DNA of 27,415 nucleotides, from positions 1 through 27,415 of the IMG/VR virus record IMGVR_UViG_3300042346_001544. One strand, given 5' to 3'. Positions 1-27,415 of the stretch are shown piece after piece. The stretch comes from a virus. Both the position numbers and the translations under genes were made by a program. The first letter of the stretch is position 1; each line of letters begins with the position of its first letter. The notes below the pieces were generated by a model, which was not told the origin of the DNA, made no database searches, and worked only from the letters and a program-made list of their open reading frames with translations.

Positions 1-1058
1 TACTGCCGTGGGTCAAACGATCGTGGATCTGGCCTCATCGCCGCCGCCATTGGTGACAGCAGCCTTTCCATCGGAATCACCGTTCCGACCCGCGCTTTAC
101 AGTAGTCGCATAGCCGTTCGTCACTAACGGCGTTCCAGATAACGGACTTCACCCGCCCTGATTCTTGATACTTGTTCAGCCGTGCGGTGTTATACGCGGC
201 GCTTAGCTCGGTTCGCGCGATCGTTCGTAGGCGTTTCTTTAGTCCATCACCGGGATCTTCTCCCGATCGTGTTACCCCGGCTCGTTTCTCGATCGGGATA
301 TCCGGCGCTGCTACGCCCGCTCGGATCTGTTCTAGCGATCGGAGTGGGTAGTTTCCTTCGAGTGGTTTGCGGCGTGTTCCGGAACCGACGGCTAGGCCGA
401 TTTGACCGACCAAGTCCTTACGAGCCTGGATAGGCATCGTTCCATCGGGGTTCGTCCGGTTCTCGACAAAATAACGAACCGTCTCTCGGATACGCTCTGC
501 GGTTTTGAAGTCAACGTCGTTCGCCAACTTCATCGTCCGCATATCCACCGCACGCTTCAACCCTTCTGGCGCTAGTCTGTACGCATAGTCAGATGGGTAA
601 GGGTAAGCCAGGAAGTAGCGTTCTTCGTCGGTTAGCTCGCGAAACTCGGCAAGGTCGCGATCGCGGCGCGAGAACTTACCGTCCAGCTTGCCGTCGAGGA
701 TATCAAGCTCACGGGTTGCGTGGATTGACCCAAGCTGCCACGTCTCGACCCACAAGCCGGTCAGGACGTTGGCAATATTGGACGACATCGACCAATTGAT
801 TTCATTTAGCTCGTCTTCGCGATCGATCGCGCTTTTCTTGCCGGAGAAAACGAGGTCAACCTTTTTTGCGACATTCTCGCCATTTTGTCGAGCGACCGAC
901 CACAGGGCGGACACATACTTTTCCTCAATAGCCGCTTGATCATTTAGGATGTCGCGTTCCGGCAGCAACGTCGGATCACGCTGATATTTCTCCGCAAACT
1001 TATCGTTCGAGGAGAACTGTGAGATCGGGAGCAGGTCATCGAAAACGGAGTCGCGCAT
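1..1058 (-). CDS. Phage minor head protein, SPP1 gp7 / Mu gpF-like (3' end outside window)
   Basis: The minus strand is open from an ATG at 1058 to the window edge, giving 352 residues without a stop, so the C-terminus is missing. Near the C-terminal end (about residues 285-330) the chain reads ARTELSAAYNTAR, then a short linker and a CxxC pair (C317 and C320) followed by a glycine. That arrangement is the recognisable signature of the phage head morphogenesis family (SPP1 gp7, Mu gpF), minor capsid proteins that bind portal or DNA inside the procapsid. The N-terminal 250 residues are helical and charged, as is usual for the family. It is the clearest virion-assembly gene here. Its portal and capsid partners would lie beyond position 1. 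The ATG overlaps the start of the divergent gene at 1057. No clear Shine-Dalgarno precedes it, so a GTG 9 bases upstream is an alternative start. Confidence 0.8.
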   Translation of the reverse strand, partial: MRDSVFDDLLPISQFSSNDKFAEKYQRDPTLLPERDILNDQAAIEEKYVSALWSVARQNGENVAKKVDLVFSGKKSAIDREDELNEINWSMSSNIANVLTGLWVETWQLGSIHATRELDILDGKLDGKFSRRDRDLAEFRELTDEERYFLAYPYPSDYAYRLAPEGLKRAVDMRTMKLANDVDFKTAERIRETVRYFVENRTNPDGTMPIQARKDLVGQIGLAVGSGTRRKPLEGNYPLRSLEQIRAGVAAPDIPIEKRAGVTRSGEDPGDGLKKRLRTIARTELSAAYNTARLNKYQESGRVKSVIWNAVSDERLCDYCKARVGTVIPMERLLSPMAAAMRPDPRSFDPRQ

Positions 1059-1437
1059 GAATGGCACAGACCAAAGCAATATCCAAGCAACGCACTACGA
1101 TGTGCTCGTCCAAGTCAAGCAAGAGCAGGCTTTAGAGGTCTTACACCGGGCAATGCAGGAGCCGGACACGATCGCGCATTCGCAGCTTGCCGCCGCTGAA
1201 GAACTGCTTCACCTAACCTATCCCGGCCTTGTCGGGTTTGACTTTGCTCGATTTGAAGACACGAAGATTCTAGCGGTGCAGACATTGGGGGACGCTTTGT
1301 ACGCGCAACCTTGCGCCACCAGTAATAAGATTCCAGTCTCGCAAAACGCCGCCGCGATTGCGCTGCGATTCTTTCCACAATGCGAGATCTGGATCGAAGA
1401 CGACGACGATGGAGGCCGACATGGCTTTATGTGTTGA
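1057..1437 (+). CDS. Hypothetical protein, 126 aa
   Basis: I do not recognise this protein. It is acidic, with a helical N-terminal half rich in Gln and Glu (residues 15-50) and an acidic run of four Asp near the C-terminus (IEDDDDGG). A good Shine-Dalgarno GGAG lies at 1047-1050, six bases before the ATG. The amino-acid balance looks like a real protein, whereas the overlapping minus-strand frames are Arg- and Ser-rich shadows. It overlaps the next gene by 17 bases, suggesting translational coupling. The start codon shares two bases with the start of the divergent head protein. Given its neighbours it may be a small virion or head-tail joining protein, but that is inference. Confidence 0.6.
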   Translation: MNGTDQSNIQATHYDVLVQVKQEQALEVLHRAMQEPDTIAHSQLAAAEELLHLTYPGLVGFDFARFEDTKILAVQTLGDALYAQPCATSNKIPVSQNAAAIALRFFPQCEIWIEDDDDGGRHGFMC

Positions 1438-1930
1438 TACCAGTATTCGCGATCGTCCGTTTGCGATCGCGACAATTTCCTATAAACCATTCGCGATCGC
1501 GCATATCTCACCATGCAGCTCGATCAATCACAAATTATTCAGCAACGGTATGTTTAGCATTTCCCCTGCACCGCGCAACTCAGCACAGCAAATCTCTTTG
1601 GTTCTGACCACCGACGACCCCGACGCCGATCTCACCGCCGACACGCTTACTCTTGAGTTCTTCGATAAATCAATGGGCGGGCCACACCCGTTGTTCTTTA
1701 AGTCGAGCGGTGTCGGCATTACAAATTCGGCGACGTCTACGGCACAGCGACTAGAAGCTAAGGCTTTGATCTTGCCGTCCGACTGGGCAGCAGCGGAAAC
1801 CGCTGGACTGAGCTTCGGCGAGCGTGAAATTACCGTCCTCGCGAACCTATGGCTGACTCGTGGAACGAACAAGGCGCTTATCGCGACCGGGCAGTTCAAA
1901 TCACTACCCAACGCCGAGGTTATTCCTTAG
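1421..1930 (+). CDS. Hypothetical protein, possible phage structural protein
   Basis: The frame gives 169 residues from an ATG at 1421 with a strong GGAGG at 1411-1415. From residue 44 on (MFSISPAPRN) the sequence looks like an alternating beta-strand protein with the pattern ISLVLTTDDPDADLT..TLTLEFF, and further strands to the end. This resembles small phage baseplate or neck proteins of the kind that begin with a deviation-from-default domain, but I cannot assign a family. The first 43 residues, which cover three HIP1 sites, look poorly coding, so the true start may be the ATG at 1550. A third option is the ATG at 1513, whose 14-codon frame stops at the 1550 start; one missing base there would join the two. 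The 3' end overlaps the convergent RHH gene by 11 bases. Confidence 0.6.
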   Translation: MALCVDTSIRDRPFAIATISYKPFAIAHISPCSSINHKLFSNGMFSISPAPRNSAQQISLVLTTDDPDADLTADTLTLEFFDKSMGGPHPLFFKSSGVGITNSATSTAQRLEAKALILPSDWAAAETAGLSFGEREITVLANLWLTRGTNKALIATGQFKSLPNAEVIP

Positions 1931-2219
1931 ACGACTCTCGCTCAGGCGATCGTGATCCTTGTTCCAGCAAAGCTTGGACAGCTTCCGCGATCGCCTTCAG
2001 GGCTGGCACGGCTTCACGAAGCAGGTCATCCCGCTCCTTCTGTCTCTGTTCTTCATCAAAGCGATCAAGGTAGTCTTCCAAGGCGATCACGATCAACGTG
2101 TTCAACCCGCCAAGGCCGAGGACGACGGAAGCGTCGTCCGCTCTCTTTCGCAAACCCGAATCCAGGCGAACAGAGGTCGTCTCCTTACTGGGTTTACGGG
2201 GAATACTTCTTTGAGACAT
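1920..2219 (-). CDS. Ribbon-helix-helix DNA-binding protein (ParR/CopG-like candidate)
   Basis: This is a 99-residue protein. Residues 13-45 (KETTSVRLDSGLRKRADDAS, then a hydrophobic helix ending in ALEDYL) fit a ribbon-helix-helix fold: one basic beta strand and two helices. The remaining half is a charged, probably coiled-coil tail (EEQRQKERDDLLREAV). RHH proteins bind short direct or inverted repeats as dimers. Plasmid ParR proteins, which load actin-like ParM filaments onto a centromere, use this fold, as do CopG and Arc-type repressors. Candidate sites are two direct TGTATTGC copies immediately upstream (2231-2249) and related sequence before parM (2626-2645). It is transcribed away from parM, unlike classical parMR operons, so ParR identity is inference. 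The ATG at 2219 is the only sensible start. Confidence 0.8.
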   Translation of the reverse strand: MSQRSIPRKPSKETTSVRLDSGLRKRADDASVVLGLGGLNTLIVIALEDYLDRFDEEQRQKERDDLLREAVPALKAIAEAVQALLEQGSRSPERESSKE

Positions 2220-2230
2220 AATGGCAAGTA

Positions 2231-2249
2231 TGTATTGCGTTTGTATTGC
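2231..2249. promoter_or_regulatory. Tandem TGTATTGC direct repeats, operator candidate
   Basis: TGTATTGC occurs at 2231-2238 and again at 2242-2249, 11 bases apart, which is one helical turn. The repeats sit in the 44-bp gap between the divergent RHH gene (start 2219) and the HTH-like gene (start 2264). RHH dimers typically bind such phased repeats. The inverted form GCAATACA recurs at 2627-2634 upstream of parM. Confidence 0.5.
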
Positions 2250-2263
2250 AAAAGCGAGGCGCT

Positions 2264-2509
2264 ATGAGCAGAGGTCGCCCCAGAAATCCACCGCCCGTAC
2301 ATCCTGTAGACGTAGACGCGCTTGAGTCGGTATCACTACAGGACATGATCTACCTTTACGGATGGACGATCGCGGGACTAAGCGAAGCCTTGAGATTCAA
2401 GAGCGAATCGCATGTTCGCCGACTCATTAGCAAGGAGAGAGCGGGGACACCTAGCGATCGGGTTCAGAGATCGTGCTGGTTCCTGCTTAAGTACCAGGAA
2501 TCGCACTAA
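2264..2509 (+). CDS. Small HTH-like DNA-binding protein
   Basis: The 81-residue protein starts at the ATG at 2264; a TTG at 2246 in the same frame lies inside the operator-like repeat and is less likely. After a Pro/Arg-rich leader, residues 25-60 (DMIYLYGWTIAGLSEAL, then SESHVRRLISKERAG) look like a compact helix-turn-helix, with the second stretch as recognition helix. That suggests a Cro-like or plasmid control protein. It is divergent from the RHH gene, shares its control region, and is closed by a strong terminator 18 bases after its stop. It may repress one or both divergent promoters or feed into parM control. No family is assigned with certainty. Confidence 0.6.
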   Translation: MSRGRPRNPPPVHPVDVDALESVSLQDMIYLYGWTIAGLSEALRFKSESHVRRLISKERAGTPSDRVQRSCWFLLKYQESH

Positions 2510-2526
2510 CAATACTATCCTCACAG

Positions 2527-2561
2527 AAAAAACACCGAGATAGACCCCTCGGTGTTTTTTT
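2527..2561 (+). terminator. Rho-independent terminator
   Basis: A perfect 13-bp stem (AAAAAACACCGAG at 2527-2539 pairing with CTCGGTGTTTTTT at 2548-2560) has an 8-base loop and a T run reaching 2561. It ends the transcript of the HTH-like gene and insulates it from the parM operon. The A-run on the 5' side means it can also work on the minus strand. Confidence 0.9.
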
Positions 2562-2625
2562 GTCGCTTTTTACCACCAAAAACCGGCGTTTATTTTTTGG
2601 ATCTTTTTGCGCTAGTAATTCCAAG

Positions 2626-2645
2626 TGCAATACATGTATATTGCA
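2626..2645. promoter_or_regulatory. Near-palindromic operator candidate upstream of parM
   Basis: TGCAATACA at 2626-2634 is followed directly by TGTATATTGCA at 2635-2645, a dyad with a 2-base insertion in the right arm. GCAATACA is the exact reverse complement of the TGTATTGC repeats at 2231-2249, so the same protein probably binds both places and links the divergent RHH/HTH pair to the parM operon. Confidence 0.5.
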
Positions 2646-2763
2646 TTCAGCGACTTAGAAAGGCGCAAAAAGGAAAGAGCTACCCAAGAAACAAGCAAGG
2701 CAACTGCCTGTATATCAGAAAAGTTTCACTCTTTTTCAAGCCTTTCTAAGCCGCTAAATGCAA
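2641..2763. repeat. 24-bp inverted repeat in parM leader, centromere or leader-RNA candidate
   Basis: Bases 2641-2664 (TTGCATTCAGCG...GAAAGGC) and 2740-2763 (GCCTTTC...AAATGCAA) are reverse complements at 22 of 24 positions, with 75 bases between. Near the centre, AGGCA and TGCCT (2698-2709) form a small inner stem. The right arm ends 7 bases before the AGGAGA ribosome-binding site of parM (2770-2775). This could be a parC-like centromere, a dyad bound by the RHH protein, or a structured 5' leader. The 274 bases between the HTH-like gene and parM hold this repeat, the terminator and the 2626 dyad; I see no gene there. Confidence 0.6.
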
Positions 2764-2782
2764 AGAATTAGGAGACAGGTTA

Positions 2783-4063
2783 GTGGCCGCAGTAAGACAA
2801 AAAACAAAACCGGAGGAACCGATCGCGCCGACAGCCGCGTCGGAATCCTTCCCGAAGTATGCGATCGTCGCGATCGCCCCGGATACCGGAAACGCAAACA
2901 TGAAGGTTTGCGCTCAGGTTCGTGTCGTGGAAGTAACGGGAAGCCGTGTTGTCTCCCAGCAGAACGGATCGGTTCAAACGTTTATCGTTCCGAGCTACGT
3001 GTACGAGTCGTCAACTTCGGTGACGTGTTCGCAGCGCCCCGGTTCGACCGCATTTCAGGTGGTAACCTCTGATGCGGAAGGAGAGAGCGGTCGCTACTGG
3101 TTGACCGGCGAAGCCGCTTTTGGGGCGAATGGCGATGACGCTGTTTTTGTGGGACAGAACGCGAGCAACAAAGTCAACTACGCCCTCCCCACACTCCTGG
3201 GGAATGTAATTTCGGTCGTCCCGAATGATGTCACCGACATCCTCGTGTTTTGCGGGGTCGGAGCCCACAAAAAAGCGATTGGGCAAAACATTGGCCCAAA
3301 GATCAAGGGTCGCCACGTCATTCGACGCCTCGCTTCCCACGGCTCGCTTGAGTCATTTGTAGAGCAATGCAGCATCGAGGTTCACCCGATGCTTATCCCG
3401 GAGTCTCTTGGTGGGGTTCTGACCGGTTTTCAGGATCACAAAGAACTGCTAGGCGATCGCCGGTATCTCGCCTTCGACTTGGGTGGCGGCACCTGGCAAG
3501 TCCTGCTAGGCAAGCAGGGTGAATTACTGGGCGATCCGTTTGAAGGTCGCGAAATCCTGCGAGGCCAAAGCGGAAACCGACTGATCGAAAACTTTGCTCG
3601 ATCGTCTGAACTGGAGTCGGTAGTGGGTTCTGGTGGTTCTATGGGCGCCGAGTCCTTCTCGGGGGTTCGAGAGGCTCTGTACAACTATGACTTCAACAAT
3701 CAGCGCGTTATCTACGCTGGGAAAGATGTCACGCGCCTATGGAAAGAGTATGTCGAGAGTTCCGTGCATCGACTGAAGGATGCGGTCACTCCTTATATGG
3801 ACAGATTTGGTGCGATCGATGCGCCGATCATTGGATTCGGTGGGACGTTCCTGTTCCCCCACTTCCGGGAAGCTGCGTCGATGGTCTTCTCTTACGGTAT
3901 CGGCGACGACGCAACGATTCAGTCCCGACTACTCGTATCAAGCAACCCGCTTTTCGCGAATGCGATCAGCAACTTAGATACGACGGCAGAGGAGTTCGCT
4001 ACTGACATCGAAGTCGCTACCCAAGAGTTTGAAGCGTCGTTGCGTAAGGTTTTGGGGAAGTAG
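2783..4063 (+). CDS. parM: Actin-like plasmid segregation ATPase, ParM family
   Basis: The 426-residue protein starts at a GTG (2783) preceded by AGGAGA. All three actin-fold nucleotide motifs are visible: phosphate 1 APDTGNANMK (D34, G36, K41), phosphate 2 FDLGGGT (about residues 230-236), and the adenosine motif IIGFGGTF (about residues 349-356). Proteins of this ParM/StbA/Alp group polymerise with ATP and push or pull plasmid copies apart, normally through a ParR adaptor bound at a centromere. The length is rather long for ParM (about 320), with a Pro/Glu-rich N-terminal extension of some 25 residues and a loop-rich middle. It heads a compact operon that goes on to membrane proteins and an FtsK-type ATPase rather than to parR. 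The family is clear; the exact role in this element is inferred. Confidence 0.85.
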   Translation: MAAVRQKTKPEEPIAPTAASESFPKYAIVAIAPDTGNANMKVCAQVRVVEVTGSRVVSQQNGSVQTFIVPSYVYESSTSVTCSQRPGSTAFQVVTSDAEGESGRYWLTGEAAFGANGDDAVFVGQNASNKVNYALPTLLGNVISVVPNDVTDILVFCGVGAHKKAIGQNIGPKIKGRHVIRRLASHGSLESFVEQCSIEVHPMLIPESLGGVLTGFQDHKELLGDRRYLAFDLGGGTWQVLLGKQGELLGDPFEGREILRGQSGNRLIENFARSSELESVVGSGGSMGAESFSGVREALYNYDFNNQRVIYAGKDVTRLWKEYVESSVHRLKDAVTPYMDRFGAIDAPIIGFGGTFLFPHFREAASMVFSYGIGDDATIQSRLLVSSNPLFANAISNLDTTAEEFATDIEVATQEFEASLRKVLGK

Positions 4064-4069
4064 GTCGCC

Positions 4070-4432
4070 ATGCGTCACCAGAATCCACACACAGCGGCTC
4101 CGCCTCGCCATCGCCGGATGACGATCGATCCAGTTCCGTTCTCAATAATCGAAAAAATGCTGGGGACGAGCTATCGGGATGTCCTAGCCCTGAAGACGGA
4201 CTGGGAGCTACTGGATTGGGTGGACGCGACACGCCGACTGGTCAATCAAATCCTGACTTATGCCGCCCCGAGACTAACAGAGGAGGATTTGCAAGCAATT
4301 GTAGTTCAAGCTCTGGGGGCGGAAGCACCACAGACTCAGCCTATCCACGGGATGAGACGACTCACCCCGCCGCCGCCACCAGTGGAGAAAAAGACCAACG
4401 CAAGTATTCGCAAGCACTCTATGCGGCTGTAG
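4070..4432 (+). CDS. Hypothetical protein, possible frameshifted membrane anchor
   Basis: This 120-residue product begins 6 bases after parM. Residues 18-85 are mostly helical (FSIIEKMLGTSYRDVLALKT), followed by a Pro-rich stretch (PPPPPVEKK) and a short basic tail. I do not recognise a family. Position directly behind parM makes a filament adaptor or filament-associated protein plausible. Odd: at GAG AAA AAG (4385-4393) a -1 shift enters a frame coding a clear transmembrane helix (ALYAAVAVIGVTVILVLISS) and stopping at 4545. The shifted product would be about 158 residues with a C-terminal membrane segment. Programmed frameshifting, an indel or decay are all possible. If the GTG/ATG choice matters, an internal ATG at 4118 is also in frame. 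Confidence 0.65.
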   Translation: MRHQNPHTAAPPRHRRMTIDPVPFSIIEKMLGTSYRDVLALKTDWELLDWVDATRRLVNQILTYAAPRLTEEDLQAIVVQALGAEAPQTQPIHGMRRLTPPPPPVEKKTNASIRKHSMRL

Positions 4433-4489
4433 CCGTAATCGGCGTCACCGTAATACTCGTCCTGATTTCATCAATATTCGGTAAAACCG

Positions 4490-5299
4490 ATGATTCACAC
4501 CAACACCATCGACGTAACTCCATCGGAGTCCATCGTTTGCCCTGACGGGGAAGTTCTACCAACACCAACCGCAGTTCTTACCGCGATCGCACGGGACACC
4601 CAGATCCCCTTGGCGATTATCCAAAGCAATCGGAAGTTGCAGCAAGCCGCGCAGCAGGTCTTCCGGATGCAAAATCAAGAGGCGCTGGACAAACTTCAAC
4701 AAGTCGTTGACAGTCTCGGAAACCTCGCCGCCGCCGATCGTCGTGATGCGCGAGCCATTGATCGGGCGATCGCACCGATCACCAAATCGATCACCATGAT
4801 CGCTCAACGGGTCGCAGAGAACAGCCAAGGCATCAAACAGCTAGGCGATCGGGTGACAGCACTGGAAAGTAGCTTGCCGACCGCACGAGAAGCTTACCTG
4901 ATGGGCAAGGTGAACGGGATGGAGGCAGCTCTTCAGTTGCAAGGCCAGCCCAGCGTCACCATCAACAACACCAATGCCACCAATACGAGTCAGCAGTCAG
5001 GCAGCACTTACAATCCTCGACTGCGGCTTGAGGGATACGACGCTGAGCTTCCGATCGCCTACTACGTCCGCCCCAACCCCGTAACCGGGCGGGAGGAAGA
5101 GTGCGCGATGCTCCGACCTATCCCAGCAGGAGACGAAAAGCTCTACACCGATCTGTACGGATCTATCGATCGGATGCTCCAGACCCGGATGAACGAACGT
5201 CGCGGAGTAGAAAAGATGTCCATCACGGGTGGACATGTCTTGATCGCGATCTTCCTCGCCCTCTTCCTCTCTGTCCTCGGTACCGTTCTAAGCGACTAA
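4490..5299 (+). CDS. Tail-anchored coiled-coil membrane protein
   Basis: The 269-residue protein is unrecognised by family. Residues 45-140 are Gln/Ala-rich heptad-like helix (QQAAQQVFRM, LDKLQQVVDSLGNL, RVTALESSL), a probable coiled coil. A short Asn/Thr-rich linker (NNTNATNTSQQSG) leads to a compact domain at 175-240. The C-terminus is a single hydrophobic helix (about 247-267, HVLIAIFLALFLSVLGTVL), with no N-terminal signal, so it should be tail-anchored with the bulk in the cytoplasm. It lies between parM and the FtsK-type ATPase and would be a natural membrane tether for either. The ATG at 4490 lies inside the -1 frame extension of the previous gene. Confidence 0.7.
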   Translation: MIHTNTIDVTPSESIVCPDGEVLPTPTAVLTAIARDTQIPLAIIQSNRKLQQAAQQVFRMQNQEALDKLQQVVDSLGNLAAADRRDARAIDRAIAPITKSITMIAQRVAENSQGIKQLGDRVTALESSLPTAREAYLMGKVNGMEAALQLQGQPSVTINNTNATNTSQQSGSTYNPRLRLEGYDAELPIAYYVRPNPVTGREEECAMLRPIPAGDEKLYTDLYGSIDRMLQTRMNERRGVEKMSITGGHVLIAIFLALFLSVLGTVLSD

Positions 5300-5366
5300 C
5301 CCGATCAACCCGCTCTCGTTTCTCAGTTCAAGTTTCAAGCTAGCAAAAATTCAAAGGTTCACTACT

Positions 5367-6080
5367 ATGGCTTTCAATTCACGAGCACCTCACTCCACCA
5401 CCACCCGCCCGATGGGCAGCCCGCAGACCGAACTCCCCTTGGATGAGGATTTTGGTGCAGCACCGACCGCTTCTCGTTCTGCTAAAACATTCCGCCCGAG
5501 TATCCCGAGCTTGCCGAACCTACCGGTTAGTATCGACCTTTCCGGTATCAGCCTACCCAGCTCGTTCTGGGGACTGTTACTCCGAGCTGCGGCGATCGGT
5601 ACTGTCTTTCCAATCTTAGGCGTCCCGTTTGTTTCGGGAGTAGGTCGATCAATCCTTGACGCTGGATACTCCGCCTACGGAGAGCATGTTGTTCGCGACA
5701 TTCTAGTGCGAGTTGACGGCGTTCCGATGACGCTAGAGATTCCCAAAGGGCAGATCTTTGGTGATGACGCAGGCTATGCAGCAATGCAAGGCAACATCCC
5801 CCTCCCCCTAGGTGCTTTTGAAGTCCAGGTTGTCGCCGAAGCTCTGAAAGGCTCGCTGGTAACCGCGATCGTCCTTTCCAGCCTGGGCGTTTACTACAAA
5901 AATCGCGCCACCGGAAAGAATGATCGCCAGCTAGGTCAAACACTTAGCGACCTAGCGCTGTTCTTGCTGGTATTCAGTATCACCTCAGCCGCCACCGTCC
6001 TGGATTTAGATCCGGGTAAGCAAGTTCGCTTCGATATTCCGTTCCTCAGTACCGAATCTCCCACCGATCGTGTGGGCTAA
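5367..6080 (+). CDS. Multi-pass membrane protein of unknown function
   Basis: The 237-residue protein has a disordered, Ser/Pro-rich N-terminus (1-60) and three hydrophobic segments, about 65-92 (FWGLLLRAAAIGTVFPILGV), 162-178 (LVTAIVLSSLGVYY) and 193-213 (LALFLLVFSITSAATVL). A soluble region of about 70 residues with a beta-like VRVDGVPMTLEI lies between the first two. I do not recognise the family. It ends 4 bases before the FtsK-type gene, so the two are likely translated together and may form a complex at the membrane. Confidence 0.7.
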   Translation: MAFNSRAPHSTTTRPMGSPQTELPLDEDFGAAPTASRSAKTFRPSIPSLPNLPVSIDLSGISLPSSFWGLLLRAAAIGTVFPILGVPFVSGVGRSILDAGYSAYGEHVVRDILVRVDGVPMTLEIPKGQIFGDDAGYAAMQGNIPLPLGAFEVQVVAEALKGSLVTAIVLSSLGVYYKNRATGKNDRQLGQTLSDLALFLLVFSITSAATVLDLDPGKQVRFDIPFLSTESPTDRVG

Positions 6081-6084
6081 ATCT

Positions 6085-7974
6085 ATGCAAACCACTGGTC
6101 TGTCCGCTGCGTCGCTCCAGAAGTGTCAGAACTACATCGCCGGTCAGCTAATCCCTTGGGAGCAGAAGATCCGGGAAGCGACAAATGCTTATATAGCGAC
6201 GCAGGACATTGAGGTGTTTCGCCCTGCCTTCAATGCGATTTGCAGCAAAGTCCCGTCGGGCCTTACCCCGGACGAGGAGAAGTACATCTACGAACACCCC
6301 GACCGAATCGTCGAAGAAGTTAGCTGCGAGATTGACCTGTCGCTAGGTCGCCCCCCGCTATTCCCGCACGCCGCGAACAAACGTGCGATCGTACAGCCGG
6401 TTACACCAGCAAAGCCGGCAAGCACGCTATCAATGCCGATCGGCATCACGGGTATAACGACAACTCCGGCTAGCGGCTCTACCCAGATGCAGTTGCCAAC
6501 GCTCGTACCCAAGACTACCCTTGAGGCGCAGGTACTAGAGGCGATCAAGAAGGTGGGACTGCCGATGCCGACCGGCATTGAAGTCATGGATCTACCTGTC
6601 TTGCTTCGGGTCAACCTCGAACTTGGGTTTGGGGACAACGAAGATACTCAGTATCAAAAAAAGACAGAGCAATTACGACGCGCCTTAGCCAAAACAACTC
6701 GGATCGTAGATGCTTCAACCGATCGTGAACCCAAGGTAACGTTCAATGAAGACGGCGATCTTTCCCTGATCTTCGTCAAGCGGGAAGCAAAATGGAATTT
6801 CCCGATGCTTTCCTCGGTTATCAACGACGACTTCGTCGGGAAGTACAAGGGGAAAGGCTTGACGATGTTCCTCGGCATCGATGAGGACGGCAAGCCGATG
6901 GTGGTAGACCGTCGTGACTACTCTTGCCTGGTGCGGTGGTCGGGGATTACCAATAGCGGCAAGGGTGAGAGCGGACTACTGGATATCTTCTGGCTGCATT
7001 CAACCCAGACTAAACAAACCTGCGAGATCTATATCCACGATCCAAAACGGGTTGATTTTGAGCCGCTCGCGGGGCTAAACCTAATCCAGTCTGTGGGGAC
7101 GAGTAGTACCGACTTTGTCAAATTAATCGTCAAAACTCACAAAGAGCTAAGACGCCGCCAAAATCTATTCGTGACGGCGCGAGCAAAGAAGATTGAGGAG
7201 TACAACCAGAAGGTTCCAGCGAACGCCTTGCCGTTCATCCTACTGAAAACGGACGAGGTTATCTCAACGATCCTTGACCTTCAATCCAACCCGGAGATCA
7301 TCGGCGAGGTCCGCCCTGACTTTGTCGAAATGAAGATTCGCGGCACAGGCGATAGCGCCGTAGAGGAACCTAGCTATACAAAATGCTGGCGACGGTTTGA
7401 GAACTTACTGTTTGATATCGCGTCGCAAGCTCGTTTTGCAGGTATCCACTGGGATGCGATCGCTCAACAGCAAAAAGCCGACGCTTTGGACACGCGAATC
7501 CGAGATCAAGCCTCAATTGCAATCTCCTTCCAGGTCGCCACATCAAGCGACTCGCTACTAGCGATCGGGCAGACGACGGGATGGGGTGGAGCCCATCGCC
7601 TCTCGGGGAAAGGGGATGCACTTGTCCGACTGGAAGGTCGTGTCACTCGCGTATACATGCCTCGGGTTGATGATCACCTAAAAGCCGACCTCCTTGAACA
7701 CAGCGAAATTCAGATGGCTCCGAAGCCTGCACTAGCGATGCCGGTCGCGCTATCCACTCCGACCTTTGCTACTTTCGGGTTGAGCGACCCGGCGACTACT
7801 CTGCTCTCTCGGGTGGTAACGACAAAGAATCTGAGTGTTGAGAAGCTGCGGGAAACAGCCAAAGCGCAGCAGGCGATGTCCGCAAGCCATCCCATGATCG
7901 CCTTGTCGATGTTTGCGACCTCCTCGCCTGACGCGGTTGAGCTGGTTCGATGGCTACTAGGAGAAGCGGCGTAA
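6085..7974 (+). CDS. FtsK/HerA-type DNA translocase-like ATPase
   Basis: The 629-residue protein starts at the ATG 6085; an in-frame GTG at 6070 would overlap the previous gene. Its C-terminal half has the FtsK/SpoIIIE core: a P-loop-like GITNSGKGE (residues 287-295, Lys293), a Walker B-like FILLKTDEV, and the sensor region typical of FtsK, GIHWDAIAQQQKADALDTRIRD followed by a helical stretch and SGKGDALV. FtsK proteins are hexameric motors that pump double-stranded DNA; relatives act in conjugation as coupling proteins. Odd points are Gly in place of Ser/Thr after the P-loop Lys, and a Walker B with two extra residues (KT) before DE. There is no N-terminal membrane domain; the small membrane proteins around it could supply the anchor. 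Family assignment is good; substrate and direction are unknown. Confidence 0.8.
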   Translation: MQTTGLSAASLQKCQNYIAGQLIPWEQKIREATNAYIATQDIEVFRPAFNAICSKVPSGLTPDEEKYIYEHPDRIVEEVSCEIDLSLGRPPLFPHAANKRAIVQPVTPAKPASTLSMPIGITGITTTPASGSTQMQLPTLVPKTTLEAQVLEAIKKVGLPMPTGIEVMDLPVLLRVNLELGFGDNEDTQYQKKTEQLRRALAKTTRIVDASTDREPKVTFNEDGDLSLIFVKREAKWNFPMLSSVINDDFVGKYKGKGLTMFLGIDEDGKPMVVDRRDYSCLVRWSGITNSGKGESGLLDIFWLHSTQTKQTCEIYIHDPKRVDFEPLAGLNLIQSVGTSSTDFVKLIVKTHKELRRRQNLFVTARAKKIEEYNQKVPANALPFILLKTDEVISTILDLQSNPEIIGEVRPDFVEMKIRGTGDSAVEEPSYTKCWRRFENLLFDIASQARFAGIHWDAIAQQQKADALDTRIRDQASIAISFQVATSSDSLLAIGQTTGWGGAHRLSGKGDALVRLEGRVTRVYMPRVDDHLKADLLEHSEIQMAPKPALAMPVALSTPTFATFGLSDPATTLLSRVVTTKNLSVEKLRETAKAQQAMSASHPMIALSMFATSSPDAVELVRWLLGEAA

Positions 7975-8174
7975 TGAATTTTTATCCCGACCCCCTTGGC
8001 CGGGGTTACGTGGCCGACTTTTATCTACCAAACGGAACGATCTTTCGCGAGCTGCGAGCCCATGACCAGCTCACCTATCCCGAATATTCGATCGCTGTAC
8101 CGCAGCCGCCGCAGCGATCGTTTCTCGCCGAGGCGATCGCTGTCCTCGGGGCATTATTCTCACTACTCAGGTAA
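7974..8174 (+). CDS. Small hypothetical protein, 66 aa
   Basis: The ATG at 7974 overlaps the FtsK stop in TAATG, with AGGAGA just upstream, which strongly supports a coupled gene. The first 50 residues (MNFYPDPLGRGYVADFYLPN) look like a small beta-rich fold with many aromatics. The last 15 (AEAIAVLGALFSLLR) form a short hydrophobic helix that could sit on or in the membrane. No family recognised. It is part of the parM-FtsK operon. Confidence 0.6.
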   Translation: MNFYPDPLGRGYVADFYLPNGTIFRELRAHDQLTYPEYSIAVPQPPQRSFLAEAIAVLGALFSLLR

Positions 8175-8179
8175 TACCT

Positions 8180-8914
8180 ATGTCTACAGAACCCGTCTAT
8201 ATCGAACAAAAACCTACTCGCGTGATTGTCAACGCAGCCCTGATCGGAATCTCAGAGCAGGTAAGCCGAATCTGCTGCTACTGGTACACAGACATCTCGC
8301 AAGACCCTTTCCCCGTGACAGTGGAAGAGTATCGACGCCTTGGCGTGGATCAAAGCTCTCAGCACGGAGTAATACTCAAGTTTTCGGTAGACGACTACCT
8401 GGCAGCCAAGAAAATGTGCCTTGACCATTATGAGGTCTGTGGCATGAAAGAATTCTCTGATTTTGAGTATCTGCTTGGCGTCATGCAAGGCGCGACAAAC
8501 GAGATCAACACCAACCTCCTTGCCCTCCTAACTCAATACGAAAAAGGCTGTCACGATGGAGCTACACTTCGGGAACACCTTGTCGGTGAACGCGAAATGT
8601 CCGAAGAGATCGAGCGGATCAAAATCCGACTGTTGGTTCTTACTGGGATCGATCTTTCTGTAGGGGGGGTGCAGCAGGAAAGCTCAATCAAAAAACATCT
8701 AATGTGGGCGTCCATTCTCGTAGTTGCGGCTCTCACCACAATGATTCTCTGGGGATACAAAGGGGTGTTTGTTATCGCGACTTGCGAGCTAATTTTCTCT
8801 GCCCTCAAGAAAACACTTCATGAGGTATGGCTAAGCATAATGGCGCAGGTCGCTTTCCTTTGCTTCGTGATTTGGGCGGCGAAGGGTCTTGCGATTCAAA
8901 TCGCCGGGGGTTAG
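8180..8914 (+). CDS. Membrane protein with cytoplasmic helical domain
   Basis: The 244-residue protein begins 5 bases after the previous stop. Residues 1-165 are soluble, with a helical stretch rich in Glu/Arg (EMSEEIERIKIRLLVL). Hydrophobic helices follow at about 174-191 (MWASILVVAALTTMILWG), 193-208 (GVFVIATCELIFSAL) and 220-240 (MAQVAFLCFVIWAAKGLAI). I recognise no family. It belongs to the same operon, and with its neighbours could build the membrane part of the translocase complex. Confidence 0.65.
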   Translation: MSTEPVYIEQKPTRVIVNAALIGISEQVSRICCYWYTDISQDPFPVTVEEYRRLGVDQSSQHGVILKFSVDDYLAAKKMCLDHYEVCGMKEFSDFEYLLGVMQGATNEINTNLLALLTQYEKGCHDGATLREHLVGEREMSEEIERIKIRLLVLTGIDLSVGGVQQESSIKKHLMWASILVVAALTTMILWGYKGVFVIATCELIFSALKKTLHEVWLSIMAQVAFLCFVIWAAKGLAIQIAGG

Positions 8915-8916
8915 CC

Positions 8917-9165
8917 GTGAGAAAGATCACAAAAGATCGTGTAAGACACCTACGGATACGCATCGCAGAGAAGTGTTTCTTCCCGATTACCGGCCAAAAG
9001 GATCGTTTGTTCTATTTTTGGGAACAACAAACCGGCTGGAAGTATTTAGTAACAAGCTCGATTCTGTCGGCAATATTAATCGTCGCGGTTATCTTTATTG
9101 CTGTGCTTACGATCCTATACTGCCTGCTGTTTGATATACTTGAAGCGATCGCGACTGTGGACTAA
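8917..9165 (+). CDS. Small single-pass membrane protein
   Basis: A GTG at 8917, two bases after the previous stop, gives 82 residues: a basic N-terminus (RKITKDRVRHLRIRIAEK), then one strong transmembrane helix near the C-terminus (ILSAILIVAVIFIAVLTILY). The frame is open upstream to 8827, but that start is buried deep in the previous gene. No family recognised. It is the last gene of the parM operon; the terminator follows 10 bases later. Confidence 0.6.
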   Translation: MRKITKDRVRHLRIRIAEKCFFPITGQKDRLFYFWEQQTGWKYLVTSSILSAILIVAVIFIAVLTILYCLLFDILEAIATVD

Positions 9166-9174
9166 GGCTCAGAG

Positions 9175-9205
9175 AAAAGCCCCGGCATTATCGTCGGGGC
9201 TTTTT
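9175..9205 (+). terminator. Rho-independent terminator of the parM operon
   Basis: AAAAGCCCCG (9175-9184) pairs with CGGGGCTTTT (9195-9204) around a 10-base loop, followed by a short T tract. It separates the operon from the convergent gene at 9211-9456 and, with its A run, may stop both strands. Confidence 0.88.
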
Positions 9206-9210
9206 GTTTG

Positions 9211-9456
9211 TCATTCTTCGGGTGGAATTCCCATTCTTTGAGCAAAAAATGCCTTCGTGATGATATTTTTTCGATACCAATCTGTGAGAATTGACCGAAG
9301 GATTTCTTTTTGTTCAATGGGGTTTGACAAGTTGAAGAAGAGATTCAGGTCTGACTCGATCCGAAGGCTTTCTTCTAGTCGAATTTCTCGAAAATACGGT
9401 AAGTCGCTGGTCATAGGTTCCGCTAGTCGCGAAAAGCTGGGTTTTGTGTTGCTCAT
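9211..9456 (-). CDS. Small hypothetical protein, regulator candidate
   Basis: The 81-residue protein starts at the ATG 9456; an upstream GTG in frame (9486) falls inside the dyad at 9464-9499 and is less likely. The sequence is acidic and helical, with DLNLFFNLSNPIEQKEIL and a C-terminal YRKNIITKAFFAQRMGIPPEE that looks like the end of a small helix-turn-helix or helical bundle. It is not a family I can name. Standing alone, divergent from the helicase gene and next to a perfect palindrome, it may be the autoregulator of that pair. Confidence 0.6.
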   Translation of the reverse strand: MSNTKPSFSRLAEPMTSDLPYFREIRLEESLRIESDLNLFFNLSNPIEQKEILRSILTDWYRKNIITKAFFAQRMGIPPEE

Positions 9457-9463
9457 GCTGGCA

Positions 9464-9499
9464 CAATGGTGTAAAAGCACCAACACTTTTACACCATTG
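9464..9499. promoter_or_regulatory. Perfect 14-bp dyad, operator candidate
   Basis: CAATGGTGTAAAAG (9464-9477) and CTTTTACACCATTG (9486-9499) are exact reverse complements around an 8-base spacer. The dyad is in the 75-bp gap between the divergent small gene (start 9456) and the helicase (start 9532). It lacks a T tract and precedes genes on both sides, so an operator is more likely than a terminator. Confidence 0.65.
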
Positions 9500-9531
9500 C
9501 CAAGAATATTAACGTTTACAGGGAGCCAACC

Positions 9532-11394
9532 GTGAACGCAAGCCTTCCGCTGCTTGACCTGCCTGTTCTCTCGCAGCCACTAACCGTCAATAGACCAACC
9601 AAGACCCCATTTCCTCACCAAGTTAAAGCCGTGGAGGAGATGGAGGACAAACTGCTGCGTCACAACGACATCCTGCTGTGGGGAGCAACCGGCGTCGGCA
9701 AAACCGTAACTCAATGCCTTTTAGCGATCGGGCGAGCCTTGCAAGGCCAAAAGGTCGTCATTTTGCTACCGCTGGCAACTTTGCCGATCCAGTTTGAGGA
9801 AGAACTTCGATCGCTGGGTTGGCCGGACTCTCAACGCGGATCGATCTGGAATGGAGACGAGATCCGGGTTGATGCGCCGATCGTGATCGCAATGGCACCC
9901 ACCATCCGATCTCGCCGATACTTGCTCGAACGACTATCCCCCGATCTGGTCATCGTGGACGAGGCACACGAGCAATACTTTGAGGGATTTGTCTCTACGA
10001 TCCGAGAGGATCACTGGGCGAAACCGAAATGGGTATGGGCAACAGCGACACCGTGGCAGCTCTCCCCAAAGCGGGCTTATACCAGAATCTCAGAAGAAGC
10101 CGTGGTACGGCTGTTCGGCACGATGCGGGAAATCATCAACGCCGGTTTTCTCGTTCCGCCACGGGTTCGCGCTGAGAACGGGCTTGACCCGGAAAAGCTG
10201 GCAAGCATTGAGCTAAGCGCCGCTGACAACCTTCGCGCGGTAGACGCCAAGATATTAAAGACGGATGAGTTTCTGGAGAAATGCGCTCGCATCATCCAGG
10301 AGCATGGCGGACACTGCTATCGAATGGCCGCGCTGTGTACCGATACGGAACAAGCGGATCTGTTCGCTCAAGTTTGGCAGAGACTCCACCCTGATCGCGG
10401 CGTAACGATCCTTCATTCCAAAGTTGCTGAGGTCGAATGGCACAACCGGATGAAACGGTGGAAGCGAGGCGATGCGTGGCTAATGCTCTCGATCGGGCAG
10501 GTCTTAACCGGGTTTGATTGGAAGCCGCTTGACGGTCTGGCGTGGCTGCGACCGACATCGTCTCCTAACCTTTGGGTTCAAGGTTGTGGTCGCCCTGCCC
10601 GTATTTGCAAGGAAACGGGCAAAACTGAGGCGATCATCCTAGATCTCGTTGGTAATACCAGTCGGGTTGGCCGAATTCTGACCGTCGCAAACCGTAAGCC
10701 ACAACTCAAGGAATCAAACCGCAAGTCGGCACCACCGCCGGACAAAATCTGCCCGAAGTGCTTTACGCCAACCAGTGTGTTCTCTGCGTTCTGCCCCAAC
10801 CCGGAATGTGATCACGAGTACACCGTCAGTCAGCTCGATCTAGATGGAGAGGAAGACGCTCCGTTTGGCGATATTCCAGACGAGGATCTACTCGCGGCGG
10901 TAAACAAAACCCGAGGGCAACTGAAGTCAGCCTTTACCCGATGGGGAAATGGCGGTTCGCCAGGTAACCGGATCAAGATTATCAACAAGCTGCTAGATCA
11001 GTTTCCGGGCGAAACACTGAACTACCTTTACCAGTGGCTACGTGGCTCGGTGTTTCGCGGCGAAACCGGCCCCGCCGCGCAATGCGAATTTCTCGCTTAC
11101 CTGCATTCCTGCGAACAGCGGATCATCCCCGGCTGGGTTGCGAATCAGTTCGCGATCGAGTTCGGTTTTAAACTAACCGATCATGCCGAGATTACCGGGC
11201 ATCAGCTCCTAGGCGTACCCGCATACGCGACCAAGGATCACATCGTCGCAGCCTATCGCGCCGCGATCCAGAACTGCGATGATCCGGAAGCTGAAAAGCT
11301 GCTGCGCTGGGCGTACGATCGGGCGATCGCTACGGCTAAGCCGGGGCTACCGGCTGATGAACTGCACGGCCACTACGGACTACTTCAGTACTGA
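9532..11394 (+). CDS. SF2 DEAH-type helicase with zinc ribbon and J-like C-terminus
   Basis: The 620-residue protein (GTG start) has superfamily 2 helicase motifs in order: Q-like FPHQ at 27-30, Walker A GATGVGKT at 51-58, DEAH at 143-146, TAT at 171-173, and motif VI QGCGRPAR. The second RecA lobe is followed by a zinc ribbon with four Cys (C407, C410, C421, C426). Beyond it, a helical domain (450-540) and a region like a short J-domain (LLGVPAYATKDHIVAAYRAA) without a clear HPD extend to the end. This layout matches the phage/plasmid DEAD-box helicases related to the restriction-enzyme and Hel308-like groups used for DNA unwinding in replication or recombination. It is the only gene in its transcription unit besides two small ORFs. 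Confidence 0.8.
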   Translation: MNASLPLLDLPVLSQPLTVNRPTKTPFPHQVKAVEEMEDKLLRHNDILLWGATGVGKTVTQCLLAIGRALQGQKVVILLPLATLPIQFEEELRSLGWPDSQRGSIWNGDEIRVDAPIVIAMAPTIRSRRYLLERLSPDLVIVDEAHEQYFEGFVSTIREDHWAKPKWVWATATPWQLSPKRAYTRISEEAVVRLFGTMREIINAGFLVPPRVRAENGLDPEKLASIELSAADNLRAVDAKILKTDEFLEKCARIIQEHGGHCYRMAALCTDTEQADLFAQVWQRLHPDRGVTILHSKVAEVEWHNRMKRWKRGDAWLMLSIGQVLTGFDWKPLDGLAWLRPTSSPNLWVQGCGRPARICKETGKTEAIILDLVGNTSRVGRILTVANRKPQLKESNRKSAPPPDKICPKCFTPTSVFSAFCPNPECDHEYTVSQLDLDGEEDAPFGDIPDEDLLAAVNKTRGQLKSAFTRWGNGGSPGNRIKIINKLLDQFPGETLNYLYQWLRGSVFRGETGPAAQCEFLAYLHSCEQRIIPGWVANQFAIEFGFKLTDHAEITGHQLLGVPAYATKDHIVAAYRAAIQNCDDPEAEKLLRWAYDRAIATAKPGLPADELHGHYGLLQY

Positions 11395-11451
11395 ACATGA
11401 CAGATCGAGTACGCGGCATTTGAGGCAAAGAAAACAAAGGCGCTGGAGGTC

Positions 11452-11649
11452 GTGCGAGGCTTGGTGCGAGTGTCCCTGTATCGCTACTTTGACGCAACGT
11501 TTCACGGGCGAGTTGGTGAACTTGCGGAGATGAACCGCTTGTTTGAAAACGCAAAGATTCGCCCTTCATTCCAAGGTGGACTGAAGCGGCTAACCACAGA
11601 CATCGGCTATCCCGAGAATGCCGACGATCACGACTACCGCCACAACTAA
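11452..11649 (+). CDS. Small hypothetical protein, start uncertain
   Basis: A GTG at 11452 gives 65 residues (VRGLVRVSLYRYFDATFHG, then an acidic and His/Asp-rich tail). The frame continues upstream to 11401 with coding-like sequence (QIEYAAFEAKKTKALEVV) but no start codon. An ATG at 11397, two bases after the helicase stop, is one frame off, and that frame stops after eight codons. A start-proximal frameshift, a missed base or an unusual start are possible. No family recognised. Probably co-transcribed with the helicase. Confidence 0.4.
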   Translation: MRGLVRVSLYRYFDATFHGRVGELAEMNRLFENAKIRPSFQGGLKRLTTDIGYPENADDHDYRHN

Positions 11650-11653
11650 CAAC

Positions 11654-11686
11654 GAAGCACCTCCGCTATCTTGCCGGAGGCGCTTC
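11654..11686. other. Stable stem-loop between two small genes
   Basis: GAAGCACCTCCG (11654-11665) pairs with CGGAGGCGCTTC (11675-11686) with a single A-C mismatch and a 9-base loop. There is no T tract. It begins 4 bases after the stop at 11649 and ends 15 bases before the ATG at 11702, so it could be a cyanobacterial-style terminator without a U run or an RNA stabiliser. Confidence 0.6.
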
Positions 11687-11701
11687 GCTAAGCAATCAAC
11701 A

Positions 11702-11872
11702 ATGACAAAACCATCAAAAACAAGCACCGTAGAGGACGTAGGAGCCGCGTTCGAGTGGTTCGTTCGCGGCTGGTGCGCGGCTAATTCGCTAGACCCGATC
11801 ACTTTTCGCGATACCGCCGAGGCGATCGGGTTGTTCGAGCGGGAACTGAATCGGATTTACCCTCCAACTTAG
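11702..11872 (+). CDS. Small hypothetical protein, 56 aa
   Basis: The ATG at 11702 begins a 56-residue acidic protein (TKPSKTSTVEDVGAAFEWF ... GLFERELNRIY). The balance of residues and helical periodicity look real; the longer in-frame start at 11618 runs through the stem-loop. No family recognised. It is the last plus-strand gene before a convergent minus-strand block. Confidence 0.5.
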   Translation: MTKPSKTSTVEDVGAAFEWFVRGWCAANSLDPITFRDTAEAIGLFERELNRIYPPT

Positions 11873-11880
11873 GCATGAGC

Positions 11881-11917
11881 CTTGCAACCCCGGATGCATA
11901 GCGATCGGGGTTGCAAG
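11881..11917. repeat. Perfect 12-bp inverted repeat between convergent genes
   Basis: CTTGCAACCCCG (11881-11892) and CGGGGTTGCAAG (11906-11917) are exact reverse complements around 13 bases. A third copy of GGGGTTGCAAGA (as at 11907-11918) lies at 11956-11967. The dyad sits between the convergent genes ending at 11872 and 11982, where a bidirectional terminator would be expected, but there is no T tract and the third copy is unexplained. Confidence 0.65.
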
Positions 11918-11981
11918 ATCGTGGGGTTCGCCTGACGCGATAATATCGGCGATTAGGGGTTGCAAGACAAGACAAGAAGCA

Positions 11982-12392
11982 TCAGATTTTGGGAGGGATA
12001 GAAAAATCAGAACCGGCGATCGCGGAACGAACGGCAAGCTGCTCGGATGGGGAAAATTTTGACCAAAGACGCTTTTTGATCGTAGGCCACAGCGGATCAA
12101 CCACAAACGCTTCCAGGAGTAAGCCGATCAGTTCTGGGTCGTTGATCGCGTCACGAAAATAATTCAGGTATTCTTCGATTTCAGAATCGTCTAAATCGAC
12201 CTCATCGGATAGGACGATAATCGGGCAGACCTTTCGTTTCGATTGAATCGGGTAGAGCTGCGCTTCGTATGGGGTTGAGTCGATCGCCTTGATGTGATCA
12301 CCGACGACCTCAACGACTCTTACGGCTTTCCGTGTTCCGGGTGCAGCAGCCTGCACCCAGAACACATCGCCGGGGTTAGCAGCGGTAGTCAT
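11982..12392 (-). CDS. Hypothetical protein overlapping dnaB
   Basis: The 136-residue protein starts at the ATG 12392, inside the last codons of dnaB (17-base overlap), so it is translationally coupled. The N-terminal part is beta-rich (GDVFWVQ, VRVVEVVGDHIKAID), like a small SH3/OB-type barrel. A helical, acidic middle (DDSEIEEYLNYFRDAI) and a Pro/Lys tail follow. I do not know the family. Its place after dnaB suggests a replication accessory role such as helicase modulation, but that is only context. Confidence 0.6.
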   Translation of the reverse strand: MTTAANPGDVFWVQAAAPGTRKAVRVVEVVGDHIKAIDSTPYEAQLYPIQSKRKVCPIIVLSDEVDLDDSEIEEYLNYFRDAINDPELIGLLLEAFVVDPLWPTIKKRLWSKFSPSEQLAVRSAIAGSDFSIPPKI

Positions 12393-13767
12393 TGGCGGGA
12401 CAAGGGGCGAGGCGACCGGTCGCGAGGTCAATACCGTGAATGGAGGTGGAAGTACCCGTGTCGCGACCTTTCAAGCCGACGATCTCCAAGATACCTTTGA
12501 CGTTCGGATCGGATTGATCGTAATACTCGGGGCGATGCAGGCCGAGGACTACATCCGCATCTTCCTCAATTCGTCCTGAACCCCGAAGATCGACCAAGGT
12601 TGGCCGCTTGTCGTTTCGGTGAGCTGCCGCACGGGTTAGCTGCGCTAGGGCGATAACAGGAACGTTTAACTCTTTGGCTAGGTTGCACAGCCCCGTCGTA
12701 ACGGCACCGGTAACACCGATCACGGCGGAGGAGTTCGCGGATGCGTTCGCCTCGGCAATCTCAGAAATCAAGCCAAGGTGATCAATGACGATCGCGTCAA
12801 AGCTTCGACCTTCGCGCTGCAACCGAGCGGCTTCACGGCGACTGCGGGAGCGGATCGTCGCGATCGACTGATCCGGGTCATCGTAGACCGTCATCGGAAT
12901 AGTGCGAAGTAGGTCTAGCTCCCGCTCAATACCCTTGATGATTTCGGGCTGATGCTTGAGTAACCACGGCTGCTGAAGAATCTTGCTATCGATGCCAGTT
13001 TGCGAGGCAAGTAGGCGTCGAAAGATAGCCTCTTTGCCCATCTCGAGAGAGAGGTAGAGTACGCCACCACCACCCTCGAGGGCGATGTTCTTCGAGAGCG
13101 CCAAACCCGTCAGCGATTTCCCCATACTGGGGCGAGCGCAGATAATCGACAACTCTTTTCGACCGAAGCCACCAACGAGCTGAGCATCCAGTGCGCCAAT
13201 ATGCGTGGGGACTCGAGAAAAGCTCTTGGTCTGCTGCATTTCCGCGAAAAAGCCCGATTTGAACTTGTTTGCGATGTCAGAGGCGTAGATATCCTTGGAT
13301 TGGCGTTCCTCGCCAATTTGCATCAACAGCGCTTCCGCCGCGTCTTTCCGTTTTGCCAGCGGCGTTGACTGGTCATAACCGAGATTGGCGATTTTGTTGC
13401 CGCTGATAATGAGCTGCCGTGAGATAGCCTTTTCGCGCACCGTCGTCGCAGCAGCGGGTACCTGGGTGGCACTAGGACAGGCAAACTCAAGCGAGATCAG
13501 CCAGGAATCATCAACCCCAACATCCATCCGGCGATCGGTTAACCAGCGCTTCACCGTGACGGGCGCGATATCCATGTTCGCATCGCGCAATCCAAGCATT
13601 GCTTCAAACACTTTTCGGTGCTTATCGATCGTGAAGCAGCTCAGGTCTAATCCTTGCTCAATGCAAATCTCAATTGAAAGCGGATCTAGGAACACACCTG
13701 CTAGAACCAATTCCTCCATCTCTGGGGCGTCAGGCAGGGTTCGCGTGGCTTCGAGGGTATTACTCAT
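12376..13767 (-). CDS. dnaB: Replicative DNA helicase DnaB
   Basis: The 463-residue protein has normal DnaB length. An N-terminal DnaB_N-type helical domain (about 15-110, with EELVLAGVFLDPLS) leads to a RecA-like motor: Walker A ARPSMGKS (211-218), the ALYLSLEM-type motif (VLYLSLEMGKEAI), Walker B (AIVIDHLGLI), then ALAQLTRAAAHRNDKRPTL and DLRGSGRIEEDADVVLGLHR. These are the conserved blocks of the hexameric replicative helicase. Phage and plasmid elements often encode their own copy, loaded by an element-specific initiator; the winged-helix protein upstream is the obvious candidate. Two tandem TTTGGTGTGA repeats lie two bases before the ATG (13765-13767). The 3' end overlaps the next gene by 17 bases. 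Confidence 0.93.
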   Translation of the reverse strand: MSNTLEATRTLPDAPEMEELVLAGVFLDPLSIEICIEQGLDLSCFTIDKHRKVFEAMLGLRDANMDIAPVTVKRWLTDRRMDVGVDDSWLISLEFACPSATQVPAAATTVREKAISRQLIISGNKIANLGYDQSTPLAKRKDAAEALLMQIGEERQSKDIYASDIANKFKSGFFAEMQQTKSFSRVPTHIGALDAQLVGGFGRKELSIICARPSMGKSLTGLALSKNIALEGGGGVLYLSLEMGKEAIFRRLLASQTGIDSKILQQPWLLKHQPEIIKGIERELDLLRTIPMTVYDDPDQSIATIRSRSRREAARLQREGRSFDAIVIDHLGLISEIAEANASANSSAVIGVTGAVTTGLCNLAKELNVPVIALAQLTRAAAHRNDKRPTLVDLRGSGRIEEDADVVLGLHRPEYYDQSDPNVKGILEIVGLKGRDTGTSTSIHGIDLATGRLAPCPANDYRC

Positions 13768-13769
13768 GG

Positions 13770-13789
13770 TTTGGTGTGATTTGGTGTGA
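13770..13789 (-). repeat. Tandem 10-bp repeat at the dnaB start
   Basis: On the coding strand TCACACCAAA occurs twice in a row, ending two bases before the dnaB ATG. One copy with the same 2-base spacing to the start is found at 22403-22412. There is no Shine-Dalgarno here, so the repeat may be an operator or a translation signal. Confidence 0.5.
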
Positions 13790-13797
13790 GAGGTGGC

Positions 13798-15324
13798 TTA
13801 GAAGCCGAGATTCGATAGCGAAAAATCGGAGAACGAGCCAGTGGTCGGCGCTGGTGCGATCGGCTCAGCAGGTTCCTCGTCAACAGGGAGTTCGGTTAGC
13901 GGCGGAAGTCCTTGGTAGCCACGAATATCGTTGATGTCCTCCAGCGTCCACACGATGTTGCGTGCGGCAAGAAACTCTTCTGTTCGGCGCTGTTGCTCTT
14001 CGTACTCACGCTTGCGACGTACGGCGGCGGCACGCTCAGAGGTCATGTCGTTTAGGTGCTGGATCAGGCGAGCATTGCCGTCGGCACGTTCCTGCTTTTG
14101 TTCTTCGGTTTCACCTCGTTGCGGCGGGGTTGCCCACTTCAGGGCGACCATGCGAGCGAAGCGTAGATCGACCACGGTGCCTTCCTGAACTTTCCAGGTT
14201 TTCATCTTGCCTAGAAGCCAGTGCAAAAAGTCTTGCTGGTCAAGGTCAAGGTCGTTCAGGTGCTGAGCTAAGGCGGCTTTGCGATCGCGGTCAAGCGTGG
14301 CGCGGGTAGGAGCGCCGCTGGACATCATGCGTTCGCGGCGGCGGGTGGTCTCAATTTTGGCTAAGGCATAGGGGCTGAAGACCTGTTCGTCCGGACGATC
14401 TTGATCAATTTCGGGTGATAACCCGAAATTGGCTTGACGCTGGCTAGAGCTAGTTAAATCCATTTCTTGATTGCCCTCTTCAGGGTGTTCGGGTAAAGGC
14501 TGTAAGTGGGGATCTGATCGAGGTGGAATAGTCTCGACAGTTTGGGAAGCTTCTTTTGGAAATTCAAAATCGCTTTCCTCTTCCCCCCTTGGGGGGATAT
14601 AGGGGGGATATTCCTTAAGATCTATCCCTTTAAGATCTATTCCTTTATGGGTCTGTGGTGATCCGACCCCCCCCTCGGATTTGATCCGACCCCCCTTCGG
14701 ATTTGATCCGACCTCCGAATCGCCAAAATCGACCAATTTCGACGATCGATCACCAACAAATTCGGACAAAAAATCGGTCGATTTTTGATCCCAGTAGTGA
14801 ACCGAGATGATCGCGATCACCGACGGCTCACCCGGCACGGGGATGATGTGAATCATGTTGCGATCGCTCAATTCTCGTAGCGATCGCTTCACCGTACCGT
14901 CGGAGACATCACAAAATCGAATGATCTCCTTACGCGAGATCTGGCGCGGCTTCTTCGCGCACTGGCGAACGAGATAGCAGAACGTAGCAAAGGCATTATC
15001 GGACAAGCGGGCATCGTCGAGCTTCGCCGAAACGTAAAACGACAAGCGCCGTGAGATTGCCGTGGCCTGATGACGACCACGACCGGTCTTCTCGATCAAA
15101 CCGAGTTCGATTAGCCGACGATACGCGGCCTTAACCGCACCCGAGCCACGCCGAACCGCGATCGCTACATTGGCGATCGCCTCACTCATCACGCCGCGCC
15201 ACCCGTTCGTCCGACGGGAGATCTTTCCGAGGATACGCAACTCGAATGGTGATAATCCGAATTTCTCAATACCGGTAGGGACGAATGCACCGACGGGTAG
15301 GTCTGCCAGAAGTAGGTCTGTCAT
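13798..15324 (-). CDS. Replication initiator-like protein with two winged helices
   Basis: The 508-residue protein has an N-terminal winged-helix (about 20-95: SPFELRILGKISRRTNGWRG, IANVAIAV, AYRRLIELGLIEK) and a second one (about 105-165: FATFCYLVRQ, ISRKEIIRFCDVSDGTVKRS, LRELSDRN). A long low-complexity linker (170-330), rich in Asp, Glu, Pro and Ser, follows, then a Lys/Arg/Glu-rich helical region and a disordered Pro tail. The layout matches phage and plasmid initiators that bind origin repeats with N-terminal HTH units and load DnaB through the C-terminal part (compare lambda O). It sits directly upstream of dnaB on the same strand. Tandem repeats at 14617-14722 lie inside its coding region. 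The leader carries an unusual tetranucleotide tract and no visible Shine-Dalgarno. Confidence 0.65.
   Translation of the reverse strand: MTDLLLADLPVGAFVPTGIEKFGLSPFELRILGKISRRTNGWRGVMSEAIANVAIAVRRGSGAVKAAYRRLIELGLIEKTGRGRHQATAISRRLSFYVSAKLDDARLSDNAFATFCYLVRQCAKKPRQISRKEIIRFCDVSDGTVKRSLRELSDRNMIHIIPVPGEPSVIAIISVHYWDQKSTDFLSEFVGDRSSKLVDFGDSEVGSNPKGGRIKSEGGVGSPQTHKGIDLKGIDLKEYPPYIPPRGEEESDFEFPKEASQTVETIPPRSDPHLQPLPEHPEEGNQEMDLTSSSQRQANFGLSPEIDQDRPDEQVFSPYALAKIETTRRRERMMSSGAPTRATLDRDRKAALAQHLNDLDLDQQDFLHWLLGKMKTWKVQEGTVVDLRFARMVALKWATPPQRGETEEQKQERADGNARLIQHLNDMTSERAAAVRRKREYEEQQRRTEEFLAARNIVWTLEDINDIRGYQGLPPLTELPVDEEPAEPIAPAPTTGSFSDFSLSNLGF
14617..14722. repeat. Origin-like tandem repeats inside the initiator gene
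   Basis: Two 15-bp units AAGATCTATCCCTTT (14617-14631, and 14632-14646 with one change) are followed after 13 bases by three GATCCGACC-type units of 23, 22 and 18 bases (14660-14682, 14683-14704, 14705-14722). The first two of these are themselves dyads, ATCCGA and TCGGAT around a C run. Iterons lying within an initiator gene are how lambdoid origins are built. The linker they encode is low-complexity, so protein constraint there is weak. Confidence 0.6.
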
Positions 15325-15336
15325 GTTAATATTTGC

Positions 15337-15392
15337 TTAGTTAGTCAGTTAGTTTGTTTGTTTGTTTGTTTGTTTGTTTGTTTGTTCGTTCG
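15337..15392. repeat. TTTG tetranucleotide tract in the initiator leader
   Basis: Fourteen 4-base units run without a break: TTAG, TTAG, TCAG, TTAG, then eight exact TTTG, then two TTCG. The tract ends 12 bases upstream of the initiator ATG (15324, read on the minus strand as a CAAA repeat). Copy-number change would alter leader length, not frame. Confidence 0.9.
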
Positions 15393-15403
15393 TAGCTCGG
15401 CTC

Positions 15404-15423
15404 AGCTTTCTTGCTGGAAAGCT
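15404..15423. other. Stem-loop in the initiator leader
   Basis: AGCTTTC (15404-15410) pairs exactly with GAAAGCT (15417-15423) around a 6-base loop. With the terminator at 15467-15506 it would give a two-hairpin plus-strand RNA, opposite the 5' leader of the initiator. Confidence 0.55.
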
Positions 15424-15466
15424 TTGGGGAGTGGTGTTGAGCGAATCAATAAATTGAATAGACCTC

Positions 15467-15506
15467 GAATCCCTTGGAGCCCCACACTCTTCGGGATTCT
15501 TTTTTT
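15467..15506 (+). terminator. Plus-strand intrinsic terminator with no plus-strand gene before it
   Basis: GAATCCC (15467-15473) pairs with GGGATTC (15493-15499). Inside, GGAG (15476-15479) pairs with CTCT (15487-15490, one G-T pair) around 7 bases. Seven Ts follow (15500-15506). The T tract is on the plus strand only, yet the genes on both sides run on the minus strand. It therefore implies a plus-strand transcript antisense to the initiator leader, or is an unconventional end for the minus-strand gene whose stop is at 15505. Confidence 0.65.
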
Positions 15507-16347
15507 ATGCGATCGCCCGGAGATGTAGGTCTTGTCGGCGTTGCTGGTGCTCCGTCCAACCGGCCAGTAGCATCGCCGGTAATTCCGGGTTGTAAACCCC
15601 GACATTGACATTGCTGTCGCCATAATAAATCGCCTCCATCAGGATCAATAACAGGATTGTAGCGGAATAGTATTCCGGGTTGTCATGCTGTTCCTTGAGT
15701 TTTCCAAGAAGGCTCCATACGGAAACTGACTCTTCTCCCCGACGCACTGCGGTTTGAAGCTTTCTTTCGTTCCGCTCAATCAAGCGAACTATTTTTTGGC
15801 GAGTTTTCGGATCATCACACCGCACCATCTGGTCTCGCTGCTCTGCGATCGCCTGCGAAAGCAGACCCTCTGTTTCTTTGGCGTTTGAGATTCGTTGCTC
15901 AATGTTTTGTTCAACCTCAAGCGTGATCGCCCGATCGATCGCCGCAAAGATGATGTGGTTGACATTGCCGACGTACTTCGTTCCCAGGCTCGCTGGGGCT
16001 TTCTTCGCGATGTAGCGACCGAGGACGTCGCTGCCGACATTAGCGGAGACGAGCGACCACGAATTCTTGCCCCCAACCCGCACCGCTTCGACCTTCTCGA
16101 TCCAAGGAAGGCACATAGAACTTGGTGTTCGAGACCAAAATGACGACTCCGGGCAATGCAGCTCACCAGCTCTTGACGCGCTGGCGATCGCGCCTTTAGC
16201 CAAGCTAGCAAAGGCGCTTGACGCTGTACCGCTACCGAGATAGCGACAAGCCAGGTCTACCATCAATCGCGGCGCTTTTACCGAAAAAACGTACTCATCC
16301 GACTCTTTTGTCATGACTGTTTCTGCTTTTTTTGTGGACATGTCCAT
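15505..16347 (-). CDS. Hypothetical protein, 280 aa
   Basis: The ATG at 16347 (or 16341) begins a 280-residue protein I cannot assign. It has a beta-like N-terminal part (SDEYVFSVKAPRLMVDLAC), a Ser/Ala-rich helix (SSAFASLAKGAIASASRAG), a central helical part (NVNHIIFAAIDRAITLEVEQ), and a Lys/Arg/Glu-rich coil (RQKIVRLIERNERKLQ). A hydrophobic stretch (YSATILLLILMEAIYY) is near the C-terminus. It precedes the initiator on the same strand and could regulate it. A good promoter lies directly before the ATG. The in-frame TTG at 16377 coincides with the -35 box and is rejected as start. Confidence 0.7.
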   Translation of the reverse strand: MDMSTKKAETVMTKESDEYVFSVKAPRLMVDLACRYLGSGTASSAFASLAKGAIASASRAGELHCPESSFWSRTPSSMCLPWIEKVEAVRVGGKNSWSLVSANVGSDVLGRYIAKKAPASLGTKYVGNVNHIIFAAIDRAITLEVEQNIEQRISNAKETEGLLSQAIAEQRDQMVRCDDPKTRQKIVRLIERNERKLQTAVRRGEESVSVWSLLGKLKEQHDNPEYYSATILLLILMEAIYYGDSNVNVGVYNPELPAMLLAGWTEHQQRRQDLHLRAIA

Positions 16348-16348
16348 A

Positions 16349-16377
16349 AGTTTACCGACAAAATACTGGTATGTCAA
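16349..16377 (-). promoter_or_regulatory. Sigma70-type promoter, possibly leaderless
   Basis: Read on the minus strand, TTGACA (16377-16372) is followed by a 17-base spacer and TAAACT (16354-16349). Transcription would start about 6-7 bases further, at or beyond the first ATG (16347) and next to the second (16341), so the mRNA could be leaderless. A small dyad (ATAC..GTAT, 16363-16372) lies in the spacer. Confidence 0.55.
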
Positions 16378-16382
16378 TATTT

Positions 16383-16458
16383 GGGAATAGTTTTTGGTTT
16401 GCTCTTTTGTTTTGGTTTTTTCATTAAGGAGTGGTTGCCTCTCGGTAATGCTATTCCC
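16383..16458. promoter_or_regulatory. 8-bp inverted repeat between divergent genes
   Basis: GGGAATAG (16383-16390) and CTATTCCC (16451-16458) are exact reverse complements, 60 bases apart, in the 178-bp gap between the divergent genes at 16347 and 16526. The spacing would let one protein bind both sites and loop the DNA. Length 8 can arise by chance. Confidence 0.35.
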
Positions 16459-16525
16459 TCCCGTGTTTTCTCGGTTGCGAATCTCTAGAATGATGTAGTA
16501 TTAGTGCAGCAAAAAGGTGTTTTTT

Positions 16526-17545
16526 ATGGTTGCAATTTTTCCAGTGCCAGACCTGAAGCCGGATACACGGACGATCTACGGCGAATCCCCCGGATGTCTT
16601 CGCATTTCTTCTCCTACGCCAAAGTTCGTACTCGCCTGCCTCGTCGATGCCATGTTCGCTGCGACGGGAATGGATCGCCGCAATTTTTACTTATTTGGAC
16701 TTAATAGCCAAACGGTATCGAAATGGTTAGCAGGAAAGGTTGAATCTATCCAGATTCAGTCGCGGGTAATGCTTAACCTAATCTTTGGTTTAACAGACCA
16801 AGAACTGGAAGACTTGATGTTTTCGACTGGTGCTTTTGATGGTATCGCTGAGTCGCTTTCTTATCAGCCGTTCTTGCCGTACGAAACGGGGCCAGTCTCA
16901 ATACCACGCCCAGACGAATCAGTATTAGATCGGTGTATGGCGTACCGACGAGAAATGGAATTGCCTGTCGTTCATAAGATGTCGGACATTTCACCGGAAC
17001 GAATAGTCGAGTGTATCGGTAAGGTGAACGAACTGCGTAACATGGTGGGTCGCTTAGTGATCCACCATGCCCCGTACCTGACTTGGGACGATCGGATTAA
17101 GTTTTTCCTTCAAGGGTTGCCGCTTGAACAGAAGCTGGAAGCCCAGTTCCTACTGGCTGAGGCAACAACTCGAGAAGTAGCGGCCTTGCGGGACACGGAA
17201 GCAATGCTTAGCGCGATCCAGTCGGGAGTGCTAGTCGAACCGGTAGTAACCAAAGAAGACGTGTATTTTTTACCTGAAGACTTTGTCTCTGAGCTAAAAG
17301 CCTCTGGTGCGGTATCTAGCCTTCAGGCGATGTTCGGCTTAACCGAAGAAGAGTTGGCGGGGCTAATCCCGGAAGATGATCAACCCCATCGGCTGCCAGC
17401 ATCTTGGATCAAGAAAATCGATGGTGAGGTTGTCTTGAACCAAGAGACTGATGCCGATCGCAAGTTCCAGATTCTGTGCGTTGTGGCGCGACGCAACCCT
17501 GACCAGGCTTGGGCGTCGATCTTGGAGCAGGGGGGGGAGGTTTAG
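16526..17545 (+). CDS. Putative HTH-containing regulator, 339 aa
   Basis: The start is taken as ATG 16526, with AAAAAGG 10 bases upstream; a GTG at 16517 in frame is the alternative. Residues 40-95 include FVLACLVDAMFAATGMDRRN, then NSQTVSKWLAGKVESIQIQ, resembling a XRE-like helix-turn-helix with SKWLAGK as recognition helix, then a helical LNLIFGLTDQELEDLMF. The rest is acidic and helical, with several Asp/Glu-rich turns and a repeat-like LTDQELEDLM / LTEEELAGLI pair. The family is unknown. Being divergent from the 280-aa gene across a dyad, it may control that gene and the replication block, but this is inference. Confidence 0.65.
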   Translation: MVAIFPVPDLKPDTRTIYGESPGCLRISSPTPKFVLACLVDAMFAATGMDRRNFYLFGLNSQTVSKWLAGKVESIQIQSRVMLNLIFGLTDQELEDLMFSTGAFDGIAESLSYQPFLPYETGPVSIPRPDESVLDRCMAYRREMELPVVHKMSDISPERIVECIGKVNELRNMVGRLVIHHAPYLTWDDRIKFFLQGLPLEQKLEAQFLLAEATTREVAALRDTEAMLSAIQSGVLVEPVVTKEDVYFLPEDFVSELKASGAVSSLQAMFGLTEEELAGLIPEDDQPHRLPASWIKKIDGEVVLNQETDADRKFQILCVVARRNPDQAWASILEQGGEV

Positions 17546-17772
17546 CCTGCCTTGATAAGGCAGTAGCTATCGGATGTCTGAATGACGATCCCTTTGATTT
17601 GTTCTTGCTGAGCGTAAGTTCTGAGGTCGTCCCACGATCGAAGAAGAAAGGCTCCCAGTTTGAGTCGATCTTCGAGGCTCTTTGGATCGGTTAGGATCGT
17701 GAGTGTCCCGTCGTGCAGTACCGGGGTAAGATATCCCGGAAACCCAGAAAGAAGCGAGCATGGCAAGGGCAT
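17542..17772 (-). CDS. Small hypothetical protein, 76 aa
   Basis: The frame starts at the ATG 17772 and encodes PLPCSLLSGFPGYLTPVLHD, a Lys/Asp middle (TDPKSLEDRLKLGAFLL), and a Gln/Glu-rich end with IKGIVIQTSDSY. The balance is that of a folded alpha/beta protein. No family recognised. Its stop overlaps the convergent stop at 17545 by 4 bases, so only the minus-strand reading gives this frame. The next 146 bases up to 17918 are AT-rich and hold no gene. Confidence 0.5.
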   Translation of the reverse strand: MPLPCSLLSGFPGYLTPVLHDGTLTILTDPKSLEDRLKLGAFLLRSWDDLRTYAQQEQIKGIVIQTSDSYCLIKAG

Positions 17773-17918
17773 GTTTTAGGGTTTATTGAGTGAGTGTTTT
17801 TGTTTGATAGGTGCAGATCCCTATGCAACCTTTTAAATTTTAGTCGCAGGAATACTCTTGTTTAGATCGGAATGGTCTTTCGGCGCGATAATAGAAATCG
17901 TCCCACGCGGGTGCCCGA

Positions 17919-18413
17919 GTGACCGTCATTGATCACGGCTTTGAACGATTACTGTTAGTGGTGCCCGCTGATGGGATGCCCCTGATTCGTCAGGCGCTTA
18001 ACGCGATCGTCGAAGAGTGTGGCGGATCGGAATCAACAAGAGCGGTACGTGAAGGATGCGCCTTGTTGTTGTTGGCCGCCGATTATCTTGCCGGACTTCC
18101 GCACCCTGTTGTCTCCTTGCATGATTTACCTATGGCTGGCTTGAACTTACCGAAAAACCTGTCAAAAGAAACGACAGATGCCGAGCTAGCGGTGTTTTTC
18201 TACAAGTGTGCCGAGCGAGCGGATTGCGATCCGGCGGTCTGGCTCAGTCAGAAAGCGATCGGTATCGCGATCGCGGAAGACCCTGTGCTGTCTCAGAAGC
18301 ACCAGCTCGCTGAAGCCGAGAAGGAAGCTCAGGCAGCAAAACAGCAGGTAGCAGAGCTTTTGGCGCAAATGGAAGCCATGAAGCAGGAGCTAGACCAGAT
18401 CAAACAATCTTGA
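17919..18413 (+). CDS. Hypothetical protein with C-terminal coiled coil
   Basis: A GTG at 17919 gives 164 residues. Residues 1-115 mix hydrophobic helices (LLLVVPADGMPLIRQALNAI, GCALLLLAADYLAGL), while 125-164 (HQLAEAEKEAQAAKQQVAEL, AQMEAMKQELDQI) form a clear coiled coil, suggesting self-association. No family recognised. It is followed by a terminator and then by the phage-like gene at 18489. Confidence 0.6.
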   Translation: MTVIDHGFERLLLVVPADGMPLIRQALNAIVEECGGSESTRAVREGCALLLLAADYLAGLPHPVVSLHDLPMAGLNLPKNLSKETTDAELAVFFYKCAERADCDPAVWLSQKAIGIAIAEDPVLSQKHQLAEAEKEAQAAKQQVAELLAQMEAMKQELDQIKQS

Positions 18414-18452
18414 CGCAACCTTGCAACTTGATAACGGTAACCCCGGCAGGGA

Positions 18453-18484
18453 ACGGCAACCATAGGGTTGTCGTTTTTGTTTTT
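18453..18484 (+). terminator. Terminator or attenuator just before the 18489 gene
   Basis: ACGGCAACC (18453-18461) pairs with GGTTGTCGT (18466-18474), one G-T pair and a 4-base loop, followed by TTTTTGTTTTT to 18484. The ATG at 18489 is only 4 bases further on, so the hairpin either ends the upstream unit or attenuates the next gene. Confidence 0.6.
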
Positions 18485-18488
18485 CGCT

Positions 18489-18983
18489 ATGGCTAGCTTT
18501 CCGGTTGTATCGTCAGTCACGGGCTTAAACATTCATTTCGCTAGCGAAGGTGATGGCTCGACTGGCGATCCACTTGCGCCACACCGGTCTATCCGGCTGG
18601 GGACTGATCTCGTCTCAGCAGCGAACCCGTTCCCGGTGACGATCGCTGGGTCTACTTCTGGTGTTCAGTTTTTTGAGGAGACACAGCTAACCGCACCAGG
18701 AGCTACGACGGGACGCAACGTGGCTGGTGCAACGATGCTTCAGTTCCTAATCACAGCAATCGGTATTGCCGGTGGTAGCGCTACGGTCGTCGGCGAGGTC
18801 TCGCATAACGGCTCAGCCTGGTTCCCGCTAACCGAACCATACGTCCTCAGTCCTAGCACCGTGGATTCAAACTCCCGTGACACAATCTCTTACGGCTTGT
18901 TGATGCCGCTGTCGTGGGTGCGGTTTCGCTTGATATCCGTTACAGGAGACCCATTCTTGGATGTGGTTACGGTGGTGAAATAA
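18489..18983 (+). CDS. Phage-like beta-rich structural protein candidate
   Basis: The ATG at 18489 begins 164 residues with few charges and many Thr, Ser, Val and Gly. Alternating strands include ATMLQFLITAIGIAGGSATV, VVGEVSHNGSAWFPL and SWVRFRLISVTGDPF, ending in DVVTVVK. The pattern (measure an effect, compare a sample, report a deviation) is typical of phage minor structural or virion surface proteins with a jelly-roll-like fold. The family is not certain. It is the third virion-like gene besides those at 1-1930, though it stands apart from them. A TTG start at 18468 would run through the terminator hairpin and is not preferred. Confidence 0.55.
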   Translation: MASFPVVSSVTGLNIHFASEGDGSTGDPLAPHRSIRLGTDLVSAANPFPVTIAGSTSGVQFFEETQLTAPGATTGRNVAGATMLQFLITAIGIAGGSATVVGEVSHNGSAWFPLTEPYVLSPSTVDSNSRDTISYGLLMPLSWVRFRLISVTGDPFLDVVTVVK

Positions 18984-19101
18984 GACCGCGCAATATTGCA
19001 ACTTGCTTTGGTTGGTGGATCGTGACGCTTGAGAGAATGGGTCGGTGCTGCTTTGGTCGGGGCGCATCTCCAGTTGCCAACCTTTGCTTGCGGAGATTTT
19101 C

Positions 19102-19872
19102 ATGTTTCTTAGTTCACGCCAGATTGCGACACTGTCCACCCCGATCGGCGTGGGGTGCTTGATCTTTGCTGGCGCTGCGTTCTTCCAAGATCCCGAAGAC
19201 TGGGATCGGTTTGGTTATTTTTGGGCGAACCAGGATTTGTTTGGTCTGGCCTGCTTTATCTGGGCGATCGTTGCTTTTTTGTTGCGCTGGCAGCAGCAGG
19301 AACACCCCGAGATTTGGTCGGCATTCCTGATGGTTTCCGGAACAGCTTACGGTGCGTTTGCGGCGGCATTTGCATTTCAAGGGAGTATCACTGGGGTTAA
19401 ATGGGGCTTGACCTGCGCGTTGTTTTGCTGCGAAGTAAACGAACTTCACGCCATCATCTCGCGACTGAAGCTTGGCGATAAATTTGAGCAAACATCTCGA
19501 TCGCGCAACCTTCAGAGAGCGTCCCAAGCGTGGTTGCTTTTTGTCCTAGGGCTTGGGGTCGCACTGGTGCTCAGCGGCCACGGTTCCATTCCGTGGCAAT
19601 CCCTCGCCAGTGGTTTATCCTTGCTGGCGGGTGTTGGTACCGCCGCAACGAAGATGTACGACACCTACCAAAAAATCGCGATCGCTGCCACCCCGAAAGG
19701 TGAAGACCGCTTACCACCAATCCCCATCCCGATCCAAGCCTTGGCAGAGGTGAACAGCTCGTTGCAGTCCGAGCTGGAGTTCAAGTCGGCGGAGATTACG
19801 CGATTGCGCGAGACCATCGTTCGTATTCGTTCCCGTCTAGCCCCTGAAGAAAACACCGAACTGCCTTATTAG
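19102..19872 (+). CDS. Multi-pass membrane protein
   Basis: The ATG 19102 has GGAG at 19092-19095; the longer frame from 19045 lacks a signal. The 256 residues contain five or six hydrophobic helices, including IGVGCLIFAGAAFF, LFGLACFIWAIVAFLL, FLMVSGTAYGAFAAAFAF, WLLFVLGLGVALVLSG and SLLAGVGTAAT. A soluble C-terminal tail follows with a coiled-coil-like EVNSSLQSELEFKSAEITRL. I cannot name the family. It lies just before the GGDEF-EAL gene (20 bases between) and may be co-transcribed and functionally linked to it. Confidence 0.65.
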   Translation: MFLSSRQIATLSTPIGVGCLIFAGAAFFQDPEDWDRFGYFWANQDLFGLACFIWAIVAFLLRWQQQEHPEIWSAFLMVSGTAYGAFAAAFAFQGSITGVKWGLTCALFCCEVNELHAIISRLKLGDKFEQTSRSRNLQRASQAWLLFVLGLGVALVLSGHGSIPWQSLASGLSLLAGVGTAATKMYDTYQKIAIAATPKGEDRLPPIPIPIQALAEVNSSLQSELEFKSAEITRLRETIVRIRSRLAPEENTELPY

Positions 19873-19892
19873 CCATCTACCGCCAAACTATC

Positions 19893-21551
19893 GTGATCTT
19901 CCTTTTTTGTGCTCACAAAATCCTTGCTCAGATATTTTCTGCTGCCCCGATCGGGCTTGCGACGCTACGCCGATCAGCGAATAGCACCGACCTTGTGTGG
20001 CGACGGTGTTCGCAGTTTGGCAAGGAGGATCTAGGCTTCGATCCGGTCGGGCAGTCACTAAAGTTGACACATCCATCGGGGTGGGAAGATCGCATCCAGC
20101 GATTCATTGAGGTACTGGATACCGGGATACCTATACTGCGTGAGACGGTCTCCTATTGTGATACTTTCACCGGGATTGAACGATCGTGCGTTCTCTCCTT
20201 GTTGCGGCTTGACTGGAATACCGCGTTGATGTGCTGGGTGGATGTCACGATCGAGCATAAAGCAGCAGCGGAGATCGCTGCGGCACGAGATTTGCTTAAG
20301 GCCGAAATCGAGACGGACGCCCTAACCGGGGCCGGTAGTCGAGCAAAACTGAAAGCCTTGGTTCGGTACGGTGAACCTCCGGTCGGGACGATCGCGATCG
20401 ACCTAAACCGTTTTAAGTCAATCAATGATGGTATCGGGCACAACGCGGGTGACGAGTTACTACGATCCGTCGCAGCACGGCTGCAATCCCGGCTTTCCCC
20501 GCACGAACACCTCTTCCGCCCAGCGGGGGATGAGTTCATAATCCTGATCCAGTCACCAGAAAAGCCCGAACTACAGCTTGCACGAGCGGAATCGATCGTC
20601 TCGGTCTTGGAAGAGCCGTTCTGGATTGATCGCCATGAAGTGCGGATTTCAGCTTCAGCGGGCGTCGCCAACCATAGCGCGGGCGATCTCGAATCACAGC
20701 TTGCCGCAGCCGATCGTGCCATGTACGTCGCCAAGCATTCAGCTCGTGGGCATAATGCTTGCAGCCTTTGGTCGGAAGAACTAGTCGAGGTAAACCGAGA
20801 AAAGCAGCGGATCTCGATCGACCTACGCCGCGCGGTCGCAACTTGCGAGGAGTTTGAGCTGTTTTATCAACCGGTCGTGTCGCTTTTAACGAAGAAACCG
20901 GTTGGCGTTGAAGCGTTGCTGCGCTGGAATTCACCAACATTAGGGGCGGTGCCGCCGGGTGTCTTCATCCCGCTAGCAGAAGCTTCTGGCGAGATTTACG
21001 AAATCTCTGAATGGGTACTGAAGCGAGCCATCCTTCAATCGAAAGCCTGGGGAGAGCGCTTTGAGATTGCTGTAAACCTTTCCCCGTGGGACTTAGAACG
21101 CAAGGGGTTTCGCGATCGGTTGCTTACCTTGTGCGACAACGTGGGTATCTCGCCTAGTTCGATCGCTTTAGAGATTACGGAGCGGGCGGTGCAATCGGAT
21201 TTATCGCATTTCGAGTCGGTACTAACGTCCCTAGCGGAATGCCGAATCTTCCTGAAACTCGACGACTTTGGTACCGGCGATTCTGGTGTTGCACGGATCG
21301 CTTCTGCTATCCCGTGGCATGAAATCAAGTTTGATCGAACACTTCTTCCTACCTCAAACATGGATGAGCGGCGGGTTGATGTTTGTTGTGGGCTGATCGC
21401 GCTGTGCGATCGCCTGGACATTTCGACCTTAGCGGAGGGCGTCGAAACCAAAGAGCAGGCCGATCTATGCCGTCATCTTGGTTTCGATACCGCTCAGGGC
21501 TACTATTTTTCTCGCCCCATGCCAGCTCACGAAATCGAGCTAGACCTTTGA
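19893..21551 (+). CDS. GGDEF-EAL protein, cyclic di-GMP turnover
   Basis: The GTG start gives 552 residues. Residues 10-125 look like a PAS-type sensor (IFSAAPIGLATLRR). The GGDEF domain follows with DALTG at 142-146 and the signature changed to AGDEF (211-215). The EAL domain (about 320-545) keeps every catalytic residue I can place: EALL (E340), the Asn of NLSPWDLE, the Glu of EITERA, the two Asp of LDDFGTG, the Lys of IKFDR, the Glu of AEGVE and the Gln of QGYYFSRP. The likely net activity is c-di-GMP hydrolysis, with the GGDEF part acting as regulator or weak cyclase. Being on a mobile element is unusual; it could alter host motility or biofilm. The 3' end overlaps the convergent gene by 25 bases. 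Confidence 0.88.
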   Translation: MIFLFCAHKILAQIFSAAPIGLATLRRSANSTDLVWRRCSQFGKEDLGFDPVGQSLKLTHPSGWEDRIQRFIEVLDTGIPILRETVSYCDTFTGIERSCVLSLLRLDWNTALMCWVDVTIEHKAAAEIAAARDLLKAEIETDALTGAGSRAKLKALVRYGEPPVGTIAIDLNRFKSINDGIGHNAGDELLRSVAARLQSRLSPHEHLFRPAGDEFIILIQSPEKPELQLARAESIVSVLEEPFWIDRHEVRISASAGVANHSAGDLESQLAAADRAMYVAKHSARGHNACSLWSEELVEVNREKQRISIDLRRAVATCEEFELFYQPVVSLLTKKPVGVEALLRWNSPTLGAVPPGVFIPLAEASGEIYEISEWVLKRAILQSKAWGERFEIAVNLSPWDLERKGFRDRLLTLCDNVGISPSSIALEITERAVQSDLSHFESVLTSLAECRIFLKLDDFGTGDSGVARIASAIPWHEIKFDRTLLPTSNMDERRVDVCCGLIALCDRLDISTLAEGVETKEQADLCRHLGFDTAQGYYFSRPMPAHEIELDL

Positions 21552-21775
21552 TCTTCGTCGGTAATCGATCGCTCAATTTCGACGATCTGCAAACACTGAA
21601 GGAACGTTGACGCGACCTCCTGGACGGTCTCTTTGGGCTCCCCCGCCATCTGGCTCATGACCTCGGCCATGAATCGCATACCGGAGGCAAACGAGGTCGT
21701 GTCGTAGTCCTTGATTTGAGCTGCGATTATGGTCGTGATCTGAGGGGAAAGCTCAACGCTTTTCTGGTGAGTCAT
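21527..21775 (-). CDS. Small hypothetical protein, third gene after dnaG
   Basis: The ATG at 21775 shares ATGA with the stop of the previous gene. The 82 residues are helical and acidic: ELSPQITTIIAAQIKDYDTT, FMAEVMSQMAGEPKETVQEV, then FLQCLQIVEIERSI. No family recognised. The gene is one of a run of overlapping small genes behind dnaG, so a replication-related role is possible. The reading frame is supported by the overlap and the shared strand. Confidence 0.6.
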   Translation of the reverse strand: MTHQKSVELSPQITTIIAAQIKDYDTTSFASGMRFMAEVMSQMAGEPKETVQEVASTFLQCLQIVEIERSITDEDQRSSSIS

Positions 21776-22044
21776 TGATCCACCTCCAGCTTTAGCGTCA
21801 GCTCCAAGGTCAGTCGCCGCAGTTCGATCAGGTCTTTGCTCCGCTTTGCCAGGACGGCGCGACCAGCGATCAACTGAAGCTGAGCAAGCTCACCAAGGTC
21901 TTGGTCTCTTTTCGCCCGTAGTTGCGCTCGCTTCAGTATTTTTTCGAGGGTTTTTGACTGTTCCGCGATCGCTTTTGATTCGTAGGCTAGGTCAAGGCCA
22001 TACCCCTGGAACAAATCGAGGAGTCGTTGCAGTAGCTCGCTCAT
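21772..22044 (-). CDS. Small coiled-coil protein, second gene after dnaG
   Basis: The ATG at 22044 overlaps the stop of the zinc-ribbon gene (TAATG on the coding strand). The 90 residues are almost entirely one helix: LLQRLLDLFQGYGLDLAYES, KTLEKILKRAQLRAKRDQDL, and a C-terminal heptad stretch ELRRLTLELTLKLEV. A coiled-coil or bundle protein is likely. The longer in-frame reading up to 22350 is Arg-rich shadow of the zinc-ribbon gene. No family recognised. Confidence 0.65.
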   Translation of the reverse strand: MSELLQRLLDLFQGYGLDLAYESKAIAEQSKTLEKILKRAQLRAKRDQDLGELAQLQLIAGRAVLAKRSKDLIELRRLTLELTLKLEVDQ

Positions 22045-22400
22045 TACTCTTCCCCCTCTTCCTGGAATCGTATTAGGCTCTCTGAATGCATGAAGTTGTA
22101 GAGCTTTTTCAGGACATGATGCGAACTCCATCCGGCTGCCATCTGACCGGTTTTTCGCTCCACCTTGTTGTCGTACTCGAGGCACTTCTCTGTGACGCCT
22201 AGCAGCAAAAACAAGAGGTCGATTGGAACTGCTATGTCCTGCTTGCCACCCCAATCCACGATCTCGGCAGAGCGACAGTCGGGGCAGATCAAGATAGGAT
22301 CGGCGGGGTCTCCGGCGATAAAGTACGACGCCTCGCCGATATAACCACAATGGCTACATCGCTGAAGCTTGCGGGACTTCGAGTCTTTTTTCTTTGTCAT
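22044..22400 (-). CDS. Zinc-ribbon protein, first gene after dnaG
   Basis: The ATG 22400 overlaps the dnaG stop as ATGA. The 118 residues begin with a basic lead (TKKKDSKSRKLQR), then a zinc ribbon CSHC ... CPDC, then helical DLLFLLLGVTEKCLEYDNKV and a tail rich in Glu. Such ribbons bind nucleic acid or a protein partner. Linked by overlap to the primase, it may bind primer or template or contact DnaG. The start has the motif TCACACCAAA two bases upstream, as at dnaB. The upstream longer frame to 22484 lies inside dnaG and is not preferred. Confidence 0.65.
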   Translation of the reverse strand: MTKKKDSKSRKLQRCSHCGYIGEASYFIAGDPADPILICPDCRSAEIVDWGGKQDIAVPIDLLFLLLGVTEKCLEYDNKVERKTGQMAAGWSSHHVLKKLYNFMHSESLIRFQEEGEE

Positions 22401-24271
22401 GATTTGGTGTGAGTAAAGGTTTGTCGGCGTAGCTGCAATTGCTGGATTGCCATACGATCGGCTTGAATTTCGCGTCGCAGGCATTCCGATAGCTCCGGGT
22501 TACTAAACCCGATATTTTGCATCTTTTCGGTGGTGCGCTGCACCCGATCGTGCCGTCGTTGTTGTTCGATTGTGGCAACAGTTGCGGAGACAAGCTCTTT
22601 ACCATTCTCGATCTGGTGCGCTATAAGCTCGGACATGTCCATCAATGTATTTAGCATTGATGGCGAGACAATCTCGGTGCTGTTGATTAGGTCGGAGATC
22701 GGGTCAGCGCTGTCGCGAACAAGCTGCCACGCCCCTGCCAGCCCCGATTCGGTAAACATCGGCTGCTTCGTTAGCTTCAGGCCATGAAGGTAGCCGATCG
22801 TTCGCTGAATTAGCGGTCTTAGGTCGGGACGATGCAGGAATAAGCGGAATAGTATCACCTCGGGCTCTGCTTGTGGTGATGTTTTCTGAGAAGATTCTTT
22901 GCTGATACTGACGGTTCTGCGTCCTGTCAGCATCTCGCGCTCGATCGCGGCCTGGATTGATGGCAGTTTTGTGTTGTCGCCATTGGCAAGCCAGATCGCG
23001 CATCGCTGAGCGATCTGAGCCCGCACAACCTTGTCTTGCACTGGGAGCAGTAGGGCTCGCATCTGTTGCCAGCATTTTTGGTAGTCACCGCTATCCGCAA
23101 AGTTGTACTTGATCGCAACACGATCAATCCGCCATTCTCGCCACAGCGGCGCTGCCGTGATCGCCGATTGCATCGAATCTGTACCGTACGCACGAACAAA
23201 CTCGTCGGCGTCGAACCCGGCGGGCAACTGAAGTATTCTCAGGTCAATTTCACTAGAACTGGATAGCTTGTTCGATACCAGCTCAATTGTTCGGTTTGCG
23301 GCTTTCTCTCCGGCGCTATCGGAATCGAAGTTTGCGACGATACGTTCGCCAAACCGTAGCAGTTTCTTGATATTGGCTTCCGACATCGCCGTGCCGAGTA
23401 CCGCGACAGCGGAAGATATACCGGCTTCGTGTAGCGCGATCACGTCGAAGTAGCCCTCGACGACGATCGCGGCACCATCGGCGCTAATCGCATCCTTGGC
23501 TCGATCCAGGCCGTACAATGTTCGGCTTTTATCGAACAGGTCGGTTTCTGGTGAGTTCAGGTACTTTGGCTTCTCGTCGCCAAGTGATCGCGCACCAAAG
23601 GCGATCACCCGACCATTTTCGTCTCGGATCGGAACGATGACGCGGTTGCGAAACCGATCGTATCGACGTTTGTTTTCGTTGATCGTGGTCAACCCGGCGG
23701 CATCGATGATTTCGGCATCATGGCCGCGTCGCTGTAGGTAGGTCAGCAACCCATCCCAACTGCTTGGTGCAAATCCGATTTGGTGCCGTGCGACGATATC
23801 GGCGGTGATCCCCCGACCAGCAAGGTACGATCGGGCGTCATTCCCCTCCGGTCGGTTAAGGCACGACTGAAAGTAAGCCACCGAGTCTGACATTGCGCTT
23901 AACATTTGCTGGCGACGCGATCGCTCTCGGCTGTACCGGGCTTGATCTTCCGGGTCTTCTGTCTCAATCGGGATGCCGTAACGATCGGCAAGGCCGGTGA
24001 TTGTCTCGACGAACGAGCTGCGACCTAGCTCTCGAAGAAAGCCAATCGCGTTGCCGCCCTTACCGCAGCCGAAACAGTAGTACATCTGTTTGTCAGGGCT
24101 AACGGAAAAGCTGGGGGACTTCTCTTCATGAAACGGGCAAAGACCAACAAAGCTTCGCCCTGCCTTCTTTAGCACGACATATTCTGAGACAATTTCGTGG
24201 ATGTCAGCACGTTCCTTGACTTGATCGATCGTGGACTGGGCGATTCTCGCCTTGAAACGGGAGTTTTTCAT
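22397..24271 (-). CDS. dnaG: DNA primase DnaG
   Basis: The ATG at 24271 gives 624 residues, normal for DnaG. The N-terminal zinc-binding domain has C45, H48, C66 and C69 (CPFH ... CFGC). The primase core follows with DRYGIP and a TOPRIM domain: VVEGYFDVIAL, then ANFDSDSAGEKAANR. The C-terminal part, about 180 residues, is helical and should bind DnaB. DnaG makes RNA primers at the fork. The element thus encodes both helicase and primase and could replicate with little host help. The 5' neighbour is the divergent serine recombinase; the 3' end overlaps the zinc-ribbon gene in ATGA. In-frame starts up to 24322 would run into the dyad at 24289 and are not preferred. Confidence 0.93.
   Translation of the reverse strand: MKNSRFKARIAQSTIDQVKERADIHEIVSEYVVLKKAGRSFVGLCPFHEEKSPSFSVSPDKQMYYCFGCGKGGNAIGFLRELGRSSFVETITGLADRYGIPIETEDPEDQARYSRERSRRQQMLSAMSDSVAYFQSCLNRPEGNDARSYLAGRGITADIVARHQIGFAPSSWDGLLTYLQRRGHDAEIIDAAGLTTINENKRRYDRFRNRVIVPIRDENGRVIAFGARSLGDEKPKYLNSPETDLFDKSRTLYGLDRAKDAISADGAAIVVEGYFDVIALHEAGISSAVAVLGTAMSEANIKKLLRFGERIVANFDSDSAGEKAANRTIELVSNKLSSSSEIDLRILQLPAGFDADEFVRAYGTDSMQSAITAAPLWREWRIDRVAIKYNFADSGDYQKCWQQMRALLLPVQDKVVRAQIAQRCAIWLANGDNTKLPSIQAAIEREMLTGRRTVSISKESSQKTSPQAEPEVILFRLFLHRPDLRPLIQRTIGYLHGLKLTKQPMFTESGLAGAWQLVRDSADPISDLINSTEIVSPSMLNTLMDMSELIAHQIENGKELVSATVATIEQQRRHDRVQRTTEKMQNIGFSNPELSECLRREIQADRMAIQQLQLRRQTFTHTKS
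22403..22412 (-). promoter_or_regulatory. TCACACCAAA start-site motif
   Basis: TTTGGTGTGA on the plus strand, i.e. TCACACCAAA two bases before the ATG of the zinc-ribbon gene. Together with the ATG, 14 of 15 bases match the dnaB start (13765-13779). It lies within the last codons of dnaG. Confidence 0.4.
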
Positions 24272-24288
24272 CTTGTTGCCTGAACGTA

Positions 24289-24326
24289 TCGTGTGTTGAC
24301 TTATCCAAGGATAGGTATACACACGA
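24289..24326. other. 38-bp imperfect dyad, attP or divergent operator candidate
   Basis: TCGTGTGT (24289-24296) and ACACACGA (24319-24326) are exact reverse complements, and TATCC (24302-24306) with GGATA (24309-24313) share the same centre, the AA at 24307-24308. The site is 45 bases before the serine recombinase gene, in the gap to dnaG. Large serine integrases act on att sites of this size that carry a 2-bp core, commonly next to the integrase gene. Confidence 0.5.
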
Positions 24327-24370
24327 ATGGTTTTCGTGGGTAGTATTAGTCAAAAGTAAGTGGTGAAGCT

Positions 24371-25849
24371 ATGGGGATTCGCGTCGGTTACGCACGAGTA
24401 AGTACCCGAGAACAAGAGGAGAACAGCCATGCGCTAGACCAGCAATGCCGCCAGCTTGAAGTGGCTGGCTGCGAAAAGATCTACCGCGAGGTTGGTTCTC
24501 GATCCAATCCGAACCGAGGCGAGTTCCTTAAGCTCCTTCGTGATTGCAGGAATGGTGGAATTGATGAGGTTGTGGTCGTTCGGATTGATCGCTTTACGGG
24601 GCACGTCCCTACCTTGCTCAATGCGAGCGACGAGCTTGCCGCCTGTGGTGTCGCGCTGCTTTCGCTATACGAAAATATTGATGCTCGAACATCAAGTGGG
24701 GAGTTCATGCTGACTGTCCACGGCGCGTTAGCGAGGGTAGAAGTTCAGCGAATGAGAGAGCGCGTCAAGGATGGGTTCCGAGATCTTCGCAGTCAAGGTC
24801 GTGCTTCTGGATCTACCCCGTTCGGCTATTTTCGGGTGGATGATCAGCTAAAAGCCGATCTAAGGCCGTGGGTTTGCCGTTTGACAGATCGCCCGACCGG
24901 ATCGGATGAACTCTTTGAGGGGCGATCTCGCTGGCAGGTTGCGAGAGAGGTTGTTGGCGCTTTCTTTGAGGGCGGCTCGCTGGGAAAAGCGTTGCGTTTG
25001 CTCTCCCAGTGGTATGGATTCAGGACGTTTCGTGGTATTCGAGGGCGACGGAATAATGACTGGCCGCCACTAACCAAGAGTGGGTTGGCGACCTATTTCC
25101 GCAACCCCATCCTTCGTGGGCATGTCGCCTACCGTCGCGACGAAAATGGGAAAAAATTACCACACGATACGTGGTGGATCGTGATACGCGATCGGTGGCC
25201 TGCCTTGTTATCCGAGATGGAGTACCAGGAGATCGTGCGTACTTTAGGTTTTTTGCGACGGCACAAGCGTTGGGGTGGAACTAAGGTGTATTCGCTGTCC
25301 GGGCTGGTCGCCTGCGAGGAGTGTCGGCACGTCCTGCGGATCAACGTTTCTGGTACCGGGCGAAAGACCGATGGCAGCTATCGAGAGAAAGTGAATTATT
25401 ACTTTCAGTGTCCAGAGGCGGCCATGAAGCTATGTGGGAACCGAAAGCTCATTCGCTTAGATGCTGTCGAGGAGGTCGTGATCGCCGGGTTGAACGATCG
25501 CGCAACAAAGTTAACTCGGGAGCTTACCAGCGGGCTTGCCGAACAGCAAGAGCCGATCGCGCTTCAGGAATTGCGTCGGCAACTGCGCGGTCTGTCCGAG
25601 CTGGGCGAAAATCCCGCACTAGAACAGGCCAGACGCGAATTGCGGAGGCAGATCGACGCTTTGTGCTTGAGCTACGATTCGGATAGCTTGGTGGATACAC
25701 AGCTCGCGGAAGAACTGATTGCTGCGTTTAGCGATCCTGACTTCGTTAGAACATTGCCGTTAGAGGCTAAGCGTCACCTGTTCCTGCGGTTCGTTGATAC
25801 CGTTTTGGTTCGATCGGGGCGGGTCGTCAGTATTGCTTATCGTGTTTGA
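24371..25849 (+). CDS. Large serine recombinase
   Basis: The 492-residue protein begins with a resolvase/invertase domain: YARVSTREQ with the nucleophile Ser11, then VVVVRIDRFTG and a GALARVEVQRMRERVKDG region, ending around 145. The recombinase domain (about 150-300) follows with GSTPFGYFRV and a long Arg-rich part. A zinc ribbon (CEEC ... FQCPEAAMKLCGN) and a C-terminal coiled-coil Arg/Leu-rich part complete the large-serine-integrase layout. It resembles the cyanobacterial XisF type. It can catalyse integration or excision between att sites; the dyad 45 bases upstream may be one. Odd: the DRLxR-like motif reads DRFTG, so the second Arg is lost. Confidence 0.9.
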   Translation: MGIRVGYARVSTREQEENSHALDQQCRQLEVAGCEKIYREVGSRSNPNRGEFLKLLRDCRNGGIDEVVVVRIDRFTGHVPTLLNASDELAACGVALLSLYENIDARTSSGEFMLTVHGALARVEVQRMRERVKDGFRDLRSQGRASGSTPFGYFRVDDQLKADLRPWVCRLTDRPTGSDELFEGRSRWQVAREVVGAFFEGGSLGKALRLLSQWYGFRTFRGIRGRRNNDWPPLTKSGLATYFRNPILRGHVAYRRDENGKKLPHDTWWIVIRDRWPALLSEMEYQEIVRTLGFLRRHKRWGGTKVYSLSGLVACEECRHVLRINVSGTGRKTDGSYREKVNYYFQCPEAAMKLCGNRKLIRLDAVEEVVIAGLNDRATKLTRELTSGLAEQQEPIALQELRRQLRGLSELGENPALEQARRELRRQIDALCLSYDSDSLVDTQLAEELIAAFSDPDFVRTLPLEAKRHLFLRFVDTVLVRSGRVVSIAYRV

Positions 25850-25975
25850 TAGCAATGCGAGTTGGGGGATCTGCGACTGAAGGCAGAAGGTTTTTAGTTC
25901 GAGCATCGTTGGTTGCCGCGCAAACCGGCTCCAGAATTGCGCTCTGGCGATGAGCTGAAGTGTTAAGGGGTGCAT
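25760..25975 (-). CDS. Possible small gene after rusA
   Basis: An ATG at 25975, 11 bases after the rusA stop, gives 71 residues (HPLTLQLIARAQFWSRFARQ, then LELKTFCLQSQIPQLALLSN). The first 42 lie in the 136-bp gap, and the last 29 overlap the end of the convergent recombinase gene. The composition of the first part is plausible for a protein; the second looks like a shadow. A weak AGAGA is upstream. I would treat it as unproven. Confidence 0.25.
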   Translation of the reverse strand: MHPLTLQLIARAQFWSRFARQPTMLELKTFCLQSQIPQLALLSNTISNTDDPPRSNQNGINEPQEQVTLSL

Positions 25976-25985
25976 GATTGTTCTC

Positions 25986-26648
25986 TCAGTAGAGGGAAGA
26001 TTCTTTTGTTTGCCGCGATCGTGGTTTTTTGCCGGTTAGCTCGCAAAGCAACGTTTTTCTGGAAGCAGCTCTTAGTCCAACATCTCGGAGGATATCGCTG
26101 ATCTGCTGTTGCACTGTCTCGTCACCAGCTATTAGCGCCTCAGTGAGTTCTTTGCGGGAAAGTAAGGTCGCTTTGATTTCATCGTAATCAAGACCTCCGG
26201 CGCAATAATCTTTGATCTCGTAGTAAAGATCCTCGTAGTAGAGTTCGCTCAGTGGCTCGATCTCCCCTCGAAGCTCTCTTAGACGCAGGACGGGTTCATC
26301 GTCAATGAGAACAGTAAACCGGGGTTCTTTTTTCTTGTCATAGAAAAGCGTCCCCCGTTCGTCTACGACATGCTTCCAGTTATCCTGATCGAGGATCTTC
26401 GCGTCTTGCAGTGCATCCAAAACCGACCCCACGGTGTTGTCGCTATCGCCGCTGAGCCGGTGCTTCCCGGTTAGGACGACATGAACGGACACAGGGTATC
26501 GAAGGATCGGCGTGAACGAGTCTTGGAACAGGAAAGCTGCGGCACGCTTCCATTCGGTATAGGCCGGAGGCATGTAAGTCGAGTTTTCCGTTACCCGTGG
26601 GCGGGGTTTTGGAATGATCTTTCCCGGAAATGTGGCGGATTGAAGCAT
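25986..26648 (-). CDS. rusA: RusA-type Holliday junction resolvase
   Basis: The ATG 26648 lies 4 bases after the preceding stop and gives 220 residues; a TTG at 26672 is a less likely start. The RusA signature is clear: KPRPRVTENS near the N-terminus, then GDSDNTVGSVLDAL (D68, D70) and KILDQDNWKHV (D87, D89), the acidic residues that bind the metal. RusA is a phage-derived endonuclease that cuts Holliday junctions in pairs. The protein is about 100 residues longer than E. coli RusA (120), with an acidic, Tyr-rich extension (LSELYYEDLYYEIKDY) and a basic tail. The Lys that follows DxDN by three (K76 in RusA) is Gly here. It is the third gene of an overlapping set with the methyltransferase. 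Confidence 0.8.
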   Translation of the reverse strand: MLQSATFPGKIIPKPRPRVTENSTYMPPAYTEWKRAAAFLFQDSFTPILRYPVSVHVVLTGKHRLSGDSDNTVGSVLDALQDAKILDQDNWKHVVDERGTLFYDKKKEPRFTVLIDDEPVLRLRELRGEIEPLSELYYEDLYYEIKDYCAGGLDYDEIKATLLSRKELTEALIAGDETVQQQISDILRDVGLRAASRKTLLCELTGKKPRSRQTKESSLY

Positions 26649-26652
26649 TGGA

Positions 26653-26850
26653 TTAAACCCGGCGATCGTCAAATGCGTCTTCGGCGGCGAGGCGTTTCTC
26701 GGTGTAGCGCTCCAACAGGATCTCCTCCACGTCGTACGATGAGAGCGTTATCGCGATATAACCGAGGCACACGCGAAACGATGGGCGGATCGCGACGTAG
26801 AAGCCGCCCCATTGCGTGGTGTTGATGTTGATCCAGAAAGTTTTCTTCAT
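26653..26850 (-). CDS. Small hypothetical protein, 65 aa
   Basis: The ATG 26850 overlaps the methyltransferase stop in ATGA; the stop is 4 bases before rusA. The 65 residues begin KKTFWININTTQWGGFYVAI, a beta-like stretch rich in aromatics, and end in a charged helix (VEEILLERYTEKRLAAEDAF). No family recognised. Its place in the overlapping block suggests a small partner in DNA processing or methylation. Confidence 0.6.
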   Translation of the reverse strand: MKKTFWININTTQWGGFYVAIRPSFRVCLGYIAITLSSYDVEEILLERYTEKRLAAEDAFDDRRV

Positions 26851-27415
26851 TGGTGTTCGATTTGTTGGTGTACTTGGTTGAGCCGATCAAAAATCCATTC
26901 GATCACCGGCACTGCGATCGAATTGCCGCACATTTTGTACCGTGGCCCGTCCGCCATCGGCTTCCCTTTGTGTTGAACTTGCGTCCAGTTGTCGGGGAAC
27001 CCTTGAAGGCGCTCGCATTCGATCGGGGTCAGGCGGCGGACGACTGGCGACTTTTCAGCGGGGAATGCAATCGCGGGAGGTGCGCCGCCATTCGCCCAGC
27101 TCTTGTTAAACTCGCCCGATCGAAGCGTGGGGGACAGCTCGATCGTTGCGTCGGCTCCGTAGTCTTTTGAGGAAAAGGCTACGACATAGTTCTGCTGCTT
27201 CATTCCCGGCTCTGCCATGATCGCCCCCGCGATCTGACCGTCGCCGCCGATTAGCCGAACCTCGTCGCGGGTATTTTGCTGAAAACAAAACACCGCATGA
27301 CGATCGCCGCTCGTGAGCGTAGGAGACGGATCGCCGACCTTGCCGATCCCTAAGCCGTTTCCAGATCCGTCCCCGTTTCGGGTATCGCCTCCGCCTTGAT
27401 ATCGAGTGGCTTTAT
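26847..27415 (-). CDS. C5 cytosine DNA methyltransferase, C-terminal part
   Basis: The frame is open from the window edge to the stop at 26847, so only the last 188 residues are present and the start and the catalytic Pro-Cys motif lie beyond 27415. Visible signatures are SPTLTSGDRHAV, then RRLTPIECERLQGFPDNW (motif IX-like) and RYKMCGNSIAVPVIEWI (motif X), which close the methyltransferase fold. The enzyme adds a methyl group to carbon 5 of cytosine in a short DNA site that cannot be read from this part. No restriction enzyme is visible alongside it, so it is likely a phage-type orphan enzyme that protects DNA or alters expression. It leads the overlapping set with the 65-aa gene and rusA. 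Confidence 0.9.
   Translation of the reverse strand, partial: KATRYQGGGDTRNGDGSGNGLGIGKVGDPSPTLTSGDRHAVFCFQQNTRDEVRLIGGDGQIAGAIMAEPGMKQQNYVVAFSSKDYGADATIELSPTLRSGEFNKSWANGGAPPAIAFPAEKSPVVRRLTPIECERLQGFPDNWTQVQHKGKPMADGPRYKMCGNSIAVPVIEWIFDRLNQVHQQIEHQ

Follow-up and report, generated by a model that had tools for sequence, protein, structure and literature searches.

A divergent actin-like gene, membrane protein genes and an FtsK-like ATPase gene in one compact operon of a mobile element, very probably from a cyanobacterium

The stretch of DNA that we analysed (27,415 nucleotides, hereafter the window) is a 27-kb piece of mobile DNA, on file as a virus record, with one gene cluster that combines a divergent actin-like (ParM-type) gene, genes for four or five membrane proteins and the gene for a ring ATPase of the FtsK/HerA fold in a single compact transcription unit. 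The cluster is real and, as a sequence-only reading had claimed, undescribed: we found no published system with its gene layout in the literature. That its parts act together we infer from the operon structure. Tentatively, we read the operon as a membrane-anchored module that uses an actin-like filament to position the DNA of a cyanobacterial element of plasmid-like or phage-like type. We treat a role as a DNA-moving machine as hypothetical because no relative was found and because the ATPase lacks residues usual in FtsK motors. If the parts do act together, the operon would join type II partition and FtsK-type ATPases in a single unit and would offer a small cyanobacterial system in which to study filament-membrane-DNA coupling. 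We know of no partition system with membrane anchors or motors.

The operon (2783-9165) consists of eight genes, all on the plus strand, that are separated by short gaps or overlaps (6, 57, 67, -11, -1, 5 and 2 nt from ORF1 to ORF8) and flanked by two strong predicted terminators. A terminator-like site at 2526-2561 precedes the operon and also closes the gene at 2246-2509, while a predicted intrinsic terminator with a 13-bp stem and a T tail lies at the operon end (9174-9205, plus strand). The compact, parM-led operon with a closing terminator that had been proposed is thus borne out. Promoter-like sites within the operon were fewer than in shuffled sequences, and the only one on the plus strand is weak.

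The first gene, ORF1 (2783-4063, plus strand, GTG start), encodes an ALP/ParM-like protein of 426 amino acids, identified by motifs and pairwise alignment. We observed DTGNANMK at residue 34, PES at 205-207, DLGGGT at 232 and IIGFGGT at 349. The phosphate-1, phosphate-2 and adenosine motifs occur in order and with actin-like spacing; none of 324 control ORFs (at least 150 amino acids) had the three nucleotide-binding motifs in order. Residues D34-G36-K41, D232-G234-T237 and G351-G353 fall in the same columns in R100 and pSK41 ParM, with which the PES motif also lines up, and global alignments to these two proteins gave z-scores of 4.2 and 3.1 against shuffles, versus 7.1 for a control ParM pair. 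Family searches returned no Pfam match (ALP_N, MreB-like_C, StbA_N), no NCBIfam model and no PDB sequence, and the value against the PHROG partition family was 0.075; a single-sequence AlphaFold model had a pLDDT of 35. The earlier label of ParM was stated too firmly: the motifs line up, but every family HMM misses the protein. Judged by motifs and alignment, ORF1 is a very divergent actin-like protein.

ParR, the DNA-binding adaptor of ParMRC systems, is usually a ribbon-helix-helix (RHH) protein, and parC is a cluster of direct repeats beside parM, with ten repeats in R1. Like the ParMRC systems of R1/R100 and pSK41, the window operon is headed by an actin-like gene, has a small gene next and is directly preceded by structured or repeat DNA. 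Unlike them, it lacks a recognisable ParR and a ten-repeat array, and it contains membrane proteins and an FtsK-like ATPase. The leader immediately 5' of parM (2626-2763) comprises a near-palindrome, TGCAATACATGTATATTGCA, and a long imperfect hairpin whose 34-nt arms (2641-2674 and 2730-2763) form an inverted repeat of 82% complementarity. In this low-GC region (40% GC), the 133 nt from 2636 to 2768 fold at -43.4 kcal/mol (z -5.49, a level reached in 0 of 200 shuffles), and the minus strand at -55.8; the leader matched no Rfam family. Two direct repeats, TGTATTGC(G/A), lie on the plus strand at 2232-2250, and a third, inverted copy is found at 2626-2633. These three GTATTGCR sites, against 1.15 expected in the window, are all located in the two intergenic regions upstream of parM. 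No long repeat array was seen in addition to the hairpin and these sites. We consider the leader a candidate centromere/operator or structured leader, and the repeats at the hairpin edge putative operator repeats.

Two genes near these repeats may encode DNA-binding proteins. Divergent to the operon, a minus-strand gene at 1920-2219 encodes 99 amino acids with a ribbon-helix-helix-like pattern (TTSVRLDSGLRKRADDASVV...LNTLIVIALEDYL). It matches the transcriptional repressor family phrog_18157 weakly (0.0094) and nothing in Pfam or NCBIfam, and its product is a candidate repressor or ParR-like centromere-binding adaptor. The first two repeats lie between this gene and a small putative DNA-binding gene (2246-2509, plus strand), whose product had no family match in Pfam, PHROG or NCBIfam scans. 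A related arrangement is AlpAC-alpS of the Corynebacterium prophage CGP3, in which AlpC/AlpA moves prophage DNA through sites that lie within its own promoter region (PMC5539076). The window operon likewise encodes an actin-like protein on a phage-like element and may have binding sites near its promoter, whereas AlpAC consists of two genes without membrane proteins or an ATPase.

ORF2 (4070-4432, plus strand; 120 amino acids) encodes a small, probably helical domain followed by a proline-rich linker. The coding signal in its frame reaches about position 4340 and switches to the -1 frame at about 4370-4450, where a continuation (4394-4545, plus strand) with no start codon nearby encodes a strong transmembrane helix (AAVAVIGVTVILVLISSIF). 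The tail has a KD19 value of 2.74, which none of 572 tiles from frames known to be non-coding attained. The junction carries an A_AAG site; we found no significant frameshift-stimulating stem 3' of it. ORF2 probably runs on into the transmembrane tail through a frameshift or an indel, so that the second gene, previously read as that of a small protein, would be small but with a membrane tail added. This frame change, together with the altered ATPase motifs described below, could also mark a decaying element in which unrelated genes are co-transcribed by chance, with ORF2 broken by a real frameshift and the ATPase a pseudo-enzyme. We think this quite improbable, given that all the operon ORFs except ORF2 are intact and tightly spaced, with coding-type base composition.

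The tail is also pertinent to a comparison, by description only, with FcmB-FcmC of filamentous cyanobacteria. FcmB derives from plasmid partition actins of the ParM type and is held at the membrane by FcmC, the product of the next gene downstream (PMC12645912). Both systems have a ParM-type actin in cyanobacteria, and the membrane placement of FcmB through the next gene would have its counterpart in ORF2 of the window. By analogy, membrane-bound filaments of the window protein might alter host cell shape or envelope growth, with the ATPase serving DNA separately. This too appears very unlikely: the FcmBC loci checked by their authors form a chromosomal two-gene unit with a cell-shape function and no FtsK-like ATPase, while the window is a mobile element whose operon includes a DNA ATPase.

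The remaining accessory genes, all on the plus strand, are rich in predicted membrane segments. ORF3 (4490-5299; 269 amino acids) is a coiled-coil protein with a C-terminal membrane anchor (residues 242-269), and ORF4 (5367-6080; 237 amino acids) has about three transmembrane segments; family scans gave only weak, coiled-coil type matches for ORF3 and no match for ORF4 in Pfam, PHROG or NCBIfam. Both agree with their description as a tail-anchored coiled-coil protein and a three-helix membrane protein. Downstream of the ATPase gene, ORF6 (7974-8174; 66 amino acids) has a start that overlaps the ATPase stop (TAATG), ORF7 (8180-8914) has two or three C-terminal transmembrane segments, and ORF8 (8917-9165; 82 amino acids) has a single strong transmembrane helix. 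Of the three small genes, two with membrane helices, that had been described here, the helices are found in ORF7 and ORF8, but ORF7, at 244 amino acids, is not small.

ORF5 (6070-7974, plus strand, with a start perhaps at ATG 6085) encodes an ATPase of 634 amino acids without transmembrane segments. Its FtsK/SpoIIIE domain exceeds the cut-off of PF01580 (E 5e-6, 26.6 bits; cut-off 24), and it matches phrog_1358 (1e-30) and PDB FtsK (1e-7). The FtsK/HerA assignment, made on these sequence matches, is solid and in line with the earlier reading. PADLOC also matched the ATPase to SspH, but SspH is far larger and the similarity is of the general P-loop kind, so we set a defence role aside. We observed a P-loop of GITNSGKGE, a Walker B of LLKTDE, and AQQQ where TQRP is expected. 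Of nine proteins compared, the window ATPase is the only one without TQRP and without a Ser/Thr in Walker A (GKG instead); each of the other eight, all FtsK proteins, has GK[ST] and TQRP, as does PDB FtsK. Because these residues are absent, the earlier description of a DNA pump is unsupported by the sequence.

The combination of an FtsK-like ATPase and small membrane proteins, carried by a mobile element, also recalls the TraB/Spd systems of Streptomyces plasmids, in which, to our knowledge, no actin-like gene has been reported. The ATPase and membrane proteins might form a cell-to-cell or septal channel for double-stranded DNA, to which the actin-like protein brings the DNA. Streptomyces plasmids co-transcribe FtsK-like TraB with Spd membrane proteins (PMC12857230), R1 ParM, which promotes conjugation, has two ATPases as binding partners, TraC and the coupling ATPase TraD (PMC4949242), and the NCBIfam TraB model (NF041214) matches the window ATPase weakly. 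That match (0.025, 13 bits) is far below the cut-off of 800, however, and the ordinary FtsK model scores better; the window genes scanned included no relaxase or other transfer gene; and the P-loop and TQRP of the ATPase are altered. We consider a transfer unit of this kind unlikely.

We consider it similarly doubtful that the operon is a phage module for host takeover, membrane remodelling or virion assembly with the actin-like gene as an upstream passenger. In two Cylindrospermopsis phages, Cr-LKS4 and CrV-01T, and in five IMG/VR contigs, FtsK comes, in a shared gene order, after an HTH gene and genes for coiled-coil and small membrane proteins. Like the window, this module is cyanobacterial, with an HTH gene before and coiled-coil and small membrane genes ahead of the FtsK-like gene; the window ATPase matches the phage ATPases by profile (96% probability), and the window's filing as a virus also fits. 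However, the match is confined to the ATPases: no accessory membrane proteins homologous to those of the phage module were found in the same order, and the module has no actin-like gene. The phage ATPases have canonical motifs and an N-terminal membrane stretch, unlike the window ATPase, which itself scores higher against chromosomal FtsK than against them, and the window proteins scanned included no recognisable phage structural protein.

We return to the DNA positioning module that we tentatively prefer. The repeat/hairpin region would act as a centromere, bound by the RHH-like protein, the 2246 gene product or ORF2, and the resulting complex would be captured by the actin-like filament. The filament, or its end, would be held at the cytoplasmic membrane by ORF2 with its -1 frame tail, by tail-anchored ORF3, or by both. 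An FtsK-like hexamer, itself fixed by ORF4 and ORF7, would grip the element DNA at the membrane; because its catalytic motifs are altered, this ring may be more a clamp or docking ring than a fast pump. The element would thereby be tethered and segregated at the membrane. Supporting this reading are the operon between terminators, the actin-like motifs and alignment, the FtsK domain, the membrane segments, and a leader hairpin with repeats in the place that parC takes in parMRC. Precedents for single steps are the movement of prophage DNA by AlpC/AlpA, the membrane placement of FcmB by FcmC, and the binding of TraD and TraC by R1 ParM. Against it stand the lack of a relative in which the parts travel together or of an operon protein recognisable as ParR, the three short candidate centromere repeats compared with the ten of R1 parC, the altered motor motifs, and the weak single-sequence model of the actin-like protein. 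A bolder proposal, to which we give a low probability, is that the actin-like filament, a -1 frameshift membrane adaptor and a modified FtsK-like ring dock mobile-element DNA as one membrane complex, a new segregation/transfer machine.

When IMG/VR was searched for close relatives with the actin-like protein, the ATPase, ORF3, the neighbouring helicase, the Rep-like protein and the primase, no sister element was found, and the actin-like and small membrane proteins had no relatives in plasmids or phages (tblastn) or in IMG/VR. A single scan of genome contigs matched only the chromosomal FtsK of a Spirochaetales MAG; an ALP_N scan of Spirochaetes gave no match. Two kinds of plasmid were rejected as carriers of the layout: cyanobacterial plasmids with XisF-type recombinases have ParA/ParB or no such operon, and in large cyanobacterial plasmids FtsK adjoins M23 peptidase and lysozyme-like genes. 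The window contains 26 HIP1 octamers, and the nearest full-length matches of its recombinase are located on cyanobacterial plasmids; its host is therefore very probably a cyanobacterium.

We examined the eight ORFs that make up the operon at 2783-9165. All lie on the plus strand, with successive gaps of 6, 57, 67, -11, -1, 5 and 2 nt. Strong terminator-like hairpins at 2526-2561 and 9174-9205 flank the unit, and the one forward promoter-like site found within it is weak. Because of this tight spacing, the two bounding hairpins and the single weak internal promoter-like site, the operon layout proposed in the sequence-only reading stands – except that ORF7, which had been counted among three small closing genes, encodes 244 aa.

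The identity of the first gene product was less readily established. Pfam, NCBIfam and PDB sequence searches did not identify it, and a PHROG partition family gave a marginal match. Alignment to characterized ParM proteins was more informative: the motifs DTGNANMK, DLGGGT and GFGG share columns with motifs of both R100 and pSK41 ParM, and a PES motif shares its column with R100 ParM only. In global alignments the protein scored above 300 of 300 shuffles against R100 ParM (z 4.2) and above 299 of 300 against pSK41 ParM (z 3.1); a ParM-ParM alignment, used as the control for this test, gave a z of 7.1. A profile comparison with the two ParMs only was not significant, yet it selected the right segment. 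A single-sequence AlphaFold model was unsuccessful (pLDDT 35). Judged by these alignments, the product of 2783-4063 is very probably a divergent actin-like protein.

We observed that the DNA directly 5' of the actin-like gene is structured. A long imperfect hairpin, whose left edge bears a near-palindrome, spans 2626-2768, and the minus strand of this interval folds better than the plus strand (-55.8 kcal/mol). The low-GC region immediately 5' of the start codon contains a 34-nt inverted repeat (fold z -5.5). The near-palindrome carries a GTATTGC element, also present in the promoter region of the divergent gene for a ribbon-helix-helix-like protein (1920-2219, minus strand), though this element was picked after inspection and its enrichment statistic is suggestive at most. 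We regard the hairpin and repeat region as a candidate centromere or operator.

Immediately downstream of the actin-like gene, ORF2 shows signs of a frame change. By codon usage and base position, the coding signal departs from the frame of ORF2 at around 4340-4390, appears in the -1 frame to around 4450 and returns with ORF3. The -1 frame that follows ORF2 (within 4070-4545) encodes a strong membrane helix, and none of 572 tiles from known non-coding frames encodes one as strong. We found no nearby start codon for the -1 frame past ORF2. The frame junction contains GAG AAA AAG ACC, and no stimulatory stem for a frameshift was seen there; any of three causes would account for the pattern: programmed frameshifting to -1, a natural mutation or an error of the assembly. 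If read through into the -1 frame, ORF2 would yield a small protein with a membrane anchor, produced next after the actin-like one. This arrangement resembles that of FcmBC, in which FcmC comes after FcmB (PMC12645912).

The ATPase encoded in the operon belongs securely, by sequence, to the FtsK/HerA group, and we aligned it with eight FtsK proteins of plasmid, phage and chromosomal origin. It proved to be the sole protein in this alignment whose P-loop (GITNSGKGE) has no Ser/Thr after the Lys, and the sole one in which AQQQ replaces TQRP; its Walker B motif is also followed by an insertion. A change of one base could account for the missing Ser/Thr but not for the replacement of TQRP by AQQQ. 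The enzyme may be slow, regulated or inactive and, with the P-loop Ser/Thr and TQRP absent by comparison with the eight FtsK proteins, the earlier description of it as a DNA pump exceeds the evidence. The operon could alternatively be a TraB/Spd-like transfer unit (PMC12857230), an explanation that we consider unlikely.

We searched plasmids, phages and IMG/VR for related operons and found no homologue of the actin-like protein or of any small operon protein. The closest parallel comes from Cylindrospermopsis phages and contigs related to them, in which a conserved module (6605-11497 in L004; also in L005 and L010-L014) runs from an HTH gene through a coiled coil and several small membrane proteins to an FtsK-like ATPase. 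Its relationship to the operon is limited to the ATPases, and we consider it equally unlikely that the operon is a phage-type FtsK-membrane module. In addition, three large cyanobacterial plasmids (L018, L019 and L020) have in common a cluster around 3000-10500 in which small genes accompany FtsK, an M23 peptidase and a lysozyme-like gene, with a terminase-like gene in two of the three; it looks to be an as yet undescribed cluster, either for transfer or of phage origin.

We tentatively favor, without great confidence, a membrane-anchored actin-based module that would position or segregate DNA. Known analogues are AlpAC, which acts on prophage DNA (PMC5539076), FcmBC, for membrane placement (PMC12645912), and R1 ParM, which binds TraD and TraC (PMC4949242). 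In the open-access literature we found no report of an operon that combines an actin-like gene with membrane proteins and an FtsK-like ATPase. That these parts form one machine is an inference from their operon layout.

The element as a whole is plasmid-like in appearance, despite its filing as a virus, with replication, recombination and partition-like genes across 1-27415. Its other genes encode DnaB, a DnaG-type primase, an O-like replication protein, a ResIII helicase, RusA, a cytosine methylase fragment and a GGDEF-EAL protein. The IMG/VR record is 27,415 bases long and has no terminal repeats. The cyanobacterial HIP1 octamer GCGATCGC occurs 26 times in the window, compared with fewer than one copy expected from base composition. 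Full-length plasmid matches of the window recombinase (81-100% of the query) come only from cyanobacteria, and the three best plasmid matches are annotated XisF. Because neither a phage structural gene nor a relaxase was recognised among the window proteins scanned, the element may be a plasmid or an integrative element.

Two further features of the window lie outside the operon. At 19045-21551, a membrane protein gene precedes that for the GGDEF-EAL protein, and control of host c-di-GMP by this mobile element is possible. At 9464-9499, upstream of the ResIII helicase gene, a perfect 14-nt inverted repeat with an 8-nt loop (CAATGGTGTAAAAG) is likely an operator.
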